DNA of 64,000 nt, taken from contig NZ_FOTR01000006.1 in NCBI RefSeq assembly GCF_900114645.1, forward strand, positions 124,001-188,000, given 5' to 3'. This document shows positions 1-64,000 of this stretch, in pieces. The first letter of the stretch is position 1; the number at the start of each line of letters is the position of its first letter. Source of the stretch: Gracilibacillus orientalis. Lineage in GTDB: Bacteria > Bacillota > Bacilli > Bacillales > Amphibacillaceae. A model generated the notes under the pieces. It was not told where the DNA came from and did not search any database. It saw nothing but the letters and a program-made list of their open reading frames with translations. The position numbers were made by a program, and so were the translations under genes.

Positions 1-317
1 ATCATTAGCTGCATTTGACGATAATCCTCATCAGTCATGCCTTCAGGTAATACATCCTCTATCGGAAGTATATCATGATAATCTCGCCATAAAGCCATCA
101 TATATTGAAATGGTGTAGCTCTACCACCTTGAATAGTTACAAGATGCATATCTCCTTCACTGTCTGACGCCCCGTCTACTTCTATAACAGGGTTAAGTGG
201 ATCTGCATGTCCCGGTTTATGAATATAAAAGGGTAGCTGATAACTAAATAATAAAATAACCATAATGAACGCTACGAAAAATCCAATTAACCTTGTTTTA
301 CTTTTTGTCTGAAACAT
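1..317 (-). CDS. ylbL: Lon-like PDZ protease DdcP/YlbL, N-terminal fragment
   Basis: This is the first 105 codons of a minus-strand gene cut by the window edge. Translation from ATG at 317 gives MFQTKSKTR, one membrane-spanning segment (residues about 10-30), then PFYIHKPGHADPL and a short extracytoplasmic stretch. That is the start of the YlbL family: an N-terminal anchor, then PDZ and Lon-type serine protease domains. In B. subtilis YlbL (DdcP) degrades the SOS cell-division inhibitor YneA during recovery from DNA damage. The protease domain is outside the window, so its catalytic residues cannot be checked. The gene is divergent from ylbJ, an arrangement consistent with the ylb block of Bacillus. 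Confidence 0.85.
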   Translation of the reverse strand, partial: MFQTKSKTRLIGFFVAFIMVILLFSYQLPFYIHKPGHADPLNPVIEVDGASDSEGDMHLVTIQGGRATPFQYMMALWRDYHDILPIEDVLPEGMTDEDYRQMQLM

Positions 318-482
318 CTAATCCCTTCTTTCTCGCGATCTTTCAATTTTATGTAATGATAAGTCATATTTCTTTGGCACAGTTGCGTATATTTAAATGA
401 AGGACAAACTTTAAAAACACTACATATTTTACTACTCATATTGATAAAGGTACAGAAAAGTGCTATTAAAGGAGTGCAAAAA

Positions 483-2717
<2,235 letters not shown>

Positions 2718-2948
2718 AGTCTTCCCTTCTTTCTGCTTTTTAAATCTCCCTTACTATAGCATGAAAGTAACGAAATTCTCAATTATCAAATTCATTTGTA
2801 TAAAAGCAATAGGTTTTGTACAAACTTTAAATATAGCAACATAAAAAGTTGCTTAAATACGGAGAAGACTTACATTTCCCCATAAGTTCTTCCTCCGGTT
2901 TCTCCTCTCCCTTTATCTTTTTGTTTTCTTTATAAAGAAAATAAAAAG
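2718..2948. other. Intergenic region upstream of rsmD
   Basis: About 230 bases between the ylbG terminator and rsmD. Apart from the hairpin/short frame at 2827-2897 it is AT-rich. No promoter could be assigned with confidence. Confidence 0.4.
2827..2883 (-). CDS. Possible 18-codon leader ORF upstream of rsmD
   Basis: A minus-strand frame ATG GGG AAA TGT ... TAA encodes 18 residues, MGKCKSSPYLSNFLCCYI. It has an excellent GGAGG eight bases before the ATG, set in a long purine tract. The ribosome binding site and first codons lie inside a 13-bp stem with two single-base bulges (2860-2897), so they would be masked when the stem forms. The frame ends 109 bases before rsmD. I do not recognise the peptide. 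It could be a leader peptide, or the stem could be the functional element and the frame chance. Confidence 0.3.
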   Translation of the reverse strand: MGKCKSSPYLSNFLCCYI

Positions 2949-2985
2949 AACCTGCAGTTATTAATAACTGCAGGTTGTTTTTTAT
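2949..2985. terminator. Bidirectional terminator after ylbG
   Basis: A 14-bp inverted repeat (AACCTGCAGTTATT and its complement, 2949-2976) is flanked by T-rich tracts on both strands. It ends the minus-strand ylbE-ylbF-ylbG run and separates it from rsmD-coaD. Confidence 0.85.
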
Positions 2986-3035
2986 TGTGAAGAATATGTT
3001 CAATATGTTATCTACTTCAAGTGACTTTATTTATG

Positions 3036-3317
3036 CTATATTCCCATTTTGTATTCGTAATCGTATTCTTTTTCTTCTTCCATTACTTTACTTTCATAGT
3101 CCGTTTTGATAAATGGTTTGTAAGAAGGTTCCACTTTTGTGACAAAAGGTAATTTTATTAGCGAATGATATGTATCATCCAATTGATCCTGATCAACATA
3201 TATCATCGCATATTTTAACTTTTTCGAAACATGAATCATATGACCGAATTTTTTGATATGTTTAACATGCTTCATCTGATTAAACCAAATAATTAATCCT
3301 TGTCTTTTCACTACCAT
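3036..3317 (-). CDS. ylbG: YlbG family protein (DUF2129)
   Basis: Small cytoplasmic protein of 93 residues that matches the YlbG family: MVVKRQGLIIWFNQMKHVKH, then 'SKKLKYAMIYVD' and 'KLPFVTKVEPSYKP'. Its function is unknown. A longer open frame begins at 3392 but would overlap ylbF; the ATG at 3317 follows GAGGTGA and fits the family N-terminus, so 3317 was chosen. The tail EEEKEYDYEYK is strongly charged. It lies 19 bases downstream of ricF. Confidence 0.85.
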   Translation of the reverse strand: MVVKRQGLIIWFNQMKHVKHIKKFGHMIHVSKKLKYAMIYVDQDQLDDTYHSLIKLPFVTKVEPSYKPFIKTDYESKVMEEEKEYDYEYKMGI

Positions 3318-3336
3318 AAGGGTCACCTCACTTTTG

Positions 3337-3780
3337 CTAAGAAGCTTTACAGCCACATCCACTGCTTCCTGATCCACAGCCACAACCACCATCTGTTAGT
3401 GCTGCTCCATCCATTGGTACTTTTACGTTATCACTCACACTAAAGGCTACTAACTGACTGATCTCATCGAGGAATTTCTGCAGATTGGTTTCAGCCATTT
3501 TATAAGCTGCAATTGTTTCATGCATATCCATCTCACGCTTGGCAACACGTATTTCTTTCGTTATTTTACTATAATCAGGATGGTATCTGCCGAAACGTTC
3601 TACCTCATCATATGATTCCTTTATGTGATTAAAGCGCATGATTAGCTCCTGTGCTTTATCGTCTTGTACCATTACTGCTCTTGCTTTATTAAAATCCTGC
3701 ATGACATCAGACTCTAAAACCATCTGACCTAACGCTTCTGATTCATCTAAAATATCAACAATTTCCATTGTCGCTAACAT
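3337..3780 (-). CDS. ricF: RicF (YlbF), subunit of the RicAFT complex
   Basis: With RicA (YmcA) and RicT (YaaT), B. subtilis YlbF forms an Fe-S complex that steers RNase Y-dependent mRNA maturation and is needed for sporulation, competence and biofilm formation. The 147 residues match YlbF through MLATMEIVDILDESEALGQ, 'FGRYHPDYSKITKEIR' and 'VKVPMDG'. The C-terminus GGCGCGSGSSGCGCKAS has four cysteines in a CxC-x6-CxC arrangement, in keeping with the cluster-ligating tail of the family. The N-terminal two thirds are predicted helical. First ATG, behind a GGAGGTG-like site. Confidence 0.9.
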   Translation of the reverse strand: MLATMEIVDILDESEALGQMVLESDVMQDFNKARAVMVQDDKAQELIMRFNHIKESYDEVERFGRYHPDYSKITKEIRVAKREMDMHETIAAYKMAETNLQKFLDEISQLVAFSVSDNVKVPMDGAALTDGGCGCGSGSSGCGCKAS

Positions 3781-3843
3781 AATTATAACACCTCCATATC
3801 TTTATCATACCAATTATAAGGAAGAAATAAAAGAGACAGAACT

Positions 3844-4077
3844 CTAATCATTCCAAGAGCCTGCCATTTGCATTAGCATTCGTATCATCTGTATGTTTTG
3901 TTGTGCCTTTTCCATACGCTGAGGTAATGTTTTTCCATAGAATTGCTTCGCCTCTATTTCCAATTTACCAATTCTGCTCGGATCTCTTGTCAAATACCGA
4001 TACCACTCAGGATTCAAGCGAATAAAATTCCACAAATCTTCTCGTTGCTGGATAAAGCGGTAGGTGTCCGGCTCCAT
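3844..4077 (-). CDS. ylbE: YlbE-like protein
   Basis: A 77-residue conserved Bacillaceae protein of unknown function. It begins MEPDTYRFIQQREDLWNFIR and contains 'NPEWYRYLTRDPSRI', the recognisable core of the YlbE-like family, then a helical C-terminus rich in Met and Gln. It sits 10 bases downstream of ylbD, in the same order as in B. subtilis, which suggests co-transcription. No membrane segment or catalytic motif is visible. Confidence 0.8.
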   Translation of the reverse strand: MEPDTYRFIQQREDLWNFIRLNPEWYRYLTRDPSRIGKLEIEAKQFYGKTLPQRMEKAQQNIQMIRMLMQMAGSWND

Positions 4078-4087
4078 CTAGACCCTC

Positions 4088-4477
4088 CTAATCCTTTGGT
4101 TTATAAAAGAAATTATCTGATTGTGATTGGCCTGTTTGATTATTTCGATATTGTTTAAACTGATCAATCAATGTCATAACGTTATCTATAGCGCCATTCA
4201 AATCATTAATATGGGTTTCTACTTGGTTTGCATCTAATTTCTCTATATGTTTCCATAATTTTTGATATAGTTGATTGGAGGTGGTATCATTTGAGTCATT
4301 TTTGTCGTGATTAGGCTTATATTTATTCCAACTAGGATCTTCTTCTCCTAATAAAACATATTGCTCATAAGCCTCTTGCAAACTCATTTTTCCATGTTTA
4401 ATTTCCTTAATTAAAAGTGGATGTTCATGAATGAATGTTTTAAAATGTTGTACAGAAGGATTGGATGCATTTTTCAT
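4088..4477 (-). CDS. ylbD: YlbD family putative spore coat protein
   Basis: The 129-residue product has the YlbD N-terminus: 'VQHFKTFIHEHPLLIKEIK' then 'EAYEQYVLLGEEDPSWNKYK'. The family is classed as a putative spore coat protein; direct functional evidence is thin. The C-terminal half is polar and helical ('DNVMTLIDQFKQYRNNQTG'). AAAGGAG lies 7 bases before the ATG. It precedes ylbE by 10 bases. Confidence 0.78.
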   Translation of the reverse strand: MKNASNPSVQHFKTFIHEHPLLIKEIKHGKMSLQEAYEQYVLLGEEDPSWNKYKPNHDKNDSNDTTSNQLYQKLWKHIEKLDANQVETHINDLNGAIDNVMTLIDQFKQYRNNQTGQSQSDNFFYKPKD

Positions 4478-4546
4478 TGCTGTACTCCTTTCTTACAACT
4501 TTTCTACTACAATATATGCAAATGGCCTATTTTTGTGCTTTTAGCA

Positions 4547-5584
4547 TTATTTTTGAATGAAATTTTGGGTGTAAAATGAGTGGAAAACACCTACACCTAT
4601 ATGGGTATATTCTTCTTTTAGCAAGGCTTCCCGATGTCCTTCACTGTTAAGCCATCCGTGAATTACAGCCGGAGCATCAACATAATGAGCTGCTATATTC
4701 TCTCCCGCAGACAAATAATGAGCATTAACAGCTAACAAGCGTTCCTTCAACCCGTCCCCATCCAAACTGTAATGAGAAAAATAATTTTCCTCAAACATAT
4801 CATTACTATGAGCCTTTGCAGCATCTGCTGCTTGATCATCCCAGGTTAATGTCCCCAATTCATGTGCTGCGCGAATTTCATTTGTTAAGTCAAAAACCTG
4901 CTGCTCTAACCCTTCCTCAACGGCTTCCCAGTCATCATCTTCTGGTTGACTAGTCTCTTTTATTTCACCCCAATAGAACAATTCGTAAGGTTTTATCAAC
5001 TCAAACGCTTCTTTGTTCATTAATCTTATACCTGCTAGCTTTTCCGTAAACTGATCAATATATAACTGAGCAAATACTTTTTCAGATAACCTTATTACAG
5101 GTCTTTGTTGCAAGTCTCTTTCAGTTAATTTAAAGCGTAAATGATCAAACTCTATTTCTTCTTCCAATTGATATATTTCCTTAACCTCCTCCATTGTATG
5201 CCCGATTTCTAGTGGGCTGAAGTCTAATGTTGTAGCATTTGAATAAATACTTATAATTTTTTCATTTTGCACTGCTACTTGAACATAGAAATCTTCTTGC
5301 TTAAATATCCACCACTCAAATTCATATTGTGAAGGATCTTTTCGATTTGGTTCTCCGTAAACAGATACAAAATTATCAATATCTTGATTAATATATTTCC
5401 ATACAGCATTTTGTTGAACGATAAGCGTATGCTCCTCATCCAACTGTATCTTTTCATTTTTTATTTGTGTAGGAGTATTATGATAATGAACTATCTGAGG
5501 TTCATCAGGTTGACTAAAGTAATAAAGACTAAAAAACACTATTAAAGATACTATTACGATAAAAGTTACCGCTTTAATTTTCAT
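4547..5584 (-). CDS. ylbC: Membrane-anchored CAP-domain protein YlbC
   Basis: A 345-residue exported protein. Residues about 5-24 form a signal anchor (VTFIVIVSLIVFFSLYYFS). The middle part (about 60-195) matches the CAP-associated N-terminal domain, with 'SVYGEPNRKDPSQYEFEWW'. The C-terminal CAP/SCP domain (about 225-340) shows 'LTNEIRAAHELGTLTWDD', 'AKAHSNDMFEENYFSHY', 'SAGENIAAHY' and 'HREALLKEEYTHIGVGV', including the conserved His and Glu positions. The substrate of bacterial CAP domains is unknown. Single gene upstream of ylbD; the syntenic position supports YlbC. Confidence 0.85.
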   Translation of the reverse strand: MKIKAVTFIVIVSLIVFFSLYYFSQPDEPQIVHYHNTPTQIKNEKIQLDEEHTLIVQQNAVWKYINQDIDNFVSVYGEPNRKDPSQYEFEWWIFKQEDFYVQVAVQNEKIISIYSNATTLDFSPLEIGHTMEEVKEIYQLEEEIEFDHLRFKLTERDLQQRPVIRLSEKVFAQLYIDQFTEKLAGIRLMNKEAFELIKPYELFYWGEIKETSQPEDDDWEAVEEGLEQQVFDLTNEIRAAHELGTLTWDDQAADAAKAHSNDMFEENYFSHYSLDGDGLKERLLAVNAHYLSAGENIAAHYVDAPAVIHGWLNSEGHREALLKEEYTHIGVGVFHSFYTQNFIQK

Positions 5585-5737
5585 ACAACCCCACCTATTA
5601 TTGACTTATCTTTACTTCATTATATGCATCTCTATATTATTCATGAAAGTTTTTAATAGAGATTACTTTTTTAAATTGCATCTTTTGGCATTTCATACTA
5701 TTATAGGTTTAGTGATAAATTTAGATGAGGTGAAAGT

Positions 5738-6103
5738 ATGAAATTTACAAACACAGGAATAGAAGATGTATTAATTGATTTAAAACCATTAGATCATGCA
5801 ATGTCAAAAGCTAATTTCATTCGAGCAGATCAGTGGGATTATGAACGTGTTACATATGATTATAAGATCGGCTCACCCGAGAAAAACATCACATATTACA
5901 TAAGAGTACAAGGCTACGCAGTTGAGGGCGATGTTGATAAGGGTAATGCAGTAATTAAATTGTTAACACCTTTATTAGGGAAACATTATTATCCTACTGG
6001 CATTGAATACGGAGAGGAAGAAACCTTTCCACCATCTACAGTTGAAAGAACGTCAAAATTATTACAAAATGCAAAAGAAAACATGGAACCGTTTATTAAA
6101 TAA
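5738..6103 (+). CDS. YugN-like protein
   Basis: The 121-residue protein resembles the YugN family: 'DQWDYERVTYDYKIG' and 'YYIRVQGYAVEGDVD' are the best conserved parts. The function is not known. It is cytoplasmic, without signal or membrane segments. GAGGTGAAAGT precedes the ATG. It is a single gene closed by the strong terminator at 6121-6153. In B. subtilis yugN lies elsewhere, so this position is not syntenic with that genome. Confidence 0.75.
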   Translation: MKFTNTGIEDVLIDLKPLDHAMSKANFIRADQWDYERVTYDYKIGSPEKNITYYIRVQGYAVEGDVDKGNAVIKLLTPLLGKHYYPTGIEYGEEETFPPSTVERTSKLLQNAKENMEPFIK

Positions 6104-6120
6104 TGGTCCACATTCCTAAT

Positions 6121-6153
6121 AAAAACGGCTGTATCCGAAATACAGCCGTTTTT
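6121..6153 (+). terminator. Terminator after yugN-like gene
   Basis: A 14-15 bp stem AAAACGGCTGTAT / ATACAGCCGTTTT with a 4-base loop and T run follows the stop codon by 18 bases. Confidence 0.85.
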
Positions 6154-6208
6154 CATAAGGATCCTATGTGTACACCTTGCTGTTGAAAGGAGTTTCAATA
6201 TTACCTAA

Positions 6209-7264
6209 ATGAAAAATCTCAATAAAAAACATATCAAATTATTTTTTGTTATTCTACTCCTACTTTTAGTAGCTATATTTATTTTACCAGTCTCGATTCC
6301 ACTTATTTTAGCATTTATTACAGCTTTAATTCTGAATCCCATTATACGATGGGTTATCAGAAAATTAAAATTAAATCGTAAGCTTTCTGTTACAATTGTA
6401 TTTATCTTATTCATCATAATCATTAGTACAATTGGAACATATGCAGTTACTAAAATAATTGGTCAAGTCATTAATTTTGCTGAAAACGTACCATCATACC
6501 TTATTCATTTAAATAATCAAGTGCTTGAATGGGAATCAGATTTGGATCATTTTACAGAAGACTTGCCTACAGAACTTGTGGAGGAAGTAAAAACACAAAT
6601 ACAAACTACTACTACGGCTTTAAGTAATAATGTTAGAGAAATGTTACGGATTGAAGAGATTGCCAAAGTAGCTAGCAAAGTACCAGATTATCTGGTCAGT
6701 TTTATCGTTTATTTAATTGCATTATTTATGTTTATGCTAGAACTACCTCGTTTAAAAGCAAAGACATATGGCCATTTAAAAGAAAGCACAGCGGATAAAG
6801 TAAGATTTATGAACGATCGTTTATCTTATGTTATTTTGGGCTTTTTTAAAGCGCAGTTGTTAGTAAGTATCATTATTTTTATTGTGACACTTATTGGATT
6901 ATACATTATTGTGCCTGAGTATGCGTTAATTATGTCCTTAATTATTTGGATTATCGATTTTATACCTATTATAGGTTCGATTGCTATATTAGGTCCGTGG
7001 TCTCTTTATATGCTAATAACAGGTGACATATTTGTAGGTGGGCAATTAGCGATCTTAGCTATTATTCTTCTTGCGATTAGGAGAACAGTGGAACCAAAGG
7101 TAATGGGGAAACATATTGGTTTATCACCACTTGCAACACTTATTGCCATGTATATCGGGCTAAAGTTATTAGGTATTCTAGGTTTTATTGTTGGACCACT
7201 ACTTGTCATAGCTTTTAATTCTGCAAAAGAAGCAGGTATTATAAAAATGAATTTCAAAGTATAA
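6209..7264 (+). CDS. ytvI: YtvI-type sporulation membrane protein (AI-2E transporter family)
   Basis: A 351-residue polytopic protein of the AI-2E/PerM permease superfamily. Pairs of N-terminal helices (8-65), a soluble loop (about 90-150), then C-terminal helices with 'IIWIIDFIPIIGSIAIL' and 'PKVMGKHIGLSPLATLIAMY', both typical of the superfamily. YtvI homologues are sporulation proteins of unknown substrate. Oddity: the only start codon in frame (ATG 6209, preceded by an in-frame TAA at 6206) lies 16 bases from the AAAGGAG at 6186-6192, a long spacing. The ytvI label rests on similarity; another YtvI paralogue is possible. Confidence 0.78.
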   Translation: MKNLNKKHIKLFFVILLLLLVAIFILPVSIPLILAFITALILNPIIRWVIRKLKLNRKLSVTIVFILFIIIISTIGTYAVTKIIGQVINFAENVPSYLIHLNNQVLEWESDLDHFTEDLPTELVEEVKTQIQTTTTALSNNVREMLRIEEIAKVASKVPDYLVSFIVYLIALFMFMLELPRLKAKTYGHLKESTADKVRFMNDRLSYVILGFFKAQLLVSIIIFIVTLIGLYIIVPEYALIMSLIIWIIDFIPIIGSIAILGPWSLYMLITGDIFVGGQLAILAIILLAIRRTVEPKVMGKHIGLSPLATLIAMYIGLKLLGILGFIVGPLLVIAFNSAKEAGIIKMNFKV

Positions 7265-7280
7265 CAAATATCGATACCCA

Positions 7281-7402
7281 GCAACACGCTGCTAATCGTC
7301 CAATCAACGAAGTTAAGCGTAGGATAACGGACAGATATCCTAATGAGCTTCACTAACTATCAGTGGCGTAAAAAATGCCACTGATGGGAGTCTCTCTTTA
7401 TA
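7281..7402 (-). repeat. Interspersed repeat family 2, longest copy
   Basis: Read on the minus strand it begins TATAAAGAGAGACTCCC, continues CATCAGTGG, then a hairpin in which CATCAGTGGC is answered by GCCACTGATAG, and ends with GGACGATTAGC. Two shorter plus-strand copies (25530-25580 and 52646-52693) share the start AAAGTGARACTTCCATCAG and the end GGACGATTAG but lack the middle. This copy follows the yozB-like gene on the same strand. Confidence 0.75.
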
Positions 7403-7413
7403 AATTAAAGTAT

Positions 7414-7447
7414 AAAAAAAGCCGAGCGCTAATGCTCAGCTTTTTTT
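7414..7447. terminator. Terminator of the yozB-like gene
   Basis: The stem AAGCCGAGC / GCTCAGCTT with a 6-base loop has T runs on both sides. It abuts the stop codon of the minus-strand yozB-like gene and can also serve transcripts coming from ytvI. Confidence 0.82.
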
Positions 7448-7901
7448 ATGTACCTAAAATTGCCTTTAATAAACTTGTTGTTTCTCCACCGTCATAGAAG
7501 ACATATAATAATAAATATACCATTAACCCGGTAATCGCACTACAAAACCAAACAACACTTGTCACAGGGCCAATTTTTTGGTGCTTTTTAATATTTCGCT
7601 TGAATGCTAATGTCAAGGTTATAACCCCAAATATTGCCCCAGAAGTTGCTAACATAATATGAAAAATTAAAAATATCGTGTAGTAAACTTCTAATTCTTC
7701 TGGCCCACCAAAGCTTGTATTTCCAACAAAAATTGTTCTGGACATATAAATAATGAAAAATGCTAAAGCACTTATTGCTCCTGCTATCATTACTTTTTTA
7801 TGGGCTTTGTATTGCTTTTTTACTACTAATCGCCATCCAATAGCAACAAGTATTGCACTTAATATAATGAAAAATGTACTTAGTGTCGGTAATAATTCCA
7901 T
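7446..7901 (-). CDS. DUF420 membrane protein, YozB-like
   Basis: The 151-residue product has four to five transmembrane helices: 'TFFIILSAILVAIGW', 'VMIAGAISALAFFIIY', 'YYTIFLIFHIMLATSGAIFG' and 'VWFCSAITGLMVYLLLYVFY'. These features, with the histidine in 'FLIFHIML', fit the DUF420 family (B. subtilis YozB), often found beside cytochrome oxidase assembly genes. A TTG at 7919 is in frame, but GGAAGGA directly precedes the ATG at 7901 with 9-base spacing, so 7901 is preferred. It follows ctaG closely and probably forms an operon with it. A role in heme-copper oxidase biogenesis is inference from context. Confidence 0.8.
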   Translation of the reverse strand: MELLPTLSTFFIILSAILVAIGWRLVVKKQYKAHKKVMIAGAISALAFFIIYMSRTIFVGNTSFGGPEELEVYYTIFLIFHIMLATSGAIFGVITLTLAFKRNIKKHQKIGPVTSVVWFCSAITGLMVYLLLYVFYDGGETTSLLKAILGT

Positions 7902-7921
7902 CGGATCCAATCCTTCCAATT

Positions 7922-8812
7922 TTATATTTGTTCTGTATGTTGGTTAGACGGTAACGGATCGATTTTATCTGCGCCACTTCTAAACCATGGGAAGAAAATA
8001 CGAGCCAAAATCACACCATAGATAATTTCCTGTGTGATTTTCATTACAATTCCACCAAGCTGTTGGTCTTCCAATATTCCTAATGGAGAGAACATTTCAG
8101 GTCCACTTAATGACAAACCGCTTAATACATCACCCGGAACACATAATGCCAATGCTTGTATCCATCCACCAGTGGCGCTGTATGTTGTATAAATACTAGA
8201 CGTGGCAAAGATAATTAGCGCACAAGCTGGAGTTATTAAAATTCCATTTGCAGCTATATATCCAAGCTTCAGTAAAGGTGACATTGTATCCATCTTTTTG
8301 ATTGGTGTAAAGATTGGCCACCACACAATAAATGCAGCGACTAATAATGTTAATGTGATCGATGCATGCGCGAATTCATTTGCTTTAGCGTAATCGAAAA
8401 CCACCGGAATATGATAGATAGAAAACAGTCCATTAAACAACAGCAAAGCGATTAAAGGCTTCGTCAATAAGCGCAATATTGGACCAATTACAATACTATC
8501 GAATACTTTTTTCCACACCCACACCGGAATCCCTTTAATGATCAGAATGGGAAACAGTAAATAATATAATGCCATCTGTATCATATGGGACGTAAACATG
8601 ATATGGGATAATAAATCTACAGGAGACCCTTTAATAATATAGAGTAAAATTAAACCACTGTAGAAAAATGAGATTTGTTTAATATCCGCTTTTTTATCAT
8701 CTTTTCGATTTATGAAAAATAAATAATAAAGAGCAGCTAAACTAAGTATAAATAAAACATAGTATGGGCTCCATAACGCCCGAAAACCGAATATCTGCAA
8801 GTTTTGCCACAT
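7922..8812 (-). CDS. ctaG: Cytochrome c oxidase assembly factor CtaG
   Basis: Integral membrane protein (296 residues, about 7 helices) of the caa3_CtaG family, needed in B. subtilis for formation of active caa3 oxidase, probably through the CuA/CuB centres. The characteristic N-terminus is MWQNLQIFGFRALWSPYY, and His-containing helices include 'LSHIMFTSHMIQMALYYLL'. The frame is open from 8836, but GGAG lies 8 bases before the ATG at 8812, which also gives the usual N-terminus. It lies upstream of the yozB-like gene and downstream of the ctaCDEF cluster, separated from it by a terminator and a repeat. Confidence 0.9.
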   Translation of the reverse strand: MWQNLQIFGFRALWSPYYVLFILSLAALYYLFFINRKDDKKADIKQISFFYSGLILLYIIKGSPVDLLSHIMFTSHMIQMALYYLLFPILIIKGIPVWVWKKVFDSIVIGPILRLLTKPLIALLLFNGLFSIYHIPVVFDYAKANEFAHASITLTLLVAAFIVWWPIFTPIKKMDTMSPLLKLGYIAANGILITPACALIIFATSSIYTTYSATGGWIQALALCVPGDVLSGLSLSGPEMFSPLGILEDQQLGGIVMKITQEIIYGVILARIFFPWFRSGADKIDPLPSNQHTEQI

Positions 8813-8850
8813 GTATATCACTCCATTTTCTTTCATAGCAACTATTGCTT

Positions 8851-8879
8851 ATTATACCGGACTTATCAATTATTAAAAA
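8851..8879 (-). promoter_or_regulatory. Candidate sigma-A promoter of ctaG
   Basis: On the minus strand TTTTTA and TATAAT are separated by 17 bases, with the -10 at 8851-8856, about 40 bases before the ctaG start. The -10 is perfect and the -35 is poor. Confidence 0.4.
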
Positions 8880-8982
8880 GCAATATAAACATTATATTTC
8901 TAACAATTTAATGAACAAAGAGAAAGCATAGATCTATCTGCCAGAAACACCTACCTCCCTATTCAATTTTTAATTCGTTCAA

Positions 8983-9125
8983 GATACAAACTGCAAAGTT
9001 GTGAAAGCTTTCGGAGTGAGACTCTCTTCCACTCTTTCTATCGAGAGTGGCGAAATACCTCTCCGGCAGAATGGAAGAATACAAATCACAAAAGAGTTAC
9101 TTCGCAGTTTATGTATTTTGTGTAC
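8983..9125. repeat. Interspersed repeat family 1, short complete copy
   Basis: A 143-base unit bounded by imperfect terminal inverted repeats: left GATACAAACTGCAAAGTTGT, right GTTACTTCGCAGTTTATGTA. It lies between the ctaF terminator and ctaG. The interior has a second small inverted repeat around GAGACTCTC / GAGAGTGGC. It has no coding capacity of note. The same ends border the long copies at 30368-30921 and 59868-60321. The rest of this 386-base gap holds only the ctaG promoter and the ctaF terminator. Confidence 0.75.
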
Positions 9126-9148
9126 AAGTTTATACTTTCATTACGATA

Positions 9149-9190
9149 AAAAAAGCTTGAGAAGTGTTGATATACTTCTCAAGCTTTTTA
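9149..9190 (-). terminator. Terminator of the ctaCDEF operon
   Basis: A 16-bp stem AAAAAGCTTGAGAAGT with its complement, 8-base loop and T run, 10 bases after the ctaF stop codon. Confidence 0.88.
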
Positions 9191-9198
9191 CTTTTAAT

Positions 9199-9522
9199 TT
9201 ACCACCAAACTAGCACGGTTAATGCCAGAATTGTTAAAAACGCTGTAAATACTCCACCATAAAACATTACAGCTGGTAGCTCATGTCCTTTATGACTCAT
9301 ATGCATAAAGTAATAGACTTGAAAGCCTACTTGAATAGCTGCTAAAACCAATAATACAGGAATAACAAATAGTCTATCCAATTCTGCTTCAATCATTGCG
9401 AAGGCAACAATTGTGAAAACAATCATTAGAACAAACGTAATAACTTGTTGCTTCATTTCATCTTTTCTTTTTTGTTTTTCAAAATCGAATTGTTCAGTAG
9501 CTCCAGATACTTTTTCAGCCAT
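9199..9522 (-). CDS. ctaF: caa3 cytochrome c oxidase subunit IV
   Basis: Small membrane subunit (107 residues) with three helices: 'QVITFVLMIVFTIVAFAMI', 'LFVIPVLLVLAAIQVGFQVYY' and 'VFTAFLTILALTVLVWW', and the conserved 'FMHMSHKGHELP' between them. These match the CtaF/CyoD-type subunit IVB. It is the last gene of ctaCDEF, 3 bases after ctaE, followed by a terminator. It has no known catalytic role and probably stabilises the complex. Confidence 0.92.
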   Translation of the reverse strand: MAEKVSGATEQFDFEKQKRKDEMKQQVITFVLMIVFTIVAFAMIEAELDRLFVIPVLLVLAAIQVGFQVYYFMHMSHKGHELPAVMFYGGVFTAFLTILALTVLVWW

Positions 9523-9525
9523 TTG

Positions 9526-10146
9526 TTAAAGCACCCCCATGAGATAAACTACTGTAAAGATAAATACCCATACAACGTCAATAAAGTGCCAGTACAAACT
9601 CGCTAAATAGAATTTTGGCGCGTTGTATAAGTTTAACCCTCGTCTGGCGTTTCTGATCATTAACGCTATAATCCATAAAAGACCAAAGACAACGTGCCCC
9701 CCATGGAATCCAACAAGTGTATAGAAAGCTGAACCAAACGCAGATGACCTCATCGTAAAGTGTTCTCCGTGAATATAATGATAAAACTCATAAATCTCAC
9801 AGCCAAGAAAACCTAGACCAAGAGCAACAGTAATTCCTAACCAAATTTGCATTTTCTTAAAGGCATGATTTTTCATATGGTACATGGCATAAACACTAGT
9901 CAATGAACTAGTTAAAAGCAACATGGTCATAATGAAAACTAATTCAAGTCCGAATAGTTCTTCAGATGAACTTCCGCCATTTGTCGAGTCATTAAGTGCT
10001 AAATAAGTACCAAATAAACTAGCAAAAAGCACCGTTTCTCCACCTAGGAAAAACCAAAAACCCATAAACTTGTTTTTACCTTCTAAGGTGGCTTTTTCAG
10101 GGTCATGAGGCATATGCTTTGGATTTAGTATATCTTGTTCACTCAT
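9526..10146 (-). CDS. ctaE: caa3 cytochrome c oxidase subunit III
   Basis: A 206-residue five-helix subunit III of the heme-copper oxidase. Recognisable parts are 'NKFMGFWFFLGGETVLFASLFG', with the conserved Glu, 'AFYTLVGFHGGHVVFGLLWI' and 'LYWHFIDVVWVFIFTVVYL'. Subunit III assists assembly and stability and has no metal centre. Its ATG overlaps the ctaD stop codon by one base (TAATG), a sign of translational coupling. Confidence 0.95.
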   Translation of the reverse strand: MSEQDILNPKHMPHDPEKATLEGKNKFMGFWFFLGGETVLFASLFGTYLALNDSTNGGSSSEELFGLELVFIMTMLLLTSSLTSVYAMYHMKNHAFKKMQIWLGITVALGLGFLGCEIYEFYHYIHGEHFTMRSSAFGSAFYTLVGFHGGHVVFGLLWIIALMIRNARRGLNLYNAPKFYLASLYWHFIDVVWVFIFTVVYLMGVL

Positions 10147-12005
10147 TATTCCTCTGCCTCCTTCTTCAAGTCTTCTTTATGGACGTGGTAACCTAGGTCA
10201 TCCTTAACAGATCTGACTAACATACATCCTAGTGTGATACCCATACCGATAAATAATACGATTAACCATGATAAATCATGTTTTTGATAAATGAACCCAA
10301 AGCCTGCGATAAATAAACCTAATGACATTACAAATGGTAAGAAAGAATTATTAGGCATGTGAATATCTGTAAGCGGCTCTGCCGGTGTCATACCTTTTCT
10401 TCCTTCCGTTTTTTCCACCCATAATGGGTCTAAACCACGAACTAATGGTAACTGCTTAAAGTTATAGAATGGTGGTGGTGATGGTATTGCCCATTCTAAT
10501 GTACGTGCATCCCAAGGGTCTCCACTTACTTTTTCATTTTTTACGGAAGTTTTAATAATATTAATTAATAACACGATAGTACCTAGTCCCATTAAGAAAG
10601 CACCTATTGTACTGATCATGTTCCCTAAATCCAGACCTTGATTTTCCATGTATACCCAATATCGTCTAGGCATACCCATTAAACCTAGGAAATGTTGGAT
10701 AAAGAATGTCAAGTGGAAACCAATAAAGAATAACCAGAAAGTAAGTTTTCCTAATTTATCATCTAAGACCGTACCAAACATTTTTGGCCACCAGTAGTGT
10801 GTACCGGCAAATAATGCAAATACTACCCCACCAACAATTACATAGTGGAAGTGTGCTACAACGAAATACGTATCATGGTATTGAAAGTCAGCAGATGCTG
10901 CCGCAACCATAACACCTGTCATACCGCCAAGTGTAAATGTAGGTATAAAACCTAATGCCCACAACATTGGGGTATTAATTTGGATACTTCCACCCCAGAG
11001 GGTAAACAACCAGTTAAAGATCTTAATACCTGTTGGAACGGCAATCGCCATTGTGGCAACAGCAAAGATAGAGTTGGCTGCTGGCCCCATACCTACTGTG
11101 AACATATGGTGAGCCCATACCATAAATCCTAAGAAACCAATTAGTACAGTCGCAAAAACCATTGCTGTATAACCAAATAAACGCTTCTTAGAAAAAGTTG
11201 AAATAATTTCACTAAAGATTCCAAAACCAGGTAAAGCCAAAATGTATACTTCCGGGTGTCCGAAAATCCAGAATAAGTGTTGCCAGATAACAGAGTTACC
11301 ACCCATGGCAGGATCAAAGAACCCTGCACCGAATAATCGGTCAAACATCATTAAAAATAACCCAACTGTTAATGCTGGAAATGCAAAGAGAATAAGTGCA
11401 CTTGCAACAAAAGCAGTCCATGTAAATAATGGCATTCTCATGTAAGTCATACCTGGCGCTCGCATGTTAACAATTGTTACCAGGAAGTTAATACCCCCGA
11501 TTAATGTACCCGCACCTGAAATCTGTAGACCTAATACATAGTAATCTACCCCTTCACCTATTGAAGTAGTAGAAAGTGGCGCATATGCTGTCCAACCAGC
11601 ATCTGCTGCTCCACCTGTAAACCAACCTACATTCAACATAATTCCACCGAATAAAAATAACCAGAAACCTAATGAGTTTAAAAACGGGAATGCCACATCG
11701 CGCGCGCCAATTTGTAAAGGCACTACCGCATTCATAAATGCAAAGATTAACGGCATTGCTGCCAGAAATATCATCGTTGTACCGTGCATTGTAATTAATT
11801 CGTTATAAAACCCTGAACTTACAAAGTCGTTCATCGGTTGTACTAATTGCCATCTAATAGCTAATGCTTCTAAACCACCAATGATAAAGAAAAAACCACC
11901 AGCTATGAGGTACATAATAGCAATCTTCTTATGGTCTACTGTTGTTAAGTAATCCCATAAAGTGGCACCGAGGCCTTTTTTGTTCGTAGCTACCATAGTA
12001 CTCAC
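10146..12005 (-). CDS. ctaD: caa3 cytochrome c oxidase subunit I
   Basis: The catalytic subunit (619 residues, about the B. subtilis length) with low-spin heme a and the heme a3-CuB site, where O2 is reduced and protons are pumped. Seen: '[13 protein letters not shown]' (heme a ligand His), '[17 protein letters not shown]' (CuB His, cross-linked Tyr), '[10 protein letters not shown]' (the CuB His pair) and '[12 protein letters not shown]' (heme a3 and heme a ligands). The start is GTG at 12005 behind GGGAGG. The C-terminal extension is typical of caa3 subunit I. Second gene of ctaCDEF, 17 bases after ctaC. Confidence 0.97.
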
Positions 12006-12022
12006 GTTAAGTTAACCTCCCT

Positions 12023-13114
12023 TTAGTTATCATTTGCTTCATCTTTAAATTGCTGCACACTGTCTACTGGTTCATCAGTAGCTTTTAATTCCATTAAGAA
12101 ATCAGCGATTTTTTCTGCTTCTTCTTGCCCAATTGAGTTTTCTTCAAGATATGGCGCATCTAACATGCCATTTCCTGGTTTTATTTCTGCAGGATCAACA
12201 ATCCAGCTAACGATTTCTTCTTTACTGAAGTCCCTAACCCCACCAACTTTTGTACGGTTACCAAAGTCTGCTAAGTTAGGGCCAACTACAGGGTTATTGG
12301 CACTTGCGTCAATCGCGTGACAGCTTATACAACTATTTTCAAATAATTCTTGGCCCTCTTGAGCAGTAGCAGCTTCAGCAGTGTATTCCGGATCAGTGTT
12401 TTCCATACCATTTACCCACTGATCATATTCTTCTTGACTAACTACAACAATTTTAAAGTCCATTAAAGAGTGTGAATCTCCACAGAACTCTGTACATTTA
12501 CCCCAATAAACGCCTTCTTCAAAGGCTTCAATGTACATGGTGTTTTCATTTTCAGGGGATACATCCATTTTACCGGATATTGATGGCACCCAGAATGAGT
12601 GGATTACATCACTGGACATCATGTTTAGATAAATTCTTTCATCAACAGGAATATAAAGTTCCTGACTTGTTTGAATTTCTTCATTTGCATACTCGAAATT
12701 CCACCAGAACTGTAAACCTGTTACATTAACATTAATGCTGTTTTCTTTTTCTGATTCATCAGCTAAATCATATGTACTAACAATCGTCGGAACAGCAATT
12801 ATAATTAATAGTAAAATTGGAATAACTGTCCAAACCATTTCTAACGTTTTGTTCCCCTCTGTTTGTTTAGGGATGTGGTCTTCTTGCCCTTTTCTCTGGC
12901 GAAATTTTAAAATGACATACAGATAAATTGCCATAACGACAACAAAGACCACAATCATAACTAGAATTGAAATGATAATGACATTAAATGATTGTTCTGC
13001 CCCATATCCTTTTGGTACTAATGCAGTTAAGTTGTCTTTACCGCACGCTGAAAGTATGATTACCAAAAAAGAAAATAATGACAGAGTTCGGATTTTTCCC
13101 ATCCAATCTTTCAT
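12023..13114 (-). CDS. ctaC: caa3 cytochrome c oxidase subunit II with fused cytochrome c
   Basis: A 363-residue lipoprotein. The signal peptide ends in lipobox LSAC (Cys near residue 24). Two helices follow (about 43-70 and 92-112), then the CuA domain with 'HSFWVPSISGKMD' and the ligand loop 'CTEFCGDSHSLMDFKI'. The C-terminal cytochrome c domain has 'CISCHAID' (CxxCH heme attachment) and a possible Met ligand in 'GNGMLDAP'. The fused cytochrome c defines the caa3 type, which takes electrons from membrane cytochrome c. First gene of the operon; mature domains are outside the membrane. Confidence 0.97.
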   Translation of the reverse strand: MKDWMGKIRTLSLFSFLVIILSACGKDNLTALVPKGYGAEQSFNVIIISILVMIVVFVVVMAIYLYVILKFRQRKGQEDHIPKQTEGNKTLEMVWTVIPILLLIIIAVPTIVSTYDLADESEKENSINVNVTGLQFWWNFEYANEEIQTSQELYIPVDERIYLNMMSSDVIHSFWVPSISGKMDVSPENENTMYIEAFEEGVYWGKCTEFCGDSHSLMDFKIVVVSQEEYDQWVNGMENTDPEYTAEAATAQEGQELFENSCISCHAIDASANNPVVGPNLADFGNRTKVGGVRDFSKEEIVSWIVDPAEIKPGNGMLDAPYLEENSIGQEEAEKIADFLMELKATDEPVDSVQQFKDEANDN

Positions 13115-13200
13115 GTTTTAACCCTCTCTTTCTTTTTAACTTAATATATTATTTAGAAAAACTTGAATAAAATCAAGTTCTACTGACAAAATTCACTTCA

Positions 13201-14136
13201 TTATAACAAATTTCCAGGCAAAGTTATAATAATCATCGAAAAGAAAATAGCAGTCAAATACAATAATGAATAAACAAACATTTGGTTGGACCATTTTTTA
13301 TTATCACTAGTAAACAATCCTTTAATTGCTAAAGCTAACCAACCTATATTTAGTATTGTTCCTAACAAGACAAAAATAAATCCCAATTCATGTAATAAAA
13401 AAGGAATCGGTAATAAACATACTACATATACAATCATTTGACGTTTAGTTATATCAAATCCATGTACCACTGGTAACATCGGAATGTTAGCATCTCGATA
13501 ATCATCCACTTTTTTCATTGCTATCGCAAGAAAGTGTGGTGTTTGCCATATAAAAATAAGTAAAAACAAAATCCAGGCAATGACATGTAAATTCGGATCA
13601 ACAGCTGACCATCCAATTAAAGGAGGTACTGCTCCTGATAAGCTTCCAATTGCAGTGTTAATGGTATATCGACGCTTCGACCACATGGTATATAACACAA
13701 CATAGCTAAACCACCCGATCACACCAAAAGTTGCTGTTTGAACAGAAGCTAAGGACAATATTAATATACCTACCACTGATAACGAAACACCAATAATTAA
13801 GACATGTGATAATTCGATACTTCCAGTTACTGTAGGACGTTTGTTTGTTCTTTTCATTACTTGATCAATGTCTCGATCATAATAATTATTAATAACACAT
13901 CCACCAGCAATTACAAATGCTGTACCGACAAGTGTCACTAATAAAACATGCCAATATTGAGATAAGGAGGCACCTGTATAGAATAAGGCTAACCAAAATC
14001 CAGCAAACGCAGTCATAGTATTCGAATTGATTATACCGACTTTTATCAATGCTTTAAGTTCAGACCATTTATACAAATAGTCATTTGCATAAGTTGACAA
14101 AATCGGTTCATTCGAAGAAAACCCCATTTTATCCAT
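13201..14136 (-). CDS. ctaB: Protoheme IX farnesyltransferase (heme O synthase)
   Basis: A 311-residue UbiA-family prenyltransferase with about nine helices that adds farnesyl to heme B, giving heme O for CtaA. The signature 'NNYYDRDIDQVMKRTNKRP' (first Asp-rich motif) lies near residue 95, and a second Asp-rich loop 'MKKVDDYRDANIPMLPVV' near 220. An open frame extends to 14196, but AAAGGGGG precedes the ATG at 14136, so 14136 was chosen. It is divergent from ctaA, as in other Bacillaceae. Confidence 0.93.
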   Translation of the reverse strand: MDKMGFSSNEPILSTYANDYLYKWSELKALIKVGIINSNTMTAFAGFWLALFYTGASLSQYWHVLLVTLVGTAFVIAGGCVINNYYDRDIDQVMKRTNKRPTVTGSIELSHVLIIGVSLSVVGILILSLASVQTATFGVIGWFSYVVLYTMWSKRRYTINTAIGSLSGAVPPLIGWSAVDPNLHVIAWILFLLIFIWQTPHFLAIAMKKVDDYRDANIPMLPVVHGFDITKRQMIVYVVCLLPIPFLLHELGFIFVLLGTILNIGWLALAIKGLFTSDNKKWSNQMFVYSLLYLTAIFFSMIIITLPGNLL

Positions 14137-14489
14137 CTTAGTTGTTACCCCCCTTTCCGTCATTTCAAAACATAAAAGCTTGTTATTTAAACACAATAAT
14201 TGTATCCATTATAAACTATCAAACAATGATATTGTACCATGTATTTTATTGCTTCGCTATTTATGTTTAATAATGATTTTAAATTTTGACATTTCTGTGA
14301 ACAATTGATTCAAAAATGACTTAATCGACACGAATATAGTTTTATTTGTTATAATAAATAGGATTTTGATTTCGAAACATTCTATTTGACCCTATGATAC
14401 ATAAATACTTTGTAAGATATATATGCAATAAAATAAAGTATTTTATTGCGTCTAAGGTAGAATGATCTAACGTTTATTGAGGTGTAATA
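14137..14489. other. Divergent ctaB/ctaA control region
   Basis: About 350 AT-rich bases. A good -10 TATAAT occurs at 14350-14355 on the plus strand without a well-spaced -35. An 11-bp perfect inverted repeat at 14425-14449 (listed separately) lies just upstream of ctaA. No coding frame is supported. Confidence 0.4.
14425..14449. promoter_or_regulatory. 11-bp inverted repeat upstream of ctaA
   Basis: GCAATAAAATA, three bases, then the exact complement TATTTTATTGC. It ends 40 bases before the ctaA ATG. It could be an operator or an RNA hairpin in the leader; no T run follows, so it is not a normal terminator. Confidence 0.45.
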
Positions 14490-15380
14490 ATGATGAAATT
14501 ATTAAAATGTTTATCTATATTATCAACATTAGTCATGGTTTTTGTTCTTGTTGGTGGTTCTTTAGTAACTAAAACCGGGTCTGGTATGGGATGTGGTGCT
14601 AATTGGCCCTTCTGTTACGGCACTTGGTCAATGGAAATGTTCATTGAACTAAGTCATCGTTTAGTCTCCTCTGCGGCAGGAATTATAGTTTTATTATTAT
14701 CTGTTATTTCCTGGATAAAATTGGGGCATGTTCGCGAAACTAAATTTTTGGCATTTATATCGATCTTCTTTCTTCTAGCACAAGGCCTGATTGGAGCAGC
14801 AGCTGTCTTGTGGTCGCAATCTGACTTTGTATTAGCCTTACACTTTGGAATTTCCTTAATTTCGTTTGCGGCAGTATTACTTTTAACATTGTTAATATTC
14901 GAAGTGGATCATAAATTTGATGCGGATTCATTAATCATATCATCACCATTTCGTAAACAATTTCTTTGGTTAGCTATTTACATATTAGTAGTTGTCTATT
15001 CCGGAGCACTACTAAGACATATTGATTCCAGCTTGGCATGCCCTAGTTGGCCAGTTTGTGATGCTAGTCAACCGCTAAGTTTTGATTATCATTTAGGTCA
15101 GTGGGTAAATATGGGACATCGACTATTAGCAGGTATCGCATTTATTTGGACATGGGTGTTATTTTTCAGAATTAGACGTCAATACCGGAATAGCCGTGTA
15201 ATGTATCAGGGCTGGAGTATTGCAACCTCCTTCATTACCATTCAAGTGATTCTTGGTGGACTTGTTATTTTTACAAAGGTTAATCTTATTATCGCGTTAT
15301 TCCATGCTTTGTTTATTACATTATTTTTCGGATTGTTATGTTACTACTTGTTATTATCTTATCGTAGCAGAAGGAAATAG
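14490..15380 (+). CDS. ctaA: Heme A synthase
   Basis: A 296-residue, eight-helix COX15/CtaA protein that oxidises the heme O methyl group to give heme A. It shows the two-fold repeat of the family: 'TKTGSGMGCGANWPFCYG' with 'IELSHRLVSS' in the first half, and 'DSSLACPSWPVCDA' with 'VNMGHRLLAG' in the second. The paired His residues are heme ligands. The extracellular Cys pairs are conserved. GAGGTGTAATA precedes the ATG. Divergent from ctaB. Confidence 0.95.
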   Translation: MMKLLKCLSILSTLVMVFVLVGGSLVTKTGSGMGCGANWPFCYGTWSMEMFIELSHRLVSSAAGIIVLLLSVISWIKLGHVRETKFLAFISIFFLLAQGLIGAAAVLWSQSDFVLALHFGISLISFAAVLLLTLLIFEVDHKFDADSLIISSPFRKQFLWLAIYILVVVYSGALLRHIDSSLACPSWPVCDASQPLSFDYHLGQWVNMGHRLLAGIAFIWTWVLFFRIRRQYRNSRVMYQGWSIATSFITIQVILGGLVIFTKVNLIIALFHALFITLFFGLLCYYLLLSYRSRRK

Positions 15381-15489
15381 TAATAAATGGTGTTTAATCA
15401 TTGACAAAAAATGCAACAAGTGACTACAACAAGTAGGTTCGTCACATATCATGGAAACTACACCCATATAAAATGTGAAGAGCCAATAA

Positions 15490-15650
15490 GAAAAGCTTAG
15501 TGTTCCCGTTTAGAAACGTAGCGACTTCAGAATCAACTTAAGGAAATATGGTGAGCAAGTGATTCTATGATGACTTTCGCCCAAGGGCATAAGGAAGATT
15601 CGGGAAGTCGCCTAGTTTCTGGGCGTTTGGAGCCAGACACCGCGCGCATC
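15490..15650. repeat. Palindromic intergenic element (family 3)
   Basis: Two arms of about 26 bases face each other: TTTAGAAACGTAGCGACTTC at 15509 onward, ending AGAATC, and GATTCGGGAAGTCGCC at 15597 onward, ending TAGTTTCTGGG. The GC content is higher than in the flanks. It lies between convergent ctaA and ftsW. Only one copy is in this window, but its look (palindromic, intergenic, non-coding) is that of a dispersed element. The remainder of the 323-base gap has no gene. Confidence 0.6.
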
Positions 15651-15670
15651 CCATACTTTCTTGTCTTACT

Positions 15671-15705
15671 AAAAAAGCAAAGCCGAAAATCGGCTTTGCT
15701 TTTTT
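15671..15705. terminator. Bidirectional terminator between ctaA and ftsW
   Basis: AAAAAAGCAAAGCCGA, a short loop, then TCGGCTTTGCTTTTTT. It overlaps the stop codon of ftsW on the minus strand and can also stop ctaA transcripts. Confidence 0.88.
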
Positions 15706-16897
15706 AAGATGAATAATTCTTTCTTAATCTGCCTGTTGTTGGTGTTTTTTGGACCTTGGTTTCTTCTGTATCTGCAGTTTCCTCATTAAATCTTTGATAA
15801 TTCACATGACGAGCGATATTGTTTAAAATACCCACCGAGAATAGTAATACAATCAGTGATGATCCACCAGCACTCACAAATGGTAAAGGTACACCAGTAA
15901 TCGGTAATAAACCACTAATTGCACCTAAGTTAATAACCGCTTGAATCCCTATCATAGAAGATATCCCAATCGCTAAAAGACTTCCAAAAGGATTTTCACA
16001 TTTCTTCGCAATAAATAAACCTCTTAATACAATAATACTCAAGTTTACCAGCACAAATAATACACCGAATAACCCTAGCTCCTCTGCAACAACAGCCATA
16101 ATAAAATCACTTTCTGCTTGTGTTAAATAGCCTAGCTTTTGGATACCTTGTCCAATTCCAACCCCAGAAATACCACCTGTACCAATCGCTATGTATGATT
16201 GAATAAGCTGATAACCACTTTCATCAGCATCTTCAAATGGGTGATATGCCCCTGTAAACCTAGATATTTTTTCATCTGTTACCATATTAAAGCTGACTGC
16301 AATTAAAAGAAGCAAGCCAATGAATATCAATAAAGATAAATGTTTAAACTTTATTCCTGAACTAAAAATAATGGTACATGCAATAGCAAAAACGATTGCT
16401 GCAGTTCCCACATCCGGTTGCTTGATAATTAGTGCTAATAAAGCACTAATTATCACTAACGGTGGCAACACTGCTTTAAAAAAATCTTCAATATAAGCCA
16501 ACTTTTTGGTATAGATAGCAGCTAAATAGATAATTAAGCCGATTTTAACAAATTCAGATGGTTGTACGGAAAGTGAACCTAAAGCCAACCAAGATGTTGA
16601 ATTGTTTACGGTCTTTCCAAATAATTCAACGGATAGGAGACCAATAAACATTAAAAGGACAATCCATTTCGTTAACTTTAGATACAAGGTATATTTAAAA
16701 TAGCTGGCAAATAAAAATATAACTAAACCAATACCTAACCACATACATTGTTTCAAAGCCATTGAATAAGCTGGATCTTCCCGAACCAATACAGATGTAA
16801 CCATACTTGCGCTATAAATCATGACTACACCAAAGGCAGATAATAATAAAGGTGATATCATCAATAAAAAATCAAACGTTTTAGTTTTTTGTTTCAT
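15704..16897 (-). CDS. ftsW: Peptidoglycan glycosyltransferase FtsW
   Basis: A 397-residue, ten-helix SEDS-family protein that polymerises lipid II at the division site with a class B PBP. Motifs: 'FGVVMIYSAS' near the N-terminus, 'QPSEFVKIGLIIYLA', 'KQPDVGTAAIVFAIA' (with the catalytic-type Asp) and 'LPITGVPLPFVSAGGSS' near the C-terminus. The position next to ylaN and the cta genes corresponds to B. subtilis FtsW (YlaO) rather than RodA or SpoVE. The C-terminal tail (about 30 residues) is polar and cytoplasmic. Confidence 0.9.
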   Translation of the reverse strand: MKQKTKTFDFLLMISPLLLSAFGVVMIYSASMVTSVLVREDPAYSMALKQCMWLGIGLVIFLFASYFKYTLYLKLTKWIVLLMFIGLLSVELFGKTVNNSTSWLALGSLSVQPSEFVKIGLIIYLAAIYTKKLAYIEDFFKAVLPPLVIISALLALIIKQPDVGTAAIVFAIACTIIFSSGIKFKHLSLLIFIGLLLLIAVSFNMVTDEKISRFTGAYHPFEDADESGYQLIQSYIAIGTGGISGVGIGQGIQKLGYLTQAESDFIMAVVAEELGLFGVLFVLVNLSIIVLRGLFIAKKCENPFGSLLAIGISSMIGIQAVINLGAISGLLPITGVPLPFVSAGGSSLIVLLFSVGILNNIARHVNYQRFNEETADTEETKVQKTPTTGRLRKNYSS

Positions 16898-16994
16898 AAC
16901 GATTACCTCAGAATCTTATATATTATTATTCTCATTTTATCATACTAATACCAGCTTTTAACATAGGACATTTTATATAAATCCGCTTTAAATA

Positions 16995-17020
16995 CAAAAA
17001 CCTTGCCTGGTCTGGCAAAG
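16995..17020 (-). terminator. Terminator of ylaN
   Basis: The minus strand reads CTTTGCCA GACC AGGCAAGG followed by TTTTTG, 19 bases after the ylaN stop codon. Confidence 0.7.
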
Positions 17021-17038
17021 TTTGCACATGTTAAACTA

Positions 17039-17320
17039 TTATGCTTTCTGCGATGCCTCATGCAGAACATTTAATTGTCTTTCAAGATTATCTAGTAATG
17101 CTTTTCCATCTTCTTCACGTATTAAATGTAGCCTTACAGCAAAATCTATTTCTCTAGATAAACCAAACATTTGTGTATCCAAAACTTCTTCATATAAAGG
17201 GCACTGTGGCATCGTTAAGTTATCTATCTGAACTTTTATTAATTGCAAAATTTTATCCGCATCAGCCTTTAGAAGGGCATAGGCTTGCTCCTCTTTTCTT
17301 ACAGCCACTTCAGGTATCAA
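17039..17320 (-). CDS. ylaN: YlaN family protein
   Basis: A 93-residue helical cytoplasmic protein, very close to B. subtilis YlaN across '[19 protein letters not shown]' and '[16 protein letters not shown]'. YlaN is needed in B. subtilis under iron-poor conditions and has been linked to the Fur regulator; that role is taken from homologues. The start is TTG at 17320, six bases after GGAGGGG; there is no nearer ATG. Closed by its own terminator, so probably monocistronic. Confidence 0.88.
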
Positions 17321-17517
17321 CTAAATCCCCTCCGTTTTAAAAACTTCTACTTTTAATATTATCGTGAAAAAGATAAAAATGCAAGATTACTAATATTTAT
17401 ATATATTCTTGGTAAATTGAATAAGTATTAAATCGATAAAATAATGGATGTGAAATGCATTTTCTATTATTATTTGCTATCCTATAAAGTAACGTAAAAA
17501 TAAAGAGGTGGAGTAAA

Positions 17518-17973
17518 GTGATTATTCAAATTAAGGGAAATGTGAAATATCAAATAACATTGGACCCAAGTGTATGGATTTTTGATGACAGAAAAGTAAA
17601 ATTAGAAGAGGCATTTAAAGCAGCTACCGTTCCAAATGAGGATGTTGTCGAATCAAATATTAAATTACATAAGCCCCCTGTAAATCACAGTATAAAAAAA
17701 TATAATAAAAAAGAATTGCTAGAACATTCATATCTTATGCCAATCCAAGAATTCATTGAAAATGCTGAAGTAGATGAAAATGCTGAAGTAGCTATTTTAA
17801 AAACAGCAGATGCTGAACATACGATTTCCATTGATCAACTATACGCATCATATTTATTATTTTCCATTGATGGTAAAATAATAAAAGAACACGGCCCTGC
17901 TTATTTTTATCACGGAGATGGTTCAAATCAGGATGAGCCGATAATGGGAATCAAAGTTATCGAATTAAAATAA
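17518..17973 (+). CDS. ylaL: YlaL-like conserved protein
   Basis: A 151-residue soluble protein starting GTG ATT ATT CAA behind AGAGGTGGAG. It opens MIIQIKGNVKYQITLDPSVW followed by IFDDRKV, which matches the YlaL family. No catalytic motif is visible. Function unknown. Its place between ylaN and ylaJ fits B. subtilis, though ylaM (glutaminase) and ylaK (PhoH-like) are missing here. The assignment rests on N-terminal similarity plus synteny. Confidence 0.65.
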   Translation: MIIQIKGNVKYQITLDPSVWIFDDRKVKLEEAFKAATVPNEDVVESNIKLHKPPVNHSIKKYNKKELLEHSYLMPIQEFIENAEVDENAEVAILKTADAEHTISIDQLYASYLLFSIDGKIIKEHGPAYFYHGDGSNQDEPIMGIKVIELK

Positions 17974-18058
17974 ATAATAACAAGTCCTTTCTTCTTCTCG
18001 ATAGTATATTTTATTAATTTCAACAAAAAATATACAGAAAAGAAGGAGGGATTTTTTT

Positions 18059-18649
18059 ATGAGATACATTTTCCTGTTGTGCTTTTTGACTGTATTGATT
18101 GGTTGCCAGCAAGATGTTCAAGACAATAATTTAGCGCAGAATTCGGAGGACTATGGAGCAGTTCAAGTAAAGAATTCGGATCCAACAGAGACAGATGACA
18201 TGGATAATCAAGAAAAAGCGCAATATTTGGCTAATCTGGCAAGTGGCGTACCGAATGTTAATGACGCATCTGCTCTAATCACTAATCGTGGTGTCATCGT
18301 CAGTATAGATGTGGATGAAGATTTAGACCGTTCACATGTAGGTTCGATCAAATTTTCAGTTCTAGAGGCATTAGAACATGATCCATTTGGAAGAAAGGCA
18401 ATTATCGTAGCTGATGCTGACTTACATGAACGATTACAAGGTATGGGCCAAAAAATAGAAGACGGTCATCCAATAGAAGCTATTTCAGAAGAACTAGCAA
18501 ACATTACTGGACGTTGGATGCCTGAACTACCTTTAAATGAAAAACAGTCGGATAAAGCAGATCAAAATAAACAAATTATGAATGAAGACGAACAACAGCA
18601 GCTTGAAGAAATTAATGAAGAGCAATCAAACCATCAGAAAGATCGCTAA
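18059..18649 (+). CDS. ylaJ: YhcN/YlaJ family sporulation lipoprotein
   Basis: A 196-residue lipoprotein: signal MRYIFLLCFLTVLIGC with lipobox LIGC (Cys 16). The core 'VPNVNDASALITNRGVIVSI' and 'RKAIIVADADLHERLQGMG' are typical of the YhcN/YlaJ family of spore germination lipoproteins. The C-terminal 40 residues are very rich in Glu, Gln and Asn. GAAGGAGG precedes the ATG. In relatives these genes are made late in sporulation and the products sit at the spore inner membrane. Confidence 0.85.
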   Translation: MRYIFLLCFLTVLIGCQQDVQDNNLAQNSEDYGAVQVKNSDPTETDDMDNQEKAQYLANLASGVPNVNDASALITNRGVIVSIDVDEDLDRSHVGSIKFSVLEALEHDPFGRKAIIVADADLHERLQGMGQKIEDGHPIEAISEELANITGRWMPELPLNEKQSDKADQNKQIMNEDEQQQLEEINEEQSNHQKDR

Positions 18650-18670
18650 GCAATCCACATTTCCTGCAGA

Positions 18671-18703
18671 GTACAAAGGCCAATATCAAATGGCTTTTTA
18701 GAA
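18671..18703 (+). terminator. Weak terminator after ylaJ
   Basis: AAAGGCCA / TGGCTTTTT hairpin about 25 bases after the stop codon. The stem is short. Confidence 0.45.
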
Positions 18704-18777
18704 AATGGTTACTTATGTAATACCAAATTAACGCGATGAATTTGGATAAGTAGGAAGTCAAGGTTCTCACAAAAACT

Positions 18778-18809
18778 AAAAAAGAGGGTGTCATTGCACC
18801 CTCTTTTTG
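18778..18809. terminator. Bidirectional terminator before the 1134-aa gene's 3' end
   Basis: The stem AAAGAGGGTG / CACCCTCTTT with a 6-base loop has A and T runs on both sides. It serves the minus-strand gene ending at 18840. Confidence 0.85.
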
Positions 18810-18839
18810 CTTCATTCAGATCATATTAAGAAACATTCA

Positions 18840-21800
18840 TTATTTAATTGTAATTTTCTCAACAGATTCCATATTATTTGATGTTACTTTAATAGAAATT
18901 TCTCCAGTAGCTATTGCTTTTAATTCTTTGGTTCCAGTATCAAAGATAGCAACATATTTACCGGACTTCTTAGCTTTTTCAAGTTTACTTCCTTTTCCCA
19001 CAAATACATCTTCACTGGCACCCCACATAACTGATGCTGGATAGTGAAGAGGAAATTCTAATTCGCCTTGTTGGTGTCCAATTGCACGAAGCTTTACGAT
19101 ATCTCCTACTTTCATTTCCTTCGGAGCATCAAGTATAACGGATTCCAGTAATGGACGAACTTCTGCTCGAATCCATTCGCTTCCTTTTACCTTACTATTA
19201 TCTGCTGCTTGTTCAGGACCTGCTGCTTTATCTGGAACAGGAGTAGGATCAACACCAAACAAATTCCAAGCATAAAATCCTCCACTTTCAGGTGAGCCGT
19301 ATGGTGCTTTTCCGGCTGACCCCACAACCATGTAAGGTACCCCTTCTACCCGTTCTAAATTTGCAACATGGGCATGTCCACTTATATATATCGCACCTTT
19401 TCCTTCTGACATTTGGCGGAAATCAGTCAGCCAGTTCTCTATCAACTCTGCCTCTTTCCTGTCAGAAAGCTGACTATTATTTGTCGGTAATGGATCACGT
19501 GTAGGATGATGTCCAAATACGACAACATTGTTGATGGATGAATCGGTTGCTGCATCATTCAAAGATTCTTTTAACTCTATCATTTGATCAAAATCACTCG
19601 TCCGGAAGCTTCCTGTAGAGGAATCCAGTAAAATAAATCTTGTCCCTTGATGATCAAAGCTATAACGATTCTCCTCAAAAACAGCTAAGAAATTATCCAG
19701 GTTTCCTGAGCCGACGATTTCATGATTACCAGGAGTATAATAAATAGGGAATTCATCTCCCACTTCCTCCTCTAATACTTGTTTCGCAAAAGCAAAGTCC
19801 TCTTCCCACGCTGTATCTACAAGATCCCCATTTATGACTAGAAAATCAGGATTTTCAGCAACAATTTGCTGCAAGGCTTCGCGAGCCATTTTCACCTGAG
19901 AACTATTTGGATTCTTGGCAACGAACTGACTATCAGATAAAACTGCGAATTTCCAGCGATCATCAGAAATCTTAGTATTTTGAAGGATGAGTGGATCTTC
20001 TTCTACCTCAACTGGTTCTGGAATCTCAATAGAAGGTGGTACTTCGACCGTTAAATCATCAATAATCAACCGCCCTGTATACTGCTCATTAGAATTGGTT
20101 TCCACTGGATAAATACGCCACAATTTCACCGGGTATTGAATTCCCTCAGGTAAGCTGGTTTCAACGTATTTCCAGCCAGTCCAGTTAACTTGACTCGCTA
20201 ATGTTAGTGTGTAATTGGTACCTGAAGCATCCTCGATTACTGTACGGAGCCATGCCCCATTCCCATCACCATGTACCCACATCCCTATCTTTTGCACATC
20301 ACCTGGAAGTTCCAGTTTCGGTGAAGCCTGTAAATAAGCAGCACGAGTAGCTGTAGTTGATGAAAAATCATAACTTAACTGCATTCCATTTCCATTTCGG
20401 CCTGTGACCACTTCCATCGATGCATCAACATTGGAAGGATATTTCGTAGCTGTCCATCCTGCACCTGTCTCAAAATCAGAAATGTTCTCTGTCGTTAAAC
20501 CAATTGTAACTGGAAGAAGTGTCTCTTTCTCCTGTACTTTTACCGATAGAGTTGTTGACTGGCCATCTTGTAATGGCTCAACTGTAAAAGTTCCATCTTC
20601 TAATTCTTCTACATTAATAACTGATTCATCGTATGATATTCGAATATCTCTTGCTTCAATTGGCGCAGAATACCCATCTTTATCATAACCAATTACAGAA
20701 AACTTCTCTTCTCTTCCCATTTCAGTCCCGAGATAGGACTTTGTTGTTTCGATTCTATCCAACTTACCTAGAACCGTAATTTCTGATGTTCCTTTTGCTG
20801 ATTTAATCTGTGCTTCAGCAACTGCCTTTCCAGATTTATTGGCATAGAACACACCATTTTTATCAAAAGAACCAACATTTCCAGGAAGTGCCTGCCATCT
20901 TATTCCCTCCACATCGACTGGGGAATAATTTTCATCATGACCTTGTCCAATAAAACTTCTGCTTAAATCAGGGAAAACACGGTTACTAAATTCAGATTCT
21001 GATACCGTTTCAACAGCAAAGTTTGTCAACTTGCCGCTACCTTCCTCAGCAAAAATACCAATACCATTGGGTACTGCCCTTTCCGATCCATCGGAAGGAT
21101 TGTTTACAACTTCTGCATCTTCAGAACCAGGTGGTCGAGCAACCATCGTTGATGATCCGCCGCCATCAATATTTAAAGCCTGACGTGCCCCATTTTCTTT
21201 CATCAGTTGGGCCAATTCTTGATAAGTCATCCCACGGCTAGCCATTTGACGACCATCAACTAATGCTAAAATCATTGTTTTACCATCTTCTGAAAATCCT
21301 ACAGCCGTTCTTGGTGCAGCTGTGCTGTCATCCAGATTCTCTGTAATTTCACCATTTTCCATTAGCTTTACATTACCACCAACAGCGAATTCCATTAACG
21401 TATCACCGTCAACCTTTGGTGCATAAGAGACAGAAACCTCATCACCTATAACAAGACTTTTTAGTAAATTAGCTCCATCCTCACGACCTACGAGCACATA
21501 TGAGTTTTCATCAATCTGATTTTGCCCTATCCGATCCGAAACTTCAACTACTACTCCATCTTGCACCGTTACTTCATATACAGAACTTCCTCCATCAGGA
21601 CGCGACTCTTCTCCCCACAAGGATGTATAAAAACCCATTCCATTTTCAGGAATACTGGATTGGTTGAGAGCTTCTAATGGAACGTCACCATCTGGAAGCT
21701 GTACGATCCCTTCAAGGAATATATCAGTAATTTCACCTACCCCTTCCTTATTGACTCCAGCTGATAACGTGTGAGAACCCTGTGGTCCTTTAATCAATTC

Positions 21801-22244
21801 ACTGTCTTGAATCATTGTCCCTAATGGTGAATTGGTACGATTAATATCGAAAAAATCACCATTTACACCTCCAACAGCTCCATCCTGTTTTGCCATTTCA
21901 GACAGCGGACTGGCTTCCGTGACTTCACCGGGATAAAGCAAATCAGCGGATACTGCATCATTCGACAAATCCACTGTCATAACTTTCCCATTTAGCCAGC
22001 CCCGTGCATCAAAACGCTCAAAACTAATTAGCTGAATTCCAGGCCCAATTATTGTTTTTTCTTCATTTGCTAGAAGCGTTTTCCCCTCCGGACCAACCGT
22101 AACAATTGGCTCCGTACGATCTGATGAAGCAGATCGAGCTTCTGAGACAGGACTTGCTTTCGCATTCACCTGAATTGATGGTGTAAACGAAACCAAAATA
22201 ACAATTACCGCGAATAATACACTTAACCAATGTTTGCTATTAAT
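18840..22244 (-). CDS. Secreted phosphodiester glycosidase / metallophosphoesterase multidomain protein, apparent ATT start
   Basis: A very large exported protein (1134 residues). From the ATT at 22244 it has a full signal peptide: NSKHW, hydrophobic core LSVLFAVIVILVSFTP, cleavage site VNAKA. Domains: phosphodiester glycosidase (NAGPA-like, about 45-395) with 'GGVNGDFFD', 'PRTAVGFSEDGKTMILALVD' and 'LNIDGGGSSTMV'; Ig-like segments (about 400-580); a jelly-roll/carbohydrate-binding-like region (about 588-738, from 'DFETGAGW'); a calcineurin-like phosphoesterase (about 763-985) with 'LSDSQF', 'VINGDLVDT', 'TPGNHE', 'VVFGHHPT' and 'SGHAHV'; and a C-terminal Ig-like region. The likely job is removing sugar-phosphate or phosphodiester units from envelope polymers; the substrate is unknown. 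The frame has no ATG, GTG or TTG before the TTG at 22196, which would cut the signal peptide in half. GAGGGGAG sits six bases before the ATT. Confidence 0.8.
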   Translation of the reverse strand: MNSKHWLSVLFAVIVILVSFTPSIQVNAKASPVSEARSASSDRTEPIVTVGPEGKTLLANEEKTIIGPGIQLISFERFDARGWLNGKVMTVDLSNDAVSADLLYPGEVTEASPLSEMAKQDGAVGGVNGDFFDINRTNSPLGTMIQDSELIKGPQGSHTLSAGVNKEGVGEITDIFLEGIVQLPDGDVPLEALNQSSIPENGMGFYTSLWGEESRPDGGSSVYEVTVQDGVVVEVSDRIGQNQIDENSYVLVGREDGANLLKSLVIGDEVSVSYAPKVDGDTLMEFAVGGNVKLMENGEITENLDDSTAAPRTAVGFSEDGKTMILALVDGRQMASRGMTYQELAQLMKENGARQALNIDGGGSSTMVARPPGSEDAEVVNNPSDGSERAVPNGIGIFAEEGSGKLTNFAVETVSESEFSNRVFPDLSRSFIGQGHDENYSPVDVEGIRWQALPGNVGSFDKNGVFYANKSGKAVAEAQIKSAKGTSEITVLGKLDRIETTKSYLGTEMGREEKFSVIGYDKDGYSAPIEARDIRISYDESVINVEELEDGTFTVEPLQDGQSTTLSVKVQEKETLLPVTIGLTTENISDFETGAGWTATKYPSNVDASMEVVTGRNGNGMQLSYDFSSTTATRAAYLQASPKLELPGDVQKIGMWVHGDGNGAWLRTVIEDASGTNYTLTLASQVNWTGWKYVETSLPEGIQYPVKLWRIYPVETNSNEQYTGRLIIDDLTVEVPPSIEIPEPVEVEEDPLILQNTKISDDRWKFAVLSDSQFVAKNPNSSQVKMAREALQQIVAENPDFLVINGDLVDTAWEEDFAFAKQVLEEEVGDEFPIYYTPGNHEIVGSGNLDNFLAVFEENRYSFDHQGTRFILLDSSTGSFRTSDFDQMIELKESLNDAATDSSINNVVVFGHHPTRDPLPTNNSQLSDRKEAELIENWLTDFRQMSEGKGAIYISGHAHVANLERVEGVPYMVVGSAGKAPYGSPESGGFYAWNLFGVDPTPVPDKAAGPEQAADNSKVKGSEWIRAEVRPLLESVILDAPKEMKVGDIVKLRAIGHQQGELEFPLHYPASVMWGASEDVFVGKGSKLEKAKKSGKYVAIFDTGTKELKAIATGEISIKVTSNNMESVEKITIK

Positions 22245-22250
22245 ATAAAT

Positions 22251-22260
22251 CTCCCCTCTC
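22251..22260 (-). promoter_or_regulatory. Ribosome binding site that supports an ATT start
   Basis: The minus strand reads GAGAGGGGAG, then ATTTAT, then ATT AAT AGC AAA. This is the only Shine-Dalgarno-like tract near the signal-peptide coding region. The frame upstream is closed by TAG at 22260-22262. Confidence 0.6.
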
Positions 22261-22474
22261 TATCGTTTCTCTATGAAAATTCTAGCAAATAAATATTAAG
22301 AAATAGTATGATTTTTATAAACTTTTTTAGTCCAAAAGTATCTAATTTGTTAACTGAATATATTTAATTATTAAGAAAATATTGAGTGATATTCAAGGAT
22401 GCAACTCAAAATAGTAGGAATATCTTGGAAGGCCTCCACAGGTGAATGATGGAAGTGATTGAACAAATTAAAAT

Positions 22475-22503
22475 AGGCTATCGATGGGGTATCGACAGCC
22501 TAG
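22475..22503 (-). terminator. Possible terminator after the 84-aa gene
   Basis: The minus strand reads TAGGCTGTCGATA CCC followed by an imperfect complement ATCGATAGCCTA and TTTTAATTT. The stem has one bulge. The remaining sequence back to 22260 (AT-rich) shows nothing else recognisable. Confidence 0.5.
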
Positions 22504-22530
22504 AATCTAATATCATATTGGTTCCTTTTC

Positions 22531-22785
22531 TTACTTTCTTATCTTATTATAATAATTAACTCCAAATTGAGACCCCTCTGCTACCATATCGGTATTTTCT
22601 AAATTATCTTTACCTGGGTCTCCAGCTGCTTCAAGTGGCAAGTTGGATTGATTAGTTTGAAATGTATTTCTCCATTCATTCCATTTATTCATCATTCTCT
22701 CTCTTTTAGACTTATCCATTAGTACAAAAGAAAGAGTAGCTATACCAGTGGCTCCAAGCATTCCAATAACACTTCTTTTACGCAT
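22531..22785 (-). CDS. Small single-span membrane protein, unknown
   Basis: 84 residues starting MRKRSVIGMLGATGIATLSF, with one hydrophobic segment (about 5-22), then basic 'MDKSKRERMMNKWNEWRN' and a polar, acidic C-terminus. ATGs also occur at 22794 and 22791, but AGAGGA lies best spaced for the ATG at 22785. I do not recognise a family. A small membrane protein of the cell envelope or spore is possible. It is monocistronic, divergent from ylaI. Confidence 0.65.
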   Translation of the reverse strand: MRKRSVIGMLGATGIATLSFVLMDKSKRERMMNKWNEWRNTFQTNQSNLPLEAAGDPGKDNLENTDMVAEGSQFGVNYYNKIRK

Positions 22786-22945
22786 GTTCATCATCCTCTC
22801 TTATTTCTCTTCTTACTATACCTATACCCAGACATTATTCGTTAAAAACGTATTTTGCTTTTCACAACTATGGTAAATATGAAAAATGTGAAATTTGTGT
22901 TACAATAATAAAAAATAGGTATTTGTATATATTTGAGGTGAAACA

Positions 22946-23152
22946 ATGCGAGTAAAATGCGTGATATGCGATACAATAAAGAAAATAGATAATGATTGTC
23001 CCAAAGCTAAAAAATTGCGTAATAGATTAATACACACATATATGTGTCCTGAATGCGATCAACGCATTGAAGAAAATACGATCAAAAGGCATAAAACTGG
23101 TAATTTCAAACTTTATCGAAAAAAAGAAGTACAAGACCAATATTTATCTTAA
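22946..23152 (+). CDS. ylaI: YlaI zinc-ribbon protein
   Basis: A 68-residue protein with two CxxC pairs, 'CVICD' and 'CPEC', and the conserved 'KKLRNRLIHTYMC', identifying the YlaI (DUF2197) family. It probably binds one zinc ion. Function unknown. GAGGTGAAACA precedes the ATG. The tail 'GNFKLYRKKE' is also conserved. It is convergent with ylaH, with a shared terminator. Confidence 0.85.
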   Translation: MRVKCVICDTIKKIDNDCPKAKKLRNRLIHTYMCPECDQRIEENTIKRHKTGNFKLYRKKEVQDQYLS

Positions 23153-23235
23153 TATAAACGTTTTGTTCACTTGAAGCCTTTCAGTTCAATTAAATTATCA
23201 AAAAAGAAATAATTCTATATTTATTTTTCTATCTA

Positions 23236-23269
23236 AAAAGGCTGAGCAGTCATTGCTCAGCCTTTTTGT
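23236..23269. terminator. Shared terminator of ylaI and ylaH, inside the ylaH 3' end
   Basis: AAAAAGGCTGAGCA / TGCTCAGCCTTTTT. On the minus strand the first arm encodes the last residues of YlaH (Lys-Ala-Glu-Gln), and the stop codon TGA falls in the loop. Confidence 0.85.
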
Positions 23270-23633
23270 TATTATTGTGTTTTCGTTCTTGAGATAGCCT
23301 TAGACGATAGACTCCCATTATCACTGCGATAATAAACAAACTTTCTGCTAGCGGGAGATTTAGGCCGAATATTAATGTTAAAAAGAATGTCCCGATAATT
23401 AATATGATATAGATAACCAATGATTTAAGCGGTGGAAGCTTTTTGGCAAAACCAAATTTATATGCCAATATAGCGAAAATAACAACCGTTAGGTAAAGAA
23501 GCATAAAACCTGTGATTAAACTAGCCATCTCGCCTTCATCTGCTACGTTTACTTCCCCACCTAAACCACTCATAAAAAAATCAGCTACTGGCCATAGATT
23601 GTCGGGTACTTGAATTACTGTTTCTCTTTGCAT
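23250..23633 (-). CDS. ylaH: YlaH-like membrane protein
   Basis: A 127-residue protein with three helices: 'LITGFMLLYLTVVIFAILAY', 'SLVIYIILIIGTFFLTLIFG' and 'LAESLFIIAVIMGVYRLRL'. The link 'KFGFAKKLPPLKS' is the family signature. Function unknown. GGAGGTTTCAC precedes the ATG at 23633, so the longer open frame to 23663 is not used. Its last codons form one arm of the terminator. Confidence 0.82.
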   Translation of the reverse strand: MQRETVIQVPDNLWPVADFFMSGLGGEVNVADEGEMASLITGFMLLYLTVVIFAILAYKFGFAKKLPPLKSLVIYIILIIGTFFLTLIFGLNLPLAESLFIIAVIMGVYRLRLSQERKHNNNKKAEQ

Positions 23634-23752
23634 GTGAAACCTCCAAATTCTACATTCAAACAAATCTATTATACTTTAATCATCTGATAAATACAATTTC
23701 TATTAAAGATATGATATGCTATGAATGACGACTATATATTAGAGGTGACATA

Positions 23753-23923
23753 ATGAATTTTCAATTCTCAAAATTTCTATTAGCATTATGTGTTATTTTA
23801 GCATTTTCTGCTGCAGGCGTTGGTGTAGCACTAAGAAGCACTTGGTTTATCGTCATTGCATTTCTGGTTGGTTTTGGACTAATGGGATACGGTATATCAC
23901 TTAAGAAAAAGGAAGCCAGTTAA
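23753..23923 (+). CDS. ylaF: YlaF family small membrane protein (DUF5325)
   Basis: A 56-residue protein: two hydrophobic segments, 'FLLALCVILAFSAAGVGVAL' and 'FIVIAFLVGFGLMGYGISL', then a KKKEAS tail. AGAGGTGACATA precedes the ATG. Length, topology and position between ylaH and yktC match YlaF; the gene typA/bipA (ylaG), present in B. subtilis at this point, is absent. Function unknown. Confidence 0.75.
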   Translation: MNFQFSKFLLALCVILAFSAAGVGVALRSTWFIVIAFLVGFGLMGYGISLKKKEAS

Positions 23924-23959
23924 AAATACTAGCAATCATAAGACTGCTAGTATTTTTTT
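23922..23959. terminator. Bidirectional terminator between ylaF and yktC
   Basis: AAATACTAGCA, a loop, TGCTAGTATTTTTTT. It touches the ylaF stop codon on one side and the yktC stop codon on the other. Confidence 0.85.
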
Positions 23960-24761
23960 ATTTAAATTCAATATATTCATCGAGCAGTTGGTGTTTAATC
24001 TTGCTATTACACGTTAAAATGGTGTTTTTTTCTAAAAGGTTTACAGGCTTTCCATTAGCCTGAATAGTAACCCCACCTACTTCTTCTACAAGAATCAAAC
24101 CTGCAGCAAAATCCCACGGAGCTAATCTCATCGTCAGATAAGCATCGATTATACCTTCTGCTACAAATGCAAATTCTAATGCTGCTGAACCATAAGACCT
24201 CGTTCCACGACTATCTTTAATTAATTGCTGCACTTTCTTTTCATTTATTCGTTTATTTTCACAAGCTAAGGAACTATTTAATGCTATAATGCTTGTTTCT
24301 ATATTAACTTGTTCACCTAATGGTGGCAGCTTGTCCTGATTTCGATATGCGCCTTCACCTTTTTTCCCGCTATACAATACATCTTCCATGACATTATAAA
24401 TCAAACCTATTTCTCCAATGCCTTCATGAAAAATACCAATCGAAATCGCAAAATTTCGTTTTTGATGTACAAAATTCATCGTACCATCAATAGGATCAAT
24501 AATCCATATCGTTCCTTCTAACGACTCTACTTTATCACCATATCCTTCTTCACCGACTATAGAGTGAGTGGGATATTTTTCTCTTATTTTTCCAGCGAAA
24601 AATTGCTCTGTTGATCGATCTACTGCGGTTACAAGATCGTTCGCATCTGATTTAGTATCAATTTGGTATTGGTCATCTATTTGATCACGTATTTGCTTAC
24701 CAGCTTGATAAACCCATTTTTTTGCATCTTCAAAAATTAATTGCCGAGTGGCTTCATCCAT
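23958..24761 (-). CDS. yktC: Inositol monophosphatase family protein YktC
   Basis: A 267-residue Mg-dependent phosphatase of the IMPase/SuhB family. Motifs: 'HSIVGEEGYGD' (metal-binding Glu), 'TIWIIDPIDGTMNFVH' (the DPIDGT signature near residue 85) and 'LAPWDFAAGLILVEEVGG' (WDxAAG near 210). It hydrolyses inositol phosphates or similar sugar phosphates, including NADP in some relatives; the true substrate cannot be told. The ATG at 24761 follows GGAGGAAGG; a TTG three bases earlier is also in frame. Confidence 0.88.
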   Translation of the reverse strand: MDEATRQLIFEDAKKWVYQAGKQIRDQIDDQYQIDTKSDANDLVTAVDRSTEQFFAGKIREKYPTHSIVGEEGYGDKVESLEGTIWIIDPIDGTMNFVHQKRNFAISIGIFHEGIGEIGLIYNVMEDVLYSGKKGEGAYRNQDKLPPLGEQVNIETSIIALNSSLACENKRINEKKVQQLIKDSRGTRSYGSAALEFAFVAEGIIDAYLTMRLAPWDFAAGLILVEEVGGVTIQANGKPVNLLEKNTILTCNSKIKHQLLDEYIEFK

Positions 24762-24902
24762 CAACCTTCCTCCATTCTCCTTATGATAAATACTATTTTA
24801 GCAAATATTCAATCAATTTAAAAATGTATACTATTTCTTTGCAAACAGATAATAATTAATATAATATTAAAATGATACTAGATAAATAGAAAGGTGAACA
24901 AG

Positions 24903-25523
24903 ATGACATTTAATGGATTTCAACAAAAAGATTTCGAAACATTCCAGATCGATGGACTTGATGAACGTATGGAAGCAATTCAAGAACGAATTCAACCAAA
25001 ATTCAGAAGTATATATAAAGAAATTGCAGACGATTTAGATGCATTAACTGAACGTGAAATGCATTTACACATCGCTAAGCATGCCAGACGTACAGTTAAC
25101 CCACCAAAAGATACTTGGTCGGCTTACTGTCATAACAAACGCGGATATAAAAAACATCCACACTTCCAAGTTGGTTTATGGGGTGATAATCTCTTCATTT
25201 GGTTAGCATATATTTATGAATTGCCACACAAAAGTGAAATTGCGGAGAAATTTTTAAGTGAAATCGATGATATTAAGGAAACAGTTCCTGAAGATTATCA
25301 TATTGCATTTGATCATATGAAAAATGAAGCTTTCCCCCTTTCTGAAACAGATTTACAAAAAGGATTGGAACGTTTTAAGAAAGTTAAAAAAGCTGAGTTC
25401 TTAATCGGCCGTAAAATTGACGCAAATGATCCTTTGTTACAAGATGGAGAAAAGCTAATACAGACCATTAAAGAGACTTTTCAGACATTAGCACCGTTAT
25501 ACCGTTCATCAATGAATCTTTAG
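24903..25523 (+). CDS. yktB: YktB (UPF0637) protein
   Basis: A 206-residue soluble protein matching UPF0637: 'FRSIYKEIADDLDAL', 'ARRTVNPPKDTWSAYCHNKR' and 'HFQVGLWGDNLFIWLAYIYE'. Function unknown. The ATG at 24903 follows AAAGGTGAACAAG; a GTG nine bases upstream overlaps the ribosome binding site. Divergent from yktC, as in B. subtilis. A family 2 repeat follows its stop codon directly. Confidence 0.85.
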   Translation: MTFNGFQQKDFETFQIDGLDERMEAIQERIQPKFRSIYKEIADDLDALTEREMHLHIAKHARRTVNPPKDTWSAYCHNKRGYKKHPHFQVGLWGDNLFIWLAYIYELPHKSEIAEKFLSEIDDIKETVPEDYHIAFDHMKNEAFPLSETDLQKGLERFKKVKKAEFLIGRKIDANDPLLQDGEKLIQTIKETFQTLAPLYRSSMNL

Positions 25524-25529
25524 TGATTT

Positions 25530-25580
25530 TAAAGTGAGACTTCCATCAGTGGGGAATTCACGGACGATTAGTACCGTGTA
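25530..25580 (+). repeat. Interspersed repeat family 2, short copy
   Basis: Begins AAAGTGAGACTTCCATCAGT and ends with ACGGACGATTAGTACC. It starts 7 bases after the yktB stop codon, on the same strand as yktB. Compare 7281-7402 and 52646-52693. Confidence 0.75.
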
Positions 25581-25599
25581 AATATTTAGTAGGTCATTC

Positions 25600-25645
25600 A
25601 AAAAAGCTTAAAGTGCATAAATACAGGCACTCTAAGCTTTTTTGT
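25600..25645. terminator. Terminator between yktB and yktA
   Basis: AAAAAGCTTAAAGTGC, a 10-base loop, GCACTCTAAGCTTTTTT, with one mismatch/bulge. Works for both converging genes. Confidence 0.82.
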
Positions 25646-25667
25646 TGATTTTCTTTAAATGACTTCA

Positions 25668-25937
25668 TTACATTTTAACGATATCTCTAGGAGATAATTC
25701 TTTGGCTTTTTTGATAACACGGAAAGGGACATAACCTGATTGTTTTTCGAATTTTTTATCTAATTGTTTTTCTTCACTTTTGGAAGGTACGATCTCTTTA
25801 TATCGATTGTATGCTGCCACTAAGTCTTGTTTCTCTACCCCTTTTTCATATGCTTTTTCAATTAAGGAAAAATAATTAACGACATCGACAATTTCTTCAG
25901 TCGCCCAAGTTTCATCAATAGGATAACTATAATTCAT
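25668..25937 (-). CDS. yktA: YktA (UPF0223) protein
   Basis: An 89-residue cytoplasmic protein that fits UPF0223: 'YSYPIDETWATEEIVDVVNY', 'GVEKQDLVAAYNRYKEIVPS' and 'SGYVPFRVIKKA'. No known role. GAGGTGTTGTAA precedes the ATG. Monocistronic, divergent from speA. Confidence 0.85.
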   Translation of the reverse strand: MNYSYPIDETWATEEIVDVVNYFSLIEKAYEKGVEKQDLVAAYNRYKEIVPSKSEEKQLDKKFEKQSGYVPFRVIKKAKELSPRDIVKM

Positions 25938-26087
25938 TTACAACACCTCACGATTGGATTCGCCCGTATTTTAACATGTTCATTTTAGAAAGTATAGCGA
26001 TTTAAGATATAACTAGCTATTCATAGATGGATTTGCTATAATACGTTTTGCTTTATATTTTTATGTTAAAGGAGCTCACAGCAAAGC

Positions 26088-27557
26088 ATGAATCAGAATG
26101 ATACTCCACTGTTTAGTGGTTTACTACAACATATACAAAAAGATCCTAAGGCATTCCATATACCCGGACATAAAGCTGGTAAAGGAATGGATCCGGCATT
26201 CCGAGAATTTATCGGATATAATGCACTTGCAATCGATTTAATTAATATAGAACCATTAGATGATTTGCACCACCCTGGAGGGATCATCAAAGAAGCACAA
26301 CAATTAGCTGCAACTGCTTTCGGAGCTGATCATACCTTTTTTTCTGTACAAGGAACAAGTGGTGCGATTATGACGATGATTCTTAGTGTATGTAATCCTG
26401 GCGATAAAATTATAGTACCGAGGAATATTCATAAATCGGTATCGTCTGCTATTATTTTTTCCGGTGCGATACCTATATTTATCCACCCGGAATTAGATCA
26501 TTCACTGGGTATTTCACATGGAATAACACCAAACGCAGTCACTAAAGCTTTACAAGCACACCCCGATGCAAAGGCTGTTCTTGTTATCAATCCTACTTAT
26601 TTCGGTATTGCTGCTGACTTAAAACAAATTGTAAGTATTGCTCATCAATTTAATGTACCAGTTTTAGTTGATGAAGCCCATGGTGTGCATATTCATTTTC
26701 ATGATAAACTCCCGTTATCAGCGATGCAGGCAGGCGCAGATATGGCAGCTACCAGCGTCCACAAACTAGGTGGCTCCCTTACCCAAAGTTCTGTACTAAA
26801 TGTTAAAGCAGGTCTGGTTAATCACGATCGTGTCCAAACAGTTATGTCGATGTTAACTACGACATCTACTTCATATATTCTGTTGGCATCATTAGATGTC
26901 GCAAGAAAATATTTATATCAACATGGAACAGAATTGTTAACCAAAACATTAGAGAAAGCTGCCATTGTAAGGCATAAAATTAATCAAATTTCTCATCTAT
27001 ATAGTCCCGGAGAAGAATTATTAGGTACAGAGGCAACCTTTGATTATGACCCAACAAAAATTATTATTTCAGTAAAAAATCTAGGGATAACTGGACATGA
27101 TGCAGAAGTTTGGTTAAGGAGTAACTACCAAATAGAGGTAGAATTATCCGACATGTATAATATTTTATGTATTTTAACACCTGCTGATAACAATGAAGAT
27201 GTATCACACCTATTACATGCTTTAAAACACTTATCCTTACATTATGAAAAAAGCGCTAATCTACAAGAAGTTAAAGTTTCTGTAGCTGATATCCCTATTC
27301 TGGCAGTAAGCCCCAGAGATGCTTTTTATGCAGCATATGAAGTGATACTTTTACATGAGTCTGCTGGCAGAATCAGTGCAGAATCTATTATGGTCTACCC
27401 ACCCGGAATTCCTATTTTTATTCCGGGTGAGATAATATCGGAAGAAAACCTAGACTATATCTCCGAAAACATTAATTCAGGTTTACCTGTTCAAGGTTTA
27501 GAGGATGAAACTTTGACTACTGTGCGCGTACTGAAAGAACGAGTAGCTTTCAAATAA
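26088..27557 (+). CDS. speA: Arginine (Orn/Lys/Arg) decarboxylase, SpeA type
   Basis: A 489-residue PLP enzyme of the fold-type I Orn/Lys/Arg decarboxylase family; the B. subtilis counterpart makes agmatine for spermidine synthesis. Visible are 'HIPGHKAGKG' (about 24-33), 'FSVQGTSGAIMTMI', 'VLVDEAHGVHIHF' (PLP-contacting Asp195, His198) and the Schiff-base lysine in 'TSVHKLGGSLTQSS' (Lys226). The C-terminal decarboxylase domain ends with 'VYPPGIPIFIPGEIISEENL'. Substrate (Arg versus Lys) follows synteny with yktA/B, not the sequence itself. The ribosome binding site AAAGGAG is 13 bases from the ATG, longer than usual. Confidence 0.88.
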   Translation: MNQNDTPLFSGLLQHIQKDPKAFHIPGHKAGKGMDPAFREFIGYNALAIDLINIEPLDDLHHPGGIIKEAQQLAATAFGADHTFFSVQGTSGAIMTMILSVCNPGDKIIVPRNIHKSVSSAIIFSGAIPIFIHPELDHSLGISHGITPNAVTKALQAHPDAKAVLVINPTYFGIAADLKQIVSIAHQFNVPVLVDEAHGVHIHFHDKLPLSAMQAGADMAATSVHKLGGSLTQSSVLNVKAGLVNHDRVQTVMSMLTTTSTSYILLASLDVARKYLYQHGTELLTKTLEKAAIVRHKINQISHLYSPGEELLGTEATFDYDPTKIIISVKNLGITGHDAEVWLRSNYQIEVELSDMYNILCILTPADNNEDVSHLLHALKHLSLHYEKSANLQEVKVSVADIPILAVSPRDAFYAAYEVILLHESAGRISAESIMVYPPGIPIFIPGEIISEENLDYISENINSGLPVQGLEDETLTTVRVLKERVAFK

Positions 27558-27558
27558 A

Positions 27559-27607
27559 GGAAAACTAAGGCTTTCGCTAAGTAATAGTGAAAGCCTTAGT
27601 TTTTTAA
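27559..27607 (+). terminator. Terminator of speA
   Basis: A long stem, AAAACTAAGGCTTTCGCTA and its near-complement, followed by TTTTTT, starts at the speA stop codon. Confidence 0.88.
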
Positions 27608-27680
27608 CAGTATGGTTACCATGATTAGCTAATGGGGTTTAATAACGTAGGAAAACAAATATATGAATAACCTTTTTAGT

Positions 27681-28592
27681 CTATTCTGTAAAGGATGGTT
27701 GATCTATTGGTGAGGAGTAGTCGTTTCTGCTTTGTTTGATAACAAGCACAACTGCCATTATTACTGTTCCAAGCCAAACAAATAATAAACAGCTTCCCAG
27801 TATAGGAATTATCGTTAACTCAAATACAGAACGACCTAGAGCAGTTTGAATCCCTATGAATAAAATCATAAGAATCCAAGCAATACTGCCTGAATGGAGT
27901 AGAATTTTTTTGTAGTGCCATTTTGCCTGCGTTTTTTCTAAAAACCAAGCTAACAAGATTAGTGTTTGTAACGCATGGAAGCCAATGCCGTGTAGTACAA
28001 TTATATTACCTGCATCACCTGTTAGCCTATCTTGAAGCAATATCATCCATATTCCAGCAATGCTGGCAACAGTAACAGATGTAAAAGCATATCGAACACC
28101 TAATAAGAGCAATGGTCGTTCATGAGGAGACTTCATTCGTAAAAAGTGGATTGTCAATACAATTGCTAAAGCTACAAGGACTAGAGATACAATCCCGAAT
28201 AGCATGCCAGCAACCATATCAATATTAGTACCTGCACTCGAAAATCGAGGATTAATTCCTCTAAAATTTTGAACGGTTTCAATGGCATAAGAATATAATG
28301 TTGCTGAAATAAATAGCCATCTTATCACCTTCCTTTTACGGTCTCCAAATCTTGCAAGAGGTAAAATGGCTGCGATGGATAGTATATAAATACCGATAGC
28401 TGCATTAAAAGAAAAAACATCTTTCATATTGCCTTCAGGTAAAATCAAATGCCCTTGGAAATAGATAAAGCTGGCTATACCTAATGAAAGTATAACTCCA
28501 AATAATCCCGTAATAACAAGTTTACGTTCTCCTTCAAACAGCTTCACTGACGGTTCATTTGCATTTAAGTAAGACTTTATGAACTTCAACAT
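27681..28592 (-). CDS. Multispan membrane protein, probable target of the adjacent TetR regulator
   Basis: A 303-residue protein with seven to eight predicted helices, for example 'LVITGLFGVILSLGIASFIY', 'IGIYILSIAAILPLARFG' and 'MLFGIVSLVLVALAIVLTIHF'. Conserved-looking polar sites inside the membrane include 'NFRGINPRFS' and 'VLHGIGFHALQ' with paired histidines. I do not recognise the family with confidence. The gene lies downstream of the TetR gene but behind a terminator, and its own leader holds a palindrome (28627-28648) like the one before tetR, so TetR control is inferred. A drug or lipid stress role is conjecture. Confidence 0.75.
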   Translation of the reverse strand: MLKFIKSYLNANEPSVKLFEGERKLVITGLFGVILSLGIASFIYFQGHLILPEGNMKDVFSFNAAIGIYILSIAAILPLARFGDRKRKVIRWLFISATLYSYAIETVQNFRGINPRFSSAGTNIDMVAGMLFGIVSLVLVALAIVLTIHFLRMKSPHERPLLLLGVRYAFTSVTVASIAGIWMILLQDRLTGDAGNIIVLHGIGFHALQTLILLAWFLEKTQAKWHYKKILLHSGSIAWILMILFIGIQTALGRSVFELTIIPILGSCLLFVWLGTVIMAVVLVIKQSRNDYSSPIDQPSFTE

Positions 28593-28626
28593 AAATAATC
28601 TCTTCCTTTCAACTATTTTATTTTTT

Positions 28627-28648
28627 ATTTATTTATCAATAAATAAAT
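28627..28648. promoter_or_regulatory. Candidate TetR operator before the membrane-protein gene
   Basis: A near-perfect palindrome: ATTTATTTAT, a two-base centre, then its complement ATAAATAAAT. It lies 35 bases before the start codon and shares the half-site ATTTATT with the palindrome upstream of tetR (29213-29240). Confidence 0.6.
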
Positions 28649-28659
28649 GTCATTCTAAA

Positions 28660-28686
28660 AAAAAGGAGAGTTATTACTCCTTTTTA
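28660..28686 (-). terminator. Terminator of the tetR gene
   Basis: The minus strand reads AAAAAGGAG TAATAA CTCTCC followed by a run of eight T, directly after the stop codon. Confidence 0.75.
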
Positions 28687-29199
28687 TCAATGATCAACTT
28701 TATTGGTTAGTTGAGGTAAATCTAACACTTCTGCAACCGTAATTAATAAACCAGTACCAACAAAATGAGATGCTGTCTGTTTAGCATTTGGAAGACCTGC
28801 ATTTTCGAATTTTAATGTTAAGGAATCAAAAATAGTAAGAAATAGATTTTTAACATGTTCACGAATTCCTTCCTCCGCAATAGCATGGGCTTGCATTACC
28901 ATCAGTACCTCATCACGATGTGTTTGAACAATTTGTTCAAATGCACGTCCCATTGTTTCCATTAATTTATTTGCAGGTGCTTGAACTTCTGAAAATGTGT
29001 CATATATTCTGCCGAAAGCACGATCAATTACTGCTTTGAATAATTCTTCCTTGTTTTTAAAAAAATGAAACACATATGGTTGCGTTACCCCTGCAGCCTT
29101 CGCAACCATTGCAGTGGTTGCTTTATAATATCCTTTTTCTGCGAATACTGCTACTGCATTTTCAATAATGATTTCCTTTTTATCTTCTCTTGGTGCCAT
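28687..29199 (-). CDS. TetR family transcriptional regulator
   Basis: A 170-residue repressor. The N-terminal TetR helix-turn-helix is clear: 'IIENAVAVFAEKGYYKAT' then 'VAKAAGVTQPYVFHFFKNKE' (about residues 8-50). The C-terminal ligand-binding domain (about 60-170) is unremarkable and its ligand is unknown. An operator-like palindrome sits between its promoter and start codon, a typical autoregulatory arrangement, and a second one precedes the next gene. Confidence 0.9.
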   Translation of the reverse strand: MAPREDKKEIIIENAVAVFAEKGYYKATTAMVAKAAGVTQPYVFHFFKNKEELFKAVIDRAFGRIYDTFSEVQAPANKLMETMGRAFEQIVQTHRDEVLMVMQAHAIAEEGIREHVKNLFLTIFDSLTLKFENAGLPNAKQTASHFVGTGLLITVAEVLDLPQLTNKVDH

Positions 29200-29212
29200 T
29201 ATATCATCCTTA

Positions 29213-29240
29213 CATTTATTTATTACTCAATAAATGAATG
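29213..29240. promoter_or_regulatory. Candidate autoregulatory operator of tetR
   Basis: Palindrome with arms CATTTATTTATT and AATAAATGAATG (11 of 12 positions symmetric) around a four-base centre. It lies just downstream of the -10 box of the tetR promoter, so a bound repressor would block transcription. Confidence 0.65.
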
Positions 29241-29267
29241 ATAATTGAATACTATGATTTTGTCAAT
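29239..29267 (-). promoter_or_regulatory. Sigma-A promoter of tetR
   Basis: The minus strand has TTGACA, 17 bases, TATCAT. The -35 is a perfect consensus match. The -10 box abuts the operator palindrome. Confidence 0.7.
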
Positions 29268-29287
29268 AAGAATATTCTTGCACACGC

Positions 29288-29338
29288 AAAAACACCTTCG
29301 AAATGATTTTTATCATTAATTCATTTCGAAGGTGTTTT
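29288..29338 (-). terminator. Terminator of the deacetylase lipoprotein gene
   Basis: Long stem AAAACACCTTCGAAATGA with its complement, T run on the minus strand, 37 bases after the stop codon. Confidence 0.85.
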
Positions 29339-29375
29339 ATATTAATTTCATTTATCTAGATTAGTCTTTTATTTG

Positions 29376-30293
29376 TTATTCCGGCAATTGTAATGTCATC
29401 GGATCTGCGAATTCATACCCTTTCTCACGTAAACCCTTCACAATATCTTCTAATGCAGCTGCAGTCCATTCACGGTCATGCATTAATAAATTGGCACCAG
29501 GATTCAATAAAGAATATGAGATATCTATTTCAGGGGCTTCACCAGAGATCATAGCCTCTTTGAGTTTTTCTTCATCCATATATGGCTCAAAATAATCATA
29601 GCCATAAGTCCAATTCATTAGTAACATACCTTCTTCTTTCACTAACGATTTAGCATAATCGGTATTATCCCCGTGTGGTGCACGGAAGAAATGAGGTTGA
29701 TCACCAATTATCTTCTCAATGAGATCATTTAATTCTAAAATTTCTTGTTTCTGTGTTTCTTCATCAACTACCGATAATTGTTGATGATTATATGTATGGT
29801 TTCCAATTGCAAATCCCATCTCATGAATGTCACGTAACTCATCTTTTTCTTCATCTGTTTGTAAGTAATGACCATTCACAAAGAAAATTGCTGGAACTTC
29901 TAGTTCATTTAGTGTTTGAGCCATTTCTAAAGCGTATTTATCAGGCGCATCATCAATTGTAAGTAATAATACTTTCTCGTTTGTTCCTTCTTCAAGAGGA
30001 ACTAAATTCCAATTATCATCCAATTCATACAATGGTTCGGCTATATCTTGGGCTACTTCTTCTTCTACATTTTCTTCCACTTCAGTACTGTTGTCATTTT
30101 CTTCTGTAGCCTGTTGCTCTTTTTCATCTTCCTCTTCCGTTTTATTCTCATCTTCTGCCTCATCTGTCGCTATTTCCTCCGTATTATCTTCTTCATTCTC
30201 AGCCGCTTCGTCCTCATTAACATTGTCATTACAAGCGACCAAAACAATCATTATACCAAAAAGCAGAATATAGATACTTTTTTTCACCAATGA
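29376..30293 (-). CDS. Polysaccharide deacetylase (NodB) lipoprotein
   Basis: A 305-residue exported lipoprotein. Signal VKKSIYILLFGIMIVLVAC with lipobox LVAC. Then a very acidic linker (about residues 20-75, mostly Glu/Asp/Asn/Thr). The NodB domain (about 100-300) has 'LLLTIDDAPDKYALEM' (variant of TFDDGP, both Asp kept), 'IGNHTYNH' (zinc-ligand HxxxH), 'FFRAPHGDNT' and 'LMHDREWT'. It probably deacetylates a cell-wall or surface glycan. GGAGG lies eight bases from a TTG at 30293; the frame is open further upstream but without a better signal. The acidic linker is common in salt-tolerant bacteria. Confidence 0.88.
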   Translation of the reverse strand, partial: SLVKKSIYILLFGIMIVLVACNDNVNEDEAAENEEDNTEEIATDEAEDENKTEEEDEKEQQATEENDNSTEVEENVEEEVAQDIAEPLYELDDNWNLVPLEEGTNEKVLLLTIDDAPDKYALEMAQTLNELEVPAIFFVNGHYLQTDEEKDELRDIHEMGFAIGNHTYNHQQLSVVDEETQKQEILELNDLIEKIIGDQPHFFRAPHGDNTDYAKSLVKEEGMLLMNWTYGYDYFEPYMDEEKLKEAMISGEAPEIDISYSLLNPGANLLMHDREWTAAALEDIVKGLREKGYEFADPMTLQLPE

Positions 30294-30367
30294 AAATTCC
30301 TCCTTTACAAAAATGGTACGAATACCAAACAAAATCCCATTCTTCTCTATTCACTTCATTCGTAATA

Positions 30368-30921
30368 GATACAAACTGCGCACTAACTTATTGCGTAGAT
30401 TTGCTCTTCTACCTTTTTGATGGTGAGTGCTGGGAAACGCTTCGGCAGAATACTTCGCTTTCCACGGGCACGGCCTTAGCCTCCTCAGAAAACCTAGTAC
30501 GTTTTCTTGCGGGGTCTTCGGCTCGCGCTGTTCCCGTAGGAGTCTGCGTATTCTGCCTACGCTTTGCATAGTGTTCTGATAACGGAAAGAATAGAACTAT
30601 TGATATTCTATTCTATGGATTCCCTGTCTTTTTGAACAGAACACTATTCTAAGCTGCGGAAAAATGCGACACTCCTGGGGGAATAGCGCGAGCCGAAGAT
30701 CCACTTGGTGAAGTGGTTTTCTTCACCAAGTTAGCTGAGACCGTGCCCCCGGCATAGAAAACACAACGAAGGCGATTTTTGCTTGAGTAGATGTTGTACT
30801 TGTGCCCTCGGGTGAAAGGGAGTATTTTTCCGCAGCGTCGATCATGCACGCAACAAAATTCAAAATGGAAGAGAGAAAATCCATGTCTGCGTTACTGCGC
30901 AGTTTATGGTTTTTGTGCATA
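30368..30921. repeat. Interspersed repeat family 1, long nested copy
   Basis: 554 bases between the deacetylase gene and the pdh terminator. Ends: GATACAAACTGCG at left, GTTACTGCGCAGTTTATG at right, forming imperfect inverted repeats. Inside are further modules, each with its own inverted ends: TAGTGTTCTG ... CAGAACACTA (30572 to about 30650) and GCTGCGGAAAAATG ... TATTTTTCCGCAGC (30653-30837). From about 30570 to the right end it is almost identical to 59968-60321. The left third (30440-30560) is GC-rich and shares a segment with 46290-46345 in reverse. No transposase. Open frames inside are not conserved as protein between copies. Confidence 0.85.
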
Positions 30922-30935
30922 TTTTTAATACTTTT

Positions 30936-30965
30936 AAAAAGGAGTCTGCCAGGCAGACTCCTCAC
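30936..30965 (-). terminator. Terminator of the pdh operon
   Basis: Minus strand: GGAGTCTGCC and its complement GGCAGACTCC around one base, followed by TTTTT, just downstream of the pdhD stop codon. Confidence 0.82.
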
Positions 30966-30975
30966 TTTTAACTTA

Positions 30976-32385
30976 TTATTTTACAATATGAATTGGTGTA
31001 CCCATTGCAACTTCTGCTGCTTCCATTGTGATCTCACCTAATGTAGGGTGAGCATGGATAGTTAGCGCTAGGTCTTCTGCTGTCATACCAGCTTCAATTG
31101 CAAGCCCAAGTTCAGAAATCATATCACTAGCATTTGGACCAGCAATTTGTGCACCAACAATTAAACCATCTTCTTTACGTGTAATAAGCTTCATAAATCC
31201 ATCAGATGCATTTAATGACAATGCACGACCATTTGCTGCAAATGGGAATTTAGATGCTTTAACATCGTAACCTGCTTCTTTCGCTCCCTCTTCAGAATAA
31301 CCAACAGTGGCTAATTCAGGGTCAGAGAATACAACTGCCGGGATGGCGTTATAGTCGATTACCGCATTTTCTCCAGCAATCGCTTCAGCAGCAATCTTTC
31401 CTTCATAAGATGCTTTATGTGCAAGTGGAGGTCCATCGACAATATCACCAATCGCGAAAATGTTATCTACATTCGTACGACATTGTTCATCGATTTTAAC
31501 AAGACCTTTATCATCCATTTCGATGCCAACCTGCTCTAATCCAAGCTCATCTGTATTAGGTTTACGTCCAACAGTTACAAGTACATAATCAGCTTCAACC
31601 GTTTCTTTCTTACCTTTGGCCTCATATGTTACTTTAACACCGTCTTTTGTTTCTTCAACACCTTGAGCCATAGCTTCTGTTACAATTGTTGCACCTTTAC
31701 TTTTCAATTTTTTCTTGACAAGTGCACTCATTTGTTTTTCAAAGCCACCAAGGATATCTTTTAATCCTTCTAGGATTGTTACTTCTGTACCGAAGTTTGC
31801 ATATGCTGAACCTAATTCAGTACCAACATATCCACCACCGATTACAACTAGTTTTTTCGGAACTTCTTTTAAGTTAAGTGCGCCAGTTGAATCTAATACA
31901 CGATCAGAGTATTTGAAAGTAGGTAGTTCTATCGGATGTGAACCAGTTGCAATAATACAGTTTTTAAATGTATATGTTTGAGAGTTTTTTTCATCCATTA
32001 CTTTAACTGTATTTTTATCAACAAAGTACACTTCACCACCTACTATGTCTACTTTGTTTCCTTTTAATAATCCTTCTACACCGCTAGTTAGTTTATTAAC
32101 AACTGAACCTTTCCATTCTTGTACTTTAGAAAAATCCACAGAAACATTTTCTGTTTTAATCCCAAGTTCATCGTCTCCTTGAGCATGTTCTGCGCGGTGC
32201 CCTGCTTCGATTAAAGCTTTTGACGGGATACATCCAACGTTAAGACATACACCACCGATTGCACCTTTTTCTACGATTGTTACTTTTTGTCCAGTTTGTG
32301 CTGCACGAATTGCTGCAACATATCCCCCAGGACCAGAACCAACTACAAGTGTATCTAATTCTATCGGAAAGTCTCCTACTACCAT
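30976..32385 (-). CDS. pdhD: Dihydrolipoamide dehydrogenase (E3)
   Basis: A 469-residue flavoprotein that reoxidises dihydrolipoamide of the pyruvate dehydrogenase complex and makes NADH. FAD fingerprint '[17 protein letters not shown]', redox disulfide '[14 protein letters not shown]' (about 43-56), NAD fingerprint '[13 protein letters not shown]' and C-terminal '[10 protein letters not shown]' (His-Glu base pair) are all intact. Last gene of pdhABCD; GGAGGGG overlaps the end of pdhC. Confidence 0.97.
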
Positions 32386-32389
32386 TTGT

Positions 32390-33685
32390 TTACCCCTCCA
32401 TCATAATTAGTTGTGGGTCTTCTAACAGACGTTTCATCTGATTTAATGCTAATTGAGCCGTGGCACCATCAACTATTCTGTGATCAAAACTTAATGATAG
32501 TGCTAATACAGGCGCAACAACAATTTCACCGTCACGTACAACTGGTTTTTCTGCAATACGTCCAATTCCTAAAATAGCAGCTTCAGGATAATTGATTACA
32601 GGTGTAAACCATTGTCCACCAGCTGAACCGATATTAGAAATCGTACAAGAAGCACCTTTCATTTCACTAGGAGCCAGCTTTCCTTCTCTTGCTTTTCCTC
32701 CAAGTTCATTAATTTCGTTGGAAATTGCAAAAATTGATTTAGAATCTGCATTCTTCACTACAGGAACAAGAAGACCCTTCTCCGTATCTGCTGCAATACC
32801 AATATTGTAATAATGCTTACTCACGATTTCATCAGTTTCATCATCAATAGAAGCATTTAAAATTGGGAATTTAGATAATGCAGAAGTTAAAGCTTTAACA
32901 ACATAAGGTAAATAAGTAAGCTTAATGTCCTGCTCTGCAGCAATTGGTTTAAATTTCTTGCGGTGTGCTACCAATTCTGTTACATCAACTTCATCGTGTA
33001 ATGTAACGTGTGGTGCTTTATGCTTAGAATTAACCATCGCATTAGCAATTGCTTTACGGATTCCACTCATTTTCTCACGAGTTTCTGGGAATTCACCCTC
33101 TGAAACCGTTGGAGCAGACGTTTGAGCTTGCTCTTCACTTGCTTGATCTCCAGCTGCTGTTGTTTCTGCTTTTTGATCACCGCTTAAGAAGACATCAATA
33201 TCATCTTTTAGTACTCGATTGTTTTTGCCAGTTCCTTGTACTTCTGTAATATTAACATTGTTATCACGTGCATATTTACGAACAGAAGGCATCGCAATTA
33301 CGCGGTTGTTCGGGTCTTTAGCTACTGGCTCTTGCTTTTCTTCTTTCGCAGCATCGTCATTTTTTGCTTCTTCTTTATTCTCTTCCTTCGGTTCATCCTT
33401 CGCTTCAGCTTTATCACCATCATCTGAAGATCCTTCATCTTCATATCCTTCAGCATCGATGGTAATAATTGTTTCACCAACTGTTGCAACTGAACCATCT
33501 TCAAAATGCACTTCGGATACCGTACCATCTACTGGGGAAGGAATTTCAACAACTGCCTTATCATTTTGTACTTCACAAAGCACGTCGTCTTCTTTGATTT
33601 CTTCACCAGCTTTTACGAACCATTTTACTATTTCACCTTCATGGATACCTTCACCAATGTCAGGTAATTTAAATTCAAAAGCCAT
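32390..33685 (-). CDS. pdhC: Pyruvate dehydrogenase E2, dihydrolipoamide acetyltransferase
   Basis: A 431-residue E2 with one lipoyl domain (1-80, lipoyl-lysine in '[14 protein letters not shown]'), a Glu/Asp/Lys-rich linker, a peripheral subunit-binding domain (about 125-165, '[19 protein letters not shown]'), a second linker and the catalytic acetyltransferase domain (about 205-431) with '[13 protein letters not shown]' (catalytic His and Asp). The ATG at 33685 gives the standard start [13 protein letters not shown]; an ATG two codons earlier is too close to GGGAGG. Forms the core of the complex. Confidence 0.96.
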
Positions 33686-33715
33686 TCTCATGACCTCCCG
33701 TCTCGATTTAATTGC

Positions 33716-34693
33716 TTAGAAATTAATGACTTTGTTTACTTTTTCGATAATATCGTTATAGTTTGGTAACCAAATTTCTTCTGCTTGTGTAAAAGCATAT
33801 ACTGTATCAGGAGCAGCAACTGTCAGAATAGGTGCTTCTAAGTGTAGTATAGCTCGTTCTTGAACATTAGATACTATATAAGAAGCCAAACCAGCTTGAC
33901 GTTGTGCTTCTTGTACCATAACCACACGATTTGTTTTTTCTACCGATTGTACAATCGTATCAAAATCAATAGGCATAACCGTGCGTAAGTCAATTACTTC
34001 TGCATCAATTCCGTCTTTTTCTAGTTCTTCCGCTGCTTTTAGTGAAGAGTGAACCATTGCTCCATATGCAATTAATGTTACGTCATTTCCTTCACGTACA
34101 ATATTCGCTTTACCTAATTCTAATGTGTAATCTTCTTCAGGAACTTCTTCACGGAATGAACGATAAAGTTTCATGTGCTCTAAATACAGTACCGGATCAT
34201 TATCACGAATAGATTGAATTAAAAGACCTTTTGCATCATAAGGACCAGACGGAATTACTACTTTCATACCTGGTTGTTGTGCAATAAGACCTTCTAAAGA
34301 GTCTGCGTGAAGTTCTGGAGTATGCACACCGCCACCAAAAGGTGAACGAATCGTAACTGGAGCATTTTGTGTATTACCAGAGCGGTAACGTAAACGTGCC
34401 ATTTGACCGTTAATAGCATCCATAGCTTCAAATACGAAACCAAAGAATTGAATCTCAGGTACCGGACGGAATCCTTGTGTAGAAAGTCCAAGTGACATAC
34501 CTGCAATACCAGATTCAGCTAAAGGAGTGTCAAATACACGATCTTCACCGAATTCATTTTGTAAACCTTCAGTTGCACGGAAAACACCACCGTTTTGGCC
34601 AACGTCTTCCCCGAATACAAGGACATTTTCATCATTTTTTAATTCTGCTCTTAAAGCATCAGTAATTGCTTGGATCATTGTCATTTGAGCCAT
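33716..34693 (-). CDS. pdhB: Pyruvate dehydrogenase E1 beta
   Basis: A 325-residue beta subunit of the thiamine diphosphate-dependent E1. Recognisable stretches: '[18 protein letters not shown]' (Glu of the ThDP site), '[19 protein letters not shown]'-like core beginning [12 protein letters not shown], and '[13 protein letters not shown]'. It pairs with PdhA to decarboxylate pyruvate and acetylate lipoyl-E2. Three bases downstream of pdhA. Confidence 0.96.
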
Positions 34694-34696
34694 GAT

Positions 34697-36138
<1,442 letters not shown>

Positions 36139-36171
36139 AGAAAAAAGCTTTCGAAAAATCGAAAGCTTTAC
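36139..36171 (-). terminator. Terminator of ykyA
   Basis: AAAGCTTTCG, loop, CGAAAGCTTT with T run on the minus strand; the stem runs into the ykyA stop codon. Confidence 0.85.
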
Positions 36172-36812
36172 TCATATACAACATTTAAATCAGCAGCTTT
36201 ATAAAAGTCTTCTTTTAGCTGATTATATGTATCCGTCAGTTCATTAAATTCTTTGTTTATTTCCATCACATCATCGTATGATTGATTTACCGTTTCGATC
36301 TGTTCACGAAGTTCTTCTTCTGTAAGTTCTTCGTTCATAAATAATTCATATAACATTTTATCTTGGTCTAAAGATGCTAAAAATGATTCATTTAATTGTT
36401 GATACATATCATAGCGTTGATCCATCGTTTGGATCATTTCTTCAGCTACTTTTTTAGGTTCTTCATCCAAATCATCAATATACTCTTCTACTTGAGAAAA
36501 TTCTTGTTCTGCTTCTTGCATACTTTCTAATTCTGTTTCAAGTAATTTTCTGCGTTCATCAATTGTATCAATTGCTTGTTCTGACAATGTTGTAATTTCA
36601 TCCATTTCGTCAGCTGTCAATTCAATAATTTGATTATATAGTTCCTGTTCTTCTTCCTCCAGACCTGTAAAAGGTTCTTGTTGTTCAGCAAATGTTTGCT
36701 CTAATTCTACAGTTTTTTCTAAATGATCATACATGTCATTAGCGGCAGATTCTCCACTACATCCAACTAATGCCACTATAAACAAAAAGCCGATTAGTAA
36801 TAATCTTCTCAT
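36168..36812 (-). CDS. ykyA: YkyA-type putative cell-wall-binding lipoprotein
   Basis: A 214-residue lipoprotein: signal MRRLLLIGFLFIVALVGC, lipobox ALVGC. The rest is acidic and strongly helical, with coiled-coil character ('RKLLETELESMQEAEQEF', 'VEEYIDDLDEEPKKVAEEM'), as in the YkyA family. Function unknown. The ATG at 36812 is spaced 11 bases from GGAGG; an upstream TTG in the frame would overlap that site. Synteny: between pdhA and def in B. subtilis too. Confidence 0.85.
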   Translation of the reverse strand: MRRLLLIGFLFIVALVGCSGESAANDMYDHLEKTVELEQTFAEQQEPFTGLEEEEQELYNQIIELTADEMDEITTLSEQAIDTIDERRKLLETELESMQEAEQEFSQVEEYIDDLDEEPKKVAEEMIQTMDQRYDMYQQLNESFLASLDQDKMLYELFMNEELTEEELREQIETVNQSYDDVMEINKEFNELTDTYNQLKEDFYKAADLNVVYE

Positions 36813-36983
36813 ATTCCCCAAATCCTCCTAAAGCAACTTCATTAATAATTTAAGCCAATTTATTATAACATAAATTGACCAACCTTTTGTATAAAAGTTA
36901 AAATTGCTTATTAGAATTCTATATTTTTTGATCATTTTTCGTTATGATAGATAATACGAATATTTATGAAGAGGTGTATGTCA

Positions 36984-37538
36984 ATGATTACAATGAAAGA
37001 TATAGTTAGAGAGGGACACCCTGTTTTAACTAAAGTGGCAAAAGAAGTAGAACTGCCACCAACTAAAGAAGAGAAAGAAACATTGCAAGAAATGCTACAA
37101 TTTATAAAGAATAGTCAAGATGAAGAAATCGCTGAAAAATATCAATTACGAGCAGGTGTTGGTTTAGCTGCTCCACAAATTGGGATATCAAAAAGAATGA
37201 TTGCCATTCACTTCCAAGACTTAGATGAGAAAGAATACAGTTATGGCCTGTTTAACCCTAAAATTATCAGCCATTCTGTTGCAGAAACATTTTTGTCTGG
37301 TGGTGAAGGATGTCTATCCGTTGATAGAGAAGTCCCTGGGTATGTACCTCGTTATCAAAAGATTACTATAAAAGCTACTGATTTAGAGGGTAATGATGTG
37401 AAACTGAAATTAAGGGGATATGCTGCAATTGTTTTTCAACATGAAATTGATCACATAAATGGTGTGATGTTTTATGATCGAATTAATAAACAGGATCCTT
37501 TTGCAATCCCAGAAAATTCAAAGCCTTGTGATCAATAA
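36984..37538 (+). CDS. def: Peptide deformylase
   Basis: A 184-residue metalloenzyme that removes formyl from the N-terminal Met of nascent proteins. All three motifs are intact: '[10 protein letters not shown]', 'EGCLSV' and '[11 protein letters not shown]' (HExxH). It is of the longer Gram-positive type with a 60-residue N-terminal part, like B. subtilis DefB (YkrB). GAAGAGGTG lies upstream of the ATG at 36984, and [13 protein letters not shown] is the family start, so the frame's earlier ATGs were not used. Confidence 0.95.
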
Positions 37539-37558
37539 TCTTGAATAGCAATTATTTC

Positions 37559-37590
37559 ATCCCGTTTCAACAAAATTGAAACGGGATTTT
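37559..37590 (+). terminator. Terminator of def
   Basis: CCCGTTTCAA, five bases, TTGAAACGGG then ATTTTATT. The same stem sequence recurs in three other terminators in the window (40749, 52754, 56852). Confidence 0.82.
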
Positions 37591-37646
37591 ATTATTGTTT
37601 ATACAATCAATAAATGAGTGACTCTTTCGAACAGAAACGGTGAAAA

Positions 37647-38429
37647 TTATTTAATCAACGATAATTTCTTCATAGCTTTGCTTAAGCCGTTTTGATCTAC
37701 ATCATCTGTTACAAGATCGGCTGCTTCCTTGACTTCTTGCACACTATTTCCCATTGCAATCCCTGTATGAACTTTCGTGATCATTTCTAAGTCATTTAAT
37801 CCGTCACCAAATGCATATGTATCTTCCAAATTTAAATGAAGTGCTTCTATAAATTTTTCAATACCATGTGCTTTTGATCCAATTTTCGGCATTACATCAC
37901 AAGAAACTGGATGCCATCTAACAAATTTCAATTGTTGAAATACCTCTTCATAAACCTTTTGTTCTTTTTCTTTGTTAAATAATAAAACTTGAAAAATCTC
38001 TTGCTTCTTATAATATTCTGTATCCTCTAAAGGATGACTTCGTTTTAAACTTCCAATTCCTTGTTCAATATGCGGATGGTTACTTACAGATGATTTCATG
38101 TCTTCAATACTTTGATAAACAAGTGGATGATTGTGATTAATACTATATGCAGTCAATTCTTCAATTTGCTCAGAATCGATTGGATTTCGAAAAACAACCT
38201 CTCCATTATATACAGCATATTGACCATTAAAACTTATATACGAATGGATATTTAATTCTTCAAGAATATCTTGAAACATAAATGGTGCACGTCCGGTAGC
38301 AATCGATACAATAACTCCTGAATCCTGAAGTTGTTTTACTGCTTCTTTTGTTGCACTCGGTATTTGTTTGTCATGATCTAAGATTGTCCCATCAATATCA
38401 AGAAATACAACTTTTTGTCCCACATTCAT
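37647..38429 (-). CDS. ykrA: Cof-type HAD phosphatase (YkrA-like)
   Basis: A 260-residue HAD-superfamily hydrolase with a Cof-type C2 cap. Motif I 'VVFLDIDGTILDHD' (nucleophile Asp), motif II 'SIATGRAP', a lysine in 'MPKIGSKAHGIEKF' and motif IV 'YAFGDGLNDLEMI'. The natural substrate is unknown; relatives act on sugar phosphates and flavin or nucleotide phosphates. Single gene, located as ykrA is in B. subtilis. Confidence 0.85.
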   Translation of the reverse strand: MNVGQKVVFLDIDGTILDHDKQIPSATKEAVKQLQDSGVIVSIATGRAPFMFQDILEELNIHSYISFNGQYAVYNGEVVFRNPIDSEQIEELTAYSINHNHPLVYQSIEDMKSSVSNHPHIEQGIGSLKRSHPLEDTEYYKKQEIFQVLLFNKEKEQKVYEEVFQQLKFVRWHPVSCDVMPKIGSKAHGIEKFIEALHLNLEDTYAFGDGLNDLEMITKVHTGIAMGNSVQEVKEAADLVTDDVDQNGLSKAMKKLSLIK

Positions 38430-38585
38430 TCTCCTCTATATGTAATTTTAAAACCACGATTGATTGTACCATGAACAAAATGAATAAGTATATTCTCCCT
38501 AGTTAAAACTAAGTAAAAGCTATGAATAATAGAAGCCATAATAAAGGTTATTTAGAAAATAATTCATTTATTTTAGCCTTTTTTG

Positions 38586-38614
38586 TTTCAAATTTTCGTA
38601 ATTCATACTATACT
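38586..38614 (+). promoter_or_regulatory. Candidate promoter of the small basic gene/rpoY/rnjA run
   Basis: TTTCAA, 17 bases, TATACT. The -10 is close to consensus. It lies 80 bases before the 45-codon gene. Nothing else is notable in the 265-base gap after ykrA. Confidence 0.4.
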
Positions 38615-38694
38615 ATATAGTAATAGGGATTGGATCGGTTCGTTGAATACTTGCTTTTCTTTTCTATATAGATAGGAAGGTGTTGAGCAGTTAT

Positions 38695-38832
38695 ATGTTA
38701 AAACGTTTAAGAGAAAAATTAAAACGACGCTTGCGGGAAGCTTTACGGAGAAAACGGATACCAACTACCATTAATCGTTCTGATGATTTTTATAAGCATT
38801 CAAAACAAACCATAGAATCGAAACGCAAATAA
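38695..38832 (+). CDS. Small, very basic protein (45 aa)
   Basis: ATG at 38695 gives 45 residues beginning MLKRLREKLKRRLREALRRK, with 18 Lys or Arg in total and only a few acidic residues; the first 20 residues form an amphipathic basic helix on paper. AGGAAGGTG lies 12-14 bases upstream, and a TTG at 38683 is also in frame. It is followed 19 bases later by rpoY and could be co-transcribed with rpoY-rnjA. I do not recognise it. A nucleic-acid- or ribosome-binding peptide is a guess from composition. Confidence 0.5.
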   Translation: MLKRLREKLKRRLREALRRKRIPTTINRSDDFYKHSKQTIESKRK

Positions 38833-38851
38833 CAACTAAAGGAGAGATAGC

Positions 38852-39061
38852 ATGATATTTAAAGTACTTTATCAAGAGAACGCATCAGAAATACCTGTGC
38901 GTGAACATACTAAGAGTTTATATATCGAAGCTTCTACGGAAAGAGAAGTACGTGACTCTTTAAAAGAAAAGCATATTAATATTGAATTAATCCAATTGTT
39001 GAGTGAGGCACACCTAGAATATGAACAACAATCCCCTTTTTACAAAGTGGAGACTGTTTAG
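38852..39061 (+). CDS. rpoY: RNA polymerase epsilon subunit
   Basis: A 69-residue protein (formerly YkzG) that binds RNA polymerase near the beta' jaw in Firmicutes. It begins MIFKVLYQENASEIPVREHT, with the family parts 'SLYIEASTEREVRDSLKEK' and 'SPFYKVETV' at the C-terminus. AAAGGAGAGATAGC precedes the ATG. Immediately upstream of rnjA (3-base gap), the usual pairing in Bacillaceae. Confidence 0.92.
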   Translation: MIFKVLYQENASEIPVREHTKSLYIEASTEREVRDSLKEKHINIELIQLLSEAHLEYEQQSPFYKVETV

Positions 39062-39064
39062 CGT

Positions 39065-40732
39065 ATGAAATTTGTAAAAAACGACCAAACAGCAGTTTTT
39101 GCACTGGGTGGTTTGGGTGAAATTGGTAAAAACACGTACGGTGTTCAATTCCAAGATGAAATCATTCTTATCGATGCAGGAATCAAGTTTCCTGAGGATG
39201 AATTATTAGGAATCGATTATGTCATTCCTGATTACACCTACCTTGTGCAAAACCAAGATAAAATAAAAGGTCTATTCATCACACATGGTCACGAAGACCA
39301 TATTGGTGGGTTACCTTATTTACTACGCGAAATAAATGTGCCTATTTATGCAGGTAAATTAGCAATTGGACTCATTCGAAACAAATTGGATGAACACGGA
39401 TTATTACGCAAGACAAAGTTACACACCTTCCAAGAGGATGATGTATTTAAGTTTAGAAAAACAGCTGTGTCCTTCTTCCGGACGACACATAGTATTCCCG
39501 ATTCTTATGGTATTGTTGTAAAAACACCTCCAGGAAATATTGTTCATACTGGTGACTTTAAATTTGATTTTACACCAGTTGGAGAACCTGCCAACTTGGC
39601 AAAAATGGCTGAAATTGGCAAAGAAGGCGTTCTTTGTCTATTATCAGACAGTACAAACAGTGAAGTTCCTGGATTTACTCTATCAGAACGAGTAGTTGGT
39701 GACAGCATTAATGATATTTTCTCACGAGTGGATGGCAGATTAATTTTTGCTACTTTCGCTTCAAACATTCACCGCTTGCAACAAGTCGTTGAAGCAGCCG
39801 TTAAACATAAACGTAAAGTAGCCGTATTCGGACGAAGCATGGAAGGTTCCATTAAGATTGGACAAGAGCTCGGATATATTCGTGCACCTAAAAATACGTT
39901 TATTGATGCACATCAAATAAACCAACTTCCTGCTAACGAAGTGACCATCCTTTGCACCGGTTCACAAGGAGAACCAATGGCTGCATTATCTAGAGTTGCG
40001 AACGGTACACATCGTCAAATTCAGATTATCCCTGGTGACACAGTTGTATTCTCTTCTTCACCAATCCCTGGGAATACATTAAGTGTTAGTAGAATTATTA
40101 ATCAATTATACCGTGCCGGTGCTGAAGTTATTCATGGACCACTTAATGATATCCATACTTCAGGTCACGGTGGTCAACAAGAACAAAAATTGATGCTACG
40201 TCTCATACAACCAAAATATTTCATGCCTATTCATGGGGAGTATCGTATGTTGAAAGAACATACGAAATTGGCAGATAGCTGTGGTATATCCCCTAAAAAT
40301 AGCTTTATTATGGACAATGGAGAAGTATTAGCATTAGGAAAAGATAGTGCTGCGATTTCCGGTAAAATTCCTTCTGGTTCAGTCTATGTAGACGGTAGTG
40401 GAATTGGAGATATTGGTAATATTGTATTACGTGATCGTCGTATCCTTTCCGAGGAAGGACTAGTTATCGTTGTCGTAAGTATCAATATGAAAGAATTCCA
40501 AATCGCATCAGGTCCAGATATTATATCACGTGGATTTGTCTATATGAGGGAATCTGAAGACTTAATTAACGAAGCACAAAAGCTTGTTTCCAAACACTTA
40601 GATAAGGTAATGGAACGCCGGACTACACAGTGGTCTGAAATCAAAAATGAAATTAACGATACAATCGCTCCATTCCTTTATGACAAAACAAAACGTCGTC
40701 CAATGGTCTTACCGATCATTATGGAAGTCTAA
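39065..40732 (+). CDS. rnjA: Ribonuclease J1
   Basis: A 555-residue metallo-beta-lactamase/beta-CASP ribonuclease with 5' exonuclease and endonuclease activity, a main factor of mRNA decay and rRNA maturation. Metal-binding '[12 protein letters not shown]' (about 72-83), 'HSIPDSYG', '[10 protein letters not shown]', beta-CASP parts '[12 protein letters not shown]' and '[10 protein letters not shown]', '[10 protein letters not shown]', and a C-terminal dimerisation domain. Nearly identical to B. subtilis RnjA over the first 80 residues. Its ribosome binding site overlaps the end of rpoY. Confidence 0.97.
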
Positions 40733-40746
40733 AATACTCAGATCAA

Positions 40747-40782
40747 AGAAAACCCGTTTCAATTATTGAAACGGGTTTTTAA
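40747..40782 (+). terminator. Terminator of rnjA
   Basis: AAACCCGTTTCAAT / ATTGAAACGGGTTT, T run. Identical stem core to the one at 52754. Confidence 0.88.
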
Positions 40783-40849
40783 TGTATTAAAAGGTAATAA
40801 CAGTTTCGATTGTTCAACAAAAGAGTTTAATCTACTCTCCAGTATGTAC

Positions 40850-41521
40850 TTAATCTTCTACGACTAGTTCTTTTTCAAATCGGGATATGTCTTTATCCGC
40901 ACCAATAACAATAAGGATATCATCTTGCTCGATTTCTTGTGTTGCCATCGGAGAAACATTAATACCTTTCTCATCAGCTTCTTTAATTGCTACAACGTTA
41001 CAGCCATACTGAGCTCGAATATCTAAGTCCAGCAATGTTTTTCCATCCATTTTTACTCCTACTTTCACCTCAACAATACTATGATCATCAGATAACTCTA
41101 GATGATCCAAAATATTGGTGGAGATGATACTATGTGCAATACGTTTTCCCATATCACGCTCGGGATGTACAACATGATCCGCTCCAATTTTATTTAAAAC
41201 TTTTTCATGATGGTCATTTTGTGCTTTAACAGTTATTTTTTTAATTCCTAACTCTTTTAACATTAATGTGGAAAGAATACTTGCTTGGATATCATCACCA
41301 ATTGCAACAATAACATGATCAATGTTGCGGACACCTAATTCCTTTAACACATTTTCATCCGTTGTGTCTGCAATTACAGCATGTGCTGCAATATTTTTGA
41401 ATTCTTTTACTTTATCCTCTTGTATATCGATCGCCAGTACATCCATCCCGTCTGCACTTAACTCTCGACAGATACTTCCACCAAATCTACCTAAACCAAT
41501 TACTGCAAATTCACGTTTCAT
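40850..41521 (-). CDS. ktrC: Potassium uptake regulator KtrC (RCK/TrkA)
   Basis: A 223-residue cytoplasmic gating subunit of a Ktr potassium transporter. The RCK_N domain starts 'EFAVIGLGRFGGSICREL' (nucleotide-binding Gly motif) and the RCK_C domain spans about 135-220 ('VEVKVGVKMDGKTLLDLDIR'). ATP/ADP binds RCK_N and c-di-AMP binds RCK_C in homologues. GGAGGAG is placed before the ATG at 41521, and the family N-terminus agrees, so the open frame to 41572 was trimmed. The membrane partner KtrD is not in the window. Confidence 0.9.
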   Translation of the reverse strand: MKREFAVIGLGRFGGSICRELSADGMDVLAIDIQEDKVKEFKNIAAHAVIADTTDENVLKELGVRNIDHVIVAIGDDIQASILSTLMLKELGIKKITVKAQNDHHEKVLNKIGADHVVHPERDMGKRIAHSIISTNILDHLELSDDHSIVEVKVGVKMDGKTLLDLDIRAQYGCNVVAIKEADEKGINVSPMATQEIEQDDILIVIGADKDISRFEKELVVED

Positions 41522-41574
41522 ATAAACTCCTCCAACACTTATAATCATAATCATTTTACCACATCGAACCAAAA

Positions 41575-41604
41575 AAGAAACCAGATATAATATCTGGTTT
41601 CCAT
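41575..41604 (-). terminator. Terminator of the ABC exporter operon
   Basis: GAAACCAGATAT / ATATCTGGTTTC, T run on the minus strand, five bases after the stop codon. Confidence 0.85.
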
Positions 41605-41608
41605 TTAA

Positions 41609-43447
41609 TTATAATGCATCTAACATTTCAAATTGCGATTTAACAAGCTCATAGTACTCGCCCTTTTTCTTCATTAATTCATCATGATTACCTTGTTCTA
41701 ATAAACGGCCATGTTCTAACACGATGATATTATCTGCTTCTCTAATAGTAGACAATCGGTGAGCAATCATAATTGCTGTACGTCCTTCGAGCAATCTTTT
41801 TAGTGCTTTTTGAATTTTCACTTCTGTTTCCGTATCAATACTAGCTGTCGCTTCATCTAATATTAAAATCTTAGGATCAGCTAATAATGCACGAGCGAAA
41901 GATAACAACTGTCTTTCACCAGCAGACAAAATATTTCCCCGTTCTTCTACTTCCATTTGATATCCATTTGCTAATCTTTTAATAAAGTCATCTGCTCCAA
42001 CGACTTTTGCTGCTTCTTTTACTTCTTCATCCGTTGCTTCTGGACGACCAAAACGAATATTTTCCATAATGGTACCTGAGAATATAAAAGTATCTTGCAA
42101 TACAACAGAAATATTCGTACGTAAACTATCCAAACGCATATCGCGAAGGTCATGCCCATCAATCTTGACTGTACCTTTAGTCGGATCATAAAAACGACTG
42201 ATTAAATTAGCAATGGTTGACTTACCTGATCCAGTATGACCAACAAGTGCAACCGTCTGACCTTGTTTCATATTCAATGAAATTTCATGTAATGCTACAC
42301 GGTCTTCATCATAGGAAAATTGCACTTGATCAAACACAATATTTCCCTTCATATCATGAAAAGCTTTGGCGTTCTTTTTCTCTTCGACATTTGGTTGTTC
42401 ATCTAAAAATTCGAAAATACGTTCAGAAGAAGCCATAGCTACCAATAATTGATTATATATCTGTCCTAGGCGGGAAATAGGTTCCCAAAACATGCCTAAA
42501 TAGAAGGCAAAGGCTACAAACACACCAATTTCAATATTTCCTGTAATAATAAGATGTGCACCATATGAAATTAATATCACGGTACCAATTGCGTTACTCA
42601 TCTCTACGAAGGGACCAAAATAAGCACTTTTCTTCATGGCAATTCGTTCTTTTTCATAGTTATCTGTATTCACACCGTTGAAGAACTCTGTATTTTCTTT
42701 TTCCTGAGAGAAAGATTGAGTAATACGAATACCTTGCATACTTTCATTCAAATGTGAATTCAGACGTGATTTCTGAATACGTACATCCTGCCATGAGCGA
42801 CGAATCTTTCTTCTTAATTTAGTAGAAATAAAGAACATGATCGGTAAAATAAATAGAACGGCCAATGCTAATGGTGGACTTAATACAAACAAGATAACAA
42901 TAATACCTGTAAGCATCACAACATCCATTAACAAATTAATAATCCCATTCGTAAACAATTCCTGTAACGAGTTAACATCGTTCAATATTCGTACTAGAAT
43001 AGACCCTGCAGATCTTTTATCAAAAAAATTGTGAGATAAACGTTGAACATGAGAAAATAAACTCTTACGCAAGTCATGAATAACTCGTTGTCCTAAAATA
43101 TTTACCCATCTAATTCGATACGTATTCGCTGCATAACTTAAAAGATATAACACGGAAATTCCGATAATTAGATACGTAAGTAAGTTAATGTTTTGATCTT
43201 TAATTGCTTTATCAATAACCCATGTACCAATAATAAAGGGTACAACTAATCTGACAAATGTAGACACAAGCATAGCAATAATTGCGGCTGGCATAAGTGT
43301 TTTTGCATAAGGCTTTAAATATATTACCAGCCGCCACATCTGCTTCCAATTAAAAGGCTTTTCCACCGCTTGATCTAACGGATAATAAAAACGATTTAAA
43401 TGGGGACTGTCTTTTTTCATTTCTTTTACTGTCATTGATTTAGCCAT
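41609..43447 (-). CDS. Heterodimeric ABC exporter subunit, catalytic half
   Basis: A 612-residue half-transporter: six helices (about 40-340) and a C-terminal nucleotide-binding domain (about 370-610). Walker A 'GHTGSGKST', Q-loop 'ISVVLQDTFIF', signature 'LSAGERQLLSFARALL' (changed from LSGGQ), Walker B with catalytic Glu 'ILILDEATASID', and switch 'AHRLST'. The N-terminal 40 residues (charged, 'KEMKKDSPHLNRFYYPLD') are an extension over the partner. Resembles B. subtilis YknV/BmrD-type subunits; the export substrate (drug, lipid or peptide) is unknown. Second gene of a two-gene operon. Confidence 0.88.
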   Translation of the reverse strand: MAKSMTVKEMKKDSPHLNRFYYPLDQAVEKPFNWKQMWRLVIYLKPYAKTLMPAAIIAMLVSTFVRLVVPFIIGTWVIDKAIKDQNINLLTYLIIGISVLYLLSYAANTYRIRWVNILGQRVIHDLRKSLFSHVQRLSHNFFDKRSAGSILVRILNDVNSLQELFTNGIINLLMDVVMLTGIIVILFVLSPPLALAVLFILPIMFFISTKLRRKIRRSWQDVRIQKSRLNSHLNESMQGIRITQSFSQEKENTEFFNGVNTDNYEKERIAMKKSAYFGPFVEMSNAIGTVILISYGAHLIITGNIEIGVFVAFAFYLGMFWEPISRLGQIYNQLLVAMASSERIFEFLDEQPNVEEKKNAKAFHDMKGNIVFDQVQFSYDEDRVALHEISLNMKQGQTVALVGHTGSGKSTIANLISRFYDPTKGTVKIDGHDLRDMRLDSLRTNISVVLQDTFIFSGTIMENIRFGRPEATDEEVKEAAKVVGADDFIKRLANGYQMEVEERGNILSAGERQLLSFARALLADPKILILDEATASIDTETEVKIQKALKRLLEGRTAIMIAHRLSTIREADNIIVLEHGRLLEQGNHDELMKKKGEYYELVKSQFEMLDAL

Positions 43448-43462
43448 TTCGACTCCCTCCTT

Positions 43463-45214
43463 CTATTCAACAGATTGCATAACAATGTCTCGATCTTGAT
43501 ATTGAATATCATAAATACGATGATATGATCCATTCATTTTAATTAACTGTTCATGTGTACCTCTTTCCTTAATTTCTCCTTCTTCTAATACAAGAATCTC
43601 ATCAGCATGCTTCAATGAAGAGATACGATGCGCAATAATAAATGTTGTCCTACCATCCATCACTTCTTTAAGTGCTTTTTGAATTTGAAATTCCGTTTCC
43701 ATATCTACTGCCGAAGTCGCATCATCTAATACTAAAATACTAGGATCAATTAAAATCGCACGAGCTATTGCAATTCTTTGCTTTTGCCCTCCGGAAAGTC
43801 CCATACCACGTTCACCAAGTAAGGTATCATACCCCTTCGGCATTTCCATGATAAAATCATGCGCTTGTGCCCGTTTAGAAGCAGCAATAACCTCATCCAT
43901 AGATGCACCTGGATTACCATAGGCAATATTCTCTTTTATTGTCGTAGAAAATAAAAAGGACTCTTGCAATACAAATCCAATATGTTTTCGTAACCATTTT
44001 AAAGAATAGGAGCTTGTTGGTTTACCATCAACTAAAACCTCTCCTTCTTCTGGTTCATAAAACCTTGTTATTAATTGGGTAATACTTGTTTTACCTGCAC
44101 CAGTAGGCCCAATCAAACCTACTACTTTTCCTGGTGGTGCATCAAACGAAATATTTTTTAAGGCAGAATCATCATCTTCTGTATACGTTAAAGAAACGTT
44201 GTTAAAAGTAATGTGTCCGTTAATACGTTCAGGAACAATTGGGTCGTCTTCCTCCACAATATCTTCTTTCGCTTCAAGAATTTCCAACAATCGTTCACCA
44301 GATGCTTTTGCCTGCGAGAATTGGTTCACGATAAAACCTAAATGCATTAATGGACCCAAAATATACGTTACCAAACTAAAGAAAGCAACAAGTTCACCTA
44401 ACTGTATGGAATCATTAATGACCAAATAACCACCATAAATTAACAATGATACCATGCTGACATTTCCTATAAACTCCATTAACGGGAAGTATCTTGACCA
44501 GATATTAGAAGTGTAAATATTAATGTCTTTATAGTTAACGTTATTTGATGTAAATCGCTCTATCTCAAAATTTTCCTTAGATAAAGATTTAACCGTATTC
44601 ATACCACTTACGTTCTCTTGAATACGAGTATTTAGTCGACCTAATGACTTCCTAATATTTCGAAATGCCGGGTGTACTTTTTTATCAAAGCGGTAAACAA
44701 CGATAGCCAAAAATGGCATAGCAGCCATGGTTACCAGTGCTAATGGTATAGAGTAATAAAACATTACCCCTAAACTGATTACTATTAACAATGATACTCT
44801 GATTAATTCACGAAAACCTGCAGCTAAGAAAAAACGGAAACCTTCTACATCCATTGTTAACCTCGACATGAGATCACCAGTACGAGCATTGTCATAATAA
44901 GTAAAAGAAAGCCTTTGCAATTTCTTGTACAATTGATCTCGCAAAGTGTAAACAGATTTCACTCCAAATAAGTCACCTAAGTACTGCTGCAGAAAGTTGG
45001 AAATCCCTTTCAAAATCATGATCAATATAAAGCCAGTTGCTAGGAATGGAACGAGTTGATAGTTGCCAGGTATAACCACATCATCAATTGTTTTTTGTAA
45101 AATGATTGGATATACTACCGTAATACCGGCTACAATCATAACGAAAAAAACCGATAAGAAAAAGTATTTTTTAAAAGGCCAATAAAAATTCTTAAGTTTC
45201 TGAAATGTTTCCAT
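43463..45214 (-). CDS. Heterodimeric ABC exporter subunit, degenerate-site half
   Basis: A 583-residue half-transporter with six helices and a nucleotide-binding domain: Walker A 'GPTGAGKTS', Q-loop 'IGFVLQESFLF', canonical signature 'LSGGQKQRIAIARAIL', Walker B 'ILVLDDATSAVD', switch 'AHRISS'. The residue after the Walker B Asp is Asp rather than catalytic Glu, as in the degenerate site of heterodimeric exporters such as TM287/288 and BmrCD. The ATG at 45214 after GGGGGTG is preferred to the open frame at 45262. 15 bases upstream of its partner; YknU-like. Confidence 0.88.
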   Translation of the reverse strand: METFQKLKNFYWPFKKYFFLSVFFVMIVAGITVVYPIILQKTIDDVVIPGNYQLVPFLATGFILIMILKGISNFLQQYLGDLFGVKSVYTLRDQLYKKLQRLSFTYYDNARTGDLMSRLTMDVEGFRFFLAAGFRELIRVSLLIVISLGVMFYYSIPLALVTMAAMPFLAIVVYRFDKKVHPAFRNIRKSLGRLNTRIQENVSGMNTVKSLSKENFEIERFTSNNVNYKDINIYTSNIWSRYFPLMEFIGNVSMVSLLIYGGYLVINDSIQLGELVAFFSLVTYILGPLMHLGFIVNQFSQAKASGERLLEILEAKEDIVEEDDPIVPERINGHITFNNVSLTYTEDDDSALKNISFDAPPGKVVGLIGPTGAGKTSITQLITRFYEPEEGEVLVDGKPTSSYSLKWLRKHIGFVLQESFLFSTTIKENIAYGNPGASMDEVIAASKRAQAHDFIMEMPKGYDTLLGERGMGLSGGQKQRIAIARAILIDPSILVLDDATSAVDMETEFQIQKALKEVMDGRTTFIIAHRISSLKHADEILVLEEGEIKERGTHEQLIKMNGSYHRIYDIQYQDRDIVMQSVE

Positions 45215-45403
45215 CTTGTTTGCACCCCCTATTTTTTTACGTATGTATAAATATAACGGCATCCGAAATAAATTTCCACCTTTTCGACTTATTTTCTAAA
45301 AATTTTTTATAATTGTTAATAAATTGAAATAATCAGTCTTTTATTTGCGTCTTTATTTACATTTTTATATGATTGGGTTAATCATCATGAGAGGAGGAAA
45401 AAT

Positions 45404-46237
45404 ATGTTTGAAAATGGATTAAAGATTGATTGGAGTTTTATATTAGAGAATGTGATCTATTATGGTATTCAAATTTTAATACTTATCATTGCATTACTTA
45501 TTATATCTCCAATCGGAAAAAAATTAATCTCCGCAGCACTTAATAAATCGAGTTCCAGACAAAATGTATCTGAAGCAAGAATACAAACGTTAGAAAAACT
45601 ACTATTAAATGTATTTTCATATGTTTTAATTTTTATCTTTGTCGTTATGTTTTTTGGCATCATTGAACAACCGATTGGCCCGCTTCTTGCTGGTGCAGGT
45701 GTTGTAGGTTTAGCAATTGGTTTTGGAGCTCAAGGATTAGTTAGTGACATTGTAACTGGATTTTTTATCTTATTGGAAAAACAGATCGATGTTGGAGACT
45801 ATGTGACTGCTGCTGGATATGACGGAATTGTGGAAGAAGTTGGTTTACGCACTACAAAAATTCGTGGCTTTAATGGTACACTGCACTACCTACCAAACAG
45901 AGAAATAGCCGGTGTCAGTAACCATTCCAGAGGAAATATGCGTGCACTAGTTGATATCGGAATTAGTTATGATGATAATATTGATCAAGCAATGGCTGTA
46001 TTAAAAAGTGTATGTGAAGAATTCGAGTCAGATCCTCGCTTCATGGAAGGTCCTGATGTATTAGGTGTACAAGGCTTTGGATCAAGTGAGGTTGTATTAC
46101 GCATCATTGGTAAAACCGAGAATATGGAACAATGGGGTGCAGAAAGAGAAATTCGTAAACGTATTAAAGAAACGTTTGATGAAAACAATATCGAGATCCC
46201 ATTCCCACATCAAGTATACGTACAAAAGAATAACTAA
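45404..46237 (+). CDS. Small-conductance mechanosensitive channel (MscS family, YkuT-like)
   Basis: A 277-residue channel: helices at about 15-35, 65-85 and the pore helix TM3 with 'AGAGVVGLAIGFGAQGLVSD', the Ala/Gly-rich MscS pattern. Then the beta domain 'QIDVGDYVTAAGYDGIVEEV' and 'TTKIRGFNGTLHYLPN', and the C-terminal alpha/beta domain. It releases osmolytes on hypo-osmotic shock. GAGAGGAGG precedes the ATG. The location before dapL matches the ykuT region of B. subtilis. Confidence 0.9.
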   Translation: MFENGLKIDWSFILENVIYYGIQILILIIALLIISPIGKKLISAALNKSSSRQNVSEARIQTLEKLLLNVFSYVLIFIFVVMFFGIIEQPIGPLLAGAGVVGLAIGFGAQGLVSDIVTGFFILLEKQIDVGDYVTAAGYDGIVEEVGLRTTKIRGFNGTLHYLPNREIAGVSNHSRGNMRALVDIGISYDDNIDQAMAVLKSVCEEFESDPRFMEGPDVLGVQGFGSSEVVLRIIGKTENMEQWGAEREIRKRIKETFDENNIEIPFPHQVYVQKNN

Positions 46238-46240
46238 ACA

Positions 46241-46272
46241 AAAAACTCACTCGCTTAAGAGTGAGTTTTTCT
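46241..46272 (+). terminator. Terminator of the mscS gene
   Basis: AAAACTCACTC GCTTAA GAGTGAGTTTTT immediately after the stop codon. Confidence 0.87.
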
Positions 46273-46279
46273 ATAGAAT

Positions 46280-46393
46280 GGTTGCTACGAGCGAGGAGGC
46301 TGTGGCCGTACCCATGGACAGCGAAGTATTCTGCCGTAGCTCTATTCCAGAAATTTCAACAACAAAGTTACTTCCGCAGTTTATGTTTTTATA
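46280..46393. repeat. Interspersed repeat family 1, partial copy
   Basis: The right end GTTACTTCCGCAGTTTATGT is present; the left terminal repeat is missing. The segment GAGGAGGCTGTGGCCGT and AGCGAAGTATTCTGCCG matches, in reverse, the GC-rich block at about 30440-30500 of the long copy. The right end overlaps the stop codon of dapL (TAA at 46389-46391). Confidence 0.65.
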
Positions 46394-47504
46394 TCTCTTT
46401 CATCATCGCTGTTACTGCTTTGATACCTGTTTCTATTGCGTCTTCGTTGGGCGTTAGTTTGCTGTGATGCAATCCGTAGGGAGAGTCTACTCCTAACCAA
46501 AACATGAAACCTGGAATTTCCTTTAAGAAATATCCAAAATCTTCACCAGTCATCGCTGCATTTGCTTCGATAAACTGAATGTCACTCTTTTGAACAGCTT
46601 CAGCAAATTTATCAACATATACTTTATCATTGTTCACTTGATAATACATCGCACCATAATCTACTTCAATCGTACAATCATGTGCAATCTCAAAGCCTTT
46701 AATGATATTTTCCAGCTCTTTTTTTATAATAGTCATGGTTTCCGGTTGTAACGTACGAATGGTTCCTTCTAAACGTGCGGTTTCTGCAATAATATTTTGT
46801 ACAGTTCCAGCAGTCATTTTACCTATAGTGATTACTCCACTATCTAGTGGATCTACTTTTCTTGAAATAATTTGTTGTAACTGTGTAATAAAACTGCTCG
46901 CTGTTACGATCATATCTTTCGTTAAGTGTGGATATGCAGCATGCCCACCCTTACCAGTAAAATCAAGAAATAATTCACTTGTATTGGCAAACAAAATACC
47001 TGCTCTAGTTGATACCGTTCCGACTGGCAGTTCAGGTGCTATATGTAATGCAAAGATACTGTCGACCTTCCATTGTTTAAACGTATCAGATGAAAGTATA
47101 GGTTCTGCCCCACCTGGCCCTTCTTCGGCTGGCTGGAAAATAAATAAAACATTGTCATCAATCGCATTCGCACTTATCTCATCAAGCACTCCTAATGCAA
47201 TCGTCATATGTAAATCATGTCCACATGCATGCATCTGACCTGGATGTTGTGACTTAAATGGAAAATCTGTTTCTTCTGTAATGGGCAAACCATCAATGTC
47301 CGTACGGTAGCCAATCGTTTTCTTCGGATTATTCCCTTTTACCAAAACGAATAATCCTGTTTTCCATTTAGTGATTTCAATGTTCGATCGATTCATTTTT
47401 TTAATTGTCTCTAATAAAAAAGATTGTGTTTTATATTCCTGAAAACCGAGCTCAGGTATTTGATGCAGCGAACGTCTAATGGTTAATAATTCATTCTTGA
47501 TCAT
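46389..47504 (-). CDS. dapL: N-acetyldiaminopimelate deacetylase
   Basis: A 371-residue M20-family amidohydrolase (B. subtilis YkuR) that removes acetyl from N-acetyl-LL-diaminopimelate, the last acetyl step in lysine/DAP synthesis. Visible: '[18 protein letters not shown]', '[11 protein letters not shown]', metal sites '[10 protein letters not shown]' and '[10 protein letters not shown]', and '[11 protein letters not shown]'. AAAGGAG precedes the ATG at 47504. The symbol follows the B. subtilis name for this enzyme, not the LL-DAP aminotransferase that is also called DapL. Downstream of dapH with a partial terminator between. Confidence 0.92.
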
Positions 47505-47537
47505 GAGGAACTCCTTTCGCATTCATTTTAAGTTAAA

Positions 47538-47567
47538 ACAAGACAGGATCTTTTTGACCCTGCCTCA
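47538..47567 (-). terminator. Intercistronic hairpin between dapH and dapL
   Basis: Minus strand: AGGCAGGGTC AAAAA GATCCTGTCT then TTGTTTT, with two mismatches. Probably a leaky terminator that lowers dapL relative to dapH. Confidence 0.6.
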
Positions 47568-47576
47568 TCACTTTTA

Positions 47577-48296
47577 TTAATCATCTAATTTTCGTAGTGC
47601 TTCCATAATTTCTGTTTTTGATTTGGTTTGGTCATCAATCTCTTTAATTACTTTTGCCGGTGTACCAGCTACTACAGTATTTGGCGGTACATCTTTCGTA
47701 ACAATCGCACCAGCTGCAACAACTGCTCCTTCTCCAACACGAACCCCTTCAAGTACTACTGCGTTCGCACCGATTACAACACCGTCTTCAATAGTTACTG
47801 GTTGAGCAGAAGGCGGCTCAATTACACCTGCTAATACTGCACCTGCACCAACATGGCAATTCTTACCTACTGTTGCACGGCCACCTAATGATGCATTCAT
47901 ATCGATCATTGTTCCCTCACCAATAACAGAACCGATATTTATCATTGCACCAAACATAATAACTGCACCATCACCGATTTCCACTTGTTCACGAATAATC
48001 GCACCAGGCTCGATACGTGCATTGATATCTTTCATATTTAATAGTGGAATGGCTGAATTACGGCGATCATTTTCCACTACATGATCAGTAATTTTATCAT
48101 TATATGTATCAAGTAATTCTTTTACTTCTTTCCATTCACCAAAAATAACACCGTTTGTTTCGTTTAAGAAAGTCTGGATCGATCCTGTTTCTTCGATTTT
48201 ATCCAAGTCTGTACCTTTCACATATACTTTTACAGGTGTTGATTTTTTGCTGTTTGAAATAAAAGAAATAATCTCATGTGCATCCATTTGCTTCAT
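47577..48296 (-). CDS. dapH: Tetrahydrodipicolinate N-acetyltransferase
   Basis: A 239-residue hexapeptide-repeat acetyltransferase (B. subtilis YkuQ/DapH) that acetylates tetrahydrodipicolinate. N-terminal alpha domain (1-85), then left-handed beta helix with many (I/V)G-x4 repeats, for example '[20 protein letters not shown]', '[18 protein letters not shown]' and '[20 protein letters not shown]'. With PatA and DapL this provides the complete acetylated branch within 5 kb. GGAGGAAG precedes the ATG. Confidence 0.94.
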
Positions 48297-48365
48297 TGTT
48301 TTCTTCCTCCAATATTTGTTGTTTTTATAAATGTAACAAAAAATAATTTACTTTTACAAGTAATA

Positions 48366-48806
48366 TTATTTTGTCGTATACATTGATTTGTTAACCTCTT
48401 TTAAAATAGCACGTCTCGTTAAAATACCTAGAAAATATCCCTCTTCATCGACAACACATGCAAAAGCATGGTTAATGACGACTTTTAGACACGTTAAAAA
48501 ATCGGTATCCATCGTTAAAGTTGGTTGTTCAACTTGCATAACCGCTTCAACTTTAGTCTCTGCTAATTTTTCCATCTCGAATCGTTCCATTCCCATCACA
48601 CTTTTTAGGATTGGTGTTTTAGCAATCGTACCCTTGAATTTATAGTTTAAGTCCAATACAGGAACAGACGAATAACCTGATTCAACTAATACAAGTAAAG
48701 CATGTTCTACAGGATTACCTACTTGAACATGTGCCACCTTTTCTGCAGGAATCATCAAATCCTCTACAGTCAAATCAGTTAACGATTTTTTTAGTATACT
48801 AGACAT
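48366..48806 (-). CDS. darB: CBS-pair protein DarB/CbpB (YkuL)
   Basis: A 146-residue protein made of two CBS motifs: 'VEDLMIPAEKVAHVQVGNPV' with 'SGYSSVPVLDLNYKFKGTI', and 'VEAVMQVEQPTLTMDTDFL' with 'HAFACVVDEEGYFLGILTRR'. B. subtilis DarB (YkuL) binds c-di-AMP; the free form stimulates the (p)ppGpp synthetase Rel and pyruvate carboxylase. Function here follows homology and its position beside dapH (ykuQ). Monocistronic by spacing. AAAAAAGGAG precedes the ATG. Confidence 0.85.
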   Translation of the reverse strand: MSSILKKSLTDLTVEDLMIPAEKVAHVQVGNPVEHALLVLVESGYSSVPVLDLNYKFKGTIAKTPILKSVMGMERFEMEKLAETKVEAVMQVEQPTLTMDTDFLTCLKVVINHAFACVVDEEGYFLGILTRRAILKEVNKSMYTTK

Positions 48807-48980
48807 ATGGACACTCCTTTTTTCTCTGGTGAAGGAGCTATTATGACATCACCTACACTATTTTAACATAAATTTTAAAAATTTGTGTAATCTCCCGCAT
48901 CGATATCATATTTACTTAACACCATGCTATAATGTAATACATATATTATGATGACTAAATGGAAAGGGCTTTTTAACTGT

Positions 48981-49832
48981 ATGAACCGTAGAACCTTTTT
49001 AAAACGATTATTTGGTGGTATCATTACACTATTCGGACTTAGTGGTGGTACCTATTATTATGCGAGAGAAATCGAACCGAATATGTTAGATATACATCAT
49101 GTTGATATCTATTCTAGTAAAACCCCTTCCGCTTTTGAGGGATACAATATACTACAATTTACTGACACTCATATCGGTTTCCAATATACTATTGAACAGC
49201 TAGACGAATTAGTAGACAAAATGAATCAATTAGAACCGGACATGATCCTATTTACAGGAGATTTAATAGATAATCCAGGTACATATCAGGTCGATCAGAG
49301 ATTAATATCCATGTTAGGCAGATTAAAAGCTAGAGACGGAAAATTCTGGATATACGGTAACCATGATCATGGTGGATATGGAACAGATATTTTAAAAGAT
49401 GTTTTCCAACAGAGTGGTTTCGAATTGTTACAAAATGGACACAGACAGATTAATAAAAATGGTGATATGATTTATCTAGCAGGTATAGATGATGCATTAT
49501 TAGGAAGACCTGATATTGAACAAGCAATAGCTGGGATTAGTAATGAGCAATTGACAATATTACTAGCACACGAACCAGACTTTGCAGATATAACAAAAGA
49601 TTATCCGATCGATATTCAATTATCGGGTCACAGTCATGGTGGTCAAGTCCAAATACCCTTTATAGGATATATTTACACCCCTCACTTAGCAGAAAAATAT
49701 GTAGAAGGCGAATATGTAATCGGCAACTATCCATTACAATTGTTTGTCAGTCGTGGTATAGGAACTACTAGATTACCATACCGATTCTTCTGTAAACCTG
49801 AAATTACGATGTATCAATTAAAAAAATCATGA
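48981..49832 (+). CDS. ykuE: Tat-exported metallophosphoesterase YkuE
   Basis: A 283-residue calcineurin-like phosphoesterase with a twin-arginine signal: MNRRTFLKRLFGGIITLFG. Metal motifs: 'QFTDTHIG', 'LFTGDLIDN', 'YGNHDHGGY', 'LLAHEPD' and 'LSGHSHGGQVQ'. B. subtilis YkuE is a Tat substrate bound to the cell wall. An earlier ATG at 48948 is in frame but lacks a ribosome binding site and would hide the twin-arginine start; GGAAAGGG lies upstream of 48981 with a long spacing. Confidence 0.88.
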   Translation: MNRRTFLKRLFGGIITLFGLSGGTYYYAREIEPNMLDIHHVDIYSSKTPSAFEGYNILQFTDTHIGFQYTIEQLDELVDKMNQLEPDMILFTGDLIDNPGTYQVDQRLISMLGRLKARDGKFWIYGNHDHGGYGTDILKDVFQQSGFELLQNGHRQINKNGDMIYLAGIDDALLGRPDIEQAIAGISNEQLTILLAHEPDFADITKDYPIDIQLSGHSHGGQVQIPFIGYIYTPHLAEKYVEGEYVIGNYPLQLFVSRGIGTTRLPYRFFCKPEITMYQLKKS

Positions 49833-49845
49833 ACGAGGTGACAGT

Positions 49846-50436
49846 ATGAAATTCAATGCATTAATGATGTTATTTATTGCGCTCTTTTTAGCTGGCTGTT
49901 CAGGCAATATATTAAATGGTGATTCAAATAAATATGAAGGTGACTTTTCATATGAAGTAGAGGATTTCACATTTACTAATCAAGATGGCGAGGAACTTTC
50001 AAAATCTGAATTAGACGGTGAATTTTGGATTGCTGATATGATATTTACTAATTGTGAAACAGTCTGTCCATCGATGACTGCCAATATGGCAAGACTACAA
50101 GGTCTTTTAGAGGAAGAAAATATTGATGCTGAACTAGTTTCGTTTAGTGTTGATCCTACAAATGACTCTCCAGAGATCTTAAAACAATACATTGAAGATC
50201 GTGGTGGTACATTTGACAATTGGAACGCACTTACAGGTTACTCAGATGAAGACATTAAAGAATTTGTTAACAAATCCTTTAAAGAATTGGTAGAAAATCC
50301 AGATAATAGTGATCAAGTTCTTCATGGCACAAGATTTTATTTAGTTTCTCCAGATGGCAATGCTATATACAGATATAATGGACAAAAAGCAGACAATATG
50401 CAAAAAATAGTTGAAGATATCCAATCAATGAATTAA
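49846..50436 (+). CDS. Sco1/SenC family copper-chaperone lipoprotein
   Basis: A 196-residue lipoprotein: signal MKFNALMMLFIALFLAGC. Thioredoxin-like fold with the copper/redox motif 'TNCETVCPSMTANMARL' (CxxxC) and the distal His in 'QVLHGTRFYLVSPDG'. Sco proteins deliver copper to the CuA site of cytochrome c oxidase subunit II; here CtaC (12.0-13.1 kb) is the obvious client. It resembles B. subtilis YpmQ (ScoC). 13 bases downstream of ykuE, so probably co-transcribed. Confidence 0.88.
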   Translation: MKFNALMMLFIALFLAGCSGNILNGDSNKYEGDFSYEVEDFTFTNQDGEELSKSELDGEFWIADMIFTNCETVCPSMTANMARLQGLLEEENIDAELVSFSVDPTNDSPEILKQYIEDRGGTFDNWNALTGYSDEDIKEFVNKSFKELVENPDNSDQVLHGTRFYLVSPDGNAIYRYNGQKADNMQKIVEDIQSMN

Positions 50437-50443
50437 AGTAACA

Positions 50444-50476
50444 AGTAGAAGGATTGTTCTCCTTCTACTTTTTGTT
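50444..50476 (+). terminator. Terminator of the sco gene
   Basis: AGTAGAAGGA TTGTTC TCCTTCTACT followed by TTTTTG. Confidence 0.85.
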
Positions 50477-50509
50477 ATAGTTTATACATTCTTATAAGAA
50501 GGTGAATAA

Positions 50510-50974
50510 ATGAAAGATTCGGATGAAGCGATAAAAAAAATGGGACAAGCCTTATTTATTGTCAATCGGCATGCAAAGACTGCACCTGATCCCACTCAGT
50601 TATATCGCTTAAAAAACGAAACGATGAAAAAACTGATCAAGGAAAGTAAGGCAGTAAAAGTAGGTTTGCACTATTCCAAAAATCCAAAGCAAAGTCGACA
50701 ACATTCCGTATTACTGGTGCAGGTCGGAAATTACTACTTTCACACACCACCCAATAAAGAAGATATGGAGTCATTGCCCCATCTTGGTCATTTAGATGAA
50801 AGCTATCGGAATCAAAAACCTACCCTTTCATTGAATAAGGCCAAAGCAATTCTGTATGAATATTTAAACTGGTCTATCCCAAAACCAACGAACAAGTACC
50901 GCCCTAAATATAATCATTTTTCACAGCAAACCTCTTCTCTATCTCCTTTCTACCACAAACGAAAACGTCGGTAA
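50510..50974 (+). CDS. ykyB: YkyB family protein
   Basis: A 154-residue basic protein matching the YkyB family: 'ALFIVNRHAKTAPDPTQLYR', 'SVLLVQVGNYYFHTPP' and 'LPHLGHLDESYRNQ'. No known function; no membrane segment. The C-terminus is Lys/Arg-rich. GAAGGTGAATA precedes the ATG. The ykuE-ykyB-patA neighbourhood is as in B. subtilis (cheV absent). Confidence 0.82.
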   Translation: MKDSDEAIKKMGQALFIVNRHAKTAPDPTQLYRLKNETMKKLIKESKAVKVGLHYSKNPKQSRQHSVLLVQVGNYYFHTPPNKEDMESLPHLGHLDESYRNQKPTLSLNKAKAILYEYLNWSIPKPTNKYRPKYNHFSQQTSSLSPFYHKRKRR

Positions 50975-50989
50975 TAATTTCCCTATCAC

Positions 50990-51019
50990 AAGCAGGAAGA
51001 TATGCATATCTTCCTGCTT
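50990..51019. terminator. Perfect 30-base palindrome after ykyB
   Basis: Arms AAGCAGGAAGATATG and its exact complement, between convergent genes. There is no clear T run on either side, so either a weak bidirectional terminator or a protein-binding palindrome. Confidence 0.5.
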
Positions 51020-51048
51020 GAAGTCTGTAACTTGGCTATCTATATATT

Positions 51049-51381
51049 TTAATTTGAAGAAGGTTGATTGTTTTTCATTATAGTGAAACTTCTCTTTATA
51101 CTTATGATAATAGAAAAGATTAACACGCCATACAAAACATATCTCCAATCTGGCACATCTATAAATGCGGATATGATCAAAAACATTAATAAAACAACAA
51201 ACATATATGTTATTAAGGTATTCCATTCTAATGCTATAACGAACTTAACAAAAGGTTTGAATGCATAATACAAAATGATTAATCCAGTGACTGTATAAAG
51301 CACAAAAAATAATTCAGTCTGCATGGTGAGTATAAGAAAATCACTTAATCTCACTATCTCTTTCCAAAGCTCTTTAGCCAT
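51049..51381 (-). CDS. Small three-helix membrane protein, unknown
   Basis: A 110-residue protein with helices 'LFFVLYTVTGLIILYYAF', 'LITYMFVVLLMFLIISAF' and 'YVLYGVLIFSIIISI'. Polar ends, C-terminal SFTIMKNNQPSSN. GGAGGGACACATA precedes the ATG, so it is probably a real gene. I do not recognise the family. Monocistronic, divergent from patA. Confidence 0.7.
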   Translation of the reverse strand: MAKELWKEIVRLSDFLILTMQTELFFVLYTVTGLIILYYAFKPFVKFVIALEWNTLITYMFVVLLMFLIISAFIDVPDWRYVLYGVLIFSIIISIKRSFTIMKNNQPSSN

Positions 51382-51490
51382 TATGTGTCCCTCCTATTCA
51401 TTTTATGATAAAATAATGCTAGCTTTTCATGATTAGTACTATTATTCCCAAACTTTGTGCTAGTTATAAGAGGAAATGAAGGAGGCATAC

Positions 51491-52648
51491 ATGATGGAAT
51501 CATTCATAAATGAGCAAGTGAAAAACATTGAAATATCTGGAATTAGACAGTTTTTTAATATGGTAGGAAACAAAACCGATATCCTATCATTAACAATTGG
51601 CCAACCAGATTTTCCTACCCCTTCCCATGTTAAAGAAAAAACAAAGGAAGCAATAGACCAAAATCAAACAACATATACACATAATGCAGGTATTTTATCT
51701 TTAAGAGAGGCAATAGCTTCATTCATAAAGACAAATTACCAACTAGAGTATGACCCCAACGACGAAATTATAGTTACAGTTGGTGCATCACAAGCGATTG
51801 ATATTACACTAAGAACTATTTTAATGACAGGTGATGAAGTGCTGTTACCTGGACCTGTTTATCCTGGATATGAACCATTAGTCAAATTAGCGGGAGGAAT
51901 ACCTACATTTATTGATACCCGGCAATCAAATTTCAAATTAACTGCGGAGTTAATAGAGCAATCCATTACTCCTAATACAAAAGCTGTCATAATCCCTTAC
52001 CCTTCCAACCCAACAGGTGTGACACTTACTAAGGAAGAACTAACAGATATAGCATTAGTTGTTGAAAAGCACAATATCTTTTTGATTGCAGACGAAATAT
52101 ATAGTGAATTAGTTTATGACCAAAGCCACTATTCAATTGGACGTTTTCGTGCAATTCGTGACAAGGTCATCATTATTAACGGTGTTTCAAAGTCCCATTC
52201 TATGACTGGTTTTCGTATTGGTTATATTCTTGCAGCCGACTGGTTAGCAAAACATATACTGAAAGTCCACCAGTATAATGTATCTTGTGCTTCTTCCATA
52301 AGCCAACATGGAGCATTAGAAGCTCTTAAGAACGGCCGTCAGGATCCAATTAAAATGAAAAAAGTTTATCATGAACGGAGAGACTATGTATATCAAAGGT
52401 TAAGAGCAATGAATATTAAAACATACTTACCAGATGGAGGTTTCTATTTCTTTATAGATATTAGCCACCTAAAAAAAGATTCCTTTTCAGTGGCATTACA
52501 TTTAGTGGAGCAAGCTAAAGTGGCGTTAGTACCTGGTAGTGCCTTTTCTGAATTCGGTGAACAATTTTTACGCTTGTCCTATGCTTATGATATAGATACC
52601 CTAAAAGAAGGCTTGGATCGGATCGAACCTTTTATCTCAAGAGCATAA
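51491..52648 (+). CDS. patA: N-acetyl-LL-diaminopimelate aminotransferase (PatA type)
   Basis: A 385-residue fold-type I class I/II aminotransferase. Conserved: 'LSLTIGQPDFPTP', 'TVGASQAIDITLRTIL', 'IIPYPSNPTGVTLT' (Asn-Pro), 'LIADEIYSEL' (PLP Asp/Tyr) and 'VSKSHSMTGFRIGY' (Schiff-base Lys). B. subtilis PatA makes N-acetyl-LL-DAP. Nearness to dapH/dapL and synteny favour this over aspartate or aromatic substrates. GAAGGAGG directly precedes the ATG at 51491, so the upstream ATG (51476), which overlaps that site, was rejected. Confidence 0.88.
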   Translation: MMESFINEQVKNIEISGIRQFFNMVGNKTDILSLTIGQPDFPTPSHVKEKTKEAIDQNQTTYTHNAGILSLREAIASFIKTNYQLEYDPNDEIIVTVGASQAIDITLRTILMTGDEVLLPGPVYPGYEPLVKLAGGIPTFIDTRQSNFKLTAELIEQSITPNTKAVIIPYPSNPTGVTLTKEELTDIALVVEKHNIFLIADEIYSELVYDQSHYSIGRFRAIRDKVIIINGVSKSHSMTGFRIGYILAADWLAKHILKVHQYNVSCASSISQHGALEALKNGRQDPIKMKKVYHERRDYVYQRLRAMNIKTYLPDGGFYFFIDISHLKKDSFSVALHLVEQAKVALVPGSAFSEFGEQFLRLSYAYDIDTLKEGLDRIEPFISRA

Positions 52649-52693
52649 AGTGAAACTTCCATCAGTGGAGGTTTTACGGACGATTAGCGCCTT
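52646..52693 (+). repeat. Interspersed repeat family 2, short copy
   Basis: Begins TAAAGTGAAACTTCCATCAG, and its first three bases are the patA stop codon; ends with ACGGACGATTAGCGCC. Same strand as the gene before it, as in the other two copies. Confidence 0.75.
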
Positions 52694-52753
52694 GACAAAA
52701 AAATTCTTTTCTGTGTGTGACTTGCATATTTCTGTAACTTAAGTAAAATTATA

Positions 52754-52786
52754 AAACCCGTTTCAATTTATTATTGAAACGGGTTT
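52754..52786. terminator. Bidirectional terminator between patA and the Spo0E gene
   Basis: AAACCCGTTTCAAT, five bases, ATTGAAACGGGTTT. Stem core identical to the rnjA terminator. Confidence 0.82.
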
Positions 52787-52821
52787 AACTGTTAAGACTA
52801 TCTTTATAGATAGGATACATT

Positions 52822-53001
52822 TCATTTATGTTCTTTATTTTGTTTTTGTTTATAGTGCTCATAATTATTTAATAGTTCGTCTAATTCTTGACTAATATGA
52901 AGTGATTCTTTGCTGGTAATACCTTTTTTGAGAGCAACATCGGTCATTTCTTTTCGTAATTCTTCAATCTTGCTTATTAAATTTAATGGATACATTGTCA
53001 T
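52822..53001 (-). CDS. Spo0E-type aspartyl-phosphate phosphatase
   Basis: A 59-residue protein starting MTMYPLNLISKIEELRKEM. The C-terminal half has 'HISQELDELLNNYEHY', the SxELD signature of the Spo0E family, which dephosphorylates Spo0A~P and delays sporulation. Two helices joined by a short loop, as expected. GGGGG lies 11 bases before the ATG at 53001; a second ATG at 52995 is possible. A strong promoter (TTTACA-17-GATAAT) lies upstream. Which response regulator it serves is not known; Spo0A is the usual one. Confidence 0.87.
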   Translation of the reverse strand: MTMYPLNLISKIEELRKEMTDVALKKGITSKESLHISQELDELLNNYEHYKQKQNKEHK

Positions 53002-53059
53002 TTACCGAGTTACCCCCTAAATTGATTTGTCCAAAAGTGCATTTGGTAAACGCTATTGA

Positions 53060-53088
53060 TTATCCCAAAAAAATGGTTCCTTGTAAAG
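53060..53088 (-). promoter_or_regulatory. Sigma-A promoter of the Spo0E-type gene
   Basis: Minus strand TTTACA, exactly 17 bases, GATAAT. About 60 bases before the start codon. Confidence 0.7.
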
Positions 53089-53524
53089 CGAACCGCAAAA
53101 TTAGACAATTCTTTTATATATCAAAAGATTTTTTGGTATATCCTGTGTCAATCCGACATTTTTTTCGTGAAATTTAATATAGTATTAATTCAGTATTTTC
53201 CTTATTAAGAGGGTGAATTTTGCCATGCAATATAAACATGATGAAGCCTTTCGATATCAACTCGAATAATCCATGTTCAACTGAATTAATCTTTGGTAAT
53301 CTACATTCTCAATCTATAAACTATTATAGATACTAGTCCAATAAGAATGACATTTAATAGTTTGGAAAAAATCAATTCAGATTCAAATATATGTATTAAA
53401 TATAAAATATTAGAAGAAAATTTACAAGTAAATGTACATAACATATGATGTAAGGATTATGGTGAGATTTATTAATACGGGGCAAGTGAATATTATAAGT
53501 CTACTCTAATAAGCAAACAAAAAA
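53089..53524. other. Gene-poor AT-rich stretch
   Basis: About 435 bases without a supported gene. A GAGGGTG site at about 53209 precedes a frame of only 14 codons (ATG at 53225, MQYKHDEAFRYQLE), which looks like the stub of a decayed gene. The rest has many stops in all frames. Confidence 0.45.
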
Positions 53525-53556
53525 GTTACTGCGCTGTTTATGTTTTTTTGTGCACA
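53525..53556. repeat. Interspersed repeat family 1, right end only
   Basis: GTTACTGCGCTGTTTATG followed by a T run and TGTGCACA, matching the right terminal repeat of the long copies. No left end or interior is present. Confidence 0.6.
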
Positions 53557-53570
53557 TTTAGCTTAAAATT

Positions 53571-53607
53571 AAAACCTCAATAGAGAAATTCTCTATTGAG
53601 GTTTTTT
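53571..53607. terminator. Terminator of the 25-codon gene
   Basis: AAAACCTCAATAGAGAA and its perfect complement with T runs on both strands, 11 bases after the small gene's stop codon. Confidence 0.85.
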
Positions 53608-53617
53608 CCTGCCTACA

Positions 53618-53695
53618 TTATTTAACACGATCAAAAATACTATAGCCAATACAACCGATTAAAATTACAAAACATAAAACACCAAATAAATCCAC
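53618..53695 (-). CDS. Tiny membrane protein (25 aa)
   Basis: GTG at 53695 gives 25 residues with one hydrophobic span, 'LFGVLCFVILIGCIGYSIF', and the tail DRVK. GAGGTG lies six bases before the GTG and a strong terminator follows the stop codon, so the layout is that of a complete mini-gene. Family unknown; single-span peptides of this sort often modulate membrane complexes, but no partner can be named. Confidence 0.5.
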   Translation of the reverse strand: MDLFGVLCFVILIGCIGYSIFDRVK

Positions 53696-53861
53696 GTTCT
53701 ACACCTCATTTTCTCAATTCTTCTTATTCTATTATACCTAATTTTCTGATTTTAATAAAGAATATTTTACTTTTTTCTCCCACAGACCTCTAAAGAAATG
53801 AAATGATTCATGCTATACTATACATACCCTACTTACTCAAACTAGAAAGTGAGGTATTACT

Positions 53862-55019
53862 TTGTCCTTTTGTCCCAATTGTGGTGGTCAAGTACAAACA
53901 ATCGAAACATTTTGTGTTTCTTGCGGAAAAAGACTACCAGAAAATATAAATAAAAGAAAATTACCAATAAAGCCATCAAAAAAATGGTGGTTACTCCCTG
54001 TTATATCATTGATACTTGCAAGTTGCATTATTGGATTCGCTTTTTTTGCTACAAAATATCAATCTGATCAAGCGTTAGCTTATTATGAAGAAGGAGCAGA
54101 GATGGCTCTTATCGGTGATTATGAGCAATCAATGACTTTACTCGAACATGCACTGGATTATAAAGAGAATTTTCCTTCAGCCAATGAAGTTATAGCATTT
54201 CTAAATGTTGCTATGGAAGTTGAAGCTGATTTTGAACAGGTCGAGACATTAAATGAGCAAAATAAATTTGAAGAATCATTAAAAATAATACGAGAGTCTG
54301 AGGCTGATTTACAAAAATTCAGCGGTGATTTAACCGACCAAATGATGGAACAAAACATTGCAACAAAAAATCAAACATTATTAAAGCAAGCGACATATAG
54401 ATTAAATAATGAACCTACTACTGACGACTTAAAGGCTTTAATATGGGAGATAGAAGACATTACGCATGACCAGGCAGCTGAATTACAAGAAGAAGTGCAT
54501 CAAAAGTTAATATCGATGACATATCAAGAGGCTACTGCTTTATTAGAAGACTTTCAATTCTCTCAAGCATTACACGTAATCGAAGACACGCTTAAAGTAG
54601 TGGAAAGCTCTGAACAATTAGAAAGCTTGAAAACAACAGTAAACAAAGAGAAAACTGCCTTTGAATCTGCTCAGGAGCAACGAATTGAACAAGCACTTTC
54701 GGCGTTTGAAGAAGAACAAGAATTAAATGAAAGCCACGCCATAGAACTAATTGATATACAATTACAAGAAGAGAAAGATAACTGGATCATAACTGGACAA
54801 CTAAAAAGTGTTGCTACAGTCCCTATCCATTCTATTTTAGTCAGTTATTCAATCCAGGATAAGGAAGAAGATTCAATTTTAGAAAACGATGTCTATGTTT
54901 TTCCAGAGACACTATATCCTGATGAAGTGGGTAATTTTGAGTTTACTCATTTTGACGTTGATGCTGACTATGAGCGGATAACACCAAAAGTAGAGGAAAT
55001 TACTTGGTACTTAGAATAA
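53862..55019 (+). CDS. Zinc-ribbon membrane protein, first gene of an envelope operon
   Basis: A 385-residue protein. N-terminal zinc ribbon 'SFCPNCGGQVQTIETFCVSC' (two CxxC), then one transmembrane helix 'WLLPVISLILASCIIGFAFF' (about 45-65), an extracytoplasmic helical region (about 70-280, TPR-like periodicity, very Glu-rich) and a C-terminal beta-rich domain ('NWIITGQLKSVATVPIHSIL', about 300-385) of FxLYD/transcript-like type. TcaA- or YvbJ-like architecture. Start TTG at 53862 behind GTGAGGT. It lies 16 bases before a trypsin-like protease gene. The zinc ribbon faces the cytoplasm; role unknown. Confidence 0.8.
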   Translation: MSFCPNCGGQVQTIETFCVSCGKRLPENINKRKLPIKPSKKWWLLPVISLILASCIIGFAFFATKYQSDQALAYYEEGAEMALIGDYEQSMTLLEHALDYKENFPSANEVIAFLNVAMEVEADFEQVETLNEQNKFEESLKIIRESEADLQKFSGDLTDQMMEQNIATKNQTLLKQATYRLNNEPTTDDLKALIWEIEDITHDQAAELQEEVHQKLISMTYQEATALLEDFQFSQALHVIEDTLKVVESSEQLESLKTTVNKEKTAFESAQEQRIEQALSAFEEEQELNESHAIELIDIQLQEEKDNWIITGQLKSVATVPIHSILVSYSIQDKEEDSILENDVYVFPETLYPDEVGNFEFTHFDVDADYERITPKVEEITWYLE

Positions 55020-55035
55020 ACTCCGGAGGATTTTT

Positions 55036-56163
55036 ATGTATAAAAAGAGAAAATACATTCCTGTTATTTCAACTGGAATCATACTATTATTAGCAATCAT
55101 TGCAGGAATTGGTATCTACATCAGTTGGGTTAAACAGCCATTAGAAATAAGTAATACGGTAGCTACCAATATTGCGGGTGAGAGTGAAATTAATTTAAAA
55201 AATATTATTCATCAATCGCAAAAGTCAGTCGTTCAAATTGAAAGTACAAGTGATGTAACTAAAAAAACTGGTTCAGGTTTTGTGATAAACAATCAAGGTG
55301 ATATCATTACAAACGCACATGTGATCGAAGATGCAGACACGATTGTAGTGAAATTAACCAATGCTAGGGAATATCCGGCTGCAGTAGTAGGTGTCGGAGA
55401 TGATCAAGATTTTGCAGTAATTCGTGTTCCAGAGCTAAACCATTTAGAACCAATAGCACTCGAAACAGACAAACAAGCCGATATCGGTGATGAAATTATT
55501 GCTATCGGTAGTCCAATGGGAATTCAAAATAGTGTATCTCTTGGATTGATTGTTGGTACTGATCGATCTTTTTCTATAAATGATTACCAATATGATGAAG
55601 TATATCAAATCTCAGCTAACATTACACATGGTAATAGTGGCGGACCGCTTATTTCAAGAAATAGTGGAAAAGTAGTTGGTGTTAACTCTGCGGGGATTTC
55701 TGATACAGACATCGGATTCAGTATACCAATTTCCCAAGTAGCTGAGATAGTATCAGAATGGACGAAAAATGTAGAAGAAGATGAATTAACCTTTCTTTCC
55801 CCTACTGAACAACAAATTAATAAGAAAAAACTAAAAGAAGACGCTCTTTATATAGCTGATTACTTTTTTGATAACATTGGATTAAGAGATTATGTAAACG
55901 CCTATTCATTATTAGGTAGTCAATACCAAGACAGCACAAGTTATACTGAATTCCGTCAATTATTTCAAGCTCTCATAGATCTAACCGTGCAAGATAAAAC
56001 CATCATAGATACTGAAAATGATGAAGTTCACATGGAAGTAAATGTCGATATAACGAGGAGAAATGAGACATATGAGGAAGTCAAGGAAACACGGCAGTAT
56101 GTGTTAGTAGTTGGGTATGAAAATGACCAATTGAAAATACTTAAATTGCAACAATCCACATAA
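55036..56163 (+). CDS. Membrane-anchored HtrA-like serine protease without PDZ
   Basis: A 375-residue S1C-type protease. Signal anchor at about 8-30. The trypsin-like domain (about 55-250) has all catalytic residues: 'ITNAHVIED' (His95), 'GDDQDFAVIRV' (Asp125) and 'THGNSGGPLIS' (Ser201). The C-terminal 110 residues replace the PDZ domain of HtrA/DegP and resemble a small alpha+beta domain ('YFFDNIGLRDYVNAYSLLGS', 'NVDITRRNETYEEVKETRQY'). GGAGGATTTTT precedes the ATG. Operon partner of the zinc-ribbon protein and the lipoprotein; it may process or sense one of them. Confidence 0.87.
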   Translation: MYKKRKYIPVISTGIILLLAIIAGIGIYISWVKQPLEISNTVATNIAGESEINLKNIIHQSQKSVVQIESTSDVTKKTGSGFVINNQGDIITNAHVIEDADTIVVKLTNAREYPAAVVGVGDDQDFAVIRVPELNHLEPIALETDKQADIGDEIIAIGSPMGIQNSVSLGLIVGTDRSFSINDYQYDEVYQISANITHGNSGGPLISRNSGKVVGVNSAGISDTDIGFSIPISQVAEIVSEWTKNVEEDELTFLSPTEQQINKKKLKEDALYIADYFFDNIGLRDYVNAYSLLGSQYQDSTSYTEFRQLFQALIDLTVQDKTIIDTENDEVHMEVNVDITRRNETYEEVKETRQYVLVVGYENDQLKILKLQQST

Positions 56164-56185
56164 AGATATATAGGGGGATACTATT

Positions 56186-56842
56186 TTGAAGAAAATAGTT
56201 CTTGTTTCACTTATGCTTTTGATTGCATGTAGTAATCAGGATAACGAGCCGATGATAACCAAGGAGGACCCTGAACAGCCAATAGATGAATTATTGGATC
56301 AAGAAGCAGTTCAAGAAACTTCTCAAGAAACAGAAAACCCGGAAGTAGAATTTGTATTAAAAGATGAAATCATCACATTGAACACAGAGAACATTACTAT
56401 ACTTGGTGCATATCTCAACACAGTCAACAACAGAAATAGAGCAATATCCAATATGAAGCTTGATAAACTGGAACTGGATCGACTTTACCTCCTATCTTTT
56501 AATTGCTCATCATCTACTTGTTCTTATCTCCTATTAGATAGAAACGAGCCAAACCGATCTTTTCTTGTGGATGATTTAATTAATTTGAAAGACGTGATTC
56601 TGTCCCCTGATCAATCAAAGTTATTATTTATTATAAATGAGTCTCAAACAGATTCATGGAAAGTATTCAATATTGAAGAGTGGGCTACAGTTCAATTTGA
56701 ACCTTCGCCACCTGAAAAAATAAGTATTCAAACAGCTAACTGGCACGATGAAGAATCCTTTACTATCGAATATCAGCAATTACCTGATAACACAGCCCAA
56801 GAAATGATTATTAAGGAGCAACAAGAACAATTGCATAATTAA
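56186..56842 (+). CDS. Lipoprotein of the zinc-ribbon/protease operon
   Basis: A 218-residue lipoprotein beginning at TTG 56186, signal VKK-like 'KKIVLVSLMLLIACS' with lipobox LIAC (Cys near residue 13). An acidic linker (20-55) is followed by a beta-rich domain with 'LYLLSFNCSSSTCSYLLLDR', whose two Cys could form a disulfide. No family recognised. GGGGGGATAC precedes the start. Last gene of the operon. Confidence 0.75.
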   Translation: MKKIVLVSLMLLIACSNQDNEPMITKEDPEQPIDELLDQEAVQETSQETENPEVEFVLKDEIITLNTENITILGAYLNTVNNRNRAISNMKLDKLELDRLYLLSFNCSSSTCSYLLLDRNEPNRSFLVDDLINLKDVILSPDQSKLLFIINESQTDSWKVFNIEEWATVQFEPSPPEKISIQTANWHDEESFTIEYQQLPDNTAQEMIIKEQQEQLHN

Positions 56843-56851
56843 GCTTGATAA

Positions 56852-56893
56852 AAAAAGTACCCATTTCATTCTTAAATGAAACGGGTACTTTTT
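56852..56893. terminator. Terminator of the zinc-ribbon/protease/lipoprotein operon
   Basis: AAAAAGTACCCATTTCATT / AATGAAACGGGTACTTTTT with one mismatch. Shares CATTTCA/TGAAACGGG with the other stems of the group. Confidence 0.85.
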
Positions 56894-56922
56894 ATTTTAG
56901 GAGCATTATTCAATAGAGCCTA

Positions 56923-57369
56923 TTATTGAAAAGAAATCGTTTCTTCTGTTTTAATGTTAACACTCTCTTCATCGATGAAAAACTGGGTATGGACAAATAG
57001 CTTATGATCCCCTTTTTCGAGAGCCGAAAAATTCAATGGTTGTTGTGGATGATACTGATATCCCGGTTTCATCTGTTTGGATATAGGACTACCAGTAAAC
57101 GTTGCATTATCTGCATTAATTGTAATCTGTGTTAGTGGTGTTCTGTGCTGTATCGTAATTACTTCTTCCCCAATATATTGAATAGATCGTAACACTTGAA
57201 ATCCATTATTTGTTTCTTCTATGCGTATATGTACAATAAAATCCTCATATTGTTCTTCAACCTTGACTGTTTCAACTAAAGATGCTTTCTGTAAGTCCTT
57301 AATAACAAACAGTAGGACAGTCCCAATACAAGCGATTATAGCGATGACAATGGTGTATTTTTTCCACAC
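56923..57369 (-). CDS. Membrane-anchored protein of unknown function
   Basis: A 148-residue protein: signal anchor 'YTIVIAIIACIGTVLLFVI' (about 5-24), then an extracytoplasmic beta-rich domain ('FIVHIRIEETNNGFQVLRSI', 'RTPLTQITINADNATF', 'GDHKLFVHTQFFID'), possibly immunoglobulin-like. Start GTG at 57369, behind GGAGGAG. Divergent from the spoVA cluster. I do not recognise a family. Confidence 0.7.
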   Translation of the reverse strand: MWKKYTIVIAIIACIGTVLLFVIKDLQKASLVETVKVEEQYEDFIVHIRIEETNNGFQVLRSIQYIGEEVITIQHRTPLTQITINADNATFTGSPISKQMKPGYQYHPQQPLNFSALEKGDHKLFVHTQFFIDEESVNIKTEETISFQ

Positions 57370-57517
57370 ATGCCACTCCTCCTCGCCATCTTTTCTTTTT
57401 AATATAGACGAATTTCCTAAGCGTTTGGTTTCGTTTTTTTACATATTTTGAATGCATACTTTTTTCAAACTACTACAAGATATGTATAAAGTTATTCCAT
57501 TCGAGGGAGGAAAAAAG

Positions 57518-57976
57518 ATGAAAGTGCTACATATATTCACTACAATCATGTGCATTTTACTACTTGTTGCATGTAACAATCAGAATAATTCCTCTTCCAT
57601 TCAAGATGATTCGTCTGATATTGTCATGTTGAGTTCAGATACGTCAAATGAGCATGAAGAAAATTCTATACCAAGCATAGCACAAACATATTTGGACGAC
57701 CAGACAAATGATATTGCAACTTACAAAGCAATTCATATTGAAGATCAACTTTTTGTTGCCTTTAATGCAACACCGCTTAAACAAGCAGTTGAACAAAAAA
57801 TAGAAAAAAAAGTAAAAAAAGACTTAGAAACACTAACAAATATTAAAGATATTCATGTGACTTCTGATCAAAAATTTTATATAGAATTAACAAAGCTAGA
57901 AAATCAACAGCTATCAAAAGATAAAGTCTTAAAAAAATTAAAAGAACTAAAAAAACTTTCAAAAGAACAAACTTAA
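57518..57976 (+). CDS. YhcN/YlaJ-like lipoprotein, first gene of the spoVA cluster
   Basis: A 152-residue lipoprotein: signal MKVLHIFTTIMCILLLVAC with lipobox LVAC. The later part has 'NDIATYKAIHIEDQLFVAF' and 'EKKVKKDLETLTNIKDIHVT', the alternating pattern of YhcN/YlaJ spore lipoproteins. Lys-rich C-terminus. GAGGGAGG precedes the ATG at 57518; the open frame from 57452 has no such site. It is 13 bases before spoVAC. YhcN-like genes accompany several spoVA clusters, suggesting forespore expression and a place in the inner spore membrane. Confidence 0.78.
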   Translation: MKVLHIFTTIMCILLLVACNNQNNSSSIQDDSSDIVMLSSDTSNEHEENSIPSIAQTYLDDQTNDIATYKAIHIEDQLFVAFNATPLKQAVEQKIEKKVKKDLETLTNIKDIHVTSDQKFYIELTKLENQQLSKDKVLKKLKELKKLSKEQT

Positions 57977-57989
57977 TGGAGGAAAAACT

Positions 57990-58445
57990 ATGAACGATCC
58001 CCACGCAAACTATAAGGATTATGAAAAAGCACAAGAACCTAAACGACCATTATTTAAAAATTGTATGAAAGCATTTTTAATTGGTGGACTTATTTGTGTC
58101 ATTGGTCAGGTTATTTCAACCATCTATATGTATTTTTTTGATTTCACCGAACAAACTGTTGGCAATCCGACAGTTGCCACCTTAATTTTTATCACCATGT
58201 TACTTACTGGATTTGGGCTTTACGACCGTATTGCTCAATTTGCAGGTGCAGGTACAGCTGTTCCAGTTACAGGGTTTGGTAATGCTGTAATTTCTGCTGC
58301 GATAGAACATCGTACAGAAGGATTTGTGCAAGGAGTTGGCGGAAATATGTTTAAACTAGCTGGGTCCGTCATTCTATTTGGTGTTTTTTCTGCTTTTGTT
58401 ATAGCTTTCATTAAAACTATTTTTACTTATTGGAGTGGCGCATAA
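57990..58445 (+). CDS. spoVAC: Stage V sporulation protein AC
   Basis: A 151-residue membrane protein with four to five helices. Family parts: 'CMKAFLIGGLICVIGQVIST' and 'FAGAGTAVPVTGFGNAVISAA' then 'EHRTEGFVQGVGGNMFKLAG'. In B. subtilis SpoVAC is part of the channel that carries dipicolinic acid into the forespore and out at germination, and behaves as a mechanosensitive channel. Followed by spoVAD with a one-base overlap. Confidence 0.93.
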   Translation: MNDPHANYKDYEKAQEPKRPLFKNCMKAFLIGGLICVIGQVISTIYMYFFDFTEQTVGNPTVATLIFITMLLTGFGLYDRIAQFAGAGTAVPVTGFGNAVISAAIEHRTEGFVQGVGGNMFKLAGSVILFGVFSAFVIAFIKTIFTYWSGA

Positions 58446-59449
58446 TGATGACAGGTAAACAAACATGGGTATTCGATACCCCCCCATCGATCATTTCGAC
58501 AGGTGTTGTAGGAGGACCATTTGAAGAAAAAGGCAATATCCCGAATGACTTTGACTATTTTTACACCGATGAATGGATGGATGAAAAATCATTTGAAATT
58601 GCACATCAACATATGATCGAAGATGCTTGTCACTTTGCTATTGAAAAAGCAAATTTGGAGACAGATGACATTCAGTTTTTTCTACATGGTGACCTTATTA
58701 ATCAATTAACGCCATCCAATTTTGCTGCACGAAATTTATCAATTCCTTTTTTAGGTGTTTTTAATGCTTGTGCAACCTCAATGGAAGGATTAGCTTTATC
58801 AGCACTGATTATCAATCAAATGAAAGCTGATTATGTAATGACCGGGGCAGCAAGTCATAACTCCGCAGTTGAAAGACAATTCCGTTATCCAAATGAGTAC
58901 GGCAGCCAAAAGCCTGACACTGCTCAATGGACGGTTACGGGTGCTGGTATGGCGATACTTTCAAAGAATGGTACTGGTCCAAAAGTAACATCAGCAACGA
59001 TTGGTAAAGTTGTGGACCGAAGCCTGAAAGATCCTTTTAACATGGGTGGGGCTATGGCTCCAGCTGCTTACGATACCATTACCAGGCATTTGAAAGACCG
59101 CAATCTTACACCTGATTATTATGATTACATCATTACAGGTGATCTTGCTAAAATTGGTCGAGAAATTTGCTTAGATTTATTCCATCAAAATAATTATCAG
59201 ATCACTGACGAGCAATTTATCGATTGTGGATTAAAAATTTATAAGCCTGAGCAACCTATATTCGCAGGTGCCAGTGGACCGGCATGTTCTGCAATTGTTA
59301 CGTACGGTCATTTTATAAATAAGCTGTCTCAAGGGGAATGCAACCGCATTTTGGTTGTTGCTACAGGAGCATTATTATCCCCGCTAACTGTTCAACAAAA
59401 ACAAACAATTCCATGTATTGCACACGCAGTATCTATAGAAAATGTTTAG
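58445..59449 (+). CDS. spoVAD: Stage V sporulation protein AD
   Basis: A 334-residue thiolase-fold protein that in B. subtilis binds dipicolinic acid. Recognised by 'WVFDTPPSIISTGVVGG', 'PFLGVFNACATSMEGLALSA' and 'FAGASGPACSAIVTYGHFI'. The active-site-like Cys of condensing enzymes is in 'NACATSME'. ATG at 58445 overlaps the spoVAC stop (TAATG); GGAG lies nine bases upstream. The longer open frame from 58430 is not used. Confidence 0.94.
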   Translation: MMTGKQTWVFDTPPSIISTGVVGGPFEEKGNIPNDFDYFYTDEWMDEKSFEIAHQHMIEDACHFAIEKANLETDDIQFFLHGDLINQLTPSNFAARNLSIPFLGVFNACATSMEGLALSALIINQMKADYVMTGAASHNSAVERQFRYPNEYGSQKPDTAQWTVTGAGMAILSKNGTGPKVTSATIGKVVDRSLKDPFNMGGAMAPAAYDTITRHLKDRNLTPDYYDYIITGDLAKIGREICLDLFHQNNYQITDEQFIDCGLKIYKPEQPIFAGASGPACSAIVTYGHFINKLSQGECNRILVVATGALLSPLTVQQKQTIPCIAHAVSIENV

Positions 59450-59467
59450 TAAAGAGGTGAATCTAGT

Positions 59468-59818
59468 ATGGTTTTTTTATGGTCCTTTATTGTAGGTGGT
59501 CTTATATGCGTAGTCGGCCAGCTGTTATTTGATGTAGCAAAACTCACTCCAGGTCATACATTAAGCACATTGGTTGTAGCCGGAGCTATTTTAGATGGTT
59601 TTGGATTATACGAACCATTAATTGATTTCGCTGGTGCAGGAGCTACTGTTCCGATAACAAGTTTCGGCAATTCACTTGTTCATGGCGCATTAGAAGAAGC
59701 AGATAAACATGGGCTGGTTGGAGTTGTTACAGGAATGTTCGAAGTAACGAGTTCAGGTATATCTGCAGCAATCATATTTGGTATGATAGGTGCAATATTT
59801 TTCAAAGCAAAAGGATAG
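59468..59818 (+). CDS. spoVAE: Stage V sporulation protein AE (SpoVAEb)
   Basis: A 116-residue membrane protein with 'LWSFIVGGLICVVGQLLFD', 'FAGAGATVPITSFGNSLVHG' and 'GVVTGMFEVTSSGISAAIIF'; it is a paralogue of SpoVAC (compare the shared GGLICV.GQ and FAGAG.VP). Third part of the dipicolinate channel. GAGGTGAATC precedes the ATG. No spoVAA, spoVAB, spoVAEa or spoVAF is present, so this is a short cluster. No clear terminator was found after it. Confidence 0.92.
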   Translation: MVFLWSFIVGGLICVVGQLLFDVAKLTPGHTLSTLVVAGAILDGFGLYEPLIDFAGAGATVPITSFGNSLVHGALEEADKHGLVGVVTGMFEVTSSGISAAIIFGMIGAIFFKAKG

Positions 59819-59867
59819 AAAAAACGAGCTTAACCTACAGTCCTGCCAACTTATCAGATGCGAAATA

Positions 59868-60321
59868 GATACAAACTGCGAAGTAGTGAAAATGTGTCTT
59901 GGTGTAGATTCCTTCCATTCTGACTAAAGGTGAGGGTTTAAAAAACGCTCCGGCAAAATACTGCGCTGATTTTAGTGTTCTGATAACGGAAAGAAGAGTA
60001 CTATTGGCATTCTATTCTATGGATTCCCTGTTTTTTTGAACAGAACACTATTCTAAGCTGCGGAAAAATGCGACACTCCTGGGAGAATAGCGCGAGCCGA
60101 AGATCCACTTGGTGAAGTGATTTTCTTCACCAAGTTAGATGAGGCCGTGCCCCCGGCATAGAAAACACTACTAAGGCGATTTTTGCTTGAGTAGATGTTG
60201 CACTTGTGCCCTCGGGTGAAAGGGAGTATTTTTCCGCAACGGCGATCATGCACGCAAAAAAATTCAAAATGAAAGAGAGCAAATCCATTCTACGTTACTT
60301 CGCAGTTTATGTATAATGTGC
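59868..60321. repeat. Interspersed repeat family 1, second long copy
   Basis: 454 bases with ends GATACAAACTGCGAAGTA and GTTACTTCGCAGTTTATGTA (inverted repeats). The interior from 59968 onward is nearly the same as 30570-30921, including the sub-module bounded by GCTGCGGAAAAATG and TATTTTTCCGCA. A hairpin CCACTTGGTGAAG / CTTCACCAAG lies within it. The left part lacks the GC-rich block of the other long copy. Occupies nearly all the 570-base gap after spoVAE. Confidence 0.85.
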
Positions 60322-60349
60322 TTTATTTTTCTTGTAGATAAATAATACA

Positions 60350-60386
60350 AAAGCAGGTGGAGCCTTTTCCAGGCCATCTGCTTTAC
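60350..60386 (-). terminator. Terminator of the oxidoreductase gene
   Basis: AAAGCAGGTGGAGCC, loop, GGCCATCTGCTTT with one G-A mismatch; T-rich on the minus strand. Confidence 0.75.
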
Positions 60387-60391
60387 TTTTT

Positions 60392-61369
60392 TTACATATG
60401 AATATATATTTTCCCTACCTGCTTTTGTGACTCAAGGTGAGTAAAGGCTGTGTCGATATCATCCAATGGATAACCTTTATCCAACAGAGGTTTTATATTG
60501 TGCTCTTCGACGAATGGAATTAATTCGTGTAATTCTTCCCTGCTCCCCATTGTCGAGCCAATTAATTTATATTGACCGTAGAAAAACGAACGCAAATTAA
60601 ATGTAAATTCATCGTTAGTAGACGATCCAAAGGTAACTATTCTGCCACCTTTTTTAAGTACATCTAATGACTTGTTAAACGTAGCCCCGCCTATACTTTC
60701 GATCACAAGATCGATTTGTTCATCTGCTAATGCAATCTTCCAATCTTCATCGGTTACGATTCCACGATCATATCCCAATTTTTCCGATTGTTTTAATTTA
60801 TCAGAATCTCTTGAAGTAGTAATCACCCTTGCACCAAAAGCTTTAGCCATTTGAATGATAAAGGATGTTACTCCCCCTCCTACTCCAGGAATAAATAATG
60901 TTTCCCCTTCTTTTATTTTTCCTTGAGTAAATAAAGCACGGTAACCAGTAAGGGCAGATAAGGCAAACACCCCTGCTTCCTTCCCATTCAGATGGGTTGG
61001 TTTTCTTTCAACAAAGTCTTCTGAAATAAGTATTTTTTCAGCAAACGTACCATTAAATGGTACACCAACTATCTGAAAATCTTCTGGTGGTGCCTCTGTA
61101 TTATCATACCAATTTAAGCTAGGGTTAATAATCACTTCCTCCCCTATCTCCAATCGAGAAGCTTCGTCACCTGTTTTTTCGATTACACCAGCACCATCAG
61201 ACCCAAGGATATATGGCTCAGCTTTACTTCCAACACGATCTTTAATGTTTAAATCTCGGTGATTTAGCCCTGCTGTTTTTAAATGCACTAAAACTTGTCG
61301 ACCTTTCGGCTGTTGCTCTGGCGTATCTACTAATTGGTATGTCCCGTTTTGGATCACATATGCTTTCAT
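60392..61369 (-). CDS. Zinc-independent alcohol dehydrogenase/quinone oxidoreductase (MDR family)
   Basis: A 325-residue NADPH-dependent medium-chain reductase. GroES-like N-terminal domain (1-120, 'GLNHRDLNIKDRVGSKAEPY'), then Rossmann domain with 'FIPGVGGGVTSFIIQMAKAFG' (residues about 157-178) and 'VIESIGGATFNKSLDVLKKG'. No structural zinc Cys cluster. Resembles B. subtilis YogA. Substrate not known. AAGGAG precedes the ATG. One base separates it from the DUF6884-like gene, so the two form an operon. Confidence 0.85.
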   Translation of the reverse strand: MKAYVIQNGTYQLVDTPEQQPKGRQVLVHLKTAGLNHRDLNIKDRVGSKAEPYILGSDGAGVIEKTGDEASRLEIGEEVIINPSLNWYDNTEAPPEDFQIVGVPFNGTFAEKILISEDFVERKPTHLNGKEAGVFALSALTGYRALFTQGKIKEGETLFIPGVGGGVTSFIIQMAKAFGARVITTSRDSDKLKQSEKLGYDRGIVTDEDWKIALADEQIDLVIESIGGATFNKSLDVLKKGGRIVTFGSSTNDEFTFNLRSFFYGQYKLIGSTMGSREELHELIPFVEEHNIKPLLDKGYPLDDIDTAFTHLESQKQVGKIYIHM

Positions 61370-61370
61370 G

Positions 61371-61844
61371 TTAAGACTCCTTTCTTACTGAATGTAAGGC
61401 ATGTTTATTTGCCATACTTCTCTTTAATAGTCCTTGCATTTCACCAATACCTCTTGTCCCCAACAAAGGATATTGTATGCTATCTACTTCATGAAACGTC
61501 TTATTAATAATCGGTTGATATTTTTTTCCTGTCAATACAACAATGTCACGAAAATGATCCAACCTCTTGTCACTTAATTGACTACGTAATTTCTCAACAG
61601 TTATTACATTTGGATCATTTGGACGAAAAGTGACATCATAATTTTCAGGTACAATATCATCTGGTAATAATAATCCATGCTTGCCAGAGATAATAATCCA
61701 ATTATCGAAATACAACTCTACATATTGGCGGCATAAACGATGCAGTACGCCGATGTAAGCATGTTTTGCTTTTGTTGGACCTGCATCGAGAATTTTATCC
61801 CATATTTTCTTTTTCCCACATGGTATAATACACAACTGTGACAT
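61371..61844 (-). CDS. DUF6884-like protein
   Basis: A 157-residue cytoplasmic protein with 'LCIIPCGKKKIWDK' at the N-terminus, 'HAYIGVLHRLCRQYVELYF', 'WIIISGKHGLLLPDDIVPE' and 'VLTGKKYQPIINKTF'. The CGKKK and GKHGL motifs fit the DUF6884 group, which is related to enzymes acting on nucleobases or DNA/RNA base modification. No activity can be assigned. GGAGAGATAGTA precedes the ATG. First gene of the operon with the oxidoreductase. Confidence 0.75.
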   Translation of the reverse strand: MSQLCIIPCGKKKIWDKILDAGPTKAKHAYIGVLHRLCRQYVELYFDNWIIISGKHGLLLPDDIVPENYDVTFRPNDPNVITVEKLRSQLSDKRLDHFRDIVVLTGKKYQPIINKTFHEVDSIQYPLLGTRGIGEMQGLLKRSMANKHALHSVRKES

Positions 61845-62083
61845 TACTATCTCTCCATTCTAATTATTCTATTATATATAACTAGATGGCAACCTGTAAA
61901 ACACAAAAAATATTTTTTGATTTAAAATCAGATAACAACAACACTGTAATCGCTTACCTCTCTTTTACCTCAAAAGAAATGTCAGAAAATTATTAAAAAA
62001 CGGTTGACCAAAAGGTTTTTTGGATGTATTATTGTCGTCAATCAGATATTTCTGAAAATTAAAGATTTTTAAAAAAATACCTG

Positions 62084-62112
62084 TAGACAGGATAGAATCA
62101 ATCGTATAGTAT
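62084..62112 (+). promoter_or_regulatory. Candidate promoter of the ilvB T-box leader
   Basis: TAGACA, 17 bases, TAGTAT. It lies about 30 bases before the T-box stem I. The 240 bases upstream, back to the DUF6884-like gene, hold nothing else I can name. Confidence 0.45.
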
Positions 62113-62139
62113 AAATTATAAGAAGATAATATATAAAAC

Positions 62140-62440
62140 GTTGACGGGAACAAAGGATTGGGATCATGTATTAAAAGAGAGCCGAGGATGGTGGAAAATC
62201 GGCAATACACCCTATTCCGAATACTCATCCCTGAGTGCTATGTTGAACTGACTTTCTTAGTAAGCATAGCCAGGTGTTCATACACCTGTTACCAAAATGA
62301 AGCTATCTATGAATGTAGCTTCATAAGGCAATATTTGTAAAAATATTGCGAATCAGGGTGGTACCGTGAAAAGAAAGGCCTTTTCTCCCTTGTTATTTGC
62401 TATTTTATTAGCAAAAACAAGTTTGAAATGGCCTTTTTTC
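62140..62440 (+). promoter_or_regulatory. T-box leader of ilvB
   Basis: Contains the near-invariant T-box sequence AGGGTGGTACCG (62355-62366), a stem I with GAGGATGGTGG-type loop features, and a terminator (AAAGGCC / GGCCTTTTTT with an inner stem TTTGCTA / TAGCAAA, 62374-62439). Uncharged tRNA would stabilise the antiterminator and turn ilvB on. The specifier codon is probably CTC (Leu) at 62224-62226, judged by place in stem I and the gene controlled; this reading is tentative. Expected output: branched-chain amino acid synthesis on when leucine is scarce. Confidence 0.9.
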
Positions 62441-62513
62441 TATATATAGAAAGAAAATGAAATTATTATACAATATTTGAGTTTTCACATTCTAACATTT
62501 AGGAGGGATTATA

Positions 62514-64000
62514 ATGGAAAGAACACAAAAACAAGTACAATCAGCTACAGAATACAATGAGCCAAAAACAGGTGCTGATCTACTTGTCGAATCGTTAATT
62601 AACGAAGGTGTCGACACATTATTCGGCTACCCTGGTGGAGCAGCTTTACCTATTTTCGACGCTCTTTACAAAGCCCAAGATGCTTTCGATCAAATCCTGG
62701 CTCGACATGAACAAGGGTCCATTCATGCAGCAGAAGGTTATGCAAGAGTTTCCGGAAAGCCTGGTATTGTTGTGGCAACATCAGGTCCTGGTGCGACAAA
62801 CTTAGTAACTGGTATTGCTGACGCGATGATTGATTCCTTACCTATGGTTATCATTACAGGTCAAGTTGCACAAGGTGTGATTGGAACGGATGCATTTCAA
62901 GAAGTAGATGTTATGGGTGTTACTACACCAATTACAAAGCATAATTATCAAGTTCGCGACGTTAAAGATTTGCCTCGAATCGTCAAAGAAGCTTTTCATA
63001 TTGCAACAACAGGACGTCCTGGTCCAGTATTAATTGATATGCCAAAAGACATTTCTGGTGAAGTGATAGAAGCAGAATTCACACCAAATGTTGAATTGGA
63101 TCTACCAGGGTACCAGCCAACAACCAAACCTAATCCTTTGCAAACGAAAAAGCTTGCTGAAGCAATTGGAAAGGCAAAAAAACCAGTTCTTTTAACAGGT
63201 GCAGGTATCCTGTTTGCAAAAGCTTCAGAAGAAGTACAAGAATTTGCTGAAAAATATTCAATACCTGTTGCCTCTACCCTGCTAGGATTAGGAGCATTCC
63301 CTGGTGACCACCCGTTATTTATGGGAATGGCAGGTATGCACGGAACATATGCATCCAATACCGCTTTGTATGAATGTGACTTATTAATCAATATTGGAGC
63401 AAGGTTTGACGACCGTTTAACTGGTAAATTAACGTCCTTTGCGCCGAATGCCACTGTAGCTCACATTGATATTGATCCTGCAGAGATTGGTAAAAATGTC
63501 GCTACTGATATACCAATTGTTGGAGATGCTAAGGCAGCATTAAAGAAACTATTATCACATGATATCAAACACCCTGAACATGATGAATGGCTGGTTGGCA
63601 TTCACGAAAACAAAGAAAATTATCCGTTATGGTTCAATAATCCTGACCAGGAAATGATCGGCCAATGGGTTATTAAAAAAATTCACGAAGCAACCAAAGG
63701 AAATGCTATTGTGACAACGGATGTTGGGCAACATCAAATGTGGACCGCACAATATTATACCTTTACAAAACCTGACAAATGGGTTTCATCAGGTGGATTG
63801 GGAACAATGGGCTTCGGTTTCCCTTCAGCAATCGGTGCACAACTTGCGAAGCCGGATGAAACAGTTGTAGCAATCGTTGGTGATGGTGGTTTCCAAATGA
63901 CGCTGCAGGAACTATCCATCCTGCAAGAAAAAGGCTTGCCAGTTAAAGTAATCATTGTAAACAATCAAGCATTGGGAATGGTTAGACAATGGCAGGAAAA
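62514..64000 (+). CDS. ilvB: Acetolactate synthase large subunit, 5' part
   Basis: First 495 codons of ilvB; the window ends inside it. ThDP-dependent enzyme that joins two pyruvates (or pyruvate and 2-oxobutyrate) in valine/leucine and isoleucine synthesis. Seen: '[16 protein letters not shown]', catalytic Glu in '[17 protein letters not shown]', '[15 protein letters not shown]', '[14 protein letters not shown]', and near the edge the ThDP motif '[16 protein letters not shown]'. AGGAGGG precedes the ATG by seven bases. The N-terminal 18 residues are a polar extension. It is under T-box control; downstream ilvN/ilvC/leu genes are probable but outside the window. Confidence 0.95.

Follow-up and report, generated by a model that had tools for sequence, protein, structure and literature searches.

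Locus and gene product

The window analysed here is a stretch of 64,000 nucleotides from Gracilibacillus orientalis (genome G000; contig NZ_FOTR01000006.1, positions 124,001 to 188,000). Its minus strand carries a gene for a large, apparently secreted protein. The closest homologue lies in G002, a genome of the same genus assembled as one contig, and shares 82% protein identity, aligned from residue 1. The two loci are termed L001 (window) and L002 (G002). The features of the window locus are as follows.

18650..22530, no strand assigned: 3881-base stretch between yla genes, holding the gene and its leader; the same interval measures 68 bases in G002 and 102 in G015, with collinear flanks
18840..22244, minus strand: coding sequence, 1134 residues, predicted secreted NAGPA / calcineurin-like phosphoesterase protein, from translation, domains and a dN/dS of 0.16 against G002
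19365..19952, minus strand: Metallophos domain PF00149, residues 765-960 (E 1.6e-13; 51.9 bits, cut-off 21.5)
21051..21575, minus strand: NAGPA domain PF09992, residues 224-398 (E 1.1e-37; 130.2 bits, cut-off 25)
22155..22244, minus strand: signal peptide of 30 codons, from translation and hydropathy; cleavage presumably after VNAKA
22242..22244, minus strand: ATT, putative start codon and sole workable start in frame; the same codon in G002, whereas O. salinisoli has ATG at this position
22251..22262, minus strand: extended Shine-Dalgarno (SD) site UAGAGAGGGGAG, forming a duplex with the 16S tail; its first three bases are the in-frame stop TAG 22262-22260; identical in G002
22279..22287, minus strand: extended -10-like element TGCTAGAAT, 34 bases before the ATT, a putative promoter element
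22294..22321, minus strand: three hexamers in 11-base steps (TTTATA, CATACT, TTAATA), possible PhoP boxes; TTCACA/CTTACT/TTAACA in G002

Translation and hydropathy bear out an earlier note on this DNA, which had proposed a 1134-residue product with a signal peptide and a VNAKA site read from ATT 22244. The signal peptide begins with the n-region INSKHW, followed by a hydrophobic core whose best 12-residue stretch has a mean hydropathy of 3.42, and VNAKA precedes the mature part. Among solved chains, the NAGPA domain is best matched by a DUF2233 protein (3ohg) and NAGPA enzymes (6pki, 6pkg), and the phosphoesterase domain by phosphohydrolases (2dxl, 2zo9). No NCBIfam model scored above its cut-off for the 1134-residue protein. 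Most likely the product is an enzyme that is exported and releases phosphate from phosphodiester-linked polymers. The usual first metal motif of the phosphoesterase domain is D-x-H; in the homologues matching the search pattern, that of the domain at 19365-19952 reads SD[ST]Q.

Reading frame and ribosome-binding site

The frame is opened by the in-frame stop TAG (22262-22260, minus strand), after which the codons read AGA GGG GAG ATT TAT ATT (22244-22242) AAT AGC AAA CAT TGG. Inspection of the minus-strand frame confirmed that it holds no ATG, GTG or TTG until TTG 22196, which is codon 17 counted from ATT 22244 and falls inside the hydrophobic core of the signal peptide. In G002 none of these three codons occurs before an ATG at codon 9, where the window has GTA.

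Upstream of the ATT, ten pairs with the 16S tail, two of them read as G-U, are formed by UAGAGAGGGG (22262-22253), and the duplex ends 8 bases before the ATT. The ribosome-binding site that had been proposed six bases upstream is thus real, although its description was too short. The SD energy at the ATT is -14.1 kcal/mol (stretch -22 to -5), a value equalled or bettered by only 5 of 3000 random 18-mers of the window. It is only -3.6 at TTG 22196 and -5.4 at the codon 9 ATG of G002. The 16S tail used for pairing is a sequence that we assumed; it was matched exactly 7 times in G002 and nowhere in G000 or G144, both of them drafts from which the rRNA genes are perhaps missing.

The start site in homologues

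Homologues were found at E 0.001 in 39 of 101 genomes (own genome included), with near full-length matches at E 0 in G002, G044, G047 and G068 besides the own genome. Among 159 genomes of the family, 20 matches at E 1e-200 fell in 18 genomes, again with the own genome counted. Start sites were compared at 52 loci, 38 of them distinct. In 36 of the 38 distinct homologues a canonical start lies between codons -14 and +5, preceded by an SD site of -8.6 kcal/mol or stronger. The other two are the ATT copies of the window and G002, in which no canonical start occurs near the homologous position; the first one comes at codon 17 and codon 9, respectively.

G002 matches the window in the codon occupied by ATT, in the position of the TAG and in its leader, and a block of 28 bases around the SD site and ATT (GATAGAGAGGGGAGATTTATATTAATAG) is identical in the two genomes. 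In O. salinisoli (L031/L077, 76%) an ATG stands exactly at the ATT position. Salinibacillus xinjiangensis (L054, 72%) reads GAGAGGGGAGATT-GTG-ATT-AAT-AGA, with a GTG one codon upstream of the same ATT, and in several Oceanobacillus and Ornithinibacillus the start, TTG or ATG, is shifted one codon downstream. The normal starts of relatives thus lie at the site or within a few codons of it, with the signal peptide present. Codon 9 is ATG in G002, O. salinisoli and Salinibacillus. The residues N-x-K-x-W that follow the start are kept in the window and G002 and match MNRKRW of O. salinisoli. When 397 genomes of the order, G002 not among them, were searched with a pattern, 7 sites matched; these were the window, Salinibacillus and five others with 2 mismatches each.

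In the tree, G000 and G002 pair with each other (100/100) and group with O. salinisoli and Salinibacillus (100/100), leaving the branching order among the three lines unsettled. Along this family the start slides, with GTG at -1, ATG at 0, and TTG or ATG at +1. The two ATT copies probably go back to an ancestor in which a canonical codon had been lost or changed and the ATT, well spaced from the SD site, had taken over. Two routes are conceivable: the ATT may first have been the second codon behind a GTG, or an ATG may have changed to ATT. At L054 (1998-2006), GTG-ATT-AAT stands behind the same SD site, the GTG 5 bases and the ATT 8 bases after the SD helix; S. xinjiangensis may use its ATT too, since its GTG is so close to the helix.

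Conservation and selection

Between the window and G002, differences are few close to the start (3 of 53 bases from -44 to +9) and rise upstream to 6 of 26 (-70 to -44) and 14 of 40 (-110 to -70). Beyond -120 the identity is about that of chance, with 7 to 14 bases agreeing per ungapped 40-base stretch in four stretches. Within the gene, 175 of 448 four-fold sites differ (0.39). At this rate, finding at most two differences over the 48 bases that run from the -10-like element to AATAG would have a probability of 2e-8, four-fold sites being taken as neutral and independent. Part of the leader similarity could reflect shared history, since the surroundings of the G002 copy bear marks of recent exchange. 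Three bases alone would stay unchanged without selection with a chance of 0.61 cubed, about 0.23, which is not unlikely; the case for the ATT therefore rests on the whole conserved block together with the missing canonical alternative.

The protein itself is evidently made, as its dN/dS against G002 is 0.16 (0.29 over codons 2-34). Seven core genes compared between G000 and G002 show four-fold divergences of 0.28-0.44, and the 0.39 of the present gene exceeds six of them.

Location and history of the gene

The yla genes of G002 and G015 are collinear with those of the window and lack the gene, which in the window adjoins a YlaJ-type gene. The G002 copy lies elsewhere, directly ahead of a 5'-nucleotidase gene (NT), which is followed by a GH43 gene. 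On contig C13 of G000 the two latter genes occur in reverse order, GH43 first. The NT of C13 (L169 6345-7853) has a leader of the window-gene type ending GAGATTTATATTTATG, and that of G015 (L170 6656-8164) also stands behind such a leader; the NTs of G002, G005, G129, G143 and G144 have leaders of other types. Over 74 aligned bases, the C13 NT leader agrees with that of the G002 gene at 72, the window leader with that of G002 at 67, and the window leader with that of C13 at 65. Four-fold divergence between G000 and G002 is 0.20 for NT and 0.15 for GH43. Both values lie below those of the core genes (0.28-0.44) and of the present gene (0.39), so these two look to have been exchanged more recently.

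The simplest reading is that, on C13, the gene dropped out of an array of leader, gene and NT, so that the remaining leader still carries the ATT, and that the window copy came to sit apart with its own leader. Such a loss explains the NT leader in G000 and G015 better, because this leader type stands on the gene in O. salinisoli and Salinibacillus and five NTs are without it. On this reading the ATT would have persisted through a split at species level and probably also through a relocation. Copying of the leader from NT into the gene was also considered as the origin of the ATT and was dropped on the same distribution of leaders. Upstream of the G002 copy (L168, about 10467-10824) lies what we take to be a broken piece of an IS256-type transposase, a possible agent of rearrangements.

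Alternative explanations

Translation of the gene most probably starts at ATT 22244, to which we assign a probability of about 0.87. The ATT and leader of G002, the ATG of O. salinisoli at that codon, purifying selection and the absence of a canonical alternative in the window all support this start, as the earlier note had proposed; initiation at the ATT in vivo is what these sequence comparisons point to. A sequencing or assembly error that made an ATT out of a normal start had been named as the chief alternative, and one base would be enough in one genome. However, ATT, TAG and the bases around them recur in a separate genome whose protein is 82% identical, and GAGATTTATATT is also found in the related leader that precedes another gene on contig C13. 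An error is thereby refuted as the chief alternative and is now barely credible.

Translation might instead begin downstream, at TTG 22196 in the window and at the codon 9 ATG in G002, with a shortened or failed signal peptide. The ATG shared at codon 9 by G002, O. salinisoli and Salinibacillus could serve in G002, and gene finders limited to ATG, GTG and TTG would choose such codons. Yet codon 9 of the window is GTA, and TTG 22196 combines its poor SD energy with a position in the hydrophobic core. Moreover, N-x-K-x-W, which lies ahead of that TTG, is kept in both species and matches the O. salinisoli protein; we regard a downstream start as improbable. It is still harder to credit that the gene has decayed into a relic with little translation after the loss of its start. 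The window gene does sit at a place of its own, and ATT starts can be very weak, as seen with Listeria reporters (PMC13068326), but an open frame of 1134 codons with a dN/dS of 0.16, at a four-fold divergence above that of six of seven core genes, argues for a working gene.

Comparison with known non-canonical starts

AUU starts are rare but already known, and the window gene appears to be an additional case. The nearest parallel within the genome is infC, whose context GGAGGTGG-CTG-NNN-ATT-AGC-AAA-GAT was found in 5/5 genomes examined, G000 included. Alternatives exist there, each of the five having an ATG at codon 5 and three of them in-frame ATGs upstream; from its context and known infC practice, infC of G000 probably starts at ATT. 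As described in the sources cited, infC starts with ATT in E. coli and Listeria, ATC in Streptomyces and AUA in S. aureus (PMC5472188, PMC13068326, PMC13009471). Both infC and the window gene join a near-cognate start to a strong SD site, but infC is autoregulated by its own product, whereas an exported enzyme has no such loop.

Further cases from Firmicutes are described in S. aureus, namely cvfC1 (AUU), ccpN and citZ (both AUA), where the AUU and AUA starts have extended SD sites and those of cvfC1 and ccpN are conserved among Staphylococci or to B. subtilis (PMC13009471). The window gene resembles cvfC1 and ccpN in its extended SD site; it differs in that these three encode a small zinc-finger-like protein, a repressor and citrate synthase and were found by initiation-site profiling, whereas its own start is proposed from sequence alone. 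The E. coli pcnB gene has a chromosomal AUU start limiting expression, according to a title cited in PMC13009471 (Binns and Masters 2002); it shares the chromosomal AUU with the window gene, but encodes the poly(A) polymerase of a proteobacterium. Streptomyces sigR is described as having an IF3-repressed GTC start with an extensive ribosome-binding site and as misannotated in genomes (PMC5472188). It is alike in joining a non-canonical start to an extensive site, and differs in its codon, in encoding a sigma factor and in that the IF3 effect was demonstrated for it. On the side of the product, extracellular calcineurin-like proteins related to B. subtilis ShfP, some of them NAGPA-fused, share the secreted calcineurin-like domain and NAGPA with the window protein, and teichoic acid is among the predicted targets of ShfP (PMC11488536). 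ShfP differs as a forespore protein, and that source describes no unusual start in its passages on it. Among the matches listed in the literature searched, no report was found of a secreted phosphodiesterase gene that starts with AUU.

Expression of the gene

The conserved leader looks like a promoter and is perhaps PhoP-controlled. The nine bases TGCTAGAAT lie 33-34 bases before codon 0 in 4/4 clade members (L001, L002, L031, L054). The three hexamers upstream stand in 11-base steps, PHO boxes being 11-base direct repeats (PMC4415409), and a similar register occurs in several relatives. Control by PhoP is a lead only, because shuffled sequences scored as well in 618/2000 (L001) and 364/2000 (L002) cases and the boxes of the ATT copies are thus not significant. 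Phosphate release by the enzyme would suit Pho control. A literature search found no paper on yvnB with PhoP in Bacillus.

At the start itself, the 30S subunit would be held by the unusually long SD helix and the initiator tRNA would decode AUU as a near-cognate start, against which IF3 is expected to discriminate. In S. aureus reporters, AUU and AUA sites gave about 10% of AUG in poor medium, and the ccpN AUA up to 30% in rich medium (PMC13009471). In Listeria reporters the order was ATG > ATA > ATT (PMC13068326). Given these results and those from Streptomyces, the ATT start is likely several-fold weaker than an ATG would be, and synthesis may be low or IF3-dependent, in agreement with the suggestion of the earlier note that a weak start would restrain it. 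It may even yield very little product, since the Listeria ATT reporter was below fluorescence detection and left a faint protein band on a blot. A more far-reaching possibility, which we hold to be rather doubtful, is that selection maintains the ATT as a brake on translation of a phosphate-scavenging exoenzyme, in which a starvation-type promoter, an extended SD site and an IF3-sensitive start have been kept through divergence and relocation. If that were true, secretion of a very large protein would track the ratio of IF3 to ribosomes.

Implications

Gene finders that allow only ATG, GTG and TTG would cut this protein within its signal peptide. In the passages of the literature cited here, non-canonical starts are mostly on regulators and on translation and stress genes, a range that is broadened by a conserved example on a large exported enzyme. 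Furthermore, with GTG-ATT, ATG and ATT at one site, the relatives form a natural series for how a non-canonical start arises and persists.
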